Origin: Nodosilinea sp. FACHB-141
GTDB taxonomy: Bacteria > Cyanobacteriota > Cyanobacteriia > Phormidesmidales > Phormidesmidaceae
Assembly (NCBI RefSeq): GCF_014696135.1
Contig: NZ_JACJPP010000013.1
Location: 248,001 to 312,000 of the forward strand
Length of the DNA stretch: 64,000 nucleotides
Direction of reading: 5' to 3'
A program made the position numbers and the translations under genes. Under the pieces are notes generated by a model. The model had not been told where the DNA came from. It ran no database searches and was given only the letters and a program-made list of their open reading frames with translations. Shown here piece by piece: positions 1 to 64,000 of the stretch (the first letter of the stretch is position 1; every line of letters starts with the position of its first letter).

Positions 1-1079
1 TGGGCCGCGCCGTAGTAGACCCCCGCCCCGGTAAACTGCTCCAGCCCCGTCGTGTCGAGCCGCCGCCACGAGACCCCCAGAGCCAAAATCACCGCATGGG
101 CGCTGATTTCACTGCCGTCACTGAGGGTCAGCAGCCGGTAGTCGTTGTCAGTTCGCAATGACTGCACCGACTGAGGGGTGAGAATTTCAACCCCAAAGCG
201 GCGGGCCTGGCTGACGGCGCGGCGAGCCAGGTCGCTGCCGCTCAGCCCCACCGGAAAGCCCAGGTAGTTTTCAATGCGGGAGCTGGTGCCCGCCTGGCCA
301 CCGGGGGCCTCGCGCTCGATTAGTACCGTATGCAGCCCTTCAGAAGCGCCGTAGACCGCCGCCGCCAGCCCAGCGGGGCCGCCCCCGACAATCACTAAGT
401 CGTAGAAGGGCTTGGCCGCCGTGGTTTGCAGACCAATGCGAGCCGCCAGCTCGGCGGTGGTGGGCTGGCGCAGGGGGTCTCCATCGGGAAACAGCACCAG
501 GGGCAGCTTGGCCTGGGTCACGCAGCCCGCCAAGGTGCGAGCCTCCTCGCTGCGCTCCACATCCAGCCAGCGGTAGGGGATCTGGTTACGGGCCAGAAAG
601 TCTTTGATTTCGTGACTCTGGGGATTCCAGCGATCGCCCACCACCCGAATGCCCTCGAAGGGGGGCCGAAAGTTGGCCTGCCAATCGGCCAGCAAGTCAT
701 CAATTACCGGGTACAGGTTTTCCTCCGGCGGGTCCCAGGGCTTCATCAGGTAGTAGTCAAGGCCGACCTCATTGATAGCGCGAATGGCGGCATCGGTATC
801 GCTGTAGGCGGTGAGCAAGGCCCGCTTGACGTCGGGCACCAGCTTTATGGCCTGCTCTAAAAACTCCACCCCACTCATCTCGGGCATGCGCTGATCGACC
901 AGCAGCAGCGCTACCGGGTCGCCGCGCTGAACGACTTGTTGCAAGGATTCAAAGGCCACTGCCCCAGAACTGGCCCGCATGACGCGGTAGTGCTCGCCGT
1001 AGTGTCGCCGCAAGTCGCGGGCGATCGCTTGCAGCACATCTAGGTCGTCATCGACGGTGAAAATAATCGGTTTGGCCAC
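1..1079 (-). CDS. Fused response regulator / thioredoxin reductase-like flavoprotein (partial)
   Basis: Translating the minus strand from the GTG at 1079 gives a receiver domain beginning MAKPIIFTVDDD, with the acidic DDD pocket, a phospho-acceptor Asp in LLLVDQRMPEMSG and a conserved Lys in YYLMKPWDP. A linker with a thioredoxin-fold-like segment follows, then an FAD-binding reductase part with the GxGxxG motif VIVGGGPAGLAAAVYGAS and the segment GGQAGTSSRIENYLGFP. The usual CxxC of bacterial TrxB is not visible in the part present. The gene runs off the left edge, so the C-terminus is missing. Fused regulator/thioredoxin-disulfide reductases are known from cyanobacteria and actinobacteria; a redox signalling role is inference. 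An in-frame GTG at 1088 is an alternative start; neither has a clear Shine-Dalgarno. Confidence 0.85.
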   Translation of the reverse strand, partial: MAKPIIFTVDDDLDVLQAIARDLRRHYGEHYRVMRASSGAVAFESLQQVVQRGDPVALLLVDQRMPEMSGVEFLEQAIKLVPDVKRALLTAYSDTDAAIRAINEVGLDYYLMKPWDPPEENLYPVIDDLLADWQANFRPPFEGIRVVGDRWNPQSHEIKDFLARNQIPYRWLDVERSEEARTLAGCVTQAKLPLVLFPDGDPLRQPTTAELAARIGLQTTAAKPFYDLVIVGGGPAGLAAAVYGASEGLHTVLIEREAPGGQAGTSSRIENYLGFPVGLSGSDLARRAVSQARRFGVEILTPQSVQSLRTDNDYRLLTLSDGSEISAHAVILALGVSWRRLDTTGLEQFTGAGVYYGAA

Positions 1080-1219
1080 GGCAAACACCTGAAGGGGGGC
1101 AATTCGGTTCAGCCCTTGACGGTGAAGAGATGACAGCCAAAGGCGTTGCTGCCCAGTGTAGCCGACCGACCTTTCAAAAATCTGCGTGGGGCTATACCTC
1201 AGCCACTGCTCGCAGGCGT

Positions 1220-1843
1220 CTACAGATCCACTGGGTGCTGGCCGTAGTAGGGCATTACCGATGACCAATCGGGGCGATCGCCCCTTAGCCAGCGCCCATG
1301 GGCCAGGGCCAAAACTTGCACCACCGTCGCTGCCAGGTCATCCCCAGCGATCGCGCGATGCAGAGACTGGGGATAGCTGGCCAGCACCTGCTCCCAAGCT
1401 GCTGCTTTGAGCACCTGATCAGGGTGGGATGGCTCTAAGCCATTAGCAGTCAATTTATAAATAGCGGTAAACAACTGCTCCCGCCGAGCCTGCATCTCCA
1501 CGGCAATATCTGAAATAGACCCAGCCGGGGAATTATCTAGGGCCTGTTGGGCCACTGCGGCCAAACTTGACACGCCAAACAGCGGTATTTCTAGCTGCTG
1601 AGCCAGGGTGCGCGCTGTCACCACTCCGATCCGGGTACCAGTAAAGCCCCCCGGCCCCTGGGCCACCGCCAAGAACGAGAGATCCGTCCAGGCGTAGGGC
1701 GCGATAAATTCCATCAAAATGGTGTGCAACTGGCTGGAGAGGTCACGCCCTAGAGGCCAGGTCTGGTGACAAATTTCGCCGTCAAAGTTACTCAGGGCCA
1801 GCCCCAAGTCAGGGCCGCAGGTATGAATCGCTAGACCTAGCAT
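1220..1843 (-). CDS. tsaB: tRNA threonylcarbamoyladenosine biosynthesis protein TsaB
   Basis: TsaB is the inactive-kinase-fold partner of TsaD, needed to make the universal t6A37 modification of ANN-decoding tRNAs. The protein starts MLGLAIHTCGPDLGLAL and has the family signature AQGPGGFTGTRIGV, then TARTLAQQLEIPLFGVSSL, all typical of TsaB. The open frame extends seven codons upstream (to 1864), but the Met at 1843 aligns with the normal family start. At 207 residues it is the usual length. It lies downstream of nothing on its own strand and is separated from the RR-TrxR gene by about 140 bases. Confidence 0.92.
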   Translation of the reverse strand: MLGLAIHTCGPDLGLALSNFDGEICHQTWPLGRDLSSQLHTILMEFIAPYAWTDLSFLAVAQGPGGFTGTRIGVVTARTLAQQLEIPLFGVSSLAAVAQQALDNSPAGSISDIAVEMQARREQLFTAIYKLTANGLEPSHPDQVLKAAAWEQVLASYPQSLHRAIAGDDLAATVVQVLALAHGRWLRGDRPDWSSVMPYYGQHPVDL

Positions 1844-1864
1844 GAACGTAAATTGGGTATCCAA

Positions 1865-2247
1865 AAGACTAGGAGTTTAAGAATACAGGAGCCAGGAGCA
1901 GGGTAGACCCACCGCTGCATCTTCGAATGTCCTGACCACCGACTTCCCTAACAGTTCTGGTGCTGGCAGACCGATAGCCAGGATGCGATCGCCCGCTCCC
2001 TACCCTTACGTGAGGACTACCCTGGTGCCGGTGCTCAACCCAAATCAGCTACTCGCATCACAACATCTGGAGCATTGCAGGGGCAACCAACGTCACTACC
2101 TAAAGTCAGGGTTCTGCCCAGTACCGAGTCAACTTTCGGTAACTTTTATAAAGCCTTTTTCTTTACACAGAAAAATCACCAGATGCTCTCAATAATGAAG
2201 GTATCCGGCTGTCGGTCTTGATATCTGGTATTGCTACGGTCGCCCCC
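1865..2247. other. Intergenic stretch without a recognised gene
   Basis: This stretch separates tsaB (minus) from a small plus-strand gene. Short open frames here have no recognisable motifs and no ribosome-binding site. I see no strong hairpin, tandem repeat or mobile-element remnant. Confidence 0.4.
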
Positions 2248-2439
2248 ATGAAAAATCGCTGCCTCCCCAACTGCCTTATTCTCCGCAACTTGTGTGTAAT
2301 CTTGACCCTGGTTGCCGGAGGCGTACTGATAGCGGCAGACATCCACGCTTCAGCCAACCAGCAAGAGCAGCAGACGACAGCCCTAAAGCAGCTGTTTGTC
2401 TACCAAATCTTGTTGAGTGCAGAGCAAAAACAGGAGTAA
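2248..2439 (+). CDS. Small hypothetical single-span membrane or secreted protein
   Basis: A 63-residue frame from ATG 2248 encodes MKNRCLPNC followed by a hydrophobic stretch (LCVILTLVAGGVLIAA, residues about 14-29) and a polar Gln-rich tail (ASANQQEQQTTALKQ). This fits a signal peptide or one membrane span. A TTG at 2218 would add ten residues but the ATG is more likely. I do not recognise the family. It could be spurious, though the hydrophobic-then-polar pattern is protein-like. Confidence 0.4.
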   Translation: MKNRCLPNCLILRNLCVILTLVAGGVLIAADIHASANQQEQQTTALKQLFVYQILLSAEQKQE

Positions 2440-2452
2440 GCATCAAACGAAG

Positions 2453-2480
2453 GTAGGGGCGCAGCCTGCTGCGCCCCTAC
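2453..2480. repeat. 28-nt GTAGGGGC palindrome, intergenic
   Basis: The arms GTAGGGGCGCAG and CTGCGCCCCTAC are perfect inverted copies around a 4-nt CCTG loop. Copies with the same outer arms but a CATTGCA core lie at 10327, 50660 and 56950. It sits between two converging genes and could also act as a bidirectional terminator, although no T-run follows. Confidence 0.8.
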
Positions 2481-2517
2481 GAAATTCATGCTGCTGAATT
2501 GGCCCTAGAGTGCCTCC

Positions 2518-4059
2518 CTAAACCCCGATCGCAGAGGGCACCGGGTCTTTCTTCGCTTTCCTGGGCCGATTGATTGGGTCCATGTAGGCCTCTAGGCGCT
2601 TGAAGACAAAGGACGCCAGGGAGGTCATCACCAAATAGACGATCGCCACTGCCAGATACACCTCAAAGGCGCGGTAGGTGGTCGCCACCGTCAGCTGCCC
2701 CTGACGGAACAGTTCTTCAAAGCCGATTACCGCCGCCAAGCTGGTGTCTTTAATCAGGGTGATGAACTCGTTGCCTAGGGGAGGCAAAATGCGCCGAAAA
2801 GCTTGAGGAAAGACGACGTAGCGCATAGTCTCGACCGGGTTCATTGCGAGGGATTCGCCCGCCTCCCACTGGCCGCGATCGATGGACTGAATGCCGCCGC
2901 GCAGAATCTCCGCCAGGTAGGCGGCTACGTTGAGGCTGAGGGCCAGCACGGCGGCAAAGATGCGGTTAAAGCTGAGGTCAAAGCCCAGGCTTTGGAACAA
3001 AGCGGGCAGGCCGAAGTAGATCATAAACAGCTGCACCAGCATGGGCGTGCCGCGAAAGAAGTCGACGTAGATGCGGCACAGCCAGCGCAGGGGTTTAATG
3101 GGCGAAATCATCGCAAAGGCCACCAGCGACCCGCCAATCAGCCCCAGGAAGAACGAGGATGCGGTCAGCAGAATGGTGATCCACGCGCCGCGTATCAAGT
3201 TTTGGAACAGCCGCCCCCAAGCCAGACCCGAGGCCGTGCCGGCGTTGGCTAAAGACGGAGCGACTCCTGGCAGCTCTGGCGGCTCGCCGGAAAACCAGCG
3301 CTGGTAGATCTCGGCGTAGGTGCCGTCTTGCAGCAGGGTGCCGAGGGCGTCATTCATCGCCGTCAGTTCTTCAGAGTTTTTGGGGATAGCAATCCCGTAG
3401 TACTCCTCAGTGACCAGCTCGCCGACGATTTTGAGGCCCTCGAGATTGGCCTCGCGGATGGCGTAAAGGGTGACGGGCAGGTCGTTGACCACGGCGTCTA
3501 CCCGACCGTTGAGCAGCTCTTGCAGAGCCAGGGGCGAGTTGTCAAAGGTGCTGACGGTAGCCCCTTCGACCTGGCCAGCCTGATCGGCTCCGGTAGTGCC
3601 AATGGCCACCGCAATGCGCTTACCCTCTAAATCTTCTAGGGTTGTGATGTCGTTGTTGTCCTGGCGAACGGCGATCGCCAGACCCGCCTTAAAGTAGGGC
3701 CGGGTGAAATCAATGGTTTGAGCCCGTTCGGCGGTAACGGTCATGCCGCTGATCGCCGCATCAATGGTTCTCGACTGTAACGCCGGGATCAAACCATCAA
3801 AGGGCAAGGTGATAAACCTCACCTCTCGCCCAGCGGCTTCCCCCATCGCTGTCATCAGCTCAATGTCAAAGCCGACCAAGTTGCCACTGTCGTCCTTCAT
3901 CTCAAAGGGCGGAAAGGCAGGTTCAGTGCCCACCTCCCACACCGTTGGAGCATCTTGAGCCAGACCGGTCAGCTGAGCTGCCCCGATCCCGAGCAGCAGT
4001 CCTAGCACCAAAGCTAAACAGCGCTTCAACCAGCGTGAGCTAAACAGACGAAAAACCAT
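2518..4059 (-). CDS. bgtB: Amino-acid ABC transporter, substrate-binding and permease domains fused (BgtB-like)
   Basis: The 513-residue protein has a signal peptide (LALVLGLLLGIGAAQLTGLAQ), then a type-3 periplasmic binding domain (about residues 38-260; EVGTEPAFPPFEMKD, GFDIELMTAMGEAAGR), then a polar-amino-acid permease domain (about 285-500) with several spans and the EAA-type loop EAGESLAMNPVETMRYVVFPQAFRRILPP. This fusion is the BgtB arrangement described in Synechocystis for uptake of basic amino acids and glutamine; the exact substrate here is inference. The partner ATPase gene lies divergently about 170 bases away. Start is ATG 4059. Confidence 0.87.
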   Translation of the reverse strand: MVFRLFSSRWLKRCLALVLGLLLGIGAAQLTGLAQDAPTVWEVGTEPAFPPFEMKDDSGNLVGFDIELMTAMGEAAGREVRFITLPFDGLIPALQSRTIDAAISGMTVTAERAQTIDFTRPYFKAGLAIAVRQDNNDITTLEDLEGKRIAVAIGTTGADQAGQVEGATVSTFDNSPLALQELLNGRVDAVVNDLPVTLYAIREANLEGLKIVGELVTEEYYGIAIPKNSEELTAMNDALGTLLQDGTYAEIYQRWFSGEPPELPGVAPSLANAGTASGLAWGRLFQNLIRGAWITILLTASSFFLGLIGGSLVAFAMISPIKPLRWLCRIYVDFFRGTPMLVQLFMIYFGLPALFQSLGFDLSFNRIFAAVLALSLNVAAYLAEILRGGIQSIDRGQWEAGESLAMNPVETMRYVVFPQAFRRILPPLGNEFITLIKDTSLAAVIGFEELFRQGQLTVATTYRAFEVYLAVAIVYLVMTSLASFVFKRLEAYMDPINRPRKAKKDPVPSAIGV

Positions 4060-4229
4060 GTCGGCGACACTCTACGACAAAAGCTTCCGGAAGCTTCCGG
4101 GCGATCGCAATCCGGGTTGTGTTGCACCATAGTCAATTCCCTTCGAGATAAAATGTATTTCAGGATACAGATGTCTCTGGTTGCCAGTGATTCTCTGATA
4201 GAGATTAAGCCCTGTTATTGCGCCCGCCC
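4060..4229. promoter_or_regulatory. Divergent promoter region of the amino-acid transporter
   Basis: This 170-base gap separates the divergent fused permease and ATPase genes and must hold both promoters. It contains a tandem AAGCTTCCGG direct repeat at about 4080-4099 (two copies) next to a HIP1-type GCGATCGC. I cannot assign exact -10/-35 boxes with confidence. Confidence 0.35.
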
Positions 4230-5003
4230 ATGACGACCACCATGACCGCGATCGCCACCCCCGTAATTGCCTGCGAAAACTTGTACAAAAGCTACGGCTC
4301 GCTGGATGTTTTGAAAGGGGTAAGCACCACCTTTACCAAGGGCGATGTGGTGTCGATTATTGGCCCTTCGGGCTGCGGCAAAAGTACATTTCTGCGCTGC
4401 CTCAACCGGCTAGAGGCCATCAACCAGGGCCACCTAGAGGTGATGGGCCAAGACATGTCGGCCCCAAAACTGCCCTGGAAGGCGCTCTACCACCTGCGCA
4501 GCCAGGTCAGCATGGTGTTTCAGCATTTCAATCTGTTCCCCCACCTAACGGTGATTGAGAATCTGATGCTCTCGCCCCGTAAGGTGCTGAAGCACTCTGA
4601 TGCCGACTGTCGCGACCTGGCCAGCCAGTACCTGGCGAAGGTGGGCTTGGGCGATCGCGCCGACGCCTATCCCGAGCAGCTCTCGGGTGGGCAAAAGCAG
4701 CGGGTGGCGATCGCCCGTAGCCTCTGCATGCAGCCCGAAGCCATTCTGTTTGACGAGCCCACTAGCGCCCTCGACCCCGAACTGGTGGGCGAGGTGCTGG
4801 GCGTCATGCGCCAGCTGGCCGAAGAGGGCATGACCATGATTGTGGTCACCCACGAAATGCAGTTCGCCCGCGAAGTCTCCAACCGAGTGCTGTTCTTCAA
4901 CAACGGCGTCATTGAAGAAGAGGGCATCCCCGCCGAGGTGTTTAGCAACCCCCGTAGCGATCGCCTGAGATCCTTCCTCAGCCGCCTGAGTCAGCATCAG
5001 TAG
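4230..5003 (+). CDS. bgtA: Amino-acid ABC transporter ATP-binding protein (BgtA/GlnQ-like)
   Basis: This is the cytoplasmic ATPase that should drive the divergently encoded fused permease. It has Walker A (GPSGCGKST), Q-loop ([13 protein letters not shown]), the ABC signature [15 protein letters not shown], Walker B ([15 protein letters not shown]) and switch His ([13 protein letters not shown]), all in the order and spacing of the polar-amino-acid family. The open frame reaches a TTG at 4218, but ATG 4230 or 4242 is more likely. Length is normal. A hairpin follows the stop codon. Confidence 0.9.
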
Positions 5004-5013
5004 GGTTTAAGGC

Positions 5014-5060
5014 ATCGGGTATAGGGTCTAAGGGGTTGCCCTAAACCCTATACCCCCGAT
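5014..5060 (+). terminator. Hairpin after the ABC ATPase gene
   Basis: The arms ATCGGGTATAGGGT (from 5014) and ACCCTATACCCCCGAT (to 5060) pair almost completely around a short GC-rich loop, 10 bases after the stop codon. No long T-run follows, so it may be a repeat that also stops transcription. Confidence 0.55.
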
Positions 5061-5100
5061 CCTTCTCTCCGCTTTCACCCATCTCAGCAAAATTCCATCT

Positions 5101-5148
5101 CCAAAGATTGATCTTAGCGTTGATCAACGCTAAGATTAGAATCTTTGG
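5101..5148. promoter_or_regulatory. Long hairpin 43 bases upstream of rpsD
   Basis: A perfect 26-bp palindrome (5111-5136, half-site ATCTTAGCGTTGA) is extended by outer arms CCAAAGATT (5101-5109) and AATCTTTGG (5140-5148) across a small internal loop. It ends 43 bases before the rpsD start codon and is not followed by T residues. It could be an mRNA leader structure (S4 autoregulates translation in some bacteria) or a protein-binding operator. Function is inference. Confidence 0.6.
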
Positions 5149-5191
5149 AAATTGCTTCCAACGTTGGACATTGTTCGGAGAGTAAACGTTT

Positions 5192-5800
5192 ATGGCGCGA
5201 TATAGAGGCGCTCGCCTGCGGGTTGTACGCCGCTTGGGTGAGCTACCGGGTCTGTCCCGCAAATCCCCCCGTAAGGCTTATCCGCCGGGGCAGCACGGTC
5301 AAGACCGCAAGAAAAAATCTGAGTACGCAGTTCGGCTTGAAGAAAAGCAGAAGCTGCGGTTTAACTACGGTTTGACCGAAAAGCAGCTGCTTCGCTACGT
5401 GAAGAAAGCTCGTCGGGCCGGTGGTTCGACTGGTTTGGTGATTCTACAGCTGCTTGAAATGCGGCTTGACAACACCGTGTTTCGCCTTGGCTTTGGGCCG
5501 ACCATTCCTTCGGCTCGCCAGGTGGTCAACCATGGCCACATCTGCGTGAATGGCCGTGTGGTGTCGATTCCTAGCTATCAGTGCCGGGCTGGCGATGTGA
5601 TCACCGTACGCGATCGCGAAGCTTCTAAAAAATTGGTCGAAGCCAACCTAGAGTTCCCCGGTTTGGCCAATGTGCCTGCCCACCTCGAGCTTGACAAAGC
5701 CAAGCTCACCGCCAAGGTCAATGGCATCATTGAGCGCGAGTGGGTGGCCCTCAACGTCAACGAACTGCTTGTGGTTGAGTACTACTCCCGTAAGGCCTAA
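5192..5800 (+). CDS. rpsD: 30S ribosomal protein S4
   Basis: S4 binds 16S rRNA early and nucleates the body of the small subunit. The 202-residue protein begins [21 protein letters not shown], as in cyanobacterial and chloroplast S4, and carries the S4 RNA-binding domain (about residues 92-155: [38 protein letters not shown]). It ends [11 protein letters not shown], as expected. It is monocistronic here, with a structured leader and a rho-independent terminator downstream. Confidence 0.98.
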
Positions 5801-5892
5801 GGCTGCTGGTCATTACTGGAGTTTGTTTGCTGGCCGAACGGTCATCGCTTACCGCCCATAACGCATTACTCTTACTCAATTAATTTGTAGTT

Positions 5893-5927
5893 TGGCTCCT
5901 GGCCCGTCAGCTAGGAGCCATTTTTTT
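5893..5927 (+). terminator. Rho-independent terminator downstream of rpsD
   Basis: The stem TGGCTCCT/AGGAGCCA with a 12-base loop is directly followed by seven T residues. It lies 93 bases after the rpsD stop codon. Confidence 0.85.
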
Positions 5928-6011
5928 GTGCCTCCAAGTTTTGCGACCCCGGTTTTGCGTCTCTCGGGCAAATTCGTAAGAATATAACTACTCCCTATTG
6001 CGGCTGCGCCT

Positions 6012-6284
6012 ATGCCCTGCCAGTTGTGCCAGCGTCCCGTAGACGATCTCACCGAACACCACTTGATGCCGCGCCAATACACCAAGCGTCGGCAACTGCC
6101 CACTAGCGAGACGGTGCTGCTGTGCCGCCCCTGCCACAAACAGATTCATACCCTGTTTGACAACCACACCCTGGCCCGCGATCTGAATACGTTAGAGCAG
6201 CTACAGGCAGAACCCAGGATCCAGAAGTTTGTCGCCTGGGTTCGCAAACAGCAGCCCCATAAGCGGGTGAGAAGCTATCGATAG
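6012..6284 (+). CDS. Small HNH endonuclease-like protein
   Basis: The 90-residue protein carries two zinc-knuckle-like Cys pairs (CQLC at residues 3-6 and CRPC near 38-41), a central EHHLMPRQY and a C-terminal CHKQIHTLFDN. This is the layout of compact HNH nucleases (Cx2C, His-His, Cx2C, His). The family is common as a stand-alone gene in cyanobacteria; its biological role is not established. ATG 6012 is the only good start. It converges on the Usp gene, 9 bases away. Confidence 0.75.
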   Translation: MPCQLCQRPVDDLTEHHLMPRQYTKRRQLPTSETVLLCRPCHKQIHTLFDNHTLARDLNTLEQLQAEPRIQKFVAWVRKQQPHKRVRSYR

Positions 6285-6293
6285 CGAGCGATG

Positions 6294-6824
6294 CTAGGTT
6301 CTAGCCCTGGCCGTAGTGGTCTCAGCAGGGGTGGTTAGTTTGCCATTGTTGTGGTGCACCACCAGCACTGAGCAGTCGGCATGGTGCATGACGTAGTTGC
6401 TCACGCTACCCAGCAGCAGTTCGCTCAGGCCCCGGCGACCATGGCTGCCCACCATAATCAAATCAGCGCCCCAAGAGCTAGCCACGCTGCAAATGGTAGC
6501 GGCAGGTTCCCCAGATATCTGAGTGAATTCGGCGCTGACGCCCGCCGACTGGGCGCGATCGAGTTCTTGTCGCAGTTGGGCAATGCCCTGGGCCTCAAAT
6601 TCTTCCCAACGTTTTTGGTAGAGTCTCCAGGTCGAGTCTTCCAGCACGGGGTAATAGGCCTGGTACGAGCGAATGGGAATGCCGGGGCTGCCTTCTTCGT
6701 AGGCCGAAAGCACGTGCACGAGCATGAGATTGGCCCGAGTGGCTTCGGCCAGGTCAAGGGCTTTTTGAAATACCTCGTGGCGGCGGGCAGAATTGTCGAG
6801 AGCAACCAGAATTTTCTTAAACAT
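6294..6824 (-). CDS. Universal stress protein (UspA family)
   Basis: The 176-residue single Usp domain begins MFKKILVALDNSARRHEVFQ, with the first strand and the Asp that contacts nucleotide. It ends with the ATP-binding loop MVGSHGRRGLSELLLGSVS, matching the G-x2-G-x9-G(S/T) pattern of ATP-binding Usps. A Thr/Ala-rich tail follows. Such proteins are cytoplasmic and respond to stress; the precise target is unknown. Confidence 0.92.
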   Translation of the reverse strand: MFKKILVALDNSARRHEVFQKALDLAEATRANLMLVHVLSAYEEGSPGIPIRSYQAYYPVLEDSTWRLYQKRWEEFEAQGIAQLRQELDRAQSAGVSAEFTQISGEPAATICSVASSWGADLIMVGSHGRRGLSELLLGSVSNYVMHHADCSVLVVHHNNGKLTTPAETTTARART

Positions 6825-7146
6825 GGCGGCGAGTCTCCTGTTCTACAGGCCCGCGTTTTAGGCTCTCTATTTCACGTTTTTGGGATGCAGCGATAGAGAC
6901 AGTGATGGAGCCAGGCCAGGGGCGATGCGGCTACGCCTCCATTATAAAAAGCCCTGTAACCCAGCAGGGTTAGCCGTAACAATGCCTTACGGTGAACGGC
7001 GGAATCGGGTCGAGGGCTTCACTGTTCTTAAGGTGCGATTCTCCTTTGGAGAGGCTGCGCCAACGCCCCTCTAGGCCGGTCTTTGACCATCACGCCAAAG
7101 CCTCTTTAGAGGCTACCAACCCTTTAGCGGCTCGAGAACTCCTCGC
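6825..7146. other. Intergenic stretch with a short hairpin
   Basis: No convincing gene is present. A hairpin AGCCTCT-TT-AGAGGCT lies at 7099-7114, 33 bases beyond the end of the P450 gene, and may help terminate it. The motif GAGGCTGCGCCAACGCCCCTC (part of it, about 7051-7073) resembles a dispersed sequence also seen near 32258. Confidence 0.4.
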
Positions 7147-8676
7147 CTAATGGCTACGGCGTTGTAGATAGACCGGCATTCTATCTACGGGGTAGATCAG
7201 CAAATTCTGTTTCAGGTTTTCCACCGAAGATCGCCCATTGACTAGCTCCCAGTCAAAGTGCCGCAGCAGCTGGGCCAGCATCAGGGTTGATTCCAGCATC
7301 GCTAGGTGCTCGCCCAGGCAGCGGTGGGGACCAGAACCAAAGTCGATCATGGGTGGGGCTGGGGTTTGGCGATCTTCGGTGAGCCAGCGATCGGGCCAGA
7401 ACTTATCTGGCTGGGGGTAAGCCTCCGGGTCGCGCCCGGCCCCTAGGGTTGACCAAAACAGGCGTGCTCCAGCAGGCAATTTAACGTCGTCGACGACCAT
7501 GTCCCGGGTGGCTTGCAGCGATGTGGTACCCGAGGCAACAGAATAAAGCCGCAGGGTTTCTTTGACGACTCCTTGCAGGTAGCTCAGCTCTTTGAAGCTG
7601 GCCAGGGTGATGGCATCGTGATGGTCAAAAACGCGATCGACGGTGGCCTGAGCTTTTTGAAACACCGAGGGGTTTAGGGCTAGCTCGCCCACCGCAAAGG
7701 ACAAGGTGTGCGCGGTGGTGTCTGTACCGGCAATCAACATTTCCACAATTTCGGGCAGCAGGGTGGCGCGACTGTAGTGGGGCTCTTTGGCGGCAATTTT
7801 GACCAGCATCGACTGTTGGAAGAGTGGGCTGGCCTTCTCTAAAGCAGCAGGGTCGCCGTAGCGTAGCTCTAGGGCCAGGTCGAGGCGCGATCGCAAGCAG
7901 TTTTCCAGATAACGGCGGGCAGCCCAGTAGTCTTTGCTGGCCTGGGTGGGCAGATATTTTCTCCAGGCCTTTTCACCGACAGCCATCCGCAAGAACCGGT
8001 AGGTTAAGACCGCCATGGCGTTGTAGGTCGGCTCAATCTCCAGGGGCGGGCCTTCAGAGCTGGGCTGGCTGGGGTCGATGGGAATGCCCAACACCAAAGC
8101 CGCAATCACCCGCATGGTCAGCTCCACAAATAGCGGATCCATCGGCACCGGCTCCCCCGGCGGGGCGGCTTGCAGCTGGGCCAGAGTCTGCTGGCAGGCT
8201 TGATCGACTAGGGTCATGTAGTGGCTCACGCCGCTGGAGCTAAATTCTGGGTTCCAGGCCTTGCGTCGCCACTGCCACTCAGGCCCATCTTGGCCAATCA
8301 TGATTGGCCCCATCAGATCGTTCCAGGCGCGCTGCGACTGGCCAGTGCGCACCAGGCTGCCGTCGCGGGTGCCCTGCACAATGGTGCTGTCGATCAGCTT
8401 GGGCTGGCTGAGCACCAGCACCGGATAGCCGACCCAGTAGACATACTTGGGGCCAAGTTCCTTAGACCAGTCGAACAAGATCTGAAAGAGCTGCCGATTT
8501 TTGACCGCCCCTAGCAGTTGGGGAATGTTGCCCAATAGCCAGTGCTGGGGCGGAGAGGGGAGCGATCGCAGCGACTTAAAGCGCTGTTGCTTAGCCCACC
8601 GTTGCCATCCCAGCAGAGCGATCGCTCCCAAGCCCAGTGGCAGCCAATAAAGCGGAGCACCTAACAACTGAGTCAT
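7147..8676 (-). CDS. Cytochrome P450, N-terminally anchored
   Basis: A 509-residue heme-thiolate monooxygenase. A hydrophobic N-terminus (about residues 9-24) suggests membrane anchoring and is followed by a Pro-rich hinge (LPSPPQHWLLGN). The I-helix oxygen-activation motif AGTDTT is at residues 316-321, the ExxR motif (E373-R376) is present, and the heme loop FGSGPHRCLG at 447-456 supplies Cys453 as ligand. All catalytic landmarks are intact. The substrate cannot be read from sequence; no terpene- or polyketide-type partner genes flank it, and redox partners must come from elsewhere. Start ATG 8676. Confidence 0.93.
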   Translation of the reverse strand: MTQLLGAPLYWLPLGLGAIALLGWQRWAKQQRFKSLRSLPSPPQHWLLGNIPQLLGAVKNRQLFQILFDWSKELGPKYVYWVGYPVLVLSQPKLIDSTIVQGTRDGSLVRTGQSQRAWNDLMGPIMIGQDGPEWQWRRKAWNPEFSSSGVSHYMTLVDQACQQTLAQLQAAPPGEPVPMDPLFVELTMRVIAALVLGIPIDPSQPSSEGPPLEIEPTYNAMAVLTYRFLRMAVGEKAWRKYLPTQASKDYWAARRYLENCLRSRLDLALELRYGDPAALEKASPLFQQSMLVKIAAKEPHYSRATLLPEIVEMLIAGTDTTAHTLSFAVGELALNPSVFQKAQATVDRVFDHHDAITLASFKELSYLQGVVKETLRLYSVASGTTSLQATRDMVVDDVKLPAGARLFWSTLGAGRDPEAYPQPDKFWPDRWLTEDRQTPAPPMIDFGSGPHRCLGEHLAMLESTLMLAQLLRHFDWELVNGRSSVENLKQNLLIYPVDRMPVYLQRRSH

Positions 8677-8752
8677 AGGAAGTATCCGCAGAGGACAAAG
8701 ATGCGCCGATTATACAGGCCTAGGTTTAACTGTCTAAACACGATGATCACAC

Positions 8753-10198
8753 TTAATTGAAGACGCGTCTGAGTGCAGGAATACGGCTCAGCAAAACGTA
8801 GTCCAGCAGCAGCACAATGACAAGTGAAAGACCAACTAGAGGAAACACTAGCCCCAGAACTGCAACAATTGCCAATGGAATGCGCCAGTTCTGTACATAG
8901 GCAGGCATAGCAGGAGCGCCGATTAGCCCAGCACTCTGGGGCCGACGCTGCCACCACATCACAACTCCGGTGATGGCCAGCAGCATCACAATCAACGCTG
9001 CCACCAGCATAAGCAACTGATTGGCGAACCCAAAATATCTCCCCATGTGAATGGCCGTTCCCATCTCCACCGCTTTAGGAACGAGACCATAATCTTGCCA
9101 GCGCACATCGGCCAGCACGGCACCGCTGTACTGATCAACATGCAGAGTCACTTCTTGGGTTGGATCAGGCGGAAAAGCCGAGATCGTGAATACTCCGGTC
9201 TCTCCTGCCGGCAACGTCACGTTAAAGCCAGGGGGCGCACCTTTGGCCTGGGCTAGGGCGATCACAGCGTCAAGGCTAACGGGGGTGCCAGAGGCCAGGC
9301 CCATCTGAGCCGGTGTCGACTCGCCGTGGTGACCCGAATGATCGGTTTGGCCTAAGGGAGCAGATTGAGGTATCGGTAACTGTTCTACGGCCCAGGGCAC
9401 CACCTGACCTCGCTGGTTTAGCGAGCCCGTCAACACAGCTGATTGGGGAATGTCGTCCCACATTTGAACCGGAAACTGGCTTGATACTTGGGCAAAGGTG
9501 TCTCCCCAAAAACCCGTCCAGGGTAAGCCGGTAAGAATCAGAAAACCAATTAGGAGAACGCCATAAAATCCGGGCACGGCATGTAAGTCTCGCCAAAATA
9601 TCCGTTTGTTCTGGCTCCAGAGGCGCGGGATGAATGTGCCCAAAACAGCAAGCTTTTGGCGCGGCCACCACAAATACAGCCCTGTAATTAACAGTACTAA
9701 ACCCCAACAGGCGGCTAGCTCAACTAAATAGTCGCCTAGCTTGCCAATCAGTAACTCGCCATGGATTTTTCGGGCGATCGCCTGGAGGTTGTTGTCCTCA
9801 TCGCGATCGCCCAAGATCTCGCCGCTGTGAGGGTCGACGAATACCATCAGATTGCGCTCATTCGCCGTTGTTACCAACACTTCAGTACTGCGATTTGCGG
9901 CAGCAGGAGGCGTAACCTGATTAATTACAGCTGCAGGATACGCGCTTTCGACGGACTGTACCTGCTCAACGTAGGGCAGGGTCACCAGGTCAGGCTGCAC
10001 AAACATGAGGTTGTTGTACATGGCCGCATCTAGCTGGGGCTTAAACAGATAAACAATGCCCGTCGCGGCCAGGATCACCATGAAGGCAATCACAAACAAC
10101 CCAGCATAGAAGTGCCAGCGCCACACCGTGCGATAAAACCGATTGCCAGGCGATAGAGCTGCTGGAGATTGCCTTACAACCAGGTTGGAGGGATTCAT
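8753..10198 (-). CDS. PepSY-associated transmembrane protein
   Basis: A 481-residue membrane protein of the PepSY_TM type: span 1 near residues 31-52 (AGLFVIAFMVILAATGIVYLF), PepSY-like extracytoplasmic segments (VDPHSGEILGDRDED; LHVDQYSGAVLADVRWQDYG), a central span near residues 165-180, and C-terminal spans including LLMLVAALIVMLLAITGVVMWWQRR. The HxGRYFGFANQL segment and several His residues are typical. Members are often linked to iron or siderophore reduction and export, but nothing nearby fixes the role. Start is ATG 10198. Confidence 0.85.
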   Translation of the reverse strand: MNPSNLVVRQSPAALSPGNRFYRTVWRWHFYAGLFVIAFMVILAATGIVYLFKPQLDAAMYNNLMFVQPDLVTLPYVEQVQSVESAYPAAVINQVTPPAAANRSTEVLVTTANERNLMVFVDPHSGEILGDRDEDNNLQAIARKIHGELLIGKLGDYLVELAACWGLVLLITGLYLWWPRQKLAVLGTFIPRLWSQNKRIFWRDLHAVPGFYGVLLIGFLILTGLPWTGFWGDTFAQVSSQFPVQMWDDIPQSAVLTGSLNQRGQVVPWAVEQLPIPQSAPLGQTDHSGHHGESTPAQMGLASGTPVSLDAVIALAQAKGAPPGFNVTLPAGETGVFTISAFPPDPTQEVTLHVDQYSGAVLADVRWQDYGLVPKAVEMGTAIHMGRYFGFANQLLMLVAALIVMLLAITGVVMWWQRRPQSAGLIGAPAMPAYVQNWRIPLAIVAVLGLVFPLVGLSLVIVLLLDYVLLSRIPALRRVFN

Positions 10199-10326
10199 GC
10201 CGGTATTTGCCCAAAGTCAAGACTCCGATTAACATGCCTGATGCGCAAAGATGTTGTCAAAAGACACGGTGTCAACTCCTTGCACGCCATCCGACATGAA
10301 AAACCCCGCTTCAAAACAGGTAGCCC

Positions 10327-10355
10327 GTGGGGGCGTTGCACTGCAATGCCCCTAC
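10327..10355. repeat. 29-nt GTGGGGGC/GCCCCTAC palindrome
   Basis: Near-perfect inverted repeat GTGGGGGCGTTGCA / TGCAATGCCCCTAC between the divergent-side upstream region of the PepSY gene and the DUF3037 gene. It is a diverged member of the family at 2453, 50660 and 56950. Confidence 0.75.
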
Positions 10356-10496
10356 CAATCAGCGGTTAGCCAAACAGGATTAGCCAAACAGAATTCGGTA
10401 TTACACGTTGTTATTCTTTCAGCAGCACCTTATCACCAAACTGCTTTAGCCCCAGCCGGGGGGATGCTAAACCCAAGCATTCAAAAGATCAGCCGT

Positions 10497-10907
10497 TTAG
10501 CTTTTCTCTAGGGGAAACTGGAGTGGACGCACCATAGTGGCCAGAAGGTGTTCGATTACAGCCGATAGATCTCTACACAGACCGGTATGCACCCGTGAGG
10601 TTTGAATGATCGTGCTGCGGGGGGCAACCAGCCAGCCAAACCGTTCTCGCTGGGGCAGTTGACCAATGACGCCCGCCTGGATTTCGCCAGCGCAAATGAT
10701 CGGGATAGTGTTTAAATAACCTTCGACTGTTTCTAAGTCTAGGGTAGGGTCAAGGGTCAACAGCCGTTGCGGAATGAGTTCAATTTTGGCTTCGAGAAAT
10801 TTGCGCGTCGAGCATGAAACAATCACACCTACGTTGACAAACTCTTCTCGCTCAACCTTAGGTACCACCCGAATAATGGCGTAATCATAGGTGACCTGAT
10901 CGTGCAC
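10497..10907 (-). CDS. DUF3037 family protein, partner of the HipA-like kinase
   Basis: The 136-residue protein begins with GTG 10907, preceded six bases upstream by a strong Shine-Dalgarno (GAGGAGG) that lies inside the end of the upstream gene. The opening YDYAIIRVVPKVEREEFVNVGVIV is characteristic of DUF3037, a family of unknown function. It overlaps the HipA-like gene by 23 bases, so the two are surely cotranscribed and translationally coupled. The recurring pairing of these families suggests that they act together; mechanism unknown. Confidence 0.85.
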   Translation of the reverse strand: MHDQVTYDYAIIRVVPKVEREEFVNVGVIVSCSTRKFLEAKIELIPQRLLTLDPTLDLETVEGYLNTIPIICAGEIQAGVIGQLPQRERFGWLVAPRSTIIQTSRVHTGLCRDLSAVIEHLLATMVRPLQFPLEKS

Positions 10908-11661
10908 GAATGGCCTCCTCTAAGAAAGCGTGGGGTGGCTCTAGCCGCTTCAGCAGATACTCAATATAAGCCTCGCGATGGTGTTGGCTATCGGTAAACG
11001 GAGAACCCTCCAGCAGCCAGGGCTCTGGAATTAGGTTGACGATGCCAGTAATGAGCTCCGGCGTTAGCTGGGCTGTCATGGTGGCATCGACCTCTGTTAG
11101 CTGACTAGCAAACCGCAGCAAAACGTGATCTTTGATGCCGGGGAAGGGGGTGCGGCTGCGCTCTAAGTAGTTGTTCCAGCTGTGGTGAAAATAGAGGGCA
11201 ACACCGTGATCAATCAGCCAGAGGCGGCGGTGCCACATCAGCATGTTGGTATTGCGGGCGGTGCGATCGATATTGGTGACGTAGGCATCGAGCCAGACAA
11301 TGGCCGAGGCCAGGGCGGCATCGGGCTGTTGGGCAACGGGGTCAAAGGTGATGGAGCTGGGCAGGTAGTCGAGGGCCAGGTTGAGACCTACACTGGCTCG
11401 AATCAAATCCTGAATTTCGGGGTCGGGCTCGGTACGGGCCAGTTCAGCATCGACTTCGATCAGGACAATTTCGGGCACCAGCAAGCCGACGGCCCGCGCA
11501 ATTTCTCCAGCCACGAGTTCAGCAATCAGAGATTTGACCCCCTGACCGGCACCCCGAAACTTCAGCACATACATGCCATCATCGTCAGCTTCCACAATGG
11601 CGGGGAGAGAGCCTCCCTCCCGCAGGGGAGTGACGTATCGGGTGGCAACAACGGTTCGCAA
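10885..11661 (-). CDS. HipA-like kinase-fold protein
   Basis: The 258-residue protein starts at TTG 11661 with TRYVTPLREGGSLPAIVEADD, a hallmark of the short HipA-like family paired with DUF3037. A likely ATP-contacting Lys is in MYVLKFRGAG (K34). The catalytic loop WLDAYVTNIDRTARNTNM gives Asp132 and Asn137, and LIDHGVALYF (D151) matches the DFG-type metal-binding motif. It is much shorter than E. coli HipA and lacks that protein's N-terminal region. No HipB antitoxin gene is adjacent; the overlapping partner is DUF3037. Kinase activity is inferred from motifs. Confidence 0.8.
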   Translation of the reverse strand: MRTVVATRYVTPLREGGSLPAIVEADDDGMYVLKFRGAGQGVKSLIAELVAGEIARAVGLLVPEIVLIEVDAELARTEPDPEIQDLIRASVGLNLALDYLPSSITFDPVAQQPDAALASAIVWLDAYVTNIDRTARNTNMLMWHRRLWLIDHGVALYFHHSWNNYLERSRTPFPGIKDHVLLRFASQLTEVDATMTAQLTPELITGIVNLIPEPWLLEGSPFTDSQHHREAYIEYLLKRLEPPHAFLEEAIRARSGHL

Positions 11662-11918
11662 ATGGATTCTCGGTTACAGAGCCTCAGCCCATTTTAGTGG
11701 AACCGACGGTCGCTATCGCCCGAGGCAAGGGCTGGCGCAAAAAGATATTGAGCGATTTGCTCAGGCTTAAGGGGTAACGAATGCAGGCGCTAAGGGCGAT
11801 CGCCCGCTGGCTCTAATCCCTAACCCAGCTCGCCCGGTCGGGTAACTGCCGTAACCACCATCTGGGGAAAAATCAGTCATTATAAATAGGCGTAGTAGTG
11901 TCTTTGTACCGTTGACCC

Positions 11919-13922
11919 ATGGGCGACTTCAACATTCAGGCTCCCTTTGAACCTGCGGGAGACCAGCCAAAGGCGATCGCGGGACTAACCAAGTTTCTGC
12001 AAGACAACACCAAGTATCAAACTCTGCTAGGGGCCACGGGCACGGGCAAAACCCACACCATCGCCCGCGTCATCGACAACATTGGCAAGCCCGCCCTGGT
12101 GCTGGCCCACAACAAAACCCTCGCCGCGCAGCTCTGCAACGAGCTGCGCGAGTTTTTCCCCGACAACGCCGTCGAGTATTTCATTAGCTATTACGACTAC
12201 TACCAGCCCGAGGCCTACATTCCCACCACCGACACCTACATCGCCAAGACCGCATCGATCAACGACGAGATCGACATGCTGCGGCACTCGGCTACCCGCT
12301 CCCTGTTTGAGCGCAAAGACGTGATTGTGGTCGCCTCAATTAGCTGCATCTACGGTCTAGGAATCCCGTCGGAATACCTGAGAGCCTCGATTCCGCTGCA
12401 CGTGGGCATGGAGGTTAACCAGCGCCAGGTGCTGCGCGATCTGGCTTCGATTCAGTACGAGCGCAACGATTTAGACCTAGGCCGAGGCAAGTTTCGCGTC
12501 AAGGGCGACGTGCTGGAGATCGGCCCCGCCTACGAAGACCGCATCATTCGCATCGAGTTCTTTGGCGACGAGATCGACGCCGTGCGCTACGTGGACCCGA
12601 TCACCGGGGCCACCCTGCAAAGCATGGAGGGACTCAGCATCTACCCAGCCAAGCACTTTGTTACCCCCGACGATCGCATCGAAGAAGCCTGCCAGGCGAT
12701 TAAAGATGAGTTGCTAGAGCGTCTTGCGGAGCTAGAGAAAGAGGGCAAACTGCTGGAAGCCCAACGTCTGGAGCAGCGCACCCGCTACGATCTGGAGATG
12801 ATCCGCGAGGTGGGCTACTGCAACGGCGTGGAAAACTACGCCCGCCATTTGGCCGGTCGCAAAGCCGGATCACCGCCCGAATGTCTGCTCGACTATTTCC
12901 CCAAAGACTGGCTGCTGGTGATTGACGAATCCCACGTCACCATTCCTCAGATTCACGGCATGTATAACGGCGATCGTAGCCGCAAAATGGTGCTGATCGA
13001 CCACGGCTTCCGCCTGCCCAGCGCCGCCGACAACCGCCCCCTCAAAGCTGAAGAATTTTGGGACAAGGTGAACCAGTGCATCTTTGTCTCCGCTACCCCC
13101 GGCAACTGGGAAATGGAGATTTCTCAAAATAAGGTGGTGGAGCAGATTATTCGTCCCACCGGCGTGCTCGACCCCGAAATTTTTGTGCGCCCCACTGAAG
13201 GCCAAGTCGATGACCTGCTGGGCGAAATCAAAGAGCGGGCCGCTCGCCAAGAGCGGGTGCTGATCACCACCCTGACCAAGCGCATGGCCGAAGACCTCAC
13301 CGACTACTTCGACGAGCACGGCATCCGCGTGCGCTACCTGCACTCCGAGATTCACTCCATTGAACGGATTGAAATTATCCAAGACCTGCGAGAAGGGCTT
13401 TACGACGTGCTGGTGGGGGTCAACCTGCTGCGGGAGGGGCTCGATTTACCCGAAGTTTCCCTGGTGGCGATTTTGGACGCCGATAAGGAAGGGTTCTTGC
13501 GGGCGGAGCGATCGCTGATTCAAACTATCGGTCGCGCCGCCCGCCATGTGCGTGGTCAGGCCATTCTCTACGCCGATAACCTCACCGACAGCATGGCCAA
13601 GGCAATCAGCGAAACCGAGCGTCGCCGCGCTATTCAAACCGCCTACAACGAGGCGAATGGCATCACGCCCACCTCGATTATTCGCCGCAACAGCAACTCG
13701 ATTCTGTCGTTTCTCGAAGTGTCGCGCCGCCTCAACGCCCACGAACTAGAGGAGGTCTACGAGCACAAGGAAGAGCTGCCCCTGGAAGAAATTCCCGAAC
13801 TGATTGGTCAGTTTGAAAAGCAGATGAAAGAGGCCGCCAAGAATCTTGACTTTGAGGAAGCGGCTAAGTTTCGCGATCGCATCAAATCCCTACGCGATCA
13901 GCTCTTGGGCAAGCGGGCTTAG
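11919..13922 (+). CDS. uvrB: Excinuclease ABC subunit B
   Basis: UvrB is the damage-verifying helicase-like subunit of nucleotide excision repair. The 667-residue protein has Walker [11 protein letters not shown] (residues 38-47), the beta-hairpin [13 protein letters not shown] that clamps damaged DNA, DESH-type Walker B ([16 protein letters not shown]), helicase motif [30 protein letters not shown] and a C-terminal UVR domain (about 626-661; [20 protein letters not shown]) that binds UvrA/UvrC. It is complete, with ATG 11919 as start. Confidence 0.98.
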
Positions 13923-13996
13923 AGAATCATCTACGGAAGATCTCCTCGCTCAATGCCCCGCACTCAGAAACAGAGTTGCTGGCGGAAAAGTCAAAG

Positions 13997-14022
13997 CCCC
14001 TCTCCCAAGCTTGGGAGAGGGG
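13997..14022. repeat. 26-nt perfect palindrome after uvrB
   Basis: The half-site CCCCTCTCCCAAG is followed by its exact complement, then TTTGGGGTGAGGG. This sequence closely resembles a dispersed repeat that I recall from many cyanobacterial genomes. Its position 75 bases after uvrB would also let it act as a terminator. Confidence 0.75.
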
Positions 14023-14593
14023 TTTGGGGTGAGGGCTGAGTCAGGGCCGAGAGAAGCCTTCCCGATCTACATAGGCCTACTCAATCAACAGGGTTTTGGT
14101 CAAAATGACCATCCAGGTCGGGATTTGCTGAGCGGTCTCATCTTCGCTGGGCGATCGCGACCGTCATTGGGCTCGGCGCAGCGCGTGGAGGATTTTGTGG
14201 TGCGATCTACGTCGGCCAAGCTGCCGTAGAGCAGGTGACGCCTTGATCGGGGTTAGGGCTGAGGTTTCGCGGAGTGAAACCGCGGCAAACTAGACGTACC
14301 GCTAGCGTCGGGTTGAAGGTATTCAAACATCGGTTCTGTGCTCCTTACATAGTCAGTCTACTGAGTCATTGGTGAAGTGAAATCACAAAGCCTCCAAGAG
14401 TACCCTCAAGGGTAATACCACCGCTGAGTAGCATGTTCCATATTGGATATAGAAACGAACCAACGAAGAGCTTCAAACTCGTTGGATGCCTAGAGAGTTA
14501 CTTGCTGAGAACTCACAGCATTCGGTTGTTTCTGTGATGTCGAGTGGGTTGGCAAAGGCTACTCAACATTACAACAACTCCCTTGCCAGAATT

Positions 14594-14598
14594 AGGAG
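14594..14598 (+). promoter_or_regulatory. Ribosome-binding site deciding the start of the first small gene
   Basis: AGGAG lies 7 bases before ATG 14606 and argues against the 40-codon longer frame that begins at 14486. Confidence 0.7.
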
Positions 14599-14605
14599 AA
14601 ATACA

Positions 14606-14935
14606 ATGGCATCTCTATTCATAAAATCGCTTACCTGCAACGAAACCGAAGATACTTTTGGCTCGGATGAGTGCCTTTTGGAAGTGTTTACCAACGCCGG
14701 GCGCAAAACTTACCGAGAGACTATGAACAACGGAGAGGTCTTCGAAATTAATGACGAACTCCCGTTCACCGTCCGAGCTAAGGTTAAATTATGGGATTTG
14801 GACTTGGGACGCTGGCCCGACTACAACGATCATCTCGGTACTGTTGTAATTCGTAATACTCCAGTACAAAACTCCACCGCCAGTTTCACGCTTGACGGTG
14901 CCGACTACGTCCTTACCTATGACGTGAAACCCTAG
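14606..14935 (+). CDS. Small hypothetical beta-rich protein A
   Basis: A 109-residue acidic protein starting MASLFIKSLTCNETEDTFGS. It alternates short hydrophobic strands and polar turns (ECLLEVFTNAG, FTVRAKVKLWDLD, LGTVVIRNTP, DYVLTYDVKP), suggesting an all-beta fold; there is no signal peptide or membrane span. I do not recognise the family. Codons are more A/T-ending than in neighbouring core genes, and the flanks are A+T-rich, consistent with transfer. It probably belongs with the similar-sized gene 240 bases downstream, separated by a large inverted repeat. Confidence 0.7.
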   Translation: MASLFIKSLTCNETEDTFGSDECLLEVFTNAGRKTYRETMNNGEVFEINDELPFTVRAKVKLWDLDLGRWPDYNDHLGTVVIRNTPVQNSTASFTLDGADYVLTYDVKP

Positions 14936-14947
14936 TTTCAGGATGCA

Positions 14948-15084
14948 GTTGACCAGGGTGCATGTCGCTTTGAAAGGTGCATAGCTGGAGTATTAGTACA
15001 ACGAGATGGCTGAAAGCTTACATATCAAACGTTTCAGCCTATGAGTAAAATACTCTCTTTCAAAGTGGCATGCTCTCGGTCAAC
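14948..15084. repeat. 137-nt nested imperfect inverted repeat between two small genes
   Basis: Paired blocks, from outside in: GTTGACC 14948-14954 with GGTCAAC 15078-15084; CTTTGAAAG 14968-14976 with CTTTCAAAG 15057-15065; GAGTATT 14988-14994 with AATACTC 15049-15055; GGCTGAAA 15008-15015 with TTTCAGCC 15032-15039. All blocks are collinear, so the whole segment can fold into a single long cruciform or RNA hairpin. It could be a structured RNA, a regulatory element of the two genes, or a MITE-like insertion. Confidence 0.8.
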
Positions 15085-15175
15085 CATTGCCATAGAGCAG
15101 ATGAGCAGAAAGTCTTAGTTACTAAGTTTTAGACTACTTGTCGTTTCCGATCGCAACTATAAGGAGAATAAGATT

Positions 15176-15481
15176 ATGATTCGCACCAAGCGCATTGAAG
15201 CAGGAGATTGGAGAACCGTTGAAAACTTTTGGAATGCCAATGGAAAAGCCTTTTTCAAACTTCCTGTCGGTGCTTCAATCAAAGTTCGTTATGGCGTGGG
15301 TTTTTTAGGATTCGATAGCCAAAAACAGACTCTTGACGGCTTAGGCTATAAACAATTGTCAGTTGGGACTGGCTCGATCGCACGCGCCAGAATGCAAGTC
15401 AAAGTGTCTCAAACCACAGATATCACCTATGACGTCTACGGTGGCGGTGTTGCTGTCTCAACCCCAGAAATCCCTTTCTAG
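15176..15481 (+). CDS. Small hypothetical beta-rich protein B
   Basis: A 101-residue protein with a strong ribosome-binding site (AAGGAG at 15161-15166, 9 bases before ATG 15176). It begins MIRTKRIEAGDWRTVENFW, is basic in its first half, and ends with Thr/Val-rich beta-like segments (VSQTTDITYDVYGGGVAVST). No signal peptide or membrane span. Unrecognised family. Size, base composition and ribosome-binding strength match protein A upstream, so the two likely form one acquired unit, but they do not look like obvious paralogs. Confidence 0.7.
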   Translation: MIRTKRIEAGDWRTVENFWNANGKAFFKLPVGASIKVRYGVGFLGFDSQKQTLDGLGYKQLSVGTGSIARARMQVKVSQTTDITYDVYGGGVAVSTPEIPF

Positions 15482-15724
15482 GTAGAGTTCCAGCGGTAAT
15501 GATGGGTTTGTTCAGGCGATCGCTTAGCACCCCGTTCATGCCAATGCTGCACCATCCGAACAGTAGCTTTGTGCGGATAGCCAAGGATGGTCATGGATGC
15601 ACCTACCCAAACAGAGCATCTTGCCGTGGGTGGGCGGGGGCACGGTGGAGCGACAGGTTGACAGCAGGTGGCGTGGAAGGGCGATCGCCCAATCACCCTT
15701 CTGCAACCTGCTTCTCGCTCCCCC

Positions 15725-16882
15725 CTAGGCCCGCTGTCCACACATGAGGCGTTGTTCCGCCGTCACCTGACCGTACATAGTTTCTAGGGCAGAAATGTTG
15801 TCCTTCAGGGTGTAGCGCTGGAGCACCCGTTCGCGGGCCTTATGCCCCAAAAGCTGAGTAATTTCGGGGTGGTCACGCAAAATCGGCAAGATAGTTTGCA
15901 GCTGAGTTGACACCCGCTGGGTATCGAGCACAATGCCCGCCCCCTCCGCCAGCACTTCGCCATCGGCTCCGGCATCGGTGGCAATGCAGGCGGCGCCACA
16001 GGCCATCGCCTCTAGCAGCGACAGCGACAGCCCCTCTACCAAAGACGGCAAAATAAACCCGTCCGCCGCCCGCAGGATGTCGATGCGGCGCTGCTCGTTG
16101 GCCAGGTAGCCCAGCCAGATAATGTCGTCTTCGTCGCCGTAGTAGCGCTTCAGCGACGCCTCTAGGGGGCCGCTGCCGACGATCGCCAGCTTGCAGTCAG
16201 GCCCCATATCGGCCTGCCGCCAGCCCCGCAGCAGGGCCTCCACATTCTTCTCTAGCGAAATGCGCCCTTGGTAAACAAATAGCTGGCGGGCGTAGAGATC
16301 AGCCTTGACGGCCGACGGCCCCGGCGAGTAGCGACGGGTATCGACCCCATTGGGAATCACAACCAGCGTAGCGTCGGGCACCCCGAGCTTAGTCAATAAA
16401 TCGCGCTGGAGTTCTGAAAACACGATGACGCGATCGTAGTTGGCCAGACAGGGGGCGTAGAGCTGATAGGTGAGGTGCTGGGTGCCCGAGGTCAGGCTGC
16501 GCACCCGGCGATCGAAGGCGGGGTGAAAAGTGGCCACCAGGGGAATGTTGAGCTCAGCACAGATCTCGGGCAGTCGAAAGTCCAGCGGCGACAGGGTGAG
16601 CGAGGCATGCACTAGGTCGGGCCGAATTCGCTCTAGTGCCTCTGCCAGCAGCTTGCCTGACTTCAGCGAGGGAATGGTGAGAATCTGCGACTTGAACAGA
16701 AAGGGCAGCGGCACTTCCTGCGATCGCTCCGCATAACTGCCCAGGCTATGGCCATCCTGAGACTGGGCAAAATGGAGAAAAGTCACTCGATGGCCGCGTT
16801 CAAGCAACGCGTTGGTGACCTCTCGGCCATAGGTGACGTTGCCGCAAAAGGGCGATTTCTTGCCAAGCCACGCGATGTGCAT
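15725..16882 (-). CDS. GT4-family glycosyltransferase
   Basis: The 385-residue GT-B enzyme begins MHIAWLGKKSPFCGNVTYGR, with the N-terminal Rossmann domain and acceptor-side loop. The C-terminal domain has VIPNGVDTRRYSP, VYQGRISLEKNVEALLRGW and the EX7E-type donor site PSLVEGLSLSLLEAMACGA, typical of retaining GT4 enzymes. The conserved KKSPFCGNVTYGREVTNAL start recalls the cyanobacterial digalactosyldiacylglycerol synthase type (DgdA), but I cannot confirm this from sequence alone. Neighbours give no pathway clue. Confidence 0.87.
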   Translation of the reverse strand: MHIAWLGKKSPFCGNVTYGREVTNALLERGHRVTFLHFAQSQDGHSLGSYAERSQEVPLPFLFKSQILTIPSLKSGKLLAEALERIRPDLVHASLTLSPLDFRLPEICAELNIPLVATFHPAFDRRVRSLTSGTQHLTYQLYAPCLANYDRVIVFSELQRDLLTKLGVPDATLVVIPNGVDTRRYSPGPSAVKADLYARQLFVYQGRISLEKNVEALLRGWRQADMGPDCKLAIVGSGPLEASLKRYYGDEDDIIWLGYLANEQRRIDILRAADGFILPSLVEGLSLSLLEAMACGAACIATDAGADGEVLAEGAGIVLDTQRVSTQLQTILPILRDHPEITQLLGHKARERVLQRYTLKDNISALETMYGQVTAEQRLMCGQRA

Positions 16883-17042
16883 GCTGTCCAGCGTTATCCG
16901 TTAACAACCTAAACCAGCGGCAGCAGAATGCCGCCGCGATTCGCGCAACGTTTGGGAACCGACTCGGAACGAGTATCCGTTCCGGAACCGCCCAGCCCAT
17001 AGCATCAGCCCACAGATCTGTACTTTGGTAAAAAAATGAAAT

Positions 17043-18515
17043 CTAGCCTGGGGCCTGGGTCTTTCTCATTGCCGTATCGGCAATATACCAGGTTACTACT
17101 CCCCCTAAGCCTACCAGGGTTCCCATACCGACAAAAACGTTGGCCAAACCCAGGTGTGCTTCTACCACACTGGCTAAGGCCAGGGGCAGGCTCAGGGCAA
17201 TATTGACCATGTTGTTCTGTAAGCCAAACACCTTGCCGCGCATGGCTTCCGGCGTTTTTTCTTGAATCAGGGTCTGCATCGGTATGCCGACGAAGGCACC
17301 ACAAAGCCCCAAGGTGGCAATGATCGCCATAGAGGCCCACAGTTGCTGAGTTGTCCAGGCCAAGGCAATCAGGCACACACCCATCCCTAGGGCACCCCAC
17401 AAGCTCAGGTAGCGCCTCGGAAACCGCGGCCCAAAATTCCCCACTAGCACAGCTCCTAGGCCCAGGCCCAGGCCACCTGCTGCCAACAAAAAGCCAAACT
17501 GCGAGGCCTTAAGAGCAGGAATGGTCTCCGCCAGCCGCACCGCCAGCACCGCCAGGGCAGCGAACACTGACGACAGCAGCACCAGCTGAATGATGGCCAC
17601 CCGCACCTGCACCTGCTCCCCTAGGTAGCGCCAGCCGTCTTTGATATCAGCCCAAAATTGAGATATATCTTCGTGGGCAGCAGATAAATTCTCTTTTCCA
17701 GGATCCATAGTCATCAGGCATAGCCCGGCCACCATGTAGCTCAAGCCAACTAAAATAGCTGGGCCGTTGTTGGCTACACCTAAAGCCAGCATCAGGCGAT
17801 CGGCTAGGGCCAGCAGCGGTTCTCCCACGGCAAACCCTACGATCACGGAGGCCATCATGGTGGTGGTATAAAGCGAGTTGGCTGAGAGTAAATCTCCCTC
17901 GGCCACAATCAGGGGAATAATCGACTGCTCTGCCGGCGCAAAAAACTGGGTCAGGGTAGAGATCAAAAAGGTCACGACCAGCAGCAGCAAAAAGGCCACA
18001 GGTAGCCCCAGCACCGGCCCCCAGCTCGCCGTCAGCCAAATTCCTAGGGGCAACGCAATCACTAGGCCGCCGCGCAGCAGGTTAGACCACACCAGCACTG
18101 GGCGCTTGCGCCAACGGTCTACAAACACCCCCGCCAGCGCGCCAAACAGCACCGCCGGGATGGTAAAAGCAATCATTACAGCCGATACCCAGCCGCTGAT
18201 GGTCTGCCCAGGGGACTCAAATCGGGCGGCGATGATGGCAATCATCAGCACCAAATAAACCTTGTCGGCCAGCTGAGAAAAGAGCTGTCCGGTCCACAAA
18301 ATTAGAAAATTGCGGTTCTGAAAAATGGCCCGAAACCCATTCTCACGCTCTGGCTCAGCGGTCTCAGATACAGGAGCAGCGGGCAAAGTGGCGGTTTGGG
18401 TTGTGGAGTCTGCCCCATCGCCCAAGTCGGTGCCATGGCCAGACCCTCGGTCCTCTCTCTTAGGCAAATGGTTTGCCTCGGTAGCTTCTGTATTAGCTTC
18501 AAACTCACGGAGCAT
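17043..18515 (-). CDS. MFS transporter
   Basis: A 490-residue, roughly 12-span carrier. After a polar N-terminal tail (about 60 residues) come paired membrane segments with FLILWTGQLFSQLADKVYLV (the typical DUF894/MFS_3-like opening) and the loop motif DRWRKRPVLVWSNLLRGG between spans 2 and 3. A central cytoplasmic loop separates the halves. The open frame starts at TTG 18551, but ATG 18515 is preferred. The gene follows recO on the same strand with 47 bases between, possibly one transcript. Substrate unknown. Confidence 0.88.
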   Translation of the reverse strand: MLREFEANTEATEANHLPKREDRGSGHGTDLGDGADSTTQTATLPAAPVSETAEPERENGFRAIFQNRNFLILWTGQLFSQLADKVYLVLMIAIIAARFESPGQTISGWVSAVMIAFTIPAVLFGALAGVFVDRWRKRPVLVWSNLLRGGLVIALPLGIWLTASWGPVLGLPVAFLLLLVVTFLISTLTQFFAPAEQSIIPLIVAEGDLLSANSLYTTTMMASVIVGFAVGEPLLALADRLMLALGVANNGPAILVGLSYMVAGLCLMTMDPGKENLSAAHEDISQFWADIKDGWRYLGEQVQVRVAIIQLVLLSSVFAALAVLAVRLAETIPALKASQFGFLLAAGGLGLGLGAVLVGNFGPRFPRRYLSLWGALGMGVCLIALAWTTQQLWASMAIIATLGLCGAFVGIPMQTLIQEKTPEAMRGKVFGLQNNMVNIALSLPLALASVVEAHLGLANVFVGMGTLVGLGGVVTWYIADTAMRKTQAPG

Positions 18516-18562
18516 GGGGTAACCAACGAACCTGGGCACTGGGCGGCGCAATATCCAGCAGT

Positions 18563-19402
18563 TTAAAGGGTAGCTAAACAGACATCAACTAAAGCCGCCG
18601 ACCGAATGGGACGTTCAAAGTAGTTCTCAGTATATTCTCGCAGAAGCCGCTCGACTCGTGCCCACAGCTGCTGGGTTTTTCCGGGTTGAGGATCTTGGCT
18701 CTCTAACCCCATGGGTAGGGTAGACAAAATCTCCGGCTTGGTAAGCTGCTGGAGCAGAGCCACATCGGTGGCGGTAAGCAGCAGGGGTCGCTTGGGGGGT
18801 TGACCGTAGCGGCCTTGCCCTTCACCGAGCTGAGTGGCTCCGTCGGCCTGCACTAGCCCCCCAGCTTCGGAACTGAATTCTACTCGCCAGGCAGGGTCGA
18901 GCAGATTGGGCACAATCTCGACTCGGCTGAGGGTACAGCGATGCACCTCTGGGGCTACCCCGTCCAGGGCCAGCAGGTGATATAGCCCGTGGCACAGGGC
19001 CGCCAGCACTGCCCCGGATGACGCCGTCTCAAGTCGTTCTAGATGTTCTACAAAGACGTGAAATAGATCGCTTTGAGGCGAGTCGCTGAGGGCCATCAGC
19101 AGCACGACCTCCGCCAGATACTGGCTGGCAGTCAGCCGAGCTAATTGTCGACTCAGCCCAGGAAAGGTGCGCACGGTTTCGGCCTGAATGAGCTTGTCGA
19201 GACGCTTGCCCTTTACTACCAGACATTCGTTGATGACAAATAGATCGCTGCGGCCGCCCAGCCGCGACTGGTGCTTGCGCGACCCCGGTGCCACCGCCCG
19301 CACCAGCCCAATCTCAGGGGTAAGAATGGTGAGCAGGCGATCGGTTTCCCCTAGGGGCATGGCCTTGAGGTTGATGCCAGTGGCTTTGTAGGTTTGGCTC
19401 AT
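18563..19402 (-). CDS. recO: DNA repair protein RecO
   Basis: RecO loads RecA on SSB-coated single strands and anneals DNA in RecF-pathway repair. The 279-residue protein opens with the OB-fold MSQTYKATGINLKAMPLGETDRLLTILTPEIGLVRAVAPGSRK, as in other RecO proteins, followed by the helical domain (TASQYLAEVVLLMAL, LYHLLALDGVAPEVHRC). The zinc-finger Cys set of some RecO proteins is not complete here. Length and order match cyanobacterial RecO. The ATG at 19402 is well placed. Confidence 0.93.
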   Translation of the reverse strand: MSQTYKATGINLKAMPLGETDRLLTILTPEIGLVRAVAPGSRKHQSRLGGRSDLFVINECLVVKGKRLDKLIQAETVRTFPGLSRQLARLTASQYLAEVVLLMALSDSPQSDLFHVFVEHLERLETASSGAVLAALCHGLYHLLALDGVAPEVHRCTLSRVEIVPNLLDPAWRVEFSSEAGGLVQADGATQLGEGQGRYGQPPKRPLLLTATDVALLQQLTKPEILSTLPMGLESQDPQPGKTQQLWARVERLLREYTENYFERPIRSAALVDVCLATL

Positions 19403-19647
19403 AGGGCAGTACAGGGCTAGAGCCTTAGCATAACGCTCTGGCCAAGAAAGGCTCGGCCCGACGCAGGGTGGGTAGCGTAGAGGGCGATCGCTCGAAGAGC
19501 AAAGCTAAAACTCAGGGAAAATCTTGCCCTGGCCACGAGCTGATCCCTTGACATCAGCCGGCTCTAACCACGAAATCCGTTGACAGTAATGGGCCAGTTC
19601 AGCACATTGCCTTAAACTGTAGGGGCAGATCAAAAGCATTAGTCATC

Positions 19648-19833
19648 ATGATTTTTCCTGGGGCTCCGGTTACGGTGATCAACGTCAACGATACCTACTA
19701 CGGTTTTCAGGGTCTGGTGCAGCGCATTAGCGACGGCAAGGTAGCGGTGCTGTTTGAGGGCGGCAACTGGGATAAGCTGGTCACCTTTGAAATGTCTGAG
19801 CTGGAGCCGGTGAGCTCTGGCAAGCGGCGTTAG
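19648..19833 (+). CDS. ndhS: NAD(P)H-quinone oxidoreductase subunit S
   Basis: NdhS forms part of the ferredoxin-binding site of the photosynthetic NDH-1 complex, which drives cyclic electron flow at thylakoids. This 61-residue protein has the family core [19 protein letters not shown] followed by [25 protein letters not shown], an SH3-like fold. It is specific to cyanobacteria and chloroplasts, so it also supports the taxonomic call. It precedes the HAS-barrel gene by 8 bases, probably one transcript. Confidence 0.93.
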
Positions 19834-19841
19834 GTACTGCC

Positions 19842-20498
19842 ATGCGTTTACCTCTGCCCCAGACCACGGCTCCAGCGCGGCAGCCCAATCACATTGCCGA
19901 GGTGATTGAAACCGCCACCACCGAATTTTTGGCCCAGTGCCTAGAGCCTGAGGCGCTGGCGTTTTCGGCCATGCCCCCCTTTGGCAGCTGGGTCACCGCC
20001 CTGGATGAGGAATCGGGCAACACCGTCTACGGGGTGGTGTATCACGCCACCACCAGCCCGATTGATTCGGTACACCGGGCGCGAGCTCTGGGGCTGTCCC
20101 TCGAAGACCTGCGCCAGCAGCAGCCGCAGATTTTTGCCATGCTCAAGACCGAGTTTAAGGCGGCGATTGTAGGCTTTCGCGCCCCTGATCTGGCCGGGCG
20201 ACCTCAGGGACCAATCTTTCAACACCTGCCGCCCCGGCCGCCTCAGGTGCACCAGGGGGTGTATGCCTGCTCTCCTGAAGCAGTGATTGAGTTCACCGAG
20301 CAGCTCGATTTTTTAAGAACCCTGCTGGCCATGGGTAGCGCCCCGGTAGACAGCCTAGTGGCCGCAGTATTGCGCCAGGGCTATCAACTTCGCAAGCTCG
20401 ATCGCGCCTGGTTGGTGCAATCTGGCCGCACCCTCAGCATCTTTTTGAAGGATGACTACGATCGCCTGCGCATTATCCTGGGTCAGATCTACGCCTAG
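19842..20498 (+). CDS. HAS-barrel domain protein
   Basis: The 218-residue soluble protein fits the cyanobacterial HAS-barrel family (the barrel found at the N-terminus of HerA and ATP synthase subunits): HIAEVIETATTEFLAQCLE, then a glycine-rich strand FGSWVTALDEESGNTVYGVV and YHATTSPIDSVHRARALG. There is no ATPase domain. The middle segment QHLPPRPPQVHQGVYACSPE is typical of the family. It lies 8 bases after ndhS. The function is not established. Confidence 0.8.
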   Translation: MRLPLPQTTAPARQPNHIAEVIETATTEFLAQCLEPEALAFSAMPPFGSWVTALDEESGNTVYGVVYHATTSPIDSVHRARALGLSLEDLRQQQPQIFAMLKTEFKAAIVGFRAPDLAGRPQGPIFQHLPPRPPQVHQGVYACSPEAVIEFTEQLDFLRTLLAMGSAPVDSLVAAVLRQGYQLRKLDRAWLVQSGRTLSIFLKDDYDRLRIILGQIYA

Positions 20499-20586
20499 GG
20501 TCAGGTATAAGGTTTATGGTTTCAGGCGAACCACCTACTCTTCCCTTAAACCCTAAACCCTCTCCCCTAAACCTTGATCATTAACT

Positions 20587-21768
20587 ATGCAAACCTTTGA
20601 CTGGATTGTGGTCGGCAACGGTCTGGTGGGGGCAGCGGTCAGCTACGAACTGGCTCGTCAGGGGCTGTCTGTGCTACTCATCGATCGCGCCTTAGAGCCC
20701 GGCAACGCCACCCGCTACAGCTACGGCGGCATTCCCTACTGGTCGGGCAGCACGACCCTCACCCAGCAGCTCTGCCAGGAGGGCATTGCCAAGCAGCGCC
20801 AGCTCAGCGAAGAACTAGAGGCCGACACCCAGTTCCGCGAGCTGGATCTGGTGCTAACCTTAGCGGCAGACGGCGACCCTGAGGCCGCCGCCACAGCCTA
20901 TGCCCACTGCGCGACGCCGCCTCGGTTTGTATCGGCCACCGAGGCCCAGGAGCTGGAGCCGCTGCTAAATCGGGATGCGATCGCTGGAGCCTTTACCGTA
21001 CGCCACGGCCATGTTTCTCCAGTGGCCTTAGTCAACGCCTACAACCAGGCCTTTCAGCGCCTAGGCGGCACCCGGATGATTGCGGCCGTGGTAGATGTGG
21101 TGCGGATCAAAGATCGCGTCACGGGCGTTTTAACCGCCGAGCAGGCCTGCCCCGCCAAGAATGTTTTGGTGGCGGCAGGGGCCTTTAGCCGAGCGCTGCT
21201 GCACCAGGCCCAAGTAAAAATTCCGCTCTACTACACCCACGCTGAGCTGATTGAGACGCCGCCGCTCGATCTCCAGCTGCGATCGCTGGTTATGCCCGCC
21301 CAGACTCAGCGCTTTACTCTGGAAGCCAAAGCGAGTCAGCCGGACACCGACGGAGAATGGGATGAGCCGGGTCATGAGGTCACTCCCGCCATTCTCGACA
21401 GCGGGGCGATTCAGTTTTTAGACGGCCATGTCTGCCTGGGCCAGATTAGCCGCACGCTGACGGATCTGGAAGCAGATTTGGATGAAGTGGAGAGCGATCG
21501 CACCATGCGGTCCGCTATGGCGGCTCAAATTCCCGCCCTGGCCGATGTGCCGGGCACCTGGCGGCGCTGCCGAGTCAGCTTTAGCCGCGATGGGTTGCCG
21601 TTGGTTGGAGCCGTGCCTGGGGTTGCGGGGCTGCACGTGATGGCTGGGTTTAGTGCTCCCTTTGTGTATCTGCCGCCGGTCGCCCAGCGCTTTGCCCAGG
21701 CAGTGGTGGGGGAGGCGGATCCTGCGATCGCAGCGATAGCCCTCGATCGCTTTTCCCAGGAAGTCTAA
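20587..21768 (+). CDS. FAD-dependent oxidoreductase, DAO family
   Basis: A 393-residue amine or amino-acid oxidase-like flavoprotein. The dinucleotide-binding motif WIVVGNGLVGAAVSYELARQG is at the N-terminus. The C-terminal flavin region RRCRVSFSRDGLPLVGAVPG followed by LHVMAGFSAPFVYLPPVAQR matches DAO-type enzymes such as glycine oxidase and sarcosine oxidase. No thiamine genes adjoin it, so a ThiO role is not supported by context. Its stop overlaps the end of murB by 4 bases in convergent orientation. A short CCCTAAA-rich patch lies just upstream (about 20545-20573). Confidence 0.88.
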   Translation: MQTFDWIVVGNGLVGAAVSYELARQGLSVLLIDRALEPGNATRYSYGGIPYWSGSTTLTQQLCQEGIAKQRQLSEELEADTQFRELDLVLTLAADGDPEAAATAYAHCATPPRFVSATEAQELEPLLNRDAIAGAFTVRHGHVSPVALVNAYNQAFQRLGGTRMIAAVVDVVRIKDRVTGVLTAEQACPAKNVLVAAGAFSRALLHQAQVKIPLYYTHAELIETPPLDLQLRSLVMPAQTQRFTLEAKASQPDTDGEWDEPGHEVTPAILDSGAIQFLDGHVCLGQISRTLTDLEADLDEVESDRTMRSAMAAQIPALADVPGTWRRCRVSFSRDGLPLVGAVPGVAGLHVMAGFSAPFVYLPPVAQRFAQAVVGEADPAIAAIALDRFSQEV

Positions 21769-22676
21769 ATACTCGGAAACTCGCCCATAAATTTCACTTC
21801 GGTTTGCAGACGAACGGCCCAGCGGGCTTCTACCTCATCTTGTACATGGTGAATCAAGTGCTGAATATCCGTGGCGGTGGCACCGCCTAAATTCAGAATA
21901 AAGTTGGCGTGGCGCTCAGCTACCTGGGCGTTGCCGATGCGGTAGCCCTTCAATCCGGTTTTCTCAATTAGCGTCCCCGCTGTGTGAGGGTAGGGGTTGC
22001 GAAACACACTGCCGCAGTTGGGCATGTCGTAGGGCTGGGTGGCCCGCCGCTGGTTGAGACCCGCTAGGGTGTCGGCCATCACCACTGCGGGGTCATGCCC
22101 TGGCTCCAGTTGAAAGGTGGCATTCAGCACCATCCGTCGCCCTCCCTGAAGGATCGAGGTGCGGTACTGAAACGCTAAATCAGCGGGCGTCATGGTCAGA
22201 ATGCCGGTCTCTGGGTCGAGCACGGTGGCTGAGGTTAGCACATCTGCCGCGCAGCCACCGTGGGCACCGGCATTCATCACTACCGCGCCGCCTACGGTGC
22301 CGGGAATGCCAACGGCCCATTCGAGGCCGCGGCAGCCGCGCTTGGCAGCCTTCCAGGCCAGCGTAGGTAATGGCTCACCCGCAGCCGCGGTAACGCAACC
22401 AGCGGTGCCAAATTCAGTGCCGCGCCAGCGACGGGTACAGACCACCAGACCAGGAATGCCGCGATCGCTGATAAGCAAATTTGAGCCTGCCCCCAGGGGG
22501 GTAATCTTGAGGCTGGCGGCGATCGCCCAGTCTAAAACCTGCTCCAGCTCGCTCTGGTTGCGCGGCAGTGCCAACCACTCCGCTGGGCCACCCACTCGAA
22601 AGGTGGTCAACGATTGTAGCGATACTTGCGGCTTCAAGCAGGCAAAATTAGGAGCGACTCCAAGGGTTTGGTTCAT
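21765..22676 (-). CDS. murB: UDP-N-acetylmuramate dehydrogenase
   Basis: MurB reduces enolpyruvyl-UDP-GlcNAc to UDP-MurNAc in peptidoglycan synthesis, using FAD and NADPH. The protein has the FAD-binding PP-loop region TPLGAGSNLLISDRGIPGLV, the substrate segment GLEWAVGIPGTVGGAVVMNAG (first part), the catalytic Ser region MPNCGSVFRNPYPHTAGTLIE and the C-terminal ILNLGGATATDIQHLI. It is 303 residues from ATG 22676; five residues upstream to 22691 are possible but unlikely. It follows murC by 59 bases on the same strand, a common cyanobacterial pair. Confidence 0.97.
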   Translation of the reverse strand: MNQTLGVAPNFACLKPQVSLQSLTTFRVGGPAEWLALPRNQSELEQVLDWAIAASLKITPLGAGSNLLISDRGIPGLVVCTRRWRGTEFGTAGCVTAAAGEPLPTLAWKAAKRGCRGLEWAVGIPGTVGGAVVMNAGAHGGCAADVLTSATVLDPETGILTMTPADLAFQYRTSILQGGRRMVLNATFQLEPGHDPAVVMADTLAGLNQRRATQPYDMPNCGSVFRNPYPHTAGTLIEKTGLKGYRIGNAQVAERHANFILNLGGATATDIQHLIHHVQDEVEARWAVRLQTEVKFMGEFPSI

Positions 22677-22735
22677 GGTCCCAGCTCTCAACAGTCGTTC
22701 CCTAGGCTAGCCAACTCCGTCGCGATCGCCGGTGC

Positions 22736-24265
22736 CTAACAGGCCTCCTGCAGCGAGGGCACCTCGGCCTCGGCATAGTAAGCCATCACCTGAGGAATAA
22801 TCTGGTTGAGGTTGCCCGCCCCCATAAACATCACCAGATCGCCGGGCCGCAAGCTGTGAGCCAGGGCCGCCTGAATATCGTCTAGGGTGTGGCCGTACAA
22901 AACCCTTGGATGTGCGTGGCCTACAGCATCGGCCAATTGACGACCCGAAACCCCAAAGGTATTTTTCTCGCCCGCGCTGTAGATGTCGGCCATGATTACC
23001 TGGTCGGCATCTACAAAGGCATCGGTAAAGTCGTTCAGCAACGCTGCCGTACGGCTAAATCGGTGGGGCTGAAACACCGCCACCACGCGGCGGTTATCCT
23101 GACGGCTGTCGACTGGCAGAGTCTGATCGGCCTTAATGCGAGCCGCCGCCAGGGTAGCGCGAATCTCGCTGGGGTGGTGGGCATAGTCGTCAAAAAACTG
23201 AATGCCGTTGTAGCTACCCCGGTGCTCAAATCGGCGGCGAGCGCCGCAAAACTTCTCTAGCCCCTCGGCAATTTTGTCAAAAGCAATGCCCAGGTGCCGC
23301 CCGACGGCCACAGCAGCTAAGGCGTTGCTGAGGTTATGGCAGCCCAGCACTCGCAGACGGAGGCGACCCATGGGCTGACCCAGTTCCCAAACCAGAGCTG
23401 AGGTGCCTTCCGCCCCAAACTGCAAGTCGGTGACGTGGTAGGTCGCGCCGTTATCAGGGCTGAGGCTATAGGTGACATCGGGCTTGAGGCTGGTGCGTAC
23501 CACTTCACAGTCGGCGCTAGCGACTAACAGACCGCACTGGCGCTGAAAGGTTTGAAAGATCTGCACTACATCTTCTAGGTCGCGGTAGTGGTCGGTGTGG
23601 TCTAGCTCAATGTTGGTAACTACGCCAATGCTGGCCGATAGCTTTGACAGGGTGCCATCTGACTCATCGGCCTCGGCAACTAGGTAGGGACCTTGGCCGA
23701 GGCGGGCATTGCCGCCCCAGCTCGATACCTCACCGCCCACCACAATGGTGGGATCGAGGTTGGCATTCAGCAGCAGGTGACCAATCATGCTGCTGGTGGT
23801 GGTTTTGCCGTGGGTGCCAGCAACGGCAATGCTGCTGTACTCGCGAATCAGTGCGGCCAGCAAGTCAGAGCGGTGCAGAATGGGGCAGCCCAGCTCTAGA
23901 GCTGCCTGGTATTCAGGGTTGCGGGTGTCGATCGCAGTGGAACAAACCACTTGGGGAGTAGCGTCTGGAGCGATAACCGGCGTAGCTACCTTAGCCCCCA
24001 CTGAGCCAGTTCCGGTTCGACTCGCTGCGGTGGCGAGGACTGGCTGGTTGGTAGTGAGAAAGTAGCTCAGGTTAGCGGCTTCTTGTTGCCAAAAAATATG
24101 GGCACCGGCCTCTTGCAGGCGACGGGTAATGTGGGTTAAGCGCAGGTCGGATCCCGATACAGGCAGGTTGCGTTTAGTCAAAATGTAGGCCAGTGCCGAC
24201 ATGCCAATGCCCCCTATCCCAATGAAATGAAAGGGTCTGCCGGTAAAATCTACGGAAATCGGCAT
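22736..24265 (-). CDS. murC: UDP-N-acetylmuramate--L-alanine ligase
   Basis: MurC adds L-Ala to UDP-MurNAc, using ATP, in the cytoplasm. Motifs: N-terminal Rossmann HFIGIGGIGMSALAYIL, ATP-binding IAVAGTHGKTTTSSMIGH, EADESDGTLSKL, IELDHTDHYRD and the DDYAHHPSEIRATL region. The ATG at 24265 gives the standard start MPISVDFTGRPFHFIG; an upstream frame to 24298 adds 11 unconserved residues. Usual length. It is the first gene of a murC-murB pair. Confidence 0.97.
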   Translation of the reverse strand: MPISVDFTGRPFHFIGIGGIGMSALAYILTKRNLPVSGSDLRLTHITRRLQEAGAHIFWQQEAANLSYFLTTNQPVLATAASRTGTGSVGAKVATPVIAPDATPQVVCSTAIDTRNPEYQAALELGCPILHRSDLLAALIREYSSIAVAGTHGKTTTSSMIGHLLLNANLDPTIVVGGEVSSWGGNARLGQGPYLVAEADESDGTLSKLSASIGVVTNIELDHTDHYRDLEDVVQIFQTFQRQCGLLVASADCEVVRTSLKPDVTYSLSPDNGATYHVTDLQFGAEGTSALVWELGQPMGRLRLRVLGCHNLSNALAAVAVGRHLGIAFDKIAEGLEKFCGARRRFEHRGSYNGIQFFDDYAHHPSEIRATLAAARIKADQTLPVDSRQDNRRVVAVFQPHRFSRTAALLNDFTDAFVDADQVIMADIYSAGEKNTFGVSGRQLADAVGHAHPRVLYGHTLDDIQAALAHSLRPGDLVMFMGAGNLNQIIPQVMAYYAEAEVPSLQEAC

Positions 24266-24798
24266 CGTTACACTCCTTACAACACCACACCACACCAAGT
24301 GTCAGGCGTAATCATAGCAAGAATTGCCGAATTGGCCTAAACATCGGTATTAGCCTAGCTGGACGGCAGTTCCAGCGTTTTTTTAGTTCTGATCCCTAAG
24401 GGGGATGTGCCGCGAACAATGCTTTGACTGGCTCCTGGGATGCCCCTGATCAGAGGTTTACTGACCATCGGTGGGAAAGAGCGGGCTGGGCAAAAGCGGG
24501 CTAATGCCCACTAATCTTCTCCTATTAATAAAGAGCTCATCAGGATGGCATATCAATTTTCTATGCGAAATGAGCGGTTAAAGTAGAAATACTTATGCTA
24601 TTGCCTAGACTGATCCCCACAGGTGGCCATGGATGGGGCGATCGCCCCATCCATTCCATAGAGATATTAGGGTCTGTATTGAATCTAGAATAGATTCAGT
24701 TCAATAGCTAACCCCTATAAAGTGGATCATGCTTTGCGATATTATGGTGTCGTCTAAGAATAGATACCTAGTCCGACTACAACAGAGGGTTAAACGCA
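24266..24798. promoter_or_regulatory. 533-base upstream region of gap2 with palindromes
   Basis: It separates the divergent murC and gap2 genes. It contains a 26-bp perfect palindrome centred on HIP1 (24629-24654, half-site ATGGATGGGGCGA) and a hairpin TGAATCT/AGATTCA at 24680-24698, about 100 bases before gap2. A -10-like TATTAT lies near 24740. No gene is visible. The region probably holds both promoters. Confidence 0.45.
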
Positions 24799-25812
24799 GT
24801 GGTTAGAGTAGCAATTAATGGTTTTGGCCGCATTGGCCGTAATTTTCTGCGCTGCTGGTTGACGCGCGAGAACAGCCAGCTTGAGGTGGTCGCTATTAAC
24901 GATACGTCTGATCCTAAGACTAACTCCCACCTGCTGAAGTATGACTCGATGCTGGGTCGGCTAGATGCCGATGTCAGCGCTGGCGAAGACACCTTGATCG
25001 TCAACGGCAAGACTATTAAGTGCTACTCCGATCGCAACCCCAACAACCTGCCCTGGGCCGCTTGGGATATCGATCTAGTCATTGAGTCCACTGGGGTCTT
25101 CGTCAGCGAAGAGGGTGCCTCTCGCCACATCGAAGCGGGTGCCAAAAAAGTACTGATCACCGCACCGGGCAAGGGCGGCGGCATTGGCACCTACGTCATG
25201 GGCGTCAACGACAAAGAGTACACCCACGATCGCCACAACGTGGTCAGCAACGCTAGCTGTACCACCAACTGCCTGGCCCCCGTGGTCAAGGTGCTGCACG
25301 AGAACTTCGGCATCATCAAAGGCACCATGACCACTACCCACAGCTACACCGGCGACCAGCGGCTGCTCGATGCTAGCCACCGTGACTTGCGGCGGGCCCG
25401 TGCTGCGGCACTCAACATTGTGCCCACCACCACCGGGGCAGCTCAGGCTGTGGCCCTAGTGATTCCTGAAATGGCAGGCAAGCTAAACGGGATCGCCCTG
25501 CGCGTGCCCACCCCCAACGTGTCGGTGGTCGACCTAGTGGTTCAGGTGGAGAAGCCTGCGATCGCTGACCAGGTCAACCAGGCGCTGAAGTCTGCTGCCG
25601 AAGGCCCCATGAAGGGAATTTTGGCCTACAGCGACCTGCCTCTAGTTTCCATCGACTATCGCAAGACCGATGAGTCTTCGATCGTTGACTCTAGCCTGAC
25701 CATGGTGATGGGCGGCGACATGGTGAAAGTGGTGGCCTGGTACGACAACGAGTGGGGCTATAGCCAGCGCGTCGTTGACTTGGCTGAGATGGTGGCTGCC
25801 AACTGGAAATAG
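24799..25812 (+). CDS. gap2: NAD(P)-dependent glyceraldehyde-3-phosphate dehydrogenase, Gap2 type
   Basis: This is the Calvin-cycle GAPDH of cyanobacteria, reducing 1,3-bisphosphoglycerate. The 337-residue protein has the cofactor motif [10 protein letters not shown], the Gap2-type segment [20 protein letters not shown], the active-site NASCTTNC with Cys154, and the His in [20 protein letters not shown]. The S-loop segment and absence of a Gap1-type pattern fit the plastid-like enzyme. The start is GTG 24799; no ATG is in frame nearby. A strong terminator follows. Confidence 0.96.
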
Positions 25813-25870
25813 GCGAACCACGGCCTGTTACTCCAGGCCATCGCCAAATAGTTTCAGTCAGTAGTTAGTA

Positions 25871-25906
25871 AAAGGGGGACGCAGGTTTGCGTCCCCCTTT
25901 TGTTTT
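25871..25906 (+). terminator. Rho-independent terminator of gap2
   Basis: Stem AAAGGGGGACGCA / TGCGTCCCCCTTT with a short loop, followed by TGTTTT. It lies 59 bases after the gap2 stop codon and, read in reverse, has an A-run that could serve the converging TPR gene. Confidence 0.85.
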
Positions 25907-25935
25907 CTTAGAGAGAAGATTTTAATCGTGGTGGA

Positions 25936-26892
25936 CTACACCGAGGTTAGTTCGGGCCGCAGCACCGCCACCCGCGCTTCGCTGAGAGCAACATAGCTGC
26001 GCTTGAGGTCGTCGAGTAGAACAGCGGCTCCCTTGGTGTCGCCTAGGGAGCAGGCAATCGACAGGTGGTGCTGAAGGTGCACGATCGCCCGGTTGTGGTC
26101 GCCCATGGCAATGCTGGCCAGGGTGAGCTGGGTGAGAATGCGGCGGTTGGTGCGGTTGTCGGTAGATCCCTCGCCGCTTTCGCTGATGGCCAAAAAGCGC
26201 TCGTAGCAGTCGATGGCCTGGGGATGCTCCCGCAGGGTGAGATAGGTGTTGCCCAAGTTCTGCAGAATCTGAAGCTTGGTGCTGCGATCGCCCAGGCTAG
26301 TAGCCATCATTAGGCTGGCTTCATAGAGGGTCGCAGCCTGGCGGGTGAGGCCCTTGGCGCGATAGATCATAGCCAGGTTGTTGAGCGATCGCATTTCGCC
26401 AGGGCGATCGCCAGTTTTCTTCGCTAGGGTAAGGCTTTGGCCCATATACTCCAGCGCCCGCTGCAAATTGCCCATGTGACGGTAGCAGTTGCCCAGATGC
26501 CCCAAGGTCTGCTGCATGATGGCGTCGTCGCCCAGATCGCGAGCAATGCGCAGGCACTGCCGACCGTAGTCTGCTGCCCACAGGTAATCGGCCACTCGGT
26601 AATACAAACTGGCTAGAGTCAGCAACACCTTGGCCTGGCGCTCTTTGTCGCCTAGGTTGCGGTAGCTCTGAAGCGCCTGCTGCAACAGCGATAGGGCCGG
26701 AGTGTATTGCCCCTGCCGCAGATGGGCAAGCCCCTGCTTTAGCCACTGCGAAGCTTCCGCCGCCTGGCACTTGTGGTAGCCCTCAGCAATGCGCTCGGCC
26801 TGGGCTAGCAAAGATGGATCTCGGGGCACGCTCACCGTGGTCTCGTCAACGAGAATATAGGTGGGGCGAATGGGAGGCATAGAGGAAGTCAT
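25936..26892 (-). CDS. Tetratricopeptide repeat protein
   Basis: Several consecutive 34- or 40-residue helix-turn-helix repeats fill the protein, for example GLAHLRQGQYTPALSLLQQA, QQTLGHLGNCYRHMGNLQRA, MRSLNNLAMIYRAKGLTRQA and LQNLGNTYLTLREHPQAIDC. This is the LGN/Rapsyn-like TPR arrangement, a protein-binding scaffold. There is no signal peptide or effector domain. The open frame runs upstream to 27054, but the extra residues are low in conserved character; ATG 26892 or 26880 is preferred. Partner unknown. Confidence 0.82.
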   Translation of the reverse strand: MTSSMPPIRPTYILVDETTVSVPRDPSLLAQAERIAEGYHKCQAAEASQWLKQGLAHLRQGQYTPALSLLQQALQSYRNLGDKERQAKVLLTLASLYYRVADYLWAADYGRQCLRIARDLGDDAIMQQTLGHLGNCYRHMGNLQRALEYMGQSLTLAKKTGDRPGEMRSLNNLAMIYRAKGLTRQAATLYEASLMMATSLGDRSTKLQILQNLGNTYLTLREHPQAIDCYERFLAISESGEGSTDNRTNRRILTQLTLASIAMGDHNRAIVHLQHHLSIACSLGDTKGAAVLLDDLKRSYVALSEARVAVLRPELTSV

Positions 26893-27184
26893 AGGCCGAA
26901 GCCGCAGTGCTGCGGTAGCGTTTAACGAAGTGTTTTCACGGTGGGAGAGTCGGGTAGATCGCGTTGTCTTAATCGTAGGTTTATACATCCTGAGTTGACA
27001 CCGTGCTTTTACGACATCTTGCCTAGGGAAAACCTCACCGCCTGCGCAAATCAACTGAATCCAGGCTGTGTTTGTGGGAGCAGACGTATCGTTTTCTAAC
27101 CTCCCTTAGCCAATAGGTGGCTGTGTGGCTCCAGGCTTTGATAAAGCGTTGTTGTGCGGCCTGTGATTCTACGGACTGCTGCCG

Positions 27185-28876
27185 ATGCCTCCCAGGTGGG
27201 TGAAGACGTCTGCCACTGATTACACTGGAGAAGCCTTAATTTGTGTAACGTTGCCCGTGCCCTCCCTTCCCCTTCAGGATGAAACTCTGCTGTTTGAGCC
27301 CGTCACTCCCCAAGAGAACGCGCTGGCGGTGGTGTTTGCCTTTCCCAACGAGTACAGCGTGGGCATTACCAGTCTGGGTTATCAGGTGGTGTGGGCCACT
27401 CTGGCCCATCGGAGCGATGTTCAGGTGAGTCGGCTGTTTACCGATGGTCATGAGCCGCTGCCTGCAGTGGTGGATGTACTAGGTTTTTCACTGTCGTGGG
27501 AATTGGATTACGCCAACCTGCTGACGCTGCTAGAGCAGCTGGATATTCCGCTGTTTGCGGGCGATCGCACCGCTGACCACCCTCTGGTCTTTGGCGGCGG
27601 CCCGGTGCTCACCGCCAACCCCGAACCCTTTGCCGATTTCTTTGACGTGATCTTGCTGGGGGATGGCGAGACTCTATTAGATGACTTTTTTGATGCCCTG
27701 GTGGAGCTAAAATCTGCCTCCCGCTTTGAGACTCTGCGGCGCTTAGCCAGGGTACCGGGGGTCTACGTGCCATCGCTCTACACCGTCAGCTATGACGGCC
27801 CTACCGGCGATGTGCAGGCTATTCATCCCGTCGATGTCGATATTCCTGCTGCGGTGCAAAAGCAGACCTACCGAGGCAATGTGCTGTCGGCTTCGACCGT
27901 GGTTACTCCCCACGCCGCCTGGGAAAACATTTTTATGGTGGAGGTGGTGCGCAGCTGCCCGGAGATGTGCCGCTTTTGCCTAGCCAGCTACCTGACACTG
28001 CCCTTTCGCCCCGCCAGCCTGGAAGCATCCCTAATCCCCGCCATTGAGCGGGGGCTTGCTGTCACTAGCCGGCTGGGATTGCTGGGGGCTTCGGTGACTC
28101 AGCATCCAGAATTTGACACGCTGCTGGACTATTTAAATCGACCACAGTTTGACGATGTGCGGGTGAGTCTTTCCTCGGTGCGCACCAACACCGTTACCCC
28201 CAAGCTGGCTGAGACCCTAACTCGCCATGACAGCCGCTCGATCACCATCGCGATCGAGAGTGGGTCCGAGCGGGTGCGCCAGATCGTCAACAAAAAGCTT
28301 GAAACCGATGACATCGAGCACGCTGCCGTCAACGCCAAAGCTGGTGGCCTCAGCGCCATGAAGCTCTATGGCATGGCGGGCATACCCGGCGAGACCATGG
28401 ATGACCTGGAGCAAACCGTTGCCCTGATGCTGCGACTCAAGAAAGCTGCCCCTGGTCTACGGCTCACCTTCGGGTGCAGCACCTTTGTGCCCAAGGCCCA
28501 TACCCCGTTTCAGTGGTGCGGGGTCAACCGCGAAGCCGAAAAGCGGCTCAAGTATCTGCAAAAGCACCTGCGCTCCAAAGGCATCGAATTTCGGCCTGAG
28601 AGCTACAACTGGTCGGTAATTCAGGCGTTGATTTCGCGGGGCGATCGCCGCCTTGGCCCCATTCTCGAACGCGTGCGCCACTATGGCGATAGCTTAGGCA
28701 GCTACCGCCGCGCCTTCAAAGACTTTCGGGGCCAGATTCCGCCGCTGGAATACTACGTCCACGAAGACTGGGATCTCGATCGCCCCCTGCCGTGGGATCA
28801 CCTGCTGGGACCTTTGCCCAAGGCCACTCTACAAAAGCACTTTGACTCGGCCGGGGTAGGCGCGATCGCGGTCTAA
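27185..28876 (+). CDS. B12-binding-domain radical SAM protein
   Basis: The 563-residue protein has an N-terminal cobalamin-binding-like domain (about residues 45-170: VFAFPNEYSVGITSLGYQVV, VFGGGPVLTANPEPFADFFD) and a radical SAM core with Cys258, Cys262 and Cys265 in RSCPEMCRFCLASY, the CX3CX2C 4Fe-4S site. Further core motifs are ESGSERVRQIVNKKL and YGMAGIPGETMDDLEQT. Close relatives are widespread in cyanobacteria as B12-binding radical SAM proteins of undefined substrate. Start ATG 27185. It stands alone on its strand. Confidence 0.9.
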   Translation: MPPRWVKTSATDYTGEALICVTLPVPSLPLQDETLLFEPVTPQENALAVVFAFPNEYSVGITSLGYQVVWATLAHRSDVQVSRLFTDGHEPLPAVVDVLGFSLSWELDYANLLTLLEQLDIPLFAGDRTADHPLVFGGGPVLTANPEPFADFFDVILLGDGETLLDDFFDALVELKSASRFETLRRLARVPGVYVPSLYTVSYDGPTGDVQAIHPVDVDIPAAVQKQTYRGNVLSASTVVTPHAAWENIFMVEVVRSCPEMCRFCLASYLTLPFRPASLEASLIPAIERGLAVTSRLGLLGASVTQHPEFDTLLDYLNRPQFDDVRVSLSSVRTNTVTPKLAETLTRHDSRSITIAIESGSERVRQIVNKKLETDDIEHAAVNAKAGGLSAMKLYGMAGIPGETMDDLEQTVALMLRLKKAAPGLRLTFGCSTFVPKAHTPFQWCGVNREAEKRLKYLQKHLRSKGIEFRPESYNWSVIQALISRGDRRLGPILERVRHYGDSLGSYRRAFKDFRGQIPPLEYYVHEDWDLDRPLPWDHLLGPLPKATLQKHFDSAGVGAIAV

Positions 28877-28944
28877 GGCAATTTCTGAAAAACTGTTTCC
28901 CAACGGTAAGCACTGCTCACCCTACGGTGGCTACTCCGCTCTAC

Positions 28945-28980
28945 CCATCCACCCATCCACCCGCCCACTCATCTACTACC
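28945..28980. repeat. CCATCCAC octamer repeat, intergenic copy
   Basis: Two perfect octamers CCATCCAC (28945-28960) are followed by degenerate copies up to the end of the pentapeptide gene. The same unit is repeated inside lnt (33184-33215) and in degenerate form before the TpsA gene (about 43430-43462). Confidence 0.7.
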
Positions 28981-29482
28981 GGCAGCCCAAACTATCCCTG
29001 GTCGCCACCCCAGTGGTTTCATTCACCCCGTCGGCGTGCTTGCACATCTGCGCGGTCTGAAAGCGATCGACAATCGCCCCGGAGAAATCGGCCCCGGTGA
29101 TATTGGCATCGCCAAAGCTGCTGCTGGTGAGCAGCGCGTCGATGAAGAGGGCATTGGAAAGATCAGCGCCGTCAAAAATGACGCGATCGGCAAAGGTGCC
29201 CGTCAGGTTGGCTCCGGCCAGGTTGGCCCGTAAAAATGACGCCTTAGTGAGAATGGTTTTACTCAAGTCGGCTTTCTCAAAGTTGGCCTCCCGCATCTCT
29301 GCCGCCGCAAAGGAGGTGCCCGAAAGACTCTTGCCCGAGAAGTCGCGAAAACTGAGGTCGGTAAGGGTGTAATCGACTGTGTTCTCTTGGGCCTGGGCAG
29401 TAGGGACGACGCCGAGCCACCCAGCGAGCATGACGAGCAGGGCACAAACGACAGCAAAGGCTTGGGGGAGGGGAAGGAACAT
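28976..29482 (-). CDS. Exported pentapeptide repeat protein
   Basis: A 168-residue protein with a signal peptide (VVCALLVMLAGWLGVVPTAQAQ, cleavage after AQA likely). Its body contains A(D/N)LxX pentapeptides (EANFEKADLSKTILTKASF; LRANLAGANLTGTFADRVIF; FDGADLSNALFIDALL; ANITGADFSGAIVD), forming a right-handed quadrilateral beta-helix. Two Cys near the C-terminus (MCKHADG, SLGCR) could form a disulfide. Thylakoid-lumen pentapeptide proteins of this size are known in cyanobacteria and plants; the lumenal location is inference. Confidence 0.87.
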   Translation of the reverse strand: MFLPLPQAFAVVCALLVMLAGWLGVVPTAQAQENTVDYTLTDLSFRDFSGKSLSGTSFAAAEMREANFEKADLSKTILTKASFLRANLAGANLTGTFADRVIFDGADLSNALFIDALLTSSSFGDANITGADFSGAIVDRFQTAQMCKHADGVNETTGVATRDSLGCR

Positions 29483-29630
29483 ATCCGAGGCAACCGTAGG
29501 GGGGCAAAGGACGCTAGATCGTACCCATCGGATCTGCGATCTAGGGCTTAATGGGCACGCTGCGCTTTGCTCATCCTACAAAAGTTTTGAGGCAAAGTTT
29601 TGGGGCTGTGCCGCAGGGGAGTTGAGGCTG

Positions 29631-30050
29631 TCAAAGAATAGAATCCAAAGCCGTCTGTAGATGATCGGGCAGGCGGCGCAAAATTCGGCGGGTTTTGAAG
29701 TCTACTGGAACTAGCGTTACGGTGCCCTCGATGCAGGTCTCTTGAGTGGCGGCGTTTTGAATGTCGTAGTGCCAGAGGATGCGGACGCCCTTGGCAGGTT
29801 CAAGGCGGGCCTTGACCAGAGCGGTGTCGCCTAGGGTGAGCGATCGCCGATACTTTAACCCCAAATCGACCACTGGCAAATCCACCCCGGCCTTAACCCA
29901 GTCGGCAAAGGTGAGCCCGCAGTCGCTGAGGTAGTTCACCCGGGCTTCCTCCATCCAGGCAATGTAGGTACCGTGCCAGACAATGCCCGCGTAGTCGGTG
30001 TGGTGGGGCTGCACCATGACCCGGTGCTCATACCAGTGGGACTGTTCCAT
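29631..30050 (-). CDS. Acyl-CoA thioesterase, hotdog fold (YbgC/FadM type)
   Basis: The 139-residue protein carries the 4HBT signature MVQPHHTDYAGIVWHGTYIA followed by WMEEAR, in which the Asp of HTDYAG is the expected catalytic residue. The rest (VDLGLKYRRSLTLGDTALVK) fits the single hotdog domain. It probably hydrolyses a short or aromatic acyl-CoA; the substrate is not deducible. It differs from the phylloquinone-pathway thioesterase as I know it. Start ATG 30050. Confidence 0.88.
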   Translation of the reverse strand: MEQSHWYEHRVMVQPHHTDYAGIVWHGTYIAWMEEARVNYLSDCGLTFADWVKAGVDLPVVDLGLKYRRSLTLGDTALVKARLEPAKGVRILWHYDIQNAATQETCIEGTVTLVPVDFKTRRILRRLPDHLQTALDSIL

Positions 30051-30282
30051 TAGGGGCCGCCAGCAGCGAGCAAACTCTACTACAAATTATGAATCGCGCC
30101 AAAATAGGCTCAAACCCGATGCCTATGATGATTGAGAACACCTTAGCTCAGTTTTATACCCCGTTGAGCCGGTGGTTGAGACGGGTGGGAGAAGGCCTCA
30201 CCTCAAGATTTCTAAAGGGGCTTTGGCTCTGAATGACGTTCCCATCGTTCTCAACCCTTAAGCGCAACCATACGAGGACACC

Positions 30283-31140
30283 ATGATCGAAAAAATTCTT
30301 TTGGCCAACTCCGGCACCGGCAACACCGAAGCCATGATGAAAGCCCTAATGGAGATTCCTTTAGTGCAGCGAGCTTCAGTAACGGTGCTCCACGTAGTGC
30401 CATCGCAGGTGTCTGCCGAAGCCATGGCCTCGAAGTGGGAGGCCGGTGGTCGCACCTTGGCCACCGCCATTACCAACCTCAACCTTGACCCCAGCCGAGT
30501 CAACGCCGTGCTGCGGGAGGGCGACCCCAAAGACGTGGTCATCCAGGTGGCTGATGAGGTCAATGCCGATCTGATCATCATGGGCTCGCGCGGGTTGCAA
30601 GGGCTCAAGGCGATTCTCGAAAATTCTGTCAGCCAGTATGTGTTTCAGCTATCGTCGCGGCCCATGCTGCTGGTCAAAGACGACCTCTACAGCATTCGCC
30701 CCATGAAGCGGGTCATGGTCGCCATGGATAAATCTGACTCGGCGCGCGAAGGGCTTAACATCGCTATTTCCCTGTTGCGCGATGTTAAGGGCGGTGAGCT
30801 TACCCTGGTGCACACGGTGTCTAGCCTCAAGACCAAGCCCTTTGACGTGGTCAGCACCGACCCCAACCAAGACCCCATTTTGACAGCAGCGGCAGCTGAA
30901 GCGAAGAAGTACGGTATTGCCTACAAGCTGTCGGCCCCCGAGGGCAAGCCGGGTCGCCGTATCTGTCAGCTGGCCGAAGAGCGCAATGTAGATCTGATCG
31001 TTCTGGGTTCTCCCGATCGCCGTCCCACCATTGCTAAGGGCCTGCCCGACCTAGACAAAGTGCTGGGCGAATCGTTGACCGACTTCGTGCGGGTGTACGC
31101 TCCTTGTCCGGTGCTATTAACTCGGATGGCAGCCAAATAA
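30283..31140 (+). CDS. Tandem universal stress protein
   Basis: Two Usp domains make up 285 residues: domain 1 (about 1-130, MIEKILLANSGTGNTEAMMK to IIMGSRGLQGLKAILENSVS) and domain 2 (about 140-283, MKRVMVAMDKSDSAREGLNI to LIVLGSPDRRPTIAKGLPD). The nucleotide loop of domain 1 ends in NS rather than GS, and that of domain 2 is longer and lacks the standard G-x2-G-x9-GS pattern, so ATP binding may be altered. Start ATG 30283. It lies upstream of ho1 with a 268-base gap. Confidence 0.9.
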   Translation: MIEKILLANSGTGNTEAMMKALMEIPLVQRASVTVLHVVPSQVSAEAMASKWEAGGRTLATAITNLNLDPSRVNAVLREGDPKDVVIQVADEVNADLIIMGSRGLQGLKAILENSVSQYVFQLSSRPMLLVKDDLYSIRPMKRVMVAMDKSDSAREGLNIAISLLRDVKGGELTLVHTVSSLKTKPFDVVSTDPNQDPILTAAAAEAKKYGIAYKLSAPEGKPGRRICQLAEERNVDLIVLGSPDRRPTIAKGLPDLDKVLGESLTDFVRVYAPCPVLLTRMAAK

Positions 31141-31408
31141 CGGTTACCGTTGTGCCTCTGCCCTGGCGGCGGGGGTACTTGGGTATATTCCCGGATTGAT
31201 CCTGAGAAGGGCATAACTTTGGGTAACTGCCTGTAAAAATTCGTAATGCAAACAGTTGTCAAATGGGTCTAAGTTAAACAAATGTGCCCTTTGTCATGGC
31301 ATGTTACGGCTCTGATTGTGAGAAGCCGATCTGTCTGACCAAGCATTGTCTAACCGAAACTCCGTTTAAACCTCACCTTTTAATTCACCCTAGAGCGAGA
31401 CAGTCAGC

Positions 31409-32125
31409 ATGAGCAGTAACCTATCCACCGAGCTGCGCGAAGGCACCAAGAAAGCCCACACCATGGCCGAAAACATGGGCTTTGTGCGCTGCTTTTTGCG
31501 GGGTGTGGTTGAGAAGAACTCTTACCGCAAGCTGGTGGCCAACTTCTACTACGCCTATGCGGCGATGGAAGAAGAGCTAGAGCGTCACAAAGACCATCCG
31601 GTTGTCTCTAAGATTTACTTCCCTGAGCTACACCGCAAGGCATCTTTAGAGTCTGACCTGGCCTACTACTACGGCCCTAACTGGGCAAATGAAATTTCGA
31701 TGACTCCTGGCGGCCAGCGCTACGTCGATCGCATCCGTGAAGTGGGCAACAACGCGCCTGAGCTGCTAGTGAGCCACTCCTACACTCGCTACATTGGCGA
31801 TTTGTCGGGTGGGCAAATTCTCAAGGGTATTGCCCAGCGAGCGATGAACCTCTCTGAGGGCGAGGGTACGGCGTTCTACGAGTTCCCCGAAATTTCGGAT
31901 GAGAAAGCGTTTAAGGCCAAGTATCGTGAGTCGATGGATGCGGCCCCGGTGGATGATGCCATGGTTGCCCGCATTGTCGAAGAGGCCAACGATGCCTTTG
32001 GCGTCAACATGCAGATGTTCCAGGAGCTGGAAGGTAACTTGATCAAGGCGATCGGTCAAATGCTGTTTAATACGCTGACCAGCCGTCGTCGTCGGGGCAG
32101 CACTGAGCTGGCGACCGCCGAGTAG
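31409..32125 (+). CDS. ho1: Heme oxygenase
   Basis: Heme oxygenase opens heme to biliverdin, the first step to phycobilins. The 238-residue protein has the proximal heme ligand His17 in REGTKKAHTMAENMGFV and the distal-helix glycine motif YIGDLSGGQILKGIAQRAM. It matches cyanobacterial HO1 in length and in the C-terminal tail. ATG 31409; the upstream 268 bases carry no other gene. It requires ferredoxin as reductant. A terminator follows. Confidence 0.96.
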   Translation: MSSNLSTELREGTKKAHTMAENMGFVRCFLRGVVEKNSYRKLVANFYYAYAAMEEELERHKDHPVVSKIYFPELHRKASLESDLAYYYGPNWANEISMTPGGQRYVDRIREVGNNAPELLVSHSYTRYIGDLSGGQILKGIAQRAMNLSEGEGTAFYEFPEISDEKAFKAKYRESMDAAPVDDAMVARIVEEANDAFGVNMQMFQELEGNLIKAIGQMLFNTLTSRRRRGSTELATAE

Positions 32126-32180
32126 AATCGTAGAATCTCCGGTTTATTCCAAACTGTTGGTTTCTGTTTTCAACTACCGT

Positions 32181-32218
32181 ATTGAGGAAGTGACTCACCG
32201 TCGCTTCCTCAATTTTTT
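32181..32218 (+). terminator. Rho-independent terminator of ho1
   Basis: Stem ATTGAGGAAGTGA with TCGCTTCCTCAAT (one G-U pair) ends directly in TTTTTT. It is 56 bases past the ho1 stop codon. Confidence 0.88.
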
Positions 32219-32230
32219 GGGGCATATGCT

Positions 32231-32285
32231 GTAGGGTGCATAACGCCTAGGCGAGGCTTTGCCAACGCGCAGCAATGCACCATTA
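32231..32285. repeat. GTAGGGTGCAT-type inverted repeat
   Basis: GGTGCAT (32235-32241) pairs with ATGCACC (32275-32281) around a loop containing GAGGCTTTGCCAACGCGCAGC (in part). I recall similar GTAGGGTGCAT elements as dispersed repeats in other cyanobacteria. Confidence 0.55.
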
Positions 32286-32467
32286 AGTTGGTGGAGAGCA
32301 ATTGGTCTTAAAGCTAGATCTACCGCTGGGGGCGTTTCGATTGCCCCCAGACCCCGTCGACCAGGGCCGTACCGCCGCCCTGAACCCAACGGAAAGGATC
32401 GATTTGTCATTGGTTTAAAACTCTGTATTGCCAATCAGCTGATTCGCAGCTCTGGTCAGTACTGTAG

Positions 32468-32484
32468 GGTGGGCAGTGCCCACC
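32468..32484. repeat. 17-nt GGTGGGCA palindrome, copy 1
   Basis: GGTGGGCA-G-TGCCCACC is preceded by CTGTA. The identical 17-nt core is found within a longer palindrome at 59646-59670. Confidence 0.7.
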
Positions 32485-32547
32485 TTCTGAAAAGGTATTT
32501 TTAAGAGAATCCTATAGCTGGGCAGAGGAAGGTAGCTGAGGTTGGCA

Positions 32548-34161
32548 ATGAAGGTGGCAGCAACGTTTTTACGGAACTTGGCCTACGGCTGGAGCTGGGG
32601 GCAAGCTGGTTTGGTTGCTCTCAGCGGGGTATTGATGGCTTTGGCGCTGCCGCCGTGGAGCCTTTGGCCGCTGGCTTGGGTAGGGTTGGTGCCGCTGTGG
32701 TGGGTCGTGTTGAGAACGCCGCAGATGGGGTTGGCAACAGCCTACGGGCTGCTGTGGGGGTTGGTGTACTACGGCATTTCGCTGGCGTGGATTACCCACC
32801 TGCACCCGCTGATGTGGATGGGGGTGCCCTGGGGCAGTAGCGTGGCGATCGCCCTCTCCTCCTGGCTCTTTATCGTCTTCTGGGGTTCCGTCTGCATTGC
32901 TGTCTGGGGTGGGGCGATTGCCTGGGCGGCCCATCGCTGGCCTCACCGCCGATTCTGGCTGGTGCTTGCTGGGACTGCACTCTGGTGCGCTCTCGAAGCC
33001 CTGCGCAACCACAGTCCCCTCGACTGGTCGCCCCTCAGCCTCACCCAAAGTCCCAACAACCTGTGGATTGTGCACCTGTCTCGTCTGTCGGGGCCGGGAG
33101 CCATCACTGCCATTCTGGTTGCCACCAACGGCCTCCTCGCCCTCGCCTTTTCCCCAGTCCCCAAGCTACTGGGCAGCCCTTCCCCATCCACCCATCCACC
33201 CATCCACCCATCTACCCGACGCCCCCTTGCCCTCGCCGCAATCGCGCTGGTACTGCTAGGTCATACCCTCGGCGCTATCCTCTATGCCCGCACAGAGGCC
33301 GTTCCCACCAGCCAGTCCATCTCATTGGGACTCATTCAGGGCAATGTACCTACCCGCGAAAAGCTGACGCCCCAGGGGGTCAGTCAGGCGCTAGAGGGCT
33401 ACACCAGCGGCTACCGTTCCCTGGTGGCCCAAGGGGTAGATGCGGTGGTGACACCAGAAGGGGCGCTGCCGCAGCTGTGGAATGCGAATACGCCCCAAAT
33501 TGCAGCCATCATTCGCACGGTGGAGCAAGCTGGGGTGCCCCTGTGGTTGGGTACGTTTGCGCCGGTGCCGGTGGAGGGGCGATCGCAGTACACCCAGACC
33601 CTGCTCGAGCTGCGCCCCGACGGCCAAACCTACGGGCGCTACAACAAAGTACAGCTCGTGCCCCTAGGAGAATATGTGCCCTTTGAGGCGGTGCTGGACC
33701 GCCTCATCAGTCGCCTGTCGCCGCTCGATAGCTACCTGGTGCCAGGGGCATCTGACCAGCGGTTTGAAACCAGCGTTGGCCAGGGCATTGTTGGTGTGTG
33801 TTATGAGTCGGCCTACAGCCGTCTGTTTCGCCCACAGGTGGGAAACGGCGGCGAGTTCATCGTCACCGCCTCTAACAACGACCCCTACCCGGTGTGGATG
33901 ATGAAGCAGCACCACGGATTTGATGCGCTGCGGGCGGTGGAGAGCGATCGCTGGGCGCTGCGCGTCACCAACACTGGACTCTCTGGCCTGGTCGACAACC
34001 ACGGTCGCACCCTCTGGCTGGGGGAGCCCCACATCTATCTCACTCACCGCGCTACCCTCGATCGCCGCCAAACTCTCACTCCCTACATTCGCTGGGGCGA
34101 CTGGCTGACGCCGTTGCTGTTGGGCTTGACCCTGGTGCTGGGATGGCGCGATCGCCGCTGA
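32548..34161 (+). CDS. lnt: Apolipoprotein N-acyltransferase
   Basis: Lnt adds the third acyl chain to lipoproteins in the inner membrane. The N-terminal half (about residues 1-250) has six to seven membrane spans; the C-terminal half is a nitrilase domain with the catalytic triad visible as Glu (VTPEGALPQLWN), Lys (RYNKVQLVPLGEYVPFE) and Cys (GVCYESAYSRLF). A final span follows at the C-terminus. ATG 32548 is preferred to TTG 32542. The loop before the nitrilase domain contains a low-complexity SPSTHPPIHPSTRRP segment encoded by an octamer tandem repeat, unusual for the family. Confidence 0.94.
   Translation: MKVAATFLRNLAYGWSWGQAGLVALSGVLMALALPPWSLWPLAWVGLVPLWWVVLRTPQMGLATAYGLLWGLVYYGISLAWITHLHPLMWMGVPWGSSVAIALSSWLFIVFWGSVCIAVWGGAIAWAAHRWPHRRFWLVLAGTALWCALEALRNHSPLDWSPLSLTQSPNNLWIVHLSRLSGPGAITAILVATNGLLALAFSPVPKLLGSPSPSTHPPIHPSTRRPLALAAIALVLLGHTLGAILYARTEAVPTSQSISLGLIQGNVPTREKLTPQGVSQALEGYTSGYRSLVAQGVDAVVTPEGALPQLWNANTPQIAAIIRTVEQAGVPLWLGTFAPVPVEGRSQYTQTLLELRPDGQTYGRYNKVQLVPLGEYVPFEAVLDRLISRLSPLDSYLVPGASDQRFETSVGQGIVGVCYESAYSRLFRPQVGNGGEFIVTASNNDPYPVWMMKQHHGFDALRAVESDRWALRVTNTGLSGLVDNHGRTLWLGEPHIYLTHRATLDRRQTLTPYIRWGDWLTPLLLGLTLVLGWRDRR
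33184..33215 (+). repeat. CCATCCAC octamer array inside lnt
   Basis: Three perfect CCATCCAC units and one CCATCTAC unit in tandem inside the lnt coding sequence. Because the unit length is 8, gain or loss of one copy would shift the reading frame. Confidence 0.8.
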
Positions 34162-34162
34162 T

Positions 34163-34215
34163 ATCAATTTTGAGTTTTGAATTATCCCCTTAACTCAAAA
34201 TTCAGCACTCAAAAT
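34163..34215. repeat. ACTCAAAATTCA repeat and hairpin after lnt
   Basis: TTTTGAGTTTTGAATT is followed by partly complementary AACTCAAAATTCA and a second ACTCAAAATTCA copy. It lies between the converging lnt and EamA genes and may terminate both. A similar element is at 42322-42366. Confidence 0.6.
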
Positions 34216-34222
34216 TCAACAC

Positions 34223-35116
34223 TCAAACCTTTCCGGCCTGAGGCCTAAAGAAATCGAGCGTCGCTAATAAGGCCCCGCCGACAATCAGCGCACAGGCTAA
34301 TCCCACCACCGCTGTGGCCTCTGCTCGACCGAAGGCGATCAGCAGCAGTGTCGAGAGCAAGGGAGCCGCATAGGAGAGTGCCCCCAGCACGTGAATATTG
34401 CCGCGCTTCACGCCATAATCCCAGGTGAAGAAGGCCAGCCCCACCGGCCCTAGCCCCAGGGCAAGGATGGCGACCCATTCCCACCCTGCCGGGGCCACCG
34501 TTGTTTCAAATAGAGCGTGGCAGATCCAAGCCAGCAGGGCTGTGGCTCCGCAAAAGCCCCCTACGGCATTGGTCGGAATTGCCCCAAAGTATCGAGAGAG
34601 AATGGAGTAGCCCGACCAGGTGAGAGCGCAGACCAAGGCCGCCAGATACCCAGTGGTGTATTGGGCATCAAAGCTGAAGCCCTGGCCCTTGGTGACGAGC
34701 AAACCCGCGCCAAGAAAGCCTGCGATCGCCCCCGCCCCGTGAAACCACCGTAGCCGCTCACCCGGCAGCAACGCCGAAAAAAACACAATCAGCAGCGGCC
34801 ACAGGTAGGCGATCAGGCTCGCCTCCACCGCTGGGGCGTGGCGCAGCGCCATGAAATAGAAGAAGTGGTAGCCAAACAGCCCGCCAATGCCCAAGGCCCA
34901 AACTTGCCAGGGTAGCCGCAGGTGGCGCAGCACATTGCCCCCCGACCGAGCCCAGGCGGCCAGGCCAATGACGAATGCGATCGTAAACGCCATCGCCGTC
35001 AGCTGAAAGGGCGGCACCGTGCCGCTCAGGTCAGTCAGCAGGGCCAGGGTAGCCCACATGAGCACCGCCGAGAATCCGATGATGGTCGGCTGTCGTTGGT
35101 TTTGGGCTGGCTCCAC
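34223..35116 (-). CDS. EamA/DMT-family transporter
   Basis: A 297-residue protein with about ten membrane spans in two EamA halves. Motifs include FGYHFFYFMALRHAPAVEASL, followed by AYLWPLLIVFFSALLPGE, and the second-half FTWDYGVKRGNIHVLGALSY followed by AAPLLSTLLLI. These are the metabolite-efflux signatures of the aromatic or small-solute exporter branch. Substrate unknown. ATG 35116. The neighbours give no operon link. Confidence 0.9.
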   Translation of the reverse strand: MEPAQNQRQPTIIGFSAVLMWATLALLTDLSGTVPPFQLTAMAFTIAFVIGLAAWARSGGNVLRHLRLPWQVWALGIGGLFGYHFFYFMALRHAPAVEASLIAYLWPLLIVFFSALLPGERLRWFHGAGAIAGFLGAGLLVTKGQGFSFDAQYTTGYLAALVCALTWSGYSILSRYFGAIPTNAVGGFCGATALLAWICHALFETTVAPAGWEWVAILALGLGPVGLAFFTWDYGVKRGNIHVLGALSYAAPLLSTLLLIAFGRAEATAVVGLACALIVGGALLATLDFFRPQAGKV

Positions 35117-35211
35117 AATGCTCTCCTTTTCCTAAGCCTTAGCTGTGTATTGTAGAGAGGCCGCTGCCCTAAACAGCCTCAGTGCAAAAGTTGTCGATCA
35201 CGAGGCCCAAG

Positions 35212-35868
35212 ATGGAGCCAAACCAACCCCTGTTGGCGGTTAAAAATCTAAGTCGTCAACTGTTGGAGCGGCGGCTGTGGCGCGGAGTAAGTTTCGAGTT
35301 GACAGCTGGCGATTGCGTGGGTCTGGTTGCCCCTTCCGGCGCGGGCAAAACATTGCTGATGCGCAACCTGACGCTGCTCGACCCAATTCAACAAGGGGAA
35401 GTCAGGTTTGAGGGCAAAACTCCGTCTGAGTGGGGGCTACCCGCCTACCGTAGTCAGGTGATGATGGTGCCCCAGCGCGCGGTCGCCCTCGACGGCACCG
35501 TACAAGACAACCTCACTCAGGTGTTTGACCTCGACATTTATCGCCAGCGCCGCTTTGACCCGACTATCCTTCGGACCTGGCTGCAAAAGCTTGGACGTGG
35601 CCCAGACTTTCTAAACTTGCAGGGCGCTCGGCTCTCCGGCGGCGAAGCGCAAATTATGGCCCTGTTGCGCGCCTTACAGCTCAGTCCCCGGGTGCTCTTG
35701 CTGGATGAACCGACAGCATCCCTCGATGCCGCGACCACAGCCCAGGTTGAATCCCTACTGCGCGACTGGCTTCAGCATCCCGGCCGCGCCTGCCTACTCA
35801 CCAGCCACGACATCGAGCAAATTCGTCGAGTTACCGATCGCCAGCTCAACCTAGGGGAATTTGTGTAA
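35212..35868 (+). CDS. ABC transporter ATP-binding protein (FetA-like)
   Basis: A compact ATPase of 218 residues from ATG 35212 (GTG 35182 adds ten residues). Walker A APSGAGKTLLMRNL, Q-loop MMVPQRAVALDG, signature ARLSGGEAQIMALLRAL, Walker B VLLLDEPTASLDAAT and switch His TSHDIEQIRRV are present. The FetB-like permease gene follows by 68 bases, matching the FetAB pair proposed to export iron. Assignment as FetA rests on that context. Confidence 0.85.
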   Translation: MEPNQPLLAVKNLSRQLLERRLWRGVSFELTAGDCVGLVAPSGAGKTLLMRNLTLLDPIQQGEVRFEGKTPSEWGLPAYRSQVMMVPQRAVALDGTVQDNLTQVFDLDIYRQRRFDPTILRTWLQKLGRGPDFLNLQGARLSGGEAQIMALLRALQLSPRVLLLDEPTASLDAATTAQVESLLRDWLQHPGRACLLTSHDIEQIRRVTDRQLNLGEFV

Positions 35869-35883
35869 GCGGCTGTAGGGTGT

Positions 35884-35904
35884 AAGGTGCAAGGTGCAAG
35901 GTGC
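35884..35904. repeat. AAGGTGC heptamer tandem repeat
   Basis: Three perfect copies of AAGGTGC lie in the 68-base gap between the ATPase and permease genes. They are of the short tandemly repeated repetitive (STRR) type known in filamentous cyanobacteria. Confidence 0.75.
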
Positions 35905-35936
35905 GGCCCTGAATCCTATACCCCGCTTCCCGGCCT

Positions 35937-36740
35937 ATGGAAACCGATTACATTGCCATTAGTTACGGGCAGCTGGCGCTGGCGGCTCTATTGATTGTGG
36001 TGAATGTGGGGCTGTCGGCGGTGTTGCGGCTCGGGCTGGGTCAGTCGCTGCTGATCGCTGCCCTGCGCATGGTGGTGCAGCTGTTGTTGATTGGCTTTGT
36101 GCTGGAGTGGCTGTTTACCCAAGACAATGCCCTGGTCATTTTGGCGATCGCGCTGGTGATGACGGCGATCGCGGGTATCGCCGCCGTCAACCGCACCCAG
36201 CGCCGCTTTGTGGGCGTCTACTGGCACAGCCTGCTGTCGGTGCTGGCCTCCTCCTCCTTGGTGACGGGCTTCGCGATGGTCGGCATTATTCGGGTACAGC
36301 CCTGGTACGACCCGCAGTACCTGATCCCGTTACTGGGCATGGTGCTGGGTAACACTCTCAACGGCATTTCCCTAGGGCTAGACCGCTTTATGGAAGGGCT
36401 GGTGACCCAGCGCGACCAGGTCGAGACCCTGCTGGCCTTGGGGGCCACCCGGTGGGAAGCCGCCCATCCCCAAGTTCGCAACGCCATTCGCGTCGGCATG
36501 ATACCCACCATCAACTCGATGATGGTGATGGGCTTGGTCAGCCTGCCGGGCATGATGACCGGCCAAATTTTGGCTGGAGCCAACCCCATCGACGCCGTGC
36601 GCTACCAGATCGTGATTATATTTATGATCGCCGCCGGAGCCGCCCTGGGGATCTTTGGCGTAGTGCTGCTGGCCTATCGCCGCCTGCTCAGCCCCGACCA
36701 CCAGCTCCGGCTCGACTATCTAGAAAAAGCTAAGCAGTAG
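35937..36740 (+). CDS. fetB: ABC transporter permease, FetB/UPF0014 family
   Basis: The 267-residue membrane protein has about seven spans. Family signatures are LLIAALRMVVQLLLIGFVL, PLLGMVLGNTLNGISLGLDR, the cytoplasmic coupling loop LLALGATRWEAAHPQVRNAI and SMMVMGLVSLPGMMTGQILA followed by GANPIDAVRYQ. FetB with FetA gives manganese/iron-related resistance to peroxide in E. coli; here iron export is inferred. ATG 35937. The partner ATPase gene is directly upstream. Confidence 0.88.
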   Translation: METDYIAISYGQLALAALLIVVNVGLSAVLRLGLGQSLLIAALRMVVQLLLIGFVLEWLFTQDNALVILAIALVMTAIAGIAAVNRTQRRFVGVYWHSLLSVLASSSLVTGFAMVGIIRVQPWYDPQYLIPLLGMVLGNTLNGISLGLDRFMEGLVTQRDQVETLLALGATRWEAAHPQVRNAIRVGMIPTINSMMVMGLVSLPGMMTGQILAGANPIDAVRYQIVIIFMIAAGAALGIFGVVLLAYRRLLSPDHQLRLDYLEKAKQ

Positions 36741-37443
36741 CCACTAAAGGCGATCGCCCAAGCAGTTTGTAGCCAAGGGCTTTGCCCGTTTCAAGGCAAA
36801 TGTGCAAAATCTGTTTGGCAAAACGGAAGGGTTTTACTTAGGGGATGTAGAGCGATCGCCTCCAAGCCGCGCTGGCCGGCTGCGATGCCCTGGTAATTCT
36901 CACCAACGCCATGCTCCACATGAAATTTGAGTTCGACAACGAGTGAAGCTCTGAAGGCAATCTTGAGGGTTACGCTCAAAATGTTGAGTTTCAAGCACCT
37001 CAGCCATATCTTTGAGACTAGTACGCCTCCACCCAACCCAAATTTTTTACAACGTTGACGACTTCCTACCGCGAGTTTGAGCGGCTCTGTGAGCGAGACT
37101 CGCCAAACGCGATTGGTAGTAATTAGAAGGATTTGTATAAAGAGGTAATTTAGGCTGCGATCGCCGCCTAATCCCCAACCCCCTAACCATACAGCCCTGC
37201 CACCAGCTGCTTTTTAGCTGTCGAACTCAGGTTTCAAATGAATATTTTCAGCGCTACCTAATCTCCTTACTAATGCGGCTACAGCCATAGCTCCAATTCT
37301 TAGAATTAGCTGAACAGAATTACCTAAATCTCCTGCGGGGTAGTTTAATAAACCTAGCCTATATCCAGAGGAGAAGCTGGCTCTGGGAAATCCGCTAATA
37401 CCGCGTGGGGCTAGTGCATCTATCAGTAACTTGCAGGTCTGCT
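36741..37443. other. 703-base intergenic stretch before the TPS operon
   Basis: The first 200 bases hold the decayed NAD(P)-binding gene fragment described separately. A hairpin-forming CTTGAGGG/CTCAAAATGTTGAG patch is near 36962. The A+T-rich remainder, up to about 37380, contains no convincing gene and probably holds the promoter of the TpsB-TIR-TpsA operon. Confidence 0.45.
36761..36945 (+). pseudogene. Fragment of an NAD(P)-binding (SDR-like) gene, frameshifted
   Basis: Translation from about 36760 gives KQFVAKGFARFKANVQNLFG followed by KTEGFYLGDV, matching [20 protein letters not shown] and [10 protein letters not shown] of the intact gene at 49360-50136. After GDV the DNA remains similar (GCGCTGGCCG, TGCGATGCCCT, ATTCTCACCA blocks), but a net 5-base loss within a doubled GATCGC motif breaks the frame, and similarity fades after ATGAAA at about 36923. 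Start and C-terminal two thirds are missing. It is a dead partial copy. Confidence 0.8.
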
Positions 37444-39099
37444 ATGGGGTTTCAAGGCTTAGGTGTTGCTGTCGTAGCCGGGCTAATTCAGAGTATTTTA
37501 GGCGCTGGATTGGCGACGGCGATCGCTCCAGAACCATCGGCTTTGGGGCCACCGGTCATCCGAGCTGAAGCTGGCGATCGCTTAGATTCAGCCCCCCTCG
37601 GTCCTGCCCCCGGAGCCGGTTCTTCTACCGCTCCCATTGAAGTGAAAACCATTTTGGTAGAGGGCAGCACAGTTTTTAGCCCTAGGGTTTTGGCCGAGGC
37701 CGTGGTCCCCTTTGAGGGGCGTGCCCTAACGCTAGAAGAACTCCAAGCCGCTGCCAATGCCGTTACCCAGCTGTATTTAAATGCTGGCTACATTACCTCT
37801 GAAGCGGTGCTGCCGCCCCAGCCGGTGCAGGAGGGAGTGGTCAGGCTTCAGGTGGTAGAGGGCGGGCTAGAGGAGATTCGCGTCGTGGGCACCGATCGCC
37901 TGGTGAGCTATGTGCAGCAGCGCATCGCCCTAGCGGGCACTCGCCCGCTGAACCAAAACCAGCTGGAAGGTCAGCTTCAGCTACTCCAGCGCGACCCTCT
38001 GTTTGACAATGTGGAAGCCAGCTTGCGTCAGGGCCAGGAGGCCGATGGCAGCATTCTGACGGTGCAGGTGACCGAAGCGCCTCCAGTCAGCGGCAGCTTG
38101 GCTATCGATACCCTGTCGCCCCGCAGCGTCGGTGAGTTTCGCACCGGCGGCACATTGCAGTACAACAACTTGGCCGGGTGGGGCGATCGCCTGGTGGCCT
38201 CGGCCTATCGCTCTACCACCGGGGGCTCCTACGCCTACGAGCTGTCTTATCTGGTGCCCCTCAACCCCAAGGAAGGCACTCTGCTGCTGCGAGCCACCCC
38301 CAGCAGCTACAGCATCACCGACCCCACCGACCCCACCTTTGGGCTGGAGCCCCGCGGCTCTACCGATAGCTATGAAATCCAGTACCGCCAGCCCCTAATT
38401 CGCACCCTCCGGGAAGAACTGGCGCTGTCTGCCGGGTTTCGCTATCGCAACGGCTCTACTCTGCTGGGCGGCGTAATTACGCCGCCCACGGTAACCAGTG
38501 TGGTTAGCTTTGGCCAAGACTACCTGCGGCGCGACCCTAGCGGCGCCTGGGGATTGCAGTCTCAGTTTCGCCTAGGTACGGGGTTATTTGGGGCCACCCT
38601 GTTGCCAGACCCCAGCCCCAGCGGCGAATTTTTTAGCTGGCAGGGGCAGGTCCAGCGCTTGCAAGTGCTGGGGCCCAACCACCAGCTGCTGGTGCGGGGG
38701 GCGGTGCAGCTTGCCTCCAGCAGCCTGCTGGGCTCAGAGCAGTTTTTTATTGGTGGGGCCCAGTCGGTGCGGGGCTACTACCAAAATGGGCGCTTTGGCG
38801 ACAACGGTCTGCGCCTGGCGGTAGAAGACCAAATCACGCTGCTGCGCGACGAGAATCAGTCGGCGCTGCTCAGCCTCAGCCCATTTTTGGACCTGGGCTA
38901 CGTGTGGGCCCATAACCGAGACTTTCGGGCTACTAACCAAAACTTTCTGCTGGGCACGGGGCTAGGGGTGATGATGACGCCCGTGGAGAACGTGGATGCC
39001 CGAGTTGATTTTGGCATTCCCCTAATTGCGCTGGACGAGCTGGCCAGCGATCGCCCCTCGGGCCTCAGAGTCTACTTCGATGTGCGCTACCGGTTTTAA
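37444..39099 (+). CDS. TpsB-type outer-membrane transporter (ShlB/FhaC/HecB family)
   Basis: A 551-residue two-partner secretion transporter. A signal-like N-terminus (GVAVVAGLIQSILGAGLATA) is followed by a linker, POTRA domain 1 (IEVKTILVEGSTVFSPRVLA; TQLYLNAGYITSEAVLPPQP), POTRA domain 2 (IRVVGTDRLVSYVQQRIALA) and a ShlB-type 16-strand barrel with the typical FIGGAQSVRGYYQNGRFGDNG motif (part) and an aromatic C-terminus (YFDVRYRF). GTG 37405 is a less likely start. It should export the TpsA encoded 4.4 kb downstream. Only two bases separate it from the TIR-CHASE2 gene. Confidence 0.93.
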   Translation: MGFQGLGVAVVAGLIQSILGAGLATAIAPEPSALGPPVIRAEAGDRLDSAPLGPAPGAGSSTAPIEVKTILVEGSTVFSPRVLAEAVVPFEGRALTLEELQAAANAVTQLYLNAGYITSEAVLPPQPVQEGVVRLQVVEGGLEEIRVVGTDRLVSYVQQRIALAGTRPLNQNQLEGQLQLLQRDPLFDNVEASLRQGQEADGSILTVQVTEAPPVSGSLAIDTLSPRSVGEFRTGGTLQYNNLAGWGDRLVASAYRSTTGGSYAYELSYLVPLNPKEGTLLLRATPSSYSITDPTDPTFGLEPRGSTDSYEIQYRQPLIRTLREELALSAGFRYRNGSTLLGGVITPPTVTSVVSFGQDYLRRDPSGAWGLQSQFRLGTGLFGATLLPDPSPSGEFFSWQGQVQRLQVLGPNHQLLVRGAVQLASSSLLGSEQFFIGGAQSVRGYYQNGRFGDNGLRLAVEDQITLLRDENQSALLSLSPFLDLGYVWAHNRDFRATNQNFLLGTGLGVMMTPVENVDARVDFGIPLIALDELASDRPSGLRVYFDVRYRF

Positions 39100-39101
39100 C
39101 T

Positions 39102-42100
39102 ATGCAGCTCCAAGATGCGTTTATTTCCTACGGGCGGCCCGACAGCAAAGACTTTGCGGTGGCGCTATGCCAGCGGCTAATTGACCTAGGCTACCGGGTT
39201 TGGCTGGATCAAACCGACATTCCCTTTGCGGTCAACTACCAGACCCACATCGACAGAAGCATTGAAAAATCCCACAACCTAATTTTTATCATCAGCCCTC
39301 ACTCGGTCAACTCGCCCTACTGCACCGAGGAGATTGAGCAGGCCCTGCGCTACAACAAGCGGATTATTCCCCTCATGCATGTGGGGCAGATTTCCCGCGA
39401 GACCTGGCAGCGGCGTCACCCAAAGGGTACTGAAGCCGACTGGATCGACTACCAGACCAAGGGGCTGCATTCTGCCAGCCGCAACATTCACCCCGGAATT
39501 GCCAAGCTCAACCGCATCAGCTGCCGCGACGGCCTAGATGACCCCAACCAGTACCTAGCCCAGCTAGTGCAAACCCTGGAAGACCGCAAGGTCCTTGTTC
39601 ACCAGCATACCCAGTACCTGATGGCGGCCCTGACCTGGGTGCAAAACCAGCGGCAGTCGCGCTATTTGCTGATTGGAGCAGTTCGGGAGGCCGCCGAAGC
39701 CTGGCTCAAACAGGCCTTTGAGGACGAGCCGCCCTTTTGCCAACCCACCAACCTCCACGGGGAGTTTGTTACCAGCAGCACCAAGTACGCCGATAGCCGT
39801 TTGGCGCAGGTCTTTCTCTGCTACGACGAAGCTGGGATTGCCGAGATTGATGGGGCAAAACCGTCCTCCCGTCCCGAGGATACGCCCGACTTGCCAGCAC
39901 CTTCGACCCAGCTCAGCAGCCGGTTGCGGTATTACCTGATGCGGGCCGGGTTTACCGTGTGGGATTGGCAGCAGGATTTAGCGACGGGCGATCGCATTCA
40001 AACCGCCATTGCCCAGGGTATAGAAGGGGCCGATAATTTTGTGTTTTTGCTCTCTGCCTACTCGGCGAGTTCAGCTCGCTGTTTAAGCGAACTCACCTAC
40101 GCCCTCAGCCTCAGCAAGCGAGTGATTCCGGTGCTAACCGAAGACCTGGCGTCGGAGGTACTGCCAGCAGTGCTACAGAATGTGCAACTGCTCGACATCC
40201 GCGCCCAGGAGTATTTAGGCGCTCAGATCGGCAGTCGCCAGCTAATCGCGACCCTGCGCCAAGATGCCGCCTACCTGCGCATTCACAAGCTGCTGCTGGT
40301 TGCCGCTCTCAAATGGGAGCGGCAGCGTCGCAACCCCAGCGTGTTGCTGCGGGGCGGAGAACTGCGCCAAGCCCAAAACTGGCTCAAAGCGGCCCAAACC
40401 CGACCCCGCTACGCCCCGGTTGAGATCCAAGCCCAGTTTGTCTCCGAGAGCCTGACTCAGCCTGCCACCCAGACCCTTGACGTTTTCTTGATTGCCGACC
40501 CCGCCGATTTAGACTTTGCCCGCCGCCTCAACGCCACCCTGCAACTGCAAAGCAAAAGCACCTGGTTTGACCAATCCATCCGGGTAGACACCAGCAATGA
40601 GCTGGCTATGGTCAACGAAGCACTAGAAAATGCCCAGAACTGTCTGGTGGTCGTGTCTGCCCACTGCCTAAAAAATCCGAGTTGCCTGGCCGATTTGGGC
40701 TACGCCAAGACTCTGCAAAAACGGATCGTTGCGGTATCGGATGGGTCAGTGGCTCGGGGTAACTTGCCCCCCACCCTAGTCGATTGCCCTTGGGTCAATT
40801 TTCAAGCCCACGACGGCGACTACTCCTCTAATTTTGGCGAGCTGTACCGCATTCTAGAGAGCGACGCCGTCCATGTGGATCGGCACACTCGACTGCTGGT
40901 GCGGGCTCTGGAGTGGGACAATGCTGGGCGCGAACCCAGCCTGCTGCTGCGGGGGCGAGCCCTTGACCAGGCCAATGACTGGCTGGCCCAGGCCGCCGGG
41001 AAAGTGCCGGTACCAAATCAGGCGCAGCTCGATTACCTGGTTGCCAGCCGCCAGCTCCCGTTCCGGAAGGTGAAGCTGCGCTCTGTGGGTCTAGTGAGCC
41101 TAGCTGTCACTCTGGTAGTAGCGGCCCTGCGGCTGGTCGGAGCCCTACAGCCGCTGGAACTCGCCACCTACGATGCCCTAATGCGCCGCCGCCCCAGCGA
41201 ACCTCAGGATTCGCACTTGCTGATTGTGACTGTGGACGAAGCCAGCGGCGACTGGCTGCGCGAGCAGGTGAAGCAGGGTCGCTACCCGCCGGGGTTGGGC
41301 ACCATTCCCGATCGGGCGCTAGCGGAGGTGCTGGCCACCCTCTCGGCCTTCAACCCAGCGGCGATTGGTCTGGATTTCTACCGCGATTTTGCTGCTGACC
41401 CTGCCCTGGCGGCCCAACTGCGCCAGAGCGACACCCTTTTTGGCATTTGCAAAGCCACCTACGAGGACACCGGGGTGGATCAGCCCCCGGAACTGCCCAG
41501 CCGCCAGGTTGGGTTCAACGATTTTGCGATCGATGCAAACAATTTCGTCCGCCGCCACTACCTGAAACATCAGGCCGACCCCCCCACCTGTGATACCGCT
41601 GAGGCCTTTAGCCTACGCCTGGTTCGCCAGTACCTAGAGGGGCAGGGCGTTCCCTTTACCGATCCCTTCCTGCCCAATGGGGGCATTCAAGACATGACCT
41701 TGGGCCCAGTGCGGGTGCCTCAGCTGTGGGCCGGTGGCATTCTGACCAGCCAGGCTGGGGGCTATACTCCCCTTCGGCCCGACACCTTCAACGGCTACCA
41801 GACGATGGTGAACTATCGCACCTACGCTGGCGACCCCAACCGGTTTGCCCCCCAGGTAACGTTCCAAGCGGTGATGATGGGGCAAGTTGACCCCGCTCTG
41901 GTGACCGGGCGAATTGTGCTGATCGGCTATAGAGACCTCACCGATCGCAATGCCGACTCGTACAATACGCCCCAAGGTGAACTGCCGGGAGTAGTGGTCC
42001 ACGGGCAGATGATTAGCCAGCTAGTGAATGCGGCTCTGGAGAATCGCGCCCTGATCTGGTGGTGGCCCGTCTGGGCCGAAACTCCGTGGATTGGCTTGTG

Positions 42101-42311
42101 GGCCTTGATCGGAGGTCTAGTAGCCCGTCAGATCGCACGACCCTGGGTACTCATCATGGGCGCAGCGGCGTCCATGACGCTGCTGGTAAGCCTTAGCTAC
42201 GCAGTCCTGGTCTTAGCCGGTGGCTGGCTACCGCTGATCCCGGCTCTGGTGGCGGGGTTTGGTACGGCAGGGCTGGTGGAATATTTGAGCCGTCGAGTTC
42301 GTAATCCGTAG
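39102..42311 (+). CDS. Triple TIR-like domain and CHASE2 membrane protein
   Basis: A 1,069-residue protein. TIR 1 (about 3-130) begins DAFISYGRPDSKDFAVALCQ and has SVNSPYCTEEI, putting Glu77 at the NADase catalytic position. TIR 2 (about 270-370) has SASSARCLSEL (Glu330). TIR 3 (about 457-580) has LKNPSCLADL, with Asp531 in place of Glu. Each is followed by a similar linker: LTWVQNQRQSRYLLIG, LKWERQRRNPSVLLRG, LEWDNAGREPSLLLRG. A span (about 660-680) leads into a CHASE2 extracytoplasmic domain (about 690-985; LATYDALMRRRPSE, VDEASGDWLRE, AIGLDFYRDF, GRIVLIGYRDLTDRNAD), then three C-terminal spans. No kinase, cyclase or STAND output is present. Confidence 0.9.
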   Translation: MQLQDAFISYGRPDSKDFAVALCQRLIDLGYRVWLDQTDIPFAVNYQTHIDRSIEKSHNLIFIISPHSVNSPYCTEEIEQALRYNKRIIPLMHVGQISRETWQRRHPKGTEADWIDYQTKGLHSASRNIHPGIAKLNRISCRDGLDDPNQYLAQLVQTLEDRKVLVHQHTQYLMAALTWVQNQRQSRYLLIGAVREAAEAWLKQAFEDEPPFCQPTNLHGEFVTSSTKYADSRLAQVFLCYDEAGIAEIDGAKPSSRPEDTPDLPAPSTQLSSRLRYYLMRAGFTVWDWQQDLATGDRIQTAIAQGIEGADNFVFLLSAYSASSARCLSELTYALSLSKRVIPVLTEDLASEVLPAVLQNVQLLDIRAQEYLGAQIGSRQLIATLRQDAAYLRIHKLLLVAALKWERQRRNPSVLLRGGELRQAQNWLKAAQTRPRYAPVEIQAQFVSESLTQPATQTLDVFLIADPADLDFARRLNATLQLQSKSTWFDQSIRVDTSNELAMVNEALENAQNCLVVVSAHCLKNPSCLADLGYAKTLQKRIVAVSDGSVARGNLPPTLVDCPWVNFQAHDGDYSSNFGELYRILESDAVHVDRHTRLLVRALEWDNAGREPSLLLRGRALDQANDWLAQAAGKVPVPNQAQLDYLVASRQLPFRKVKLRSVGLVSLAVTLVVAALRLVGALQPLELATYDALMRRRPSEPQDSHLLIVTVDEASGDWLREQVKQGRYPPGLGTIPDRALAEVLATLSAFNPAAIGLDFYRDFAADPALAAQLRQSDTLFGICKATYEDTGVDQPPELPSRQVGFNDFAIDANNFVRRHYLKHQADPPTCDTAEAFSLRLVRQYLEGQGVPFTDPFLPNGGIQDMTLGPVRVPQLWAGGILTSQAGGYTPLRPDTFNGYQTMVNYRTYAGDPNRFAPQVTFQAVMMGQVDPALVTGRIVLIGYRDLTDRNADSYNTPQGELPGVVVHGQMISQLVNAALENRALIWWWPVWAETPWIGLWALIGGLVARQIARPWVLIMGAAASMTLLVSLSYAVLVLAGGWLPLIPALVAGFGTAGLVEYLSRRVRNP

Positions 42312-42321
42312 TGAGAAAATG

Positions 42322-42366
42322 TTGGGTTTTGAATTCGGGCCTTCAACTCGAAACTCAACATTCAAA
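42322..42366. repeat. TGTTGGGTTTTGAATT hairpin in the TPS operon
   Basis: TGTTGGGTTTTGAATT pairs imperfectly with AACTCGAAACTCAACA across a short GC-rich loop. It resembles the element after lnt (34163-34215) and may attenuate transcription between the TIR-CHASE2 gene and the next. Confidence 0.6.
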
Positions 42367-42406
42367 GCTTCCCTTCCTCCTGAAACGTTACTCCTGATTT
42401 AAAGCA

Positions 42407-43426
42407 ATGACTTTCTTCCTGAACCATCCTGCTAAATCTGCCCTCAGACCCCGGCTCCTCCTGGCTGGGCTGCTGGGGATGGCGCTGCTGGTGCTGCCGA
42501 CCCCAGAGCTTGCCCAAGCCGGGGTGTTTGACTTTTTGGTGGGCGGGCGAGAAAACCGAGGGGGGCGGGCCTCTAACCGTCAGCAGGGCGGCGGCGTGCG
42601 TTCGGGTCGCCTAGTCGGTGGGTTTGATGCCACGGTGCCCTACATCATTACCCCTCGCAACACCTTTCAAACCAGCGATCAGTTCACCATTCGATGGAAT
42701 CCGGTAGCAGGAGCCGAGCGCTACACCGTACGGCTCTGGCAGTGGCAAGACGCCAACGGCGGGCGGGAGCGGGTGGTGTGGGAGACCACCACCCCTGAGT
42801 CATCCGTGCTCTACGAGGGCGATCCGCCCCTGGCCCCAGAGCTGTTCTACTCCGTGGAGGTAATTACCGACCAGGGAGTGTCTTCCGATTCAGACGCGGG
42901 CTGCGCAATCGCCGGGTTTGCGGTGCTGTTTCCTGAGACGCGATCGCGCCTTGAGGCCGATCTGGCCAGCCTTAACGACTTGACTCTCTCTCCCGAAGAG
43001 CAGGCCCTGGCCACTGCCCAGATCTACCTGGCCTACCAAATGCTCAATGCCGCCATCGATAGCCTGGCGGCCCAGGCTGCCCTGGTCCCGACTGCCACCC
43101 TGGCACTAGCCCTGGGCGACCTCTACAGCTTTGCCGGGCTCAACAGCCTGGCCGCCGAGCAATACACCCTGGCTCTAGAGCTGGCTGGTGACGACAACCT
43201 TTGGCAGGCAATCGCCTTGGAGGGGCTGGGGGAACTGGAGGTAGTGCAAAACAATTTGGCTGCTGCACTGCCCCAGCTGCGGCAGGCCCAGCTGAGCTAT
43301 GCCCTGGCCAACAACAGCACCAGGGCCAACCAGCTCAAACGCCGCATTGAGCTGCTCGAAAAAGCCCAGCAGCTCAATATTGCCCCCACCGACACCCCCG
43401 ACCTTTGTACCGCCCCCATCCAATAG
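42407..43426 (+). CDS. Secreted fibronectin-like/TPR protein of the TPS operon
   Basis: A 339-residue protein with a signal peptide (LLLAGLLGMALLVLPTPELAQA), a Gly/Arg-rich patch, a beta-sandwich-like segment (residues about 75-165: PYIITPRNTFQTSDQFTIRW, YTVRLWQWQD, LFYSVEVITDQGV) and a helical TPR-like half (about 195-320: LATAQIYLAYQMLNAAIDSL, LALGDLYSFAGLNSLAAEQY, LRQAQLSYALANNSTRANQL). Such secreted TPR proteins recur beside TPS or CHAT genes in cyanobacteria. It may help fold or display TpsA. Start ATG 42407; 44 bases before the TpsA start. Confidence 0.82.
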   Translation: MTFFLNHPAKSALRPRLLLAGLLGMALLVLPTPELAQAGVFDFLVGGRENRGGRASNRQQGGGVRSGRLVGGFDATVPYIITPRNTFQTSDQFTIRWNPVAGAERYTVRLWQWQDANGGRERVVWETTTPESSVLYEGDPPLAPELFYSVEVITDQGVSSDSDAGCAIAGFAVLFPETRSRLEADLASLNDLTLSPEEQALATAQIYLAYQMLNAAIDSLAAQAALVPTATLALALGDLYSFAGLNSLAAEQYTLALELAGDDNLWQAIALEGLGELEVVQNNLAAALPQLRQAQLSYALANNSTRANQLKRRIELLEKAQQLNIAPTDTPDLCTAPIQ

Positions 43427-43470
43427 GGCTACCCACCCCTCCACTCATCCACCCATCTACCACCGCCCCC

Positions 43471-46400
43471 ATGCGCTCTCTGCTTCTTCCCGCCCTGCTC
43501 TGGGCCACGCTCACCGTCCCCGCCTGGGCCCAGTCGATCATCCCTGCCGCCGATGGCACCGGCACCCTGGTCATGCCCGACGGCTCCACCTACCAAATTA
43601 CCGGCGGCACTCTGTCGGGGGATGGAGCTAACCTGTTCCACAGTTTTGAGCAGTTTGGCCTCACCGCCACCGAGGTAGCCAACTTTTTGGCCGACCCCAC
43701 GGTGCAAAACATTTTGGGCCGAGTAGTGGGGGGCAATGCCTCGGTAATTAATGGCCTGCTACAGGTCAGCGGCAGTAGCGCCAACCTCTACCTGCTCAAC
43801 CCGGCGGGTATTTTGTTTGGCCCCAATTCAGCGCTGAATCTGGATGGCTCGTTTGCCGCCACTACCGCCAGCGGCGTAGGGTTTGAGGAAAACTGGCTGC
43901 AGGCCATGGGCGACACCAACTATGCCGCCCTCACTGGCAACCCCACGGCCTTTGCCTTTGGCAACGAGCCCGGTGCCCTGATTAACCTGAGCAACCTGGC
44001 GGTGAACCCAGGGGAGGTGATCACCCTAGCCAGCGGCTCTGTGATTAACCTGGGCACCCTCACCGCCCCTGGTGGGCAAATCATTGTTTTGGCCGTACCG
44101 GGGGAAAACCGGGTCAGCATTCGCCCGGAAGGGGCTATTCTCAGCCTGGAGCTGGCTACCCTGCCAGAAGAGGCGCTACCCACCGCGCCCCTGCCCTTTT
44201 CGCCGCTGGATATTCCCTCGCTGCTGCGGGCGGGTGGGCCGGAGGTAGCCACAGGCATTATCACCAACCCCGACGGCACCGTTAGCCTAACGGGCTCAGC
44301 GACGACGTTGCCCACGTCTCCCGGCACGGCCCTGGTATCGGGAACATTAGACGTGGCGGGGGAAACGGGCGGTGAAGTGCAGGTTTTGGGCGATCGCATC
44401 GCCGTCACCGCCGCCACTATCGATGCTTCGGGTACCCAGGGCGGCGGCACGGTGCTGGTAGGGGGCGACTACCAGGGGAGTGGCACGACTCCGACCAGCG
44501 ATCGCACCTACGTCGATGCCACTTCCACCCTCACGGCCGATGCCTTAGCAACCGGCGACGGCGGCGAGGTGATTGTTTGGGCCGACCAGGGCACCCAGTT
44601 CGACGGCACCATTACCGCACACGGCGGGGCAGCGGCGGGCGATGGCGGCCTTGTGGAAGTGTCTGGGCGCGACACTCTGGCCTTTAAAGGCACGGTGGAT
44701 GTCAGCACCGCCCAGGGTGAGTGGGGCACCCTGCTGCTCGACCCCACCAACATCACCATTAGTGCCGCCGTCAGCAGCCCTGGAGTTGAAGATCCTGGCG
44801 GTCTGCCCGATATTCTGGCGACAGATTTACCCGGGGACGTGACGATCAACGCCACCCTCCTACAAAACCAGACAGGCAACATCATTTTAGAAGCCACCGA
44901 CAACATCACCATCGACAATGGCCTGTCGCTAAACTTTGTGCCCGGTGGCTCGATCACCTTTACCGCTGATACCAATATTGACGGAGTAGGCGATTTCACG
45001 ATGGATCAGACCCAAGCTATCAATGCCCAAGGAACTGCTGGGGCAGACGGCAGGGATGTAACCATTACAGCGGTGAACATTACCACTGGGGCGGTCAATA
45101 CCACTTCGGCGGGGGGCACGGCAGGGAATGTTGACCTTACAGCGACCAACAGCGGGGGGATCTCGGCGGGCAATATTGTTGCGGGCTCAGTGTTCGCTAT
45201 CTCCAATGGGGCGACACCCTTTAACTTCGGTGACATATCTGCCACTAATTCAATTCTTCTAGGCAAACCGACCGGCAGCCTAATTATAGGCAATCTATCG
45301 GCAACCACTGGCAACATTGGAGTGGGAACTACTGGTGGCGGAGGCATTAACGTCGATATTGGCAATGCCACCGCTGGTACATCAATCAACTTAGACGCTG
45401 GGATTGGTGGCACTATTACCACCGGCGATCTCTCTGCTGGCACTCAAGTCAATGCCTCTACTGGGGTAGGTGGTAACCTGACTACCGGTGCGATCTCCTC
45501 AGGGCCAGGGGTGTCTGGCCTCAGCATCAACCTTGAGGCCGATGAAATAGATTTCTTGGGTGGAGTCGGTACTATACGAGCCCCAGGCCAATTGCTGATT
45601 CAAACGGCTGACCTGAGCCAAGCTATTGCAGTCGGTGGCGCTGCCGATAGTGGCGCTGGAACGTTAGATCTTACAGCTACAGACCTGGCTGCCTTCGCCA
45701 ACGGCTTTAGCAGCATCACCATTGGACGACCAGACAACGCCGGGGACATCAACCTCGCTGGCGATGTTACCTTTAGCGACCCGACTACCCTGCAAACCCT
45801 GGGCAGCATTGATACTACAGGTACTATGCTCAATGGCGTTGATGATGCCAGCCTAAACCTATTGGCGGGGTCAGGGGTAGATATTGGCGAGATCAATACA
45901 GTGGGCAGGTCGATCGTCATTGAGGGCGATCGCATTGGCAATAGTGAAGGCAGTGTGACAGTGGGTCAACCCATCACCACAGGCGGAGGAGATATCACCA
46001 TCACCGGGGCCAGCACCGGGTTTACCATTTTTAGCACTGGTCGTGCCATTTTTATCGACAGCCAGGGCGCCATCAATAGCCAGGGAGGAAACATTTCCCT
46101 CACGGGCACCACCACCACGGCGGCTGAAGGAATTATCAGCTTTGCGCCCATCACTTCTGGCGGTGGGGATATTGTCTTGACGGGTAGTAGTTTTGGTGGC
46201 GGTGACGGAGTTAACCTGAGCTTTCTGACGAATAGCGTTGACTCTGGAGGTGGAGATATCACCATCACCGGCACCGGACTCAATACTGGCATTACTATCT
46301 CTAGCGGCGTTACGGTTGCAGCTGGGACGGGGAATGTTACTCTAAACGCTAATGACCTCTGGTTGGAAGGACTGATTAGCGGCAGCGGCAGTCTACAAAT

Positions 46401-49275
46401 TCAGCTTCTGACGCCTTCCTTTCCCATTACTCTGGGCGGCACAGGTGACCCCATTAGAACAACATTCTTGAACCAGAATGAGATTAACCAGATAGGCAAC
46501 GGCTTTAGCAATCGCACCATTGGGCAGGTGGGCAATACTGGCCCCATTACCCTAGAGTCCTTTACCCTCAGCAGCCCCCTCACCATTGTAGGCGGTGTAC
46601 TAACTGGGCCAGGCCAAGATACAGCCTTTACTACTGCTCCAGACAGCAGCCTGGAGGTTGGGGGCTTTGGGGCAACTCTGCGCCTGCTCAACCCCACCGA
46701 GATCAGAGGTGGCAGCGGTGTGGCTAACACTGTGCTGGGCGGCGACGGCGACGACACCTTTACCGTCATTGGTGATGGCACCGCCCAGGTTGGAAATATT
46801 ACCTTCTCGAACATCAGCGCCTTCGACGGCGGTGCAGGCTCTGACACACTAGCGGGCACCGGTGCCAATGACTACTTTGTGGTGAATAGCAGCAACGGCG
46901 GCTACACCCTGAATTCTAGTTTTCTTCAGGATATTAACTTTACTAACGTTGAAGCGATCGCCGCTGGGGGCGGGGCGCAGGACGTAGTTGAACTGGTGAG
47001 TGTACCCCTAGATCTGGCCGTCAGCGGCGACACGCTGTTCGTGACGAGTCAGGGCAGCGTAACGATTAATGCCAACGTGACCACTCCCGGCGATTTGATC
47101 GTATCTGCCAGCGCAGGCGATGTTGCTCAAACCGGTGGCCAGGTGACGGTGGGGGGCAGTACTAGCCTAGATGCCCCTGGCAATATTACCCTCGACGGCA
47201 GCAACGATTTTAATGCTGTGACCGTCACCAGCGGCCAGAATGTTACCCTGCGCGATCGCAACAGCCTCCAGCTCAACGAGCTGGTGTTTTCGGGCGGGTT
47301 GCAGGTAACGGCGGGCGGTAACCTCGCCGCCACAACCAACCTACAGCCCGGGAGCAGTACGTCGCCCATGGGCCTGTTCGCTACCGACAGTAGCCTGTTC
47401 GCTGCCGATAGCAGTATTCTCGCTACCGACAGTTTGGCAGGCATTAGCCTAACCAGTGGTGGCAGCCTGACTACCGCCAATATCGTCACCTTCGGCGGCC
47501 CCATCGCTCTCCAAGCTGGCGGAGCGATCACTAGCGGCAACCTCGATAGCAGCGGCAGCAATGGTGGCGCTGTGCGCTTGCAGGCGGGCGATTCCATTCA
47601 GGTTAATAGCATTAACGCCCAGGGCACCACCAGCGGCGGCACGATTACCGCCCTTACCCCCAGTACTTTCCGGGTTGTGGGCAGTTTTACCGACCAAAAC
47701 GCGGTGACCGCCAGCCTCTCCACTGTGGGGGGCAGCCAGGGAGGTGAAATTCTGCTGGGCTATGGGGCTTCTACCTTTATCCTGGGCGATCCCAGCTTTA
47801 ACGGCACCCTGGCGGCAATCACCACGGGCGATGTCACCCTGCTGCCCGATGTGGCTAACCCCATTCTGGGCAGCCGCATTTTTGGCCGCGGTCTGCCCGG
47901 TCAAATACAGTTCATTTCCTTTGGCGACATTCCGGTTGAGATCGAGCCCCCGCCTGATGAAATTGATCCCGTCCCCGATCCCCAGCGCGACCTGGAGACT
48001 ATCGAAGAGAATGCCCCAGTATTCTTAACCAGTGCCGGAGACGTACTGGGACAAGAGCAGCTCAGCGAGGCCGAAGACTCGGCCAGTGGCGATTTTGCGG
48101 GCTACTTCGGCGATCTGATTAAATCGCCGCGATCGGTCAACCTTCAGCAGGCAAGGGCCACCCTGCGCGACATTGCGGCCCAGACGGGGGAAATGCCTGC
48201 GTTTATGTACGTGCGGCTGAACCGCGACGCTAAACCGGGGGAGGGAGGCGTTGAGCTGCTGTTGATAACCGCTGAGGGTGAACCCAGCCAGGTCAGGGTG
48301 CTCAACACCACTGCCGAGGAAGTGCTCAAAACCCAGGAGCAGCTGCGACGGCAGTTGACCAACCCCAGCTTGACCAACAACACCGCTTACTTAACGGCGG
48401 CCCAGCAGCTCTACGGTTGGCTAATCGCCCCCATCGAAGCGGAGCTGAAAGCGGTTGGAGTGACCAATATCGGGTTTGTCATGGATGCGGGTCTGCGCAC
48501 CCTGCCTCTGGCGGCCCTCCACAATGGGGAGCGGTTTTTAATTGAAGACTACAGCCTGGGCCTGATTCCCAGCCTGGGGCTGATCGACCCTACCTACGTT
48601 GACCTCAATCGGCAAAACTCAACGCTGCTGGTGTCGGGGGCGTCGCAGTTTATCAACCAGCCGCCGCTGCTGGCCGCCGAGGTGGAAATGCAGACTCTGC
48701 AGTCTCTCTGGCCTAGTACTAAGGTGGCCGAAACCCGCTTTACGGTGAGCAATCTTCAGCGCGATCGCCGCCAAGCCCAAATTATTCACATGGCCACCCA
48801 TGCTCAGTTTCTGCGCGGCGCTCCCAATAATTCTTACCTACAGTTCTTCGATAGCCGCCTGCGCCTTAACCAGGTGCCCGAGCTGGGCTGGTTTGACCCC
48901 CAGGTGGAGCTAGTTACTCTCAGCGCCTGCCAAACCGCCATAGGCAATGCCGATGCCGAACTGGGCTTTGCCGGGTTTGCTCTGCTGGCCGGAGCTAAAT
49001 CGGCCTTGGCCAGTCTGTGGAAAGTGAACGACGAAGCCACCGCTGGACTGATGATCACGTTTTATCAATCCCTTGACCAAGAGGCGATTAAGGCAGAAGC
49101 CCTGCGCGAGGCCCAGCTGGCAATGGTGCGCGGCCAGGTTTATACCGAAAATGGCCAGCTGATCTGGCCTAGTGGGTCTTTGGCCCTGCCCCCCGACCTG
49201 GTGATAGACGGCCGACAAGACCTGAGTCATCCTTTCTACTGGGCAGCCTTTACCATGGTAGGCAGCCCGTGGTAG
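43471..49275 (+). CDS. TpsA exoprotein with C-terminal CHAT protease domain
   Basis: A 1,934-residue secreted protein from ATG 43471: signal peptide (LLLPALLWATLTVPAWAQ), filamentous-haemagglutinin TPS domain (about 20-160, with YLLNPAGILFGPNSALNLDG and SFAATTA), a long parallel beta-helix of Gly/Thr/Asn-rich repeats (about 170-1490), an acidic Pro-rich linker (EIEPPPDEIDPVPDPQRD) and a CHAT domain (about 1540-1930). CHAT landmarks are complete: YGWLIAPIEAELKAVGV, DAGLRTLPLAALHNG, QIIHMATHAQF (His1777) and LVTLSACQTAIGNAD (Cys1820). The frame extends upstream to TTG 43405 inside the previous gene; this is unlikely. It is the cognate cargo of the operon's TpsB. Confidence 0.93.
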   Translation: MRSLLLPALLWATLTVPAWAQSIIPAADGTGTLVMPDGSTYQITGGTLSGDGANLFHSFEQFGLTATEVANFLADPTVQNILGRVVGGNASVINGLLQVSGSSANLYLLNPAGILFGPNSALNLDGSFAATTASGVGFEENWLQAMGDTNYAALTGNPTAFAFGNEPGALINLSNLAVNPGEVITLASGSVINLGTLTAPGGQIIVLAVPGENRVSIRPEGAILSLELATLPEEALPTAPLPFSPLDIPSLLRAGGPEVATGIITNPDGTVSLTGSATTLPTSPGTALVSGTLDVAGETGGEVQVLGDRIAVTAATIDASGTQGGGTVLVGGDYQGSGTTPTSDRTYVDATSTLTADALATGDGGEVIVWADQGTQFDGTITAHGGAAAGDGGLVEVSGRDTLAFKGTVDVSTAQGEWGTLLLDPTNITISAAVSSPGVEDPGGLPDILATDLPGDVTINATLLQNQTGNIILEATDNITIDNGLSLNFVPGGSITFTADTNIDGVGDFTMDQTQAINAQGTAGADGRDVTITAVNITTGAVNTTSAGGTAGNVDLTATNSGGISAGNIVAGSVFAISNGATPFNFGDISATNSILLGKPTGSLIIGNLSATTGNIGVGTTGGGGINVDIGNATAGTSINLDAGIGGTITTGDLSAGTQVNASTGVGGNLTTGAISSGPGVSGLSINLEADEIDFLGGVGTIRAPGQLLIQTADLSQAIAVGGAADSGAGTLDLTATDLAAFANGFSSITIGRPDNAGDINLAGDVTFSDPTTLQTLGSIDTTGTMLNGVDDASLNLLAGSGVDIGEINTVGRSIVIEGDRIGNSEGSVTVGQPITTGGGDITITGASTGFTIFSTGRAIFIDSQGAINSQGGNISLTGTTTTAAEGIISFAPITSGGGDIVLTGSSFGGGDGVNLSFLTNSVDSGGGDITITGTGLNTGITISSGVTVAAGTGNVTLNANDLWLEGLISGSGSLQIQLLTPSFPITLGGTGDPIRTTFLNQNEINQIGNGFSNRTIGQVGNTGPITLESFTLSSPLTIVGGVLTGPGQDTAFTTAPDSSLEVGGFGATLRLLNPTEIRGGSGVANTVLGGDGDDTFTVIGDGTAQVGNITFSNISAFDGGAGSDTLAGTGANDYFVVNSSNGGYTLNSSFLQDINFTNVEAIAAGGGAQDVVELVSVPLDLAVSGDTLFVTSQGSVTINANVTTPGDLIVSASAGDVAQTGGQVTVGGSTSLDAPGNITLDGSNDFNAVTVTSGQNVTLRDRNSLQLNELVFSGGLQVTAGGNLAATTNLQPGSSTSPMGLFATDSSLFAADSSILATDSLAGISLTSGGSLTTANIVTFGGPIALQAGGAITSGNLDSSGSNGGAVRLQAGDSIQVNSINAQGTTSGGTITALTPSTFRVVGSFTDQNAVTASLSTVGGSQGGEILLGYGASTFILGDPSFNGTLAAITTGDVTLLPDVANPILGSRIFGRGLPGQIQFISFGDIPVEIEPPPDEIDPVPDPQRDLETIEENAPVFLTSAGDVLGQEQLSEAEDSASGDFAGYFGDLIKSPRSVNLQQARATLRDIAAQTGEMPAFMYVRLNRDAKPGEGGVELLLITAEGEPSQVRVLNTTAEEVLKTQEQLRRQLTNPSLTNNTAYLTAAQQLYGWLIAPIEAELKAVGVTNIGFVMDAGLRTLPLAALHNGERFLIEDYSLGLIPSLGLIDPTYVDLNRQNSTLLVSGASQFINQPPLLAAEVEMQTLQSLWPSTKVAETRFTVSNLQRDRRQAQIIHMATHAQFLRGAPNNSYLQFFDSRLRLNQVPELGWFDPQVELVTLSACQTAIGNADAELGFAGFALLAGAKSALASLWKVNDEATAGLMITFYQSLDQEAIKAEALREAQLAMVRGQVYTENGQLIWPSGSLALPPDLVIDGRQDLSHPFYWAAFTMVGSPW

Positions 49276-49296
49276 ACAACCCTTGATAAACAATAG

Positions 49297-50136
<840 letters not shown>

Positions 50137-50142
50137 CAAGAC

Positions 50143-50523
50143 TCAAGCTGTGAGGTTAGACGCAGTTTCGGCCAGCTTGCGCTCACGCACAAACATAAAT
50201 AAAGCAAAGCCAAAGGCAAAGGAGATCGCAAACATCAGGACAATGTAAATGCTCCAGAGCCTGAGTTTCAGCCGCCGCCCCTCTGACCAGATAAACGTGA
50301 TTACCAGCAACAGCGCAATGGTGAGATCTACAGCGACAAAGCTAGAGGCCGGGTTAGCCCAAACCTGCTCGATAAAGGCAGACAGGTCAAAATTTATCAG
50401 GTTGGTGGCGGTAAACTCACCCTTAGTGGCAATGGTGAACTGGACCAGGTAGTAGTTCGTCCAGATAAAGCCGATCAGGGTCAGTGCGGCATAAATAGCT
50501 TGACGAATGAGAGTTCCGGACAT
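50143..50523 (-). CDS. DUF2834-like membrane protein
   Basis: A 126-residue protein with three membrane spans (IRQAIYAALTLIGFIWTNYY; DLTIALLLVITFIWSEGRRL; LWSIYIVLMFAISFAFGFAL). The layout and NYYLVQF and FSEFW-like cores match DUF2834, of unknown function. ATG 50523. It converges on the SDR gene with 6 bases between the stops. Confidence 0.75.
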   Translation of the reverse strand: MSGTLIRQAIYAALTLIGFIWTNYYLVQFTIATKGEFTATNLINFDLSAFIEQVWANPASSFVAVDLTIALLLVITFIWSEGRRLKLRLWSIYIVLMFAISFAFGFALFMFVRERKLAETASNLTA

Positions 50524-50659
50524 GGGTAAGACTCAGTAAGCTTGGCCTATTCATTGCCCCAAGCGATAGCTTTAACAGGGCTGTTGGGCGAATTCTATCA
50601 ACTGCCGGAGTCAGGCCATGGGGTCTTAAACCGAATCCTGTATGGTTACAGCCATTTTG

Positions 50660-50686
50660 TAGGGGCATTGCAGTGCAATGCCCCTA
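50660..50686. repeat. 27-nt TAGGGGCATTGCA palindrome
   Basis: TAGGGGCATTGCA-G-TGCAATGCCCCTA, perfect arms. Member of the family at 2453, 10327 and 56950. It lies between the DUF2834 gene and a small gene. Confidence 0.8.
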
Positions 50687-50757
50687 TGAGATCCCTGTTT
50701 GGAATCGGGGTTTCTCAAAGCGGATTTTGTATTAGACGTAGGCTATGTGTGTGATCG

Positions 50758-50988
50758 CTACTCTGAAAGGCGGCAGCGGCTAAAATCGATCTGTGGCCCA
50801 GTGGAATATTGCACTAGAGTTCGCCCAGCAGACAGAGCCGCACTGCTGGTGGCATAGGTTTCGCCATCGGTGAGGCTCGATAGCTCAGGCGTTATTACCC
50901 AGCAGCAGAAGCCCGTCGAATGCTGATAAGTCACAGCCACAAGCCAGTCAGCTAGGGCAATTAGAGTGTTGAGTTGTTCAGGTGCCAT
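50758..50988 (-). CDS. Small hypothetical protein with strong ribosome-binding site
   Basis: A 76-residue protein starting MAPEQLNTLIALADWLVAV at ATG 50988, preceded by GGAGGAGGTTAG, an excellent Shine-Dalgarno. The body is mixed polar/hydrophobic with two adjacent Cys (GFCCWVITPEL). No signal peptide or known motif. It is divergent from recA with a 172-base gap. The strong start supports a real gene; function unknown. Confidence 0.6.
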   Translation of the reverse strand: MAPEQLNTLIALADWLVAVTYQHSTGFCCWVITPELSSLTDGETYATSSAALSAGRTLVQYSTGPQIDFSRCRLSE

Positions 50989-51071
50989 AACTAACCTCCT
51001 CCATCGGTTTGGGAGGCTTAACTACAGGAAGACCGAGTTCAGCATTATTGGACGAACTAAGTAACTACCTA

Positions 51072-51099
51072 TTGCGATCTAGGTCAATTGTACTATACT
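51072..51099 (+). promoter_or_regulatory. Likely recA promoter
   Basis: TTGCGA (51072-51077), 16-base spacer, TATACT (51094-51099), about 62 bases before the recA start. The overlapping GTACTATACTAG has some resemblance to cyanobacterial LexA sites but is not a good match. Confidence 0.4.
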
Positions 51100-51160
51100 A
51101 GTTATCTGAAGACAACTGTTCCGGGGTTCAGGCGTCTTGTCCTAAAGCATTGAGGCGACT

Positions 51161-52243
51161 ATGGCGGCAAAGAAAGGCGGAAGCAAAGAGCAAACCGAAA
51201 AGGAAAAAGCCCTCACGCTGGTGCTGGGCCAGATTGAGCGCAACTTTGGCAAAGGCTCCATCATGCGCCTAGGCGATGCTGCCCGCATGAAGGTTGAAAC
51301 AATTCCCACTGGCGCACTAACCCTCGACCTAGCCCTAGGCGGCGGCCTGCCCAAGGGACGCGTCATTGAAATTTATGGCCCTGAGAGCTCAGGCAAAACT
51401 ACCGTGGCCCTGCATGTGCTGGCCGAAGTGCAGAAAATGGGTGGAGTCGCGGCTTTTGTCGACGCTGAGCATGCCCTCGACCCGATCTATGCCGCTGCTC
51501 TGGGTGTCAACGTCGAAGAACTGCTGGTATCCCAGCCCGATACGGGTGAAATGGGGCTTGAGGTAGTGGATCAGCTGGTGCGATCGTCCGCCATTGACGT
51601 CGTAGTGGTTGACTCCGTAGCTGCCTTGGTACCCCGAGCTGAGATTGAAGGCGAAATGGGCGATGCCCACGTGGGCCTTCAGGCCCGATTGATGAGCCAG
51701 GCTCTGCGGAAGATCACCGGCAGCATCGGCAAGTCGCAATGCACAGTCATCTTCTTGAACCAGCTGCGGCAGAAGATCGGCATCTCCTACGGCAACCCCG
51801 AAGTCACCACCGGGGGCAATGCCCTCAAGTTCTACGCCTCGGTGCGCCTCGATATTCGTCGTATTCAAACCCTGAAGAAGGGCACTGAAGAATACGGCAT
51901 TCGCGCCAAGGTCAAGGTCGCCAAAAACAAGGTAGCCCCACCCTTCCGCATTGGCGAATTTGACATTCTCTTTGGCCAGGGCATCTCGACTATGGGCTGC
52001 CTAGTTGACCTAGCCGAGCAGCACGGCGTGATCGTTCGCAAAGGAGCTTGGTACAGCTACGAAGGCGACAACATTGGCCAAGGGCGTGAGAACACGATTC
52101 AGCGCCTGCAAGAGGATGCTGAGTTTGCCGCCAAGGTCGAAGCCCAGGTGAGAGAGAAGCTCGAAATCGGCGGCGCGATCGCAGATATAGCCGACGTGGA
52201 GATCGAGGTCGAAGACGAAACCTACCTGGACGAGGACGAGTAA
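51161..52243 (+). CDS. recA: Recombinase A
   Basis: RecA drives strand exchange and the SOS-type response. The 360-residue protein has Walker [10 protein letters not shown] (residues 73-81), the core [17 protein letters not shown], Walker [19 protein letters not shown], loop 2 [20 protein letters not shown] and an acidic C-terminal tail ([15 protein letters not shown]). A basic, Lys-rich N-terminus is usual for cyanobacterial RecA. ATG 51161. It is followed by a strong terminator. Confidence 0.98.
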
Positions 52244-52308
52244 ACTCGGCATCGTGTCCAGGCAACACTCTGGCCTGCCTTAGCTCAGACTTTACCGGCT
52301 TGGTCGAA

Positions 52309-52350
52309 AAGCCCAGGCTCTCAGTATTGAGGGTCTGGGCTTCTTTTTTT
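52309..52350 (+). terminator. Rho-independent terminator of recA
   Basis: Stem AAGCCCAG...CTGGGCTT with inner CTCA/TGAG pairs, ending in a run of T (TTCTTTTTTT). It lies 66 bases past the recA stop codon. Confidence 0.87.
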
Positions 52351-52511
52351 GCGGAATCCATGCAGACGCCGGTTTGGACCTTGAGGAAGCGCTTTGGGCT
52401 CCTATTCACGCCTGGCGATCGCTAGGCCAACTGCAAGCTGTTGCAGCCATTCAATCTCTCACCCAGGTGTTGCAGCAGCACGACAAACCCAAGCTAAAAC
52501 ACTTCGAACCT
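52351..52511 (+). pseudogene. Possible remnant of a HEAT-like repeat gene
   Basis: The frame reads DAGLDLEEALWAPIHAWRSL followed by GQLQAVAAIQSLTQVL, which looks like one conserved helical repeat of a HEAT-type or SEC-C-associated protein. It starts right after the recA terminator without a start codon of its own and runs into the end of the opposite-strand gene at 52513. It may be a truncated fragment of a larger gene or chance. Confidence 0.35.
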
Positions 52512-52512
52512 T

Positions 52513-53148
52513 TCAGACCTGCTCTAAGGGGGAATAAGGCCCTACTAGCCAAAGCCCTGTTATCAAGCCGTAAGCAGCCCAGCCTGAACCATGTACCAAA
52601 CCCAGTAACGTCGGCGGCAGGCTCTGGCAAAGCGCTGCACACAGCGCTGCACTAACGCCGCCGCTCACCGCGCCACCGAGCAGGCTAACTACAAGCCAGC
52701 CCCATATTTGGCGATTCCCCTGGGCTAAGACACTTCGCCCGGCGCGGTGGCTCAAGATCAGCATTTGGGCGATCGCCATGCCCCAAATCATCAGCGGCAC
52801 GACTACTACCACTACCCACAGCCCCTCCTCCCACAGACCAAAGATGCGCCAGAGGGCATCGGCCACTGGGGTATAAATGCCCTGCATCAGCGATTGCAGA
52901 AAGGTGCTAACGATCCAGCCTAGGGCGCTGGCTAGGGGCCACCAGCGAAAGCCGCCCATAGGCCTCAACACAAACCACTGCAACGACCCCACAATGGCTC
53001 CAGTCAGAATCAAGGTGGCCATAAATTGCAGGCCATTGTTTTCTAAAAAGCCGGCAAAAAAGCCGCCCACCAGGTTGGCCAACACCCAGGCCGTCAAAAA
53101 TATAGCCGCCCGTGGCCTAGAGTCGATCGCTCGATTAGAGACGTTCAT
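52513..53148 (-). CDS. Hypothetical multi-span membrane protein
   Basis: The 211-residue protein has about six hydrophobic spans, including IFLTAWVLANLVGGFFAGFL, LILTGAIVGSLQWFVLRPMG, GLWVVVVVVPLMIWGMAIAQ and IWGWLVVSLLGGAVSGGVSA. The GSLQWFVLR motif and Trp-rich loops are shared with many uncharacterised cyanobacterial membrane proteins. Its start (ATG 53148) overlaps the stop of the lipoprotein gene upstream by 4 bases (ATGA), so the two are cotranscribed. Function unknown. Confidence 0.75.
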   Translation of the reverse strand: MNVSNRAIDSRPRAAIFLTAWVLANLVGGFFAGFLENNGLQFMATLILTGAIVGSLQWFVLRPMGGFRWWPLASALGWIVSTFLQSLMQGIYTPVADALWRIFGLWEEGLWVVVVVVPLMIWGMAIAQMLILSHRAGRSVLAQGNRQIWGWLVVSLLGGAVSGGVSAALCAALCQSLPPTLLGLVHGSGWAAYGLITGLWLVGPYSPLEQV

Positions 53149-53813
53149 AGTCGCAGCCCTTGAATAATAGTGTCTAGGTGGGGCTCAAACGCTTCCACCG
53201 CCGCTTCGTCCGAAAAAGACCCGCTGGGGTCGCCGCTAATCACCCCAGTGACAAACACATGGACGAGGTTGCCATCGGTAGTCACATAGCCTATCCCCCG
53301 GTCAAACAATGCCCCGTTGGGGTGGGTAATGGTGTAGCCGTAGCGCAGCCCTGGCAGCGAACCAATGGCAATGTCTTGCGGCGGTTCGCTGGTAAAGGTG
53401 AGAGTCGGGTTACCAGTTTTGCGATCGCTCTCAAGGGCCACGTAGTGATCGGCCACCCAGGCCTGTAAAAACTGCCGTCGAGACTCTTCTGTGACTGGGG
53501 CACCGCCTTGGAGATTGGCGTCGTCGAGGGAAAGGCTAAACCGTTCTACAGAGCCAATCAAATCGCCATTGGCTTCCACACACAGCAGCACCTCATTTAC
53601 ACAGGGCTCAACCTGCCAGTTTTCAGGAGCCGAAACCGGCCCTAAAATATCGGCCCAGCCGGTTGCAGGAGCGATCGGTTCGGTGACCACTGCCCCGGTT
53701 TCTGGTGGTGGGTTGGGCTGGGGTGCCATCGGCGGCACCTCAGTGCAGGCGATTAAGACATTTGAGACTAAAACTATTCCAGCTAAGGCTGGACGTCGAA
53801 GCGAGAGGCTCAT
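53145..53813 (-). CDS. Hypothetical lipoprotein
   Basis: From ATG 53813 the protein starts MSLSLRRPALAGIVLVSNVL and has a lipobox LIAC immediately after, then a Pro-rich linker (PPMAPQPNPPPETG) and an extracytoplasmic domain of about 190 residues rich in beta-type segments (YVALESDRKTGNPTLTFTSE; GYVTTDGNLVHVFVTGVISG). The frame extends upstream to 53891 with an unlikely N-terminus. It is the first gene of a two-gene operon with the membrane protein that overlaps it. Function unknown. Confidence 0.78.
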   Translation of the reverse strand: MSLSLRRPALAGIVLVSNVLIACTEVPPMAPQPNPPPETGAVVTEPIAPATGWADILGPVSAPENWQVEPCVNEVLLCVEANGDLIGSVERFSLSLDDANLQGGAPVTEESRRQFLQAWVADHYVALESDRKTGNPTLTFTSEPPQDIAIGSLPGLRYGYTITHPNGALFDRGIGYVTTDGNLVHVFVTGVISGDPSGSFSDEAAVEAFEPHLDTIIQGLRL

Positions 53814-54211
53814 GGTGTTTGGAGTTGAGAGCAGTTCTAGCTCGCCGCCGCTGCTTGGTACGGGCGGGGCAAGGCACAGGAGCCAAGGCAACTGGTGATT
53901 ATTGCCTTCTGACCTGAGACGACACGTCTGAAACGGGCGAGAGCCATACCATCACGGTACTTCCGGGACACAGCGCCATTTCGCACGATGTGACAGAGTT
54001 TTGCTGTGCCTGTTCCTATGATCTCCGGTGTTTGAATACTGCTAAGAATGGTTACCAGAACTGAAACGCGCCGATCGCAGACAGCGCCGGCAGTGCCGTT
54101 GTCATTCACTCATGGCCCGATGACTACCTCACCGATCCGGCAGGCGATCGCGGCGATCGCTTGGCCTGTGGGGTAACTGTGCCAAACCAATAGAGCTATC
54201 CTCAGCCCATC
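53814..54211. other. 398-base stretch holding a sodC remnant
   Basis: Between the lipoprotein and the next minus-strand gene. A minus-strand frame across 53837-54109 looks like chance. The plus strand carries the SodC C-terminal fragment listed separately. Confidence 0.5.
54065..54190 (+). pseudogene. C-terminal fragment of Cu/Zn superoxide dismutase
   Basis: In frame, 54089-54190 encode GSAVVIHSWPDDYLTDPAGD followed by RGDRLACGVTVPNQ and a stop. This matches the end of bacterial SodC (IHAGPDDYxTDPAGNxGxRIACGVI): the zinc-ligand Asp and the disulfide Cys are kept, while G in HAG has become W (HSW). A stop (TGA, 54062) lies just before, and the first three quarters of the gene, including most copper ligands, are absent. 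It is a clear relic. Confidence 0.8.
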
Positions 54212-54874
54212 TCACGAATTGCGAAAGCGAAAGGCCAGTAGCGAAGGACGCAGGCAAAGATAAGCAAGAGGGCCAAATAGGGGCACCCAGGCTATTAGCC
54301 AAAACAGCTGAGAGTTTGGCGTCAGCCCCCGTCGCGCCATGTCATCTTGCAATAGCGTTGGATAGGGAAACAGCACACAGAACAAAACAAAGGCAATGCT
54401 CATGCCGTGGACAAAGCGATTGGTCAAAAACGCTTGAACAAAGCCAGCCCAGTCGCCCCACAAACCAGCAAAAAGCACCAGGGCGATCGCGCTGATGGTC
54501 AAAATTACCCCCGTTGCGCGCGAATCGAAAATCGCCAGCCCAAGGTCTTGGTCGCCGCTAAACTCCTGATTTGGTTGACGCAGGGCCAGGTAGGGAATTA
54601 GAGCAATCACACCAGTGGCGACCGACCCCAGCATAAACAGCCAGGCTGGGAGCGACTGCATTCTGCCGTCTGGAAAAATTAGACTGCTATAGATCAGCAG
54701 CCAAATGCCGACTAGGCTAAACATCGACAGAAGCACGGGGTTGATCGATGGAATCTGCCCGGCCAGGAGCGCTTGGATCGGTTGAAACGCATCGGCTGGC
54801 AAAGGGGGTGCAAAAAACAGCACATAAACAATAAAGCCGAGCCAGATCAGCCAGAGCGTCAACGTTCGAATCAT
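54212..54874 (-). CDS. Hypothetical multi-span membrane protein
   Basis: From ATG 54874 (MIRTLTLWLIWLGFIVYVLF) a 220-residue protein with about six spans: AGQIPSINPVLLSMFSLVGI, WLFMLGSVATGVIALIPYLA, GVILTISAIALVLFAGLWGD and others. It ends RPSLLAFRFRNS. The frame extends upstream to 55093 but that part is low in conserved character. Similar proteins occur in many cyanobacteria without known role. Confidence 0.72.
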   Translation of the reverse strand: MIRTLTLWLIWLGFIVYVLFFAPPLPADAFQPIQALLAGQIPSINPVLLSMFSLVGIWLLIYSSLIFPDGRMQSLPAWLFMLGSVATGVIALIPYLALRQPNQEFSGDQDLGLAIFDSRATGVILTISAIALVLFAGLWGDWAGFVQAFLTNRFVHGMSIAFVLFCVLFPYPTLLQDDMARRGLTPNSQLFWLIAWVPLFGPLAYLCLRPSLLAFRFRNS

Positions 54875-55152
54875 GAGTTTGGCCTCGTTTCTTCTGTTTG
54901 ATTGTTGAGGCCAATGGAGGGCAAAAACACCCACCAAAGATAGATTGATGATCGAAACCAAACGACGGGCAGGTATTGATGCTGAAGGACTTCTGCACCC
55001 ATACACAATGCCATAGTGCAAAATTTCCTTAGTGCAGGATGGCCAGGACGTTAATCTCAGCTGAGTCAATTGCACCCAGACCACGCCGACCAATCGGCAA
55101 AAAACTTTAAGATAAGTAAAGACCTACCTGTCGCTGGGAGCTTAATCCTTTC

Positions 55153-56136
55153 GTGCAACTTGCTCATCGTCCAACCGATGGTTGGGCTGAACATTCCTCA
55201 CCAGACCCCATCGTGCTAGACACCCGTGATCTCTCCAAGGTATATGGACGGGGCAAACAGCGGTTTGAAGCGGTGAAGCAGGTCTCTTTAGCCCTGCACC
55301 AGGGAGAGGTGCTAGCCTTTTTAGGACCCAACGGTGCCGGCAAGACTACCACTATCAAGATGATTGCTGGCTTAATTCGTCCTACCCAGGGGCAGGTTAC
55401 CGTGGTCGGAGAAGACCCCCACCGCCAGCCCCGGGCGCTGCGCCACATTGGTGCTGTGCTGGAGGGCAACCGAAATTTGTACTGGCGCCTGACGCCGGAA
55501 GAAAATCTGGAATATTTCGGCGTCCTGCGGCAGGTGCCTCGTAAGGTGGCCCATCGTCGGGGACTAGAACTGCTTGCCCGCTTTGGGCTAGAGGAAAAGC
55601 GCCAGACCCCGGTGCAAAAGCTCTCGCGCGGGATGCAGCAAAAGGTGGCGATCGCCGTCGCCCTGATCCATAATCCCAAGCTGCTGCTGCTAGATGAACC
55701 CACCCTGGGGTTAGACGTGGAGGCCAGCGAAATGGTCAAAGCCCTGGTGCGCCAGATTGCCCAGGAAGGCCGCGCCGTGCTGTTGACCACCCACCAGCTC
55801 GACGTGGCCGAAGAACTCTCTGACCGAGTGGCGATCATTCGTCGGGGGCGCATCATTGCCGAGCAGTCTACCGAAGCCTTACTGCGAGAATTTTCTAGCT
55901 CCACCTATCACCTGGAGGTGGAAGGCGAGCTTTCCCCCCAACAGATCCACACCGTGACCCAGCTAGGGGCAACGGTGCAGGGAAGGCAAATTATCTACGC
56001 TGGCACCCCGGAAAATCTCTACGGGCTGCTGGGGGCGCTGAGCCCTCTGCCGCTAGTTTCGGTGCAGCGCGATCGCGCCGACCTCACCCAGGTATTTCTC
56101 AAACTGGTCAAAGACCAACCGGATGATTCTCCATGA
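55153..56136 (+). CDS. ABC transporter ATP-binding protein (ABC-2 exporter)
   Basis: The 327-residue ATPase (GTG 55153) has Walker A FLGPNGAGKTTTIKMIAG, Q-loop and Asn-rich NRNLYWRLTPEENLEYFGVL, signature LSRGMQQKVAIAVALIHNPK, Walker B LLLLDEPTLGLDVEAS and switch His LTTHQLDVAEELSDRV. A C-terminal regulatory region (about 245-325) is typical of DrrA/CcmA-like exporters. The stop overlaps the permease start by 4 bases (ATGA). Cargo unknown. Confidence 0.9.
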   Translation: MQLAHRPTDGWAEHSSPDPIVLDTRDLSKVYGRGKQRFEAVKQVSLALHQGEVLAFLGPNGAGKTTTIKMIAGLIRPTQGQVTVVGEDPHRQPRALRHIGAVLEGNRNLYWRLTPEENLEYFGVLRQVPRKVAHRRGLELLARFGLEEKRQTPVQKLSRGMQQKVAIAVALIHNPKLLLLDEPTLGLDVEASEMVKALVRQIAQEGRAVLLTTHQLDVAEELSDRVAIIRRGRIIAEQSTEALLREFSSSTYHLEVEGELSPQQIHTVTQLGATVQGRQIIYAGTPENLYGLLGALSPLPLVSVQRDRADLTQVFLKLVKDQPDDSP

Positions 56137-56906
56137 TCGATCTGCTGCACGCCGAACTCAAGCGCACCTGGATTCAGTTCATCCGCTACCCCACGGAGGT
56201 GATCTCAGGAATCGTCATCATCCTGGCTGTCTTCTATGGTCTGTTTACCAGTGCCCAGTACATTGCCGGGCCTGGGTTTGCCTTTGGCGATCGCCTTGAT
56301 TCGGTGGTCCTCGGCTATGCCATGTGGACTCTGATTATTTCTGTCAACAATGACATTGCCATCAATCTACAGATCGAAGCCGAAACCGGCACCCTAGAGC
56401 AGGTTTTTCTCTCTCCCTATGGGGCACCGCGAGTGTTTTTGGCCAGAGCCTTTGCCAGCCTGGCCCTGCGGTTGGTCATTCTGATCGTGGTGTTGCTGCT
56501 CTTGATGGGGCTTTCTGGCAGTCGCTTGGCATTCCCTCCCATCTTGCTGCTGCCGCTGACTTCGCTGCTGCTGGCCGGTTATGGCCTGTCTTTTTTGATG
56601 GGAGCGGCGGCGCTGGTGTTTAAGCGGGTGCAGCAAGTTTTGGGAATCTTTCAGTTCCTGCTGCTGTTTCTGCTGGCGGCCCCGCTGGAAGAATCGACGG
56701 GTCTGATGCAGTATCTGCGGTTTCTGTTGCCCATGCTGCCCAGCACCGGCCTGCTGCGCGACCTCATGGCCCGAAGCCTTGGTCTAGACTGGTTTACCTA
56801 TGGTCTGGCCCTGCTCAACGGGATCGTCTATTTTGCCCTGGGGCTGCTGGTGTTCCGCTGGGCCGAGGCCACTGCCAAGCAGCGGGGGTCGCTGAGCGGG
56901 TACTAG
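56133..56906 (+). CDS. ABC-2 type transporter permease
   Basis: A 257-residue inner-membrane protein with six spans (ISGIVIILAVFYGLFTSAQY, LALRLVILIVVLLLLMGLSG, LLPLTSLLLAGYGLSFLMGA and more) and the EVISG/GTLEQVFLSPYG segment typical of ABC-2 permeases. It partners the ATPase encoded by the overlapping upstream gene. Together they form an efflux system of unknown substrate. Confidence 0.88.
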   Translation: MIDLLHAELKRTWIQFIRYPTEVISGIVIILAVFYGLFTSAQYIAGPGFAFGDRLDSVVLGYAMWTLIISVNNDIAINLQIEAETGTLEQVFLSPYGAPRVFLARAFASLALRLVILIVVLLLLMGLSGSRLAFPPILLLPLTSLLLAGYGLSFLMGAAALVFKRVQQVLGIFQFLLLFLLAAPLEESTGLMQYLRFLLPMLPSTGLLRDLMARSLGLDWFTYGLALLNGIVYFALGLLVFRWAEATAKQRGSLSGY

Positions 56907-56949
56907 ACCAAATCTCAATCGGATAACCCTGGTTCATTCCCTATATGCC

Positions 56950-56977
56950 GTAGGGGCATTGCATGCAATGCCCCTAC
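56950..56977. repeat. 28-nt perfect palindrome GTAGGGGCATTGCA
   Basis: GTAGGGGCATTGCA is followed by its exact complement, with no loop. It is the cleanest member of the family at 2453, 10327 and 50660, placed between two converging genes. Confidence 0.85.
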
Positions 56978-56984
56978 AAAGTGG

Positions 56985-57389
56985 CTAAGGAGCGACTGGG
57001 CGAATGGGGCCGTTATAGACGACTTGAAAGGTCCGGTCAGGGTTTACCAGCACCTCCGTTTCAAAGGAGAAGGTGGGGTTGCCGTTGATATCTCTATCTT
57101 CGGGGCGAAAGCCCTTGAAGGTAAACCGTAGGGAACCATCCTCGTTGACCACCACAGGGGCCTTTGCCGTGGGGCCATGCATTGCGGGCTCGGCCATGTA
57201 GTTTCCTAACCCCCCATTGACGGTCTCGGCGGCAGCGCGGGCTATGTTTCTGCCTCGCGTCAGGAAGAGTTGGTCTACTTCGCTCTGGGGCTGGGGACTG
57301 GCGGGGGCAGCGGGGGATTGGGCAGGGGTGCTGGTTGGGGAGAGGCTCACCACACTCAGGGTGAGGGCTAAAACTAACCAATATCGCAT
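56985..57389 (-). CDS. Exported hypothetical protein
   Basis: A 134-residue protein with a signal peptide (MRYWLVLALTLSVVSLSPTS, cleavage near TPAQS), a Pro/Ala/Ser linker and a domain containing RGRNIARAAAETVNGGLGNY followed by DGSLRFTFKGFRPEDRDING and FSFETEVLVNPDRTFQVVYN. The latter suggests a small periplasmic beta-rich fold. I recall similar short proteins in other cyanobacteria, without a known function. Confidence 0.75.
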   Translation of the reverse strand: MRYWLVLALTLSVVSLSPTSTPAQSPAAPASPQPQSEVDQLFLTRGRNIARAAAETVNGGLGNYMAEPAMHGPTAKAPVVVNEDGSLRFTFKGFRPEDRDINGNPTFSFETEVLVNPDRTFQVVYNGPIRPVAP

Positions 57390-57596
57390 CGCAAAATCTA
57401 CTCAAGGATAGGACGACAGCTCATACGGTTTCCCTAAATTACGACTACATCCCTGGAGCAGGGGCTAGGGTAGGCGACCTCTAGAGAACCCGGTAGAACA
57501 GCAGGCAAAACTGCCGCAGCACCCCAACTAACTATAGCGATTCTGGGCGGAGAGCAGGACAGGTGGTGCGAACAACCCCTGGCCCACAAAAATGAG

Positions 57597-57875
57597 TTAT
57601 TCCCTTGGCATGTATTTCACCAAAGCTTTCATCACTTCGTGGGGTTGAAATTGCAGGGGGCGATCGCTGTTGGGGGCACTGAGAAAGTCTGTCCACTCGA
57701 AGATTTCGGCAAAGCCGAGCTGGTGGAGGGCAACGACGATGGAACTCACAGAGCGCTTGCTGCCGATGACGAGAATTTTGACAGATTCGCGATCGGGGTG
57801 GGGGTTAGCTGTGGAGCTTGAGGGTGAGTTCGAGGTGGACTGGCTCAGAGGATTCAGGGTTGAGGATGCGAGCAC
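57597..57875 (-). CDS. Small hypothetical protein, start uncertain or frameshifted
   Basis: The conserved part is the C-terminal ILVIGSKRSVSSIVVALHQL followed by GFAEIFEWTDFLSAPNS and an ending EVMKALVKYMPRE, a pattern I recall in short cyanobacterial proteins. The only start in this frame is GTG 57875. A second frame, shifted by one base, begins at ATG 57903 and encodes MESNPTARYSARILNPESSE and eleven more residues before a stop at 57805, overlapping the first. Either these are two coupled genes or one gene broken by a frameshift. Function unknown. Confidence 0.55.
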   Translation of the reverse strand: MLASSTLNPLSQSTSNSPSSSTANPHPDRESVKILVIGSKRSVSSIVVALHQLGFAEIFEWTDFLSAPNSDRPLQFQPHEVMKALVKYMPRE

Positions 57876-57910
57876 TGTAGCGAGCGGTGGGGTTAGATTC
57901 CATAGCTTTT

Positions 57911-57976
57911 GTCAACCATTAGGACGTTTCGAAGCAGCTTATCCTGCCTAAAGGTTGACTGTCAACCATTAGGATG
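57911..57976. promoter_or_regulatory. Repeated operator-like elements upstream of the XRE gene
   Basis: GTCAACCATTAGGA occurs at 57911 and again exactly 50 bases on at 57961. The second copy is preceded by GGTTGAC, giving the 15-nt palindrome GGTTGAC-T-GTCAACC at 57953-57967. Both lie in the 108-base divergent gap between the small minus-strand gene(s) and the XRE regulator, a good place for autoregulation. Confidence 0.6.
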
Positions 57977-58011
57977 TGTCTGGATGGGTAAAACTCTGAA
58001 ACTATGAACGC

Positions 58012-58242
58012 ATGGGAAAAGCAGGCAAAGCGCTCAAGCAGGTTTTGGAGGACTACAGCATCAGCCAGTTTGCATTGGCGGTGGCTATGGATGTGGAACG
58101 CAACAACGTCTACCGCTGGGTCAATGAGAAGCGTGACCCAACAGCTGAGACAGTGGTGGAGATGGTTAGAGCGCTAAAAACCCTCAATTCTGAAGCCGCA
58201 AAAGCCTTCGTCGAACACTACCTCCTCAACGAAATCTTGTAG
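58012..58242 (+). CDS. XRE-type helix-turn-helix regulator
   Basis: The 76-residue protein is essentially one HTH domain: LKQVLEDYSISQFALAVAMD followed by VERNNVYRWVNEKRDPTAET and VVEMVRALKTLN. The recognition helix lies around RNNVYRWVNE. The size and lack of an effector domain suggest a dimerising repressor. ATG 58012. Palindromic direct repeats lie just upstream. Confidence 0.87.
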   Translation: MGKAGKALKQVLEDYSISQFALAVAMDVERNNVYRWVNEKRDPTAETVVEMVRALKTLNSEAAKAFVEHYLLNEIL

Positions 58243-58274
58243 GGTGGGCACTATTAGCCCTACTTGCTACTTGC

Positions 58275-58311
58275 TTCTGTATAAAAAACTTCTTAAGTGA
58301 TTTATACAGAA
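58275..58311. terminator. A+T-rich hairpin between converging genes
   Basis: TTCTGTATAAA (58275-58285) pairs perfectly with TTTATACAGAA (58301-58311) around a 15-base loop. It lies between the XRE gene and the converging lipoprotein gene and may terminate either. Confidence 0.55.
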
Positions 58312-58313
58312 AT

Positions 58314-59399
58314 TCATGGTTCAGAAGCCCATGTTTGGCAATCAGAAAAAGTGGTTTGCTCTGGCCAAGCCTCTAATATAGGTTTATCGCCTATCCGGGC
58401 AAGCAATGTTCTTGTTGTTTCCTTGTCTTCGGCTAAGCAAGCAAATCTAGCGTAGTTATTTATGTTCCACGCATCTGGATAAAGAGCGATAATGTCCTCA
58501 AAACCCGCCTTCATTTTCTCCCAACTTATTTTTGAACCGAACGGGTTCTCCTCAAACTCGGGATGCAAGTTAATTGCTCTCCAGTAAATACGAGCATACA
58601 TCCCTCTTCCTTCGCACTTACTGGTTATAGTGGCTGCATCATCCGCAAAGTCAGCAGCCTCGCTAAAACTGCCACTCCACTTAGGCAACAAATACTCGAA
58701 GGCCGTTTGGTAAGTTTCCTGATAGTAGGGTTCTTTGGATACAGCGTCCTTTAGAAGCTTATTGACCTCTAGTTGGCTCCAGCCTTGCAATCTAGCTATA
58801 GTTAGCATTCGGACATACCACTCGGGATCGCTACTAGCAAACTCCTTACTCTCTTCTAGGCTTACTCTAGCCAATTCAACATTTTCATAAAAAGGTTCCC
58901 ATGCTTCTGGAGGAACCTCATTAGCATATCCTTCTCCTCTAAAATACCAAGCGCGGTTTATGAGAAATGAGCTATATGCAATATGTGCAGCAGGCGATTT
59001 GGGGTATTTTTTGATCCATTGCAACAACTTTGCTTCAAAGCTTGTCCAATCTTTCTCATGATTGTAATCAGCGGGAAAAAGTCCGTCATAGAAAAGCTGG
59101 AGTTTCCATCGACCGTTCGGTGTTCGACTTGTTCTTTGTCTGTATAGACTATAATAACTTTCTAATTTTTCAAAGTCACTAGACGACAAAGCAGTTTCTG
59201 CTTGTGAGTAAATACTTTCCCTGGTCAATAATTCCGATTGTTCAGAACTCTGAGCCTGAACACAAGGCATGGTCGAGGCAGGTATGTCTGAGGAAATAGA
59301 AGTTTTGGTGGTAGATAGCGTAATGGTTAATGGGAGAATATGGCATCCCGAAAGAAGAAATAATAATGTCAAAGAAGTAGCTTTTCTTATTTTAAGCAT
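58314..59399 (-). CDS. A+T-rich lipoprotein, DUF4034-like
   Basis: A 361-residue protein with a lipoprotein signal (MLKIRKATSLTLLFLLSGC; lipobox LSGC). The body is helical and resembles DUF4034 proteins: KLESYYSLYRQRTSRTPNGR, WKLQLFYDGLFPADYN, HIAYSSFLINRAWYFRGEGY, PEAWEPFYENVELARVSLEE. It is visibly more A+T-rich, with A/T-ending codons, than the surrounding genes, indicating recent acquisition. It lies between an XRE regulator and a tRNA gene. Function unknown. Confidence 0.75.
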   Translation of the reverse strand: MLKIRKATSLTLLFLLSGCHILPLTITLSTTKTSISSDIPASTMPCVQAQSSEQSELLTRESIYSQAETALSSSDFEKLESYYSLYRQRTSRTPNGRWKLQLFYDGLFPADYNHEKDWTSFEAKLLQWIKKYPKSPAAHIAYSSFLINRAWYFRGEGYANEVPPEAWEPFYENVELARVSLEESKEFASSDPEWYVRMLTIARLQGWSQLEVNKLLKDAVSKEPYYQETYQTAFEYLLPKWSGSFSEAADFADDAATITSKCEGRGMYARIYWRAINLHPEFEENPFGSKISWEKMKAGFEDIIALYPDAWNINNYARFACLAEDKETTRTLLARIGDKPILEAWPEQTTFSDCQTWASEP

Positions 59400-59777
59400 A
59401 GCGCAAGAGACTATTTATCAAGGAAATCCTAGTTAGATAAATAGCGTAACATGATGCGAATTATCACAACATAGATGGCCGCTTCCAAAGTAAAAGAACA
59501 AAAATTGCATGAGGAGAGCATAAAGGTAGGCTGACAAGGTCGGCAGTGAGGAGGTGAGCTAGAAATTGCGACACTTCTAGCATCGATCTCCTTATGAACG
59601 AGATTTTTGTTCAATCTGCTCAGGCGAAAAGCTAAATAAGCAAACGGCTGGTGGGCAGTGCCCACCAGCCACCACGCGCACTTTGAAAAACGCGCAGTGC
59701 TGGTCATACAGCTTCACCACATTCCGCCGAAACGTTGCATTACGAACAAAAATTCTGCTCGGGAGTCAGAATAAAAA
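59400..59777. other. 378-base A+T-rich intergenic stretch
   Basis: No convincing gene. A minus-strand frame (59429-59707) lacks recognisable features. The stretch ends with the palindrome at 59646-59670 and a CGCGCA(C)T/AACGCGCAGTGC patch. Confidence 0.4.
59646..59670. repeat. 25-nt GGCTGGTGGGCA palindrome
   Basis: GGCTGGTGGGCA-G-TGCCCACCAGCC, perfect arms. It includes the same 17-nt core as 32468-32484. It lies about 100 bases beyond the tRNA-Arg 3' end. Confidence 0.8.
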
Positions 59778-59851
59778 CAGGGTTGGCGGGATTCGAACCC
59801 ACGACCTGCCGCTTAGGAGGCGGCCGCTCTATCCTGCTGAGCTACAACCCC
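59778..59851 (-). tRNA. tRNA-Arg (CCU)
   Basis: On the minus strand a 74-nt cloverleaf starts GGGGTTGTAGCTCAGC. The anticodon stem GCCGC/GCGGC encloses loop CTCCTAA, anticodon CCU, reading AGG (Arg). The T-arm contains GGTTCGAATCC, and the acceptor GGGGTTG pairs with CAACCCT (one wobble). The discriminator is G and no CCA is encoded; TTTTT follows. Confidence 0.93.
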
Positions 59852-59890
59852 AGGTCTTTGGCCATTCTACACTCTGGCCTAGGGGCAAGG

Positions 59891-60562
59891 CTAAGCGCGA
59901 GTAAAGATCGCGCGGTGGACGGGCAGCCCCTGCTCTAGGGTGACCCGCTCGCGATCGGTCTGAGCCGGGAATGGGCTTTGGGGCAGCCAGTCTTCGCCCT
60001 GGCGGAGAAAGTGAGGATTTTCGGCGATGCGATCGCACATATCCACCGCCACCTCTTCCACATCCGACTGCACCACCAGTCGCCCACCAGACGGCAGAAA
60101 TTCCGCTATGGTGCTCACCAAATCGGGTTGCAGCACGCGCCGCTTTTGGTGGCGCTTCTTAAACCACGGGTCAGGAAACTGGATAGACACCTGCTGCAAA
60201 GGATTCTGGTCGCCCCAGCTTTCTAGCAGACCCCGCAGGGAAATGTTGACGTTGCAGTACATAAAGTGCAGATTGGTCAGCCCCGTTTCTTGCTGCCGCT
60301 TTTGGGCCGATTCGACCACAGGCTTACGAATTTCGAGACCCAAAAAATTCCACTCGGGCTGAAGCTGAGCCATTTGCAGCAGAAACACGCCCTTGCCGCA
60401 GCCAATGTCGATGTGCAGCGGTTGCTGAGCGTTAGCAAACACCGTCTCCCAAGCAGGGACTTCGACCGGAGCCTGATATTTTCCGCTCAGGGGGTTAACG
60501 TGCTGACGCACCCGAACAACAGCCACGGCATTGACCTCTAGCAAACCACAGCCTTCTATCAT
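59891..60562 (-). CDS. trmB: tRNA (guanine-N7-)-methyltransferase
   Basis: TrmB makes m7G46 in tRNA. The SAM-binding core LHIDIGCGKGVFLLQMAQLQ is followed by LGLEIRKPVVESAQKRQQET, the catalytic/RNA-binding segment VSIQFPDPWFKKRHQKRRVL (PDPWFKKRH is a TrmB hallmark) and the C-terminal GGRLVVQSDVEEVAVDMCDR. ATG 60562 gives 223 residues; TTG 60580 is less likely. It is 39 bases upstream (in transcription order) of tRNA-Arg on the same strand. Confidence 0.95.
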   Translation of the reverse strand: MIEGCGLLEVNAVAVVRVRQHVNPLSGKYQAPVEVPAWETVFANAQQPLHIDIGCGKGVFLLQMAQLQPEWNFLGLEIRKPVVESAQKRQQETGLTNLHFMYCNVNISLRGLLESWGDQNPLQQVSIQFPDPWFKKRHQKRRVLQPDLVSTIAEFLPSGGRLVVQSDVEEVAVDMCDRIAENPHFLRQGEDWLPQSPFPAQTDRERVTLEQGLPVHRAIFTRA

Positions 60563-60717
60563 GCCACTTTGGTTTGGCAAATAAACCAGGTTGAGCAGCG
60601 GGGAGGCCCAATCGGGCAGCGGTTAATTCTCGGGATGCCAAGTTAGCTTATCTACCGAATCTAGCGGCAAGGGGCTAGGCTGGTAAGGAATTCTGATCAG
60701 TAAGTTTGTTTAGCTCC

Positions 60718-61830
60718 ATGGGACAGCGTTTTCGCTTCGCGATCGTCAGCGACCCTCACATCGCCCGACCCGAGACAATTTACAATGGCCCCCACCGCTT
60801 TCATTTAGTCGAAGTCAGCATTCCGGGCATTGAGCAAATTTTTGACCACCTAGAAACGCTGGATCTCGATTTCTTGCTGCTGCCGGGCGACCTCACCCAG
60901 CACGGCGAATGGGTAAACCACCAGTGGCTGATCGATCGCCTCAAGCAACTGCCCTTTCCGGCCTACGTGGTGCCGGGGAACCACGATGTAATTGCCCGCG
61001 ACGCCAGCGATCGCGCCATTGGCCTTCACGACTTTCCTCGCCTGTACCAAGACTTTGGCTACAGCGACGGCAAAACCCTGCACTACCAGAAGGAAATTCT
61101 CCCTGGCGTGCGGCTGGTGACGCTCAACTCCAATGCCTTTGAGCACAACGGCGAGCAGATTCGGGTGGGCTATGTGGACCAAGCCCAGCTGGACTGGCTA
61201 GAGGCCACCCTGGCGGGATACGCTGACGACCTAATCCTGGTCATGCTGCACCACAATGTGTTGGAGCACCTGCCGGGGCAGTCTAACAGCCCCCTGGGCC
61301 AGCGCTACATGGTCAGCAATGCCGAGGAGATCATCCAGCGGCTAGAGGCGGCGAGGGTGCGGTTGATGTTCACGGGCCACCTGCATGTGCAAGACATAGC
61401 TCGCCGGGGCGACCTGTGCGAGGTGCTGACCGGCTCACTGGTCAGCTACCCCCACCCCTACCGCATTGTGGAGATTGAGCATGGCGATGGCGAGCTGCGC
61501 ATGGACGTGCGATCGCGCCGCCTCACCGCCGTTGAACCCTGGGATGACTTGCAAGCCATGTCGCACCAGTGGATGTGCGATCGCGCTGGGTGGTTTATGA
61601 CCAAATTTCTCGTCAGCCCGCCAGTTGGGCTAGAGCAGGCTCAAGCTGAGGCGATCGCCCCCAAGCTGCGGCATTTTTGGGCAGCGGTGGCCGACGGCGA
61701 TACCCAGCTCGACTTCTCACACCTGCCGCCCGACGTGCAGCAGCGGCTAGCTCACTTCAACTCAGTCGATAGCGACGGCAACCCCCAGGCGATCGACAAC
61801 ACCGCCACCCTGGTATGGCCCGCTAAATAA
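60718..61830 (+). CDS. Metallophosphoesterase
   Basis: A calcineurin-type dimetal phosphoesterase of 370 residues from ATG 60718: DxH motif AIVSDPHIARPE, GDLTQHGEWVNHQ, GNHD motif VVPGNHDVIARDAS, His in VMLHHNVLEH and GHLHVQDI (GHxH). All metal ligands are present. It resembles the CpdA/Icc-like branch that hydrolyses cyclic nucleotides or related phosphodiesters; substrate not determined. TTG 60706 is a less likely start. Confidence 0.9.
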   Translation: MGQRFRFAIVSDPHIARPETIYNGPHRFHLVEVSIPGIEQIFDHLETLDLDFLLLPGDLTQHGEWVNHQWLIDRLKQLPFPAYVVPGNHDVIARDASDRAIGLHDFPRLYQDFGYSDGKTLHYQKEILPGVRLVTLNSNAFEHNGEQIRVGYVDQAQLDWLEATLAGYADDLILVMLHHNVLEHLPGQSNSPLGQRYMVSNAEEIIQRLEAARVRLMFTGHLHVQDIARRGDLCEVLTGSLVSYPHPYRIVEIEHGDGELRMDVRSRRLTAVEPWDDLQAMSHQWMCDRAGWFMTKFLVSPPVGLEQAQAEAIAPKLRHFWAAVADGDTQLDFSHLPPDVQQRLAHFNSVDSDGNPQAIDNTATLVWPAK

Positions 61831-61836
61831 AAGAAA

Positions 61837-61863
61837 TCCCTGGCTTCTCGGAAAAGCCAGGGA
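61837..61863 (-). terminator. Terminator of the nuclease gene
   Basis: Stem TCCCTGGCTT/AAGCCAGGGA with a 7-base loop. Read on the minus strand, it is followed by TTTCTTTTA, so it should stop transcription of the nuclease gene that ends 24 bases before it. It also lies after the plus-strand phosphoesterase gene. Confidence 0.75.
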
Positions 61864-61886
61864 GCTGAGGCTAAAGCAAGCTAACC

Positions 61887-64000
61887 CTAGAACACGAAGT
61901 TCTCGGCGTTGTTTAGCGCCGCTGCATCTACCCCTTGAAAGGTAATGAAGTCGGTGAACTGGGTGCGGCCACCGCCAACGCGGTCTAGATGAAGGGAGAG
62001 CTGAATGCGATCGCTGTTGCCCAGGCTGCGAATCTGCACCAAACCATCGGCGAGGGGATTGCTGCCGGTGTAGCCAATGTCCGCCAGCAGGTCGGTGAAT
62101 ACCAGCTTGTCAGCGCCGACCTCAAAGTCGGTGATGGTGACACCGGTCTGCCCAGTGCTGGTATAGACAATCTGGTCACGCCCACCGCCAGTGGTAATTA
62201 GGTCGGGGCCGCCGCTGGCCAGAATGGTATCGTTTCTGTCGGTACCCACCAGCACATCGCTCTGAGCCGTTCCAGTGATCACATTGGGAGCCTTGATCGT
62301 CAACCGGGCCAGCACCGGGTCGTGGTCGCTGGCCTGGAGAGATTCGGCTAACTCGGTGTTGACATGCACTGCATCATACTCCGCCGTGGCCGCCAGGCTG
62401 TCGCTGACCAGAATATGGTCGATCGCCTGGGAGCTACCTTGGAAGATATAGGAGTAGCGCTCGTTCTCCGGCAGGGTATTGGTCAGATTGGTGAGTCCGG
62501 CACTCTCCAGCCCTGCCACGGGGGAGACAAACTCAAACTCGTTGAGGTCGCCCAGCACCACCACGTTAGCGGTGGGGTCGCTGCCCAGCAAGCTGTTGAC
62601 GTAATCCTGCACCACTTGCGATTGTGCCTGCCGCTGGTCTACTGAGCCATTGACCGTGGGGTCTTCTTGGCGGGCTTCAAAGGGTTGTGCGGTGCCAAAA
62701 ATAGGAGCACTGCCGCCCTTTGACGAAAAGTGATTGTTTACCAGGGTGACTGCTTCGCCGTTGAAGTTAAAGGTGGCGATTAGGGGTAGGCGGGCGCCAG
62801 CAAAGGCTTCGCCGCTGCCCTGGCTGCCAATGGTAGCCACCGAACCTTCAACCAGGTCAACCCGGCTGGGGTCGTATAGGTAGGCAGTGCGAATATTGGC
62901 TCCGGGCTCACCGCCGCTGGCGTTGTTGGTGATAAAGGTGTTGTCGATAAAGGCATAGGTAGGCCCCCCGGCAGCGGCGATCGCATCCACTAGCGTTTGC
63001 AATGTCACATTCGCTGCCGTTACCCCATCGTTGGTGCTGCCAGAATTATCCTGCACCTCTTGGAGGGCAATGACATCGGGGGCGTTGAGGTTGCTGACGA
63101 TCTGCTGGGCGATCGCCGCAAACTGCCCACTGGCAACGTCGGTGTCGCCGTCGCCATCGTTGGGGTCAAGGTTGAGCACGTTGTAGCTAGCCACCGTGAG
63201 CTGGTCGTCGCCCTTGGTTAAGGTGCTGACCTCCCGCTGCAGCCCCGCCGACTGCACATTGCCCGTAAAGTCCTCGGTAGCGACAATTTGGAAGTTGCCG
63301 AAGTCGTAGTTGACTACACCAGTGACATTCCCCAGATTGTCGCCTACGTTGACCTCGGGGAAAGCAAAGTTGAACACGCCGCTGTCGAGCTGAATCTGCA
63401 CCCGCTCCGGGTTAAAGTCGTCAGGGCTGAGATTGAGGGTGCCGCGAGTACTCAGTCCCGTAGCCCCTGCACCGCCGTCAACCACCCCAAAGATTTCGCC
63501 AAAGCCGTTGGTGCCGTTGACCACCAGCAAATCTTGAGCGGTGACGCGCATGCCCTCTAACGACTCGAAGAAGTCGATGCCGTCAGTAACGGGGTCAAAG
63601 CTGCCAAAGGCGTCGTCGTCAATATTTTCGGTGGGGGGCACGCGGCCGCCCTGGCCAAGGAGCACCGCCGCAGGCAGGACATTGCCGGTGCTCAGGGTGG
63701 TGATGGTTAGGCTGCCGCCGAGCTGGGTCGTTGACAGGTTACGGGTCGAGGCCCCACCAGGGATAAACTCCGACACCATGCCAGCAACCTGTAGCCCATC
63801 GCCCACTGCTACGGTAGGGGCGCTGCCGGTAAACACAAAAATGGCATCGGCAGTGGCAATGTTGCCGTCGCCCACAGCGTCTTGTAGATAGAAGCCGTTA
63901 CTGTCAATCGCAGTGACAATCCCCGTGGTTACCACCTGCTGCCCAACCAGAGCAGAGCTGTGCCCCGCCCCCTGAATGTCGTAGATAGCGGTGAGATCCA
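61887..64000 (-). CDS. ExeM/NucH-type extracellular endonuclease (partial)
   Basis: The protein continues past the right edge; its N-terminus is not in the window. Visible parts are an OB-like region (VTTGIVTAIDSNGFYLQDAV, repeated logic to VTAQDLLVVNGTNG), then an endonuclease/exonuclease/phosphatase domain (VASYNVLNLDPND, DVIALQEVQDN, NNHFSSKGGSAPIFG, VVVLGDLNEFEF, DHILVSDSL, ASDHDPVLARL) with the catalytic Glu, Asp and His. A C-terminal segment GTAQSDVLVGTDRNDTIL followed by GGPDLITTGGGRDQIV is RTX-like and supports type I secretion. Likely scavenges or degrades extracellular DNA. Confidence 0.9.
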   Translation of the reverse strand, partial: DLTAIYDIQGAGHSSALVGQQVVTTGIVTAIDSNGFYLQDAVGDGNIATADAIFVFTGSAPTVAVGDGLQVAGMVSEFIPGGASTRNLSTTQLGGSLTITTLSTGNVLPAAVLLGQGGRVPPTENIDDDAFGSFDPVTDGIDFFESLEGMRVTAQDLLVVNGTNGFGEIFGVVDGGAGATGLSTRGTLNLSPDDFNPERVQIQLDSGVFNFAFPEVNVGDNLGNVTGVVNYDFGNFQIVATEDFTGNVQSAGLQREVSTLTKGDDQLTVASYNVLNLDPNDGDGDTDVASGQFAAIAQQIVSNLNAPDVIALQEVQDNSGSTNDGVTAANVTLQTLVDAIAAAGGPTYAFIDNTFITNNASGGEPGANIRTAYLYDPSRVDLVEGSVATIGSQGSGEAFAGARLPLIATFNFNGEAVTLVNNHFSSKGGSAPIFGTAQPFEARQEDPTVNGSVDQRQAQSQVVQDYVNSLLGSDPTANVVVLGDLNEFEFVSPVAGLESAGLTNLTNTLPENERYSYIFQGSSQAIDHILVSDSLAATAEYDAVHVNTELAESLQASDHDPVLARLTIKAPNVITGTAQSDVLVGTDRNDTILASGGPDLITTGGGRDQIVYTSTGQTGVTITDFEVGADKLVFTDLLADIGYTGSNPLADGLVQIRSLGNSDRIQLSLHLDRVGGGRTQFTDFITFQGVDAAALNNAENFVF

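Follow-up and report, generated by a model that had tools for sequence, protein, structure and literature searches.

Do four neighbouring genes that encode a two-partner secretion (TPS) exporter, a TIR-CHASE2 membrane protein, a secreted TPR protein and an exoprotein ending in a CHAT protease belong together, and if so, what might they do? We addressed this question for a locus in a 5.9 Mb cyanobacterial genome, within a window of 64,000 nucleotides (positions 248001-312000 of its contig). The initial annotation knew of no described system that joins all four parts. Our search, which covered open-access literature, likewise found no published description.

Gene layout and inheritance of the block

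All four genes are intact and lie on the plus strand in the order TpsB, TIRx3-CHASE2, gene 3 and TpsA-CHAT (Table 1). They are separated by gaps of 2, 95 and 44 bases, as initially described; the gap of 44 bases assumes the TpsA ATG at 43471, and a TTG further upstream would overlap gene 3. An alternative GTG start of TpsB is possible at 37405. Promoter and terminator scans returned signals at chance level only. The 95-base gap before gene 3 contains a 15-bp inverted repeat (42318-42362). This element is nearly unique within the genome, and one of its arms recurs upstream of the operon (36980-36994). The hairpin at 42318-42362 folded no better than shuffled sequences (z -0.03).

Table 1 Positions of the genes, domains and insertion features in the window.
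Feature	Position	Strand	Details
Left flank, UPF0014 (FetB-type) permease gene	35937..36740	+	
Inserted block, about 12.6 kb	36760..49356		Absent from five same-genus genomes
Broken partial SDR copy, left end of block	36761..36925	+	DNA and protein match
TpsB, Omp85-family outer-membrane exporter	37444..39099	+	POTRA_2 and ShlB Pfam matches
TIRx3-CHASE2 inner-membrane receptor (gene 2), 1069 aa	39102..42311	+	Pfam, hydropathy, catalytic-site alignment
TIR1	39102..39461	+	Glu77 kept in 16/16 relatives
TIR2	39909..40271	+	Glu330 kept in 15/16 relatives
TIR3, degenerate	40467..40781	+	Asp531 replaces Glu; FISY-type motif lost in this lineage
CHASE2 domain	41106..42119	+	PF05226, 2.7e-54
Gene 3, exported beta-strand domain and TPR protein, DUF928 slot	42407..43426	+	
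TpsA-CHAT exoprotein, 1934 aa, with signal peptide	43471..49275	+	
TPS secretion domain, NPXG-type motif NPAGI	43570..44136	+	PF05860, 1.4e-37
CHAT cysteine protease domain	48397..49266	+	PF12770, 7.3e-64; alignment
Catalytic dyad codons	48799..48930	+	His1777 (48799-48801), Cys1820 (48928-48930)
Right flank, NAD(P)-binding SDR gene	49360..50136	+	

The genes sit in an inserted block. The site is empty in five genomes of the same genus (L146-L149, L153): the permease and SDR genes are adjacent, their proteins are 86-97% identical to the flank proteins of the window, and recA comes next. At the DNA level, the partial SDR copy at the block's left end is 77-84% identical to an internal stretch of the SDR gene in relatives, and its protein match is 6e-12. 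The left junction adjoins a GGCGATCGCC palindrome, a HIP1-type sequence that is abundant in the window (18 occurrences, 0.14 expected). No GC shift was seen in the composition of the block.

The full order of the four genes also occurs in a same-genus genome (G243, L051) at another site, with gaps of 2, 112 and 200 bases. The corresponding proteins are 66% (TpsB), 62% (TIRx3-CHASE2), 64% (gene 3) and 58% (TpsA-CHAT) identical to those of the window. Two MAG contigs carry the first three (L016) and the first two (L017) genes of the operon before the contig or the stored stretch ends. The closest named relatives of the gene 2 protein come from MAGs labelled Leptolyngbya sp. (82% identity) and 'Cyanobacteria bacterium' (78%). 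Together with the abundant HIP1-type palindrome, these matches mark the host as a Leptolyngbya-like cyanobacterium. In both G243 and L017 the operon has neither the permease gene nor the SDR gene nearby, so the block is present in at least three contexts. Related genomes, in which the genes could have proved to be always apart, instead repeat the order and show the block moving whole. Judged by this co-inheritance, the four genes form one functional unit, in agreement with the initial annotation.

Domains, export signals and catalytic residues

The first and last genes encode a recognizable TPS pair. TpsB matches POTRA_2 (2.7e-22) and ShlB (7.8e-29), as expected of a two-partner exporter, and TpsA combines a signal peptide with an N-terminal TPS domain, as expected of its exoprotein. 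PDB relatives of the TPS domain include EtpA, a TPS adhesin, and HxuA. The CHAT profile found no chain match among PDB sequences. Its His/Cys dyad is that of a CHAT protease and is invariant in 8/8 aligned sequences; among 30 fused TpsA-CHAT relatives, the Cys motif and the His motif were each present in 27. Cys1820 is the sole cysteine among the 1934 residues of the exoprotein, and the active-site Cys is also the only cysteine in 10 of the 30 fused relatives. These exported proteins contain little cysteine (about 0.2-0.3%), and the retention of this single residue argues that catalysis is under selection in the exported protein.

Of 194 genomes sampled from the class, 107 encode a CHAT domain close to that of the window. 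We examined 20 loci from these genomes, picked mainly for their long frames, and in each of them one reading frame runs from TPS to CHAT, which bears out the original reading of a CHAT fused behind an export domain. Such fusions are spread across the whole class. Of 18 standalone CHATs encoded near TPS genes, 14 have a hydrophobic N-terminus (simple hydropathy criterion), consistent with export.

The gene 2 protein matches TIR_2 in three stretches (6e-52), in addition to CHASE2. Its TIR units are followed by a clear membrane segment (residues 664-682), the CHASE2 domain and a hydrophobic C-terminal membrane region, whose segments were assigned by simple hydropathy. This is the architecture of a CHASE2 receptor, and the predicted topology fits the proposed placement of CHASE2 outside and TIR inside. 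Sequence comparison with the PDB gives bacterial TIR proteins as relatives of the TIR units, among them AbTIR, which is named as an NAD hydrolase. TIR1 and TIR2 have both the fold and the catalytic Glu, and TIR activity is predicted from this one Glu position. TIR3 lacks it, with Asp in the window and its two nearest relatives and Gln in G243. An AlphaFold model of the TIR1 region alone (pLDDT 36) was discarded. The three-TIR unit, as read from sequence, is fused to WD40-like repeats and not to CHASE2 in many cyanobacteria (L039-L050), and a three-TIR relative is also present on a Bernardetia plasmid.

Gene 3 encodes a Sec-type signal peptide ending in AQA, an N-terminal Gly/Arg-rich stretch, a beta-strand domain and C-terminal TPRs. 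The TPRs are weak in the single sequence and clear in the family profile. An AlphaFold model (pLDDT 56) supports only beta strands and TPR helices, and a PDB fold search gave generic TPR matches. The protein had no match to Pfam DUF928 above the cut-off. Its family profile matched the DUF928 profile with 90% probability (E 1.9e-6), which is insufficient for DUF928 membership. All 11 of the tested proteins that occupy the same slot in other loci are DUF928. Gene 3 may be distantly related to DUF928. The secreted, TPR-like character noted at the outset holds, and the description is corrected by placing the gene in the DUF928 slot. A relative of gene 3 lies between two CHAT genes without TPS genes elsewhere in this genome (L020:9928-19369, C29).

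A wider cyanobacterial pattern around TpsB and CHASE2

Relatives of the TIR-CHASE2 protein were found across the cyanobacterial class. Among 20 such loci, a DUF928-slot gene lies beside the receptor gene in 18, a TPS exoprotein or TpsB in 15 and a fused TpsA-CHAT in 6, all lower bounds because several of the stretches are short contigs. We also profiled 40 TpsB neighbourhoods from the same family, a list that was score-ranked and hand-picked for long contigs and is not a strictly random sample. CHASE2 was present in 13, DUF928 in 15 and CHAT in 16 of these, compared with 0, 1 and 0 of 20 control windows. For CHASE2 near TpsB, the binomial P is about 2e-11 (background 0.027 per window) and the Fisher P is 0.003. 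On Pseudanabaena and Planktothrix plasmids, annotated TpsB, CHASE2, TpsA, CHAT and DUF928 genes are found together.

The CHASE2 proteins beside TPS genes carry diverse outputs: TIR (x1, x3 or x5), Ser/Thr kinase, histidine kinase, trypsin plus cyclase, GGDEF-EAL and CHAT. By these domain assignments, TIR can be exchanged for other outputs within a broader cyanobacterial CHASE2/DUF928/TPS/CHAT theme, a point that the initial annotation had missed. The parts can also work apart, as many TpsA-CHAT genes have neither partner nearby (CHASE2 near in 7 and TpsB near in 3 of 20 TpsA-CHAT stretches). This genome encodes eight CHASE2 proteins, five of them outside TPS loci.

Several further arrangements were observed. 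A superlocus in this genome (L012, L013, L018; C2:112-175 kb) has five genes for CHAT proteins, two for CHASE2 proteins and two for TPS proteins, as well as the other TpsB. It also includes a CHASE2-histidine kinase, an orphan kinase/response-regulator pair and a CHAT-CHASE2 fusion. Several same-genus genomes show a comparable order (L087, L088, L094, L096, L098). A TPS exoprotein of this second locus is apparently split into two frames of 1067 and 317 aa (L012:11782-15980), perhaps by a frameshift. Elsewhere, a gene for a CHASE2 protein with trypsin-like and cyclase domains is followed by DUF928 and TpsA-CHAT genes (L157:632-3145). CHASE2-GGDEF-EAL genes that adjoin TpsA-CHAT genes (L156, L163) suggest c-di-GMP links in other lineages.

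A putative trans-envelope receptor and its alternatives

Each part of the unit resembles a known system. As in two-partner secretion of the FhaB/FhaC and HMW types, TpsB has POTRA domains and a ShlB barrel, and TpsA has a signal peptide and an NPXG-type TPS domain; here, however, the protease lies within TpsA itself, and a receptor and a periplasmic partner are encoded in the operon. According to a review of TPS systems, maturation protease genes seem to lie outside TPS operons (PMC5422565). In FhaB, the C-terminus/prodomain stays periplasmic for regulated proteolysis (PMC8263021), and LapG cleaves the periplasmic tail of CdrA (PMC5422565). The CdrA/LapG/LapD system shares with the operon a TPS exoprotein, a cysteine protease acting in the periplasm (here predicted) and an inner-membrane signalling protein, but in the operon the protease is a CHAT in cis and the receptor is a CHASE2 protein with TIR. 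CHASE2 flanked by membrane segments and joined to a variable cytoplasmic output is common to CyaD/CyaK, cyanobacterial Ser/Thr kinases and the CHASE2-metacaspase of Trichodesmium (PMC13001267, PMC2176072, PMC3501461). The Sinorhizobium cyclases CyaD/CyaK act with the outer-membrane barrel NsrA (PMC13001267). In our case the barrel encoded next to CHASE2 exports an exoprotein of its own by the TPS route, and the output consists of three tandem TIR units. The Nostoc NOSP7 cluster likewise has CHASE2 adjoining DUF928, with WD40 proteins; TPS or CHAT is not reported there (PMC5587647).

The extracytoplasmic parts of these loci are constant and the cytoplasmic outputs varied, the pattern expected if a receptor responds to an envelope event common to all of them. 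Together with the NsrA, FhaB and LapG-CdrA precedents, this favours outside-in sensing with CHAT processing. Our best explanation, to which we give slightly less than even odds, is two-partner secretion in which the exoprotein carries its own protease and an inner-membrane receptor dedicated to the system senses the surface. Beyond a unit of exported protease-exoprotein plus receptor, we infer the following steps. TpsB would export TpsA, and the CHAT domain would stay in the periplasm or on the cell surface. Once the exoprotein is engaged, stalled or disturbed, CHAT would process it or a nearby envelope protein. The CHASE2 receptor would read that state, with the periplasmic TPR protein (gene 3) as a possible adaptor. 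TIR1 and TIR2 would then convert the state into a cytoplasmic output, either NAD cleavage or a nucleotide signal, and TIR3 may serve as a scaffold.

It is very improbable that the genes are chance neighbours or two unrelated pairs. TpsA-CHAT genes are frequently found without CHASE2 nearby, but the conserved order, the block insertion and the enrichment around TpsB speak against this, and both TpsB genes of this genome adjoin CHASE2 and CHAT genes. A chance neighbourhood is refuted by the complete order kept in G243 at a different site. Contact-dependent inhibition (CDI), in which the CHAT tail of TpsA would be a toxin sent into adjacent cells, is suggested by the TPS export and C-terminal enzyme domain shared with CdiA, and the initial annotation had raised the comparison. 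CDI tips are hypervariable. In contrast, the CHAT tail is as conserved among relatives as the TPS domain (53-71% and 49-74% identity; 31-53% for the middle), and TpsA-CHAT contains no VENN, ELYN or VDNN motif. No immunity gene was found after TpsA-CHAT: the next gene, 84 bases downstream, is the SDR gene of the insertion site, and no conserved small ORF follows in relatives. The conserved tail and the missing motif and immunity gene make a CDI toxin tip a poor prospect.

The direction of signalling could be reversed, with TIR-CHASE2 reporting a cytoplasmic state and switching CHAT so that the exoprotein is released or retained, as LapD/LapG do for CdrA. The combination of inner-membrane receptor, cysteine protease and TPS exoprotein follows LapD-LapG-CdrA logic (PMC5422565), and in two cases TpsA-CHAT genes adjoin CHASE2-GGDEF-EAL genes. 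We nevertheless consider inside-out control unlikely: outputs such as TIR, Ser/Thr or histidine kinase and cyclase make signals and do not sense second messengers, CHASE2 is sensory in the one tested case found (PMC13001267), and Pfam gave no match to a LapG-type protease, c-di-GMP receptor or GGDEF/EAL domain in the four operon proteins. The unit might also guard the envelope, sensing phage adsorption or outer-membrane damage at TpsA/CHASE2 and killing or arresting the cell through NAD depletion by the TIRs. The catalytic Glu retained in TIR1 and TIR2, the partial resemblance that PADLOC finds between the TIR part and Thoeris and TIR-pAgo proteins, the presence of the block in some genomes and its absence from others, and the metacaspase-CHASE2 precedent in Trichodesmium (PMC3501461) all point this way. 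However, TpsB, gene 3 and TpsA had no PADLOC matches, and among the four operon proteins no listed defence-system partner stands beside the TIR gene. The outputs of relatives include ordinary signalling enzymes, and an adhesin-like exporter would be an unusual defence component. A role in suicide or anti-phage defence is also unlikely.

We return to outside-in surface sensing and its possible reach. In a reading that we hold a shade more cautiously, the operon may belong to a class-wide cyanobacterial trans-envelope system, in which a TPS exoprotein with an exported caspase-like protease feeds a CHASE2/DUF928 receptor with interchangeable output. The TIR version would be an NAD-based or nucleotide surface-sensing receptor and not primarily a phage defence. 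If this is true, two-partner secretion gains a protease of its own and an inner-membrane receptor devoted to it, a caspase-like (CHAT) protease works outside the cytoplasm, and bacterial TIR domains serve as a receptor output. As CHATs close to the exoprotein tail occur in 107 of the 194 genomes sampled and the combination extends across families, one model strain could test a large uncharacterised set of genes.
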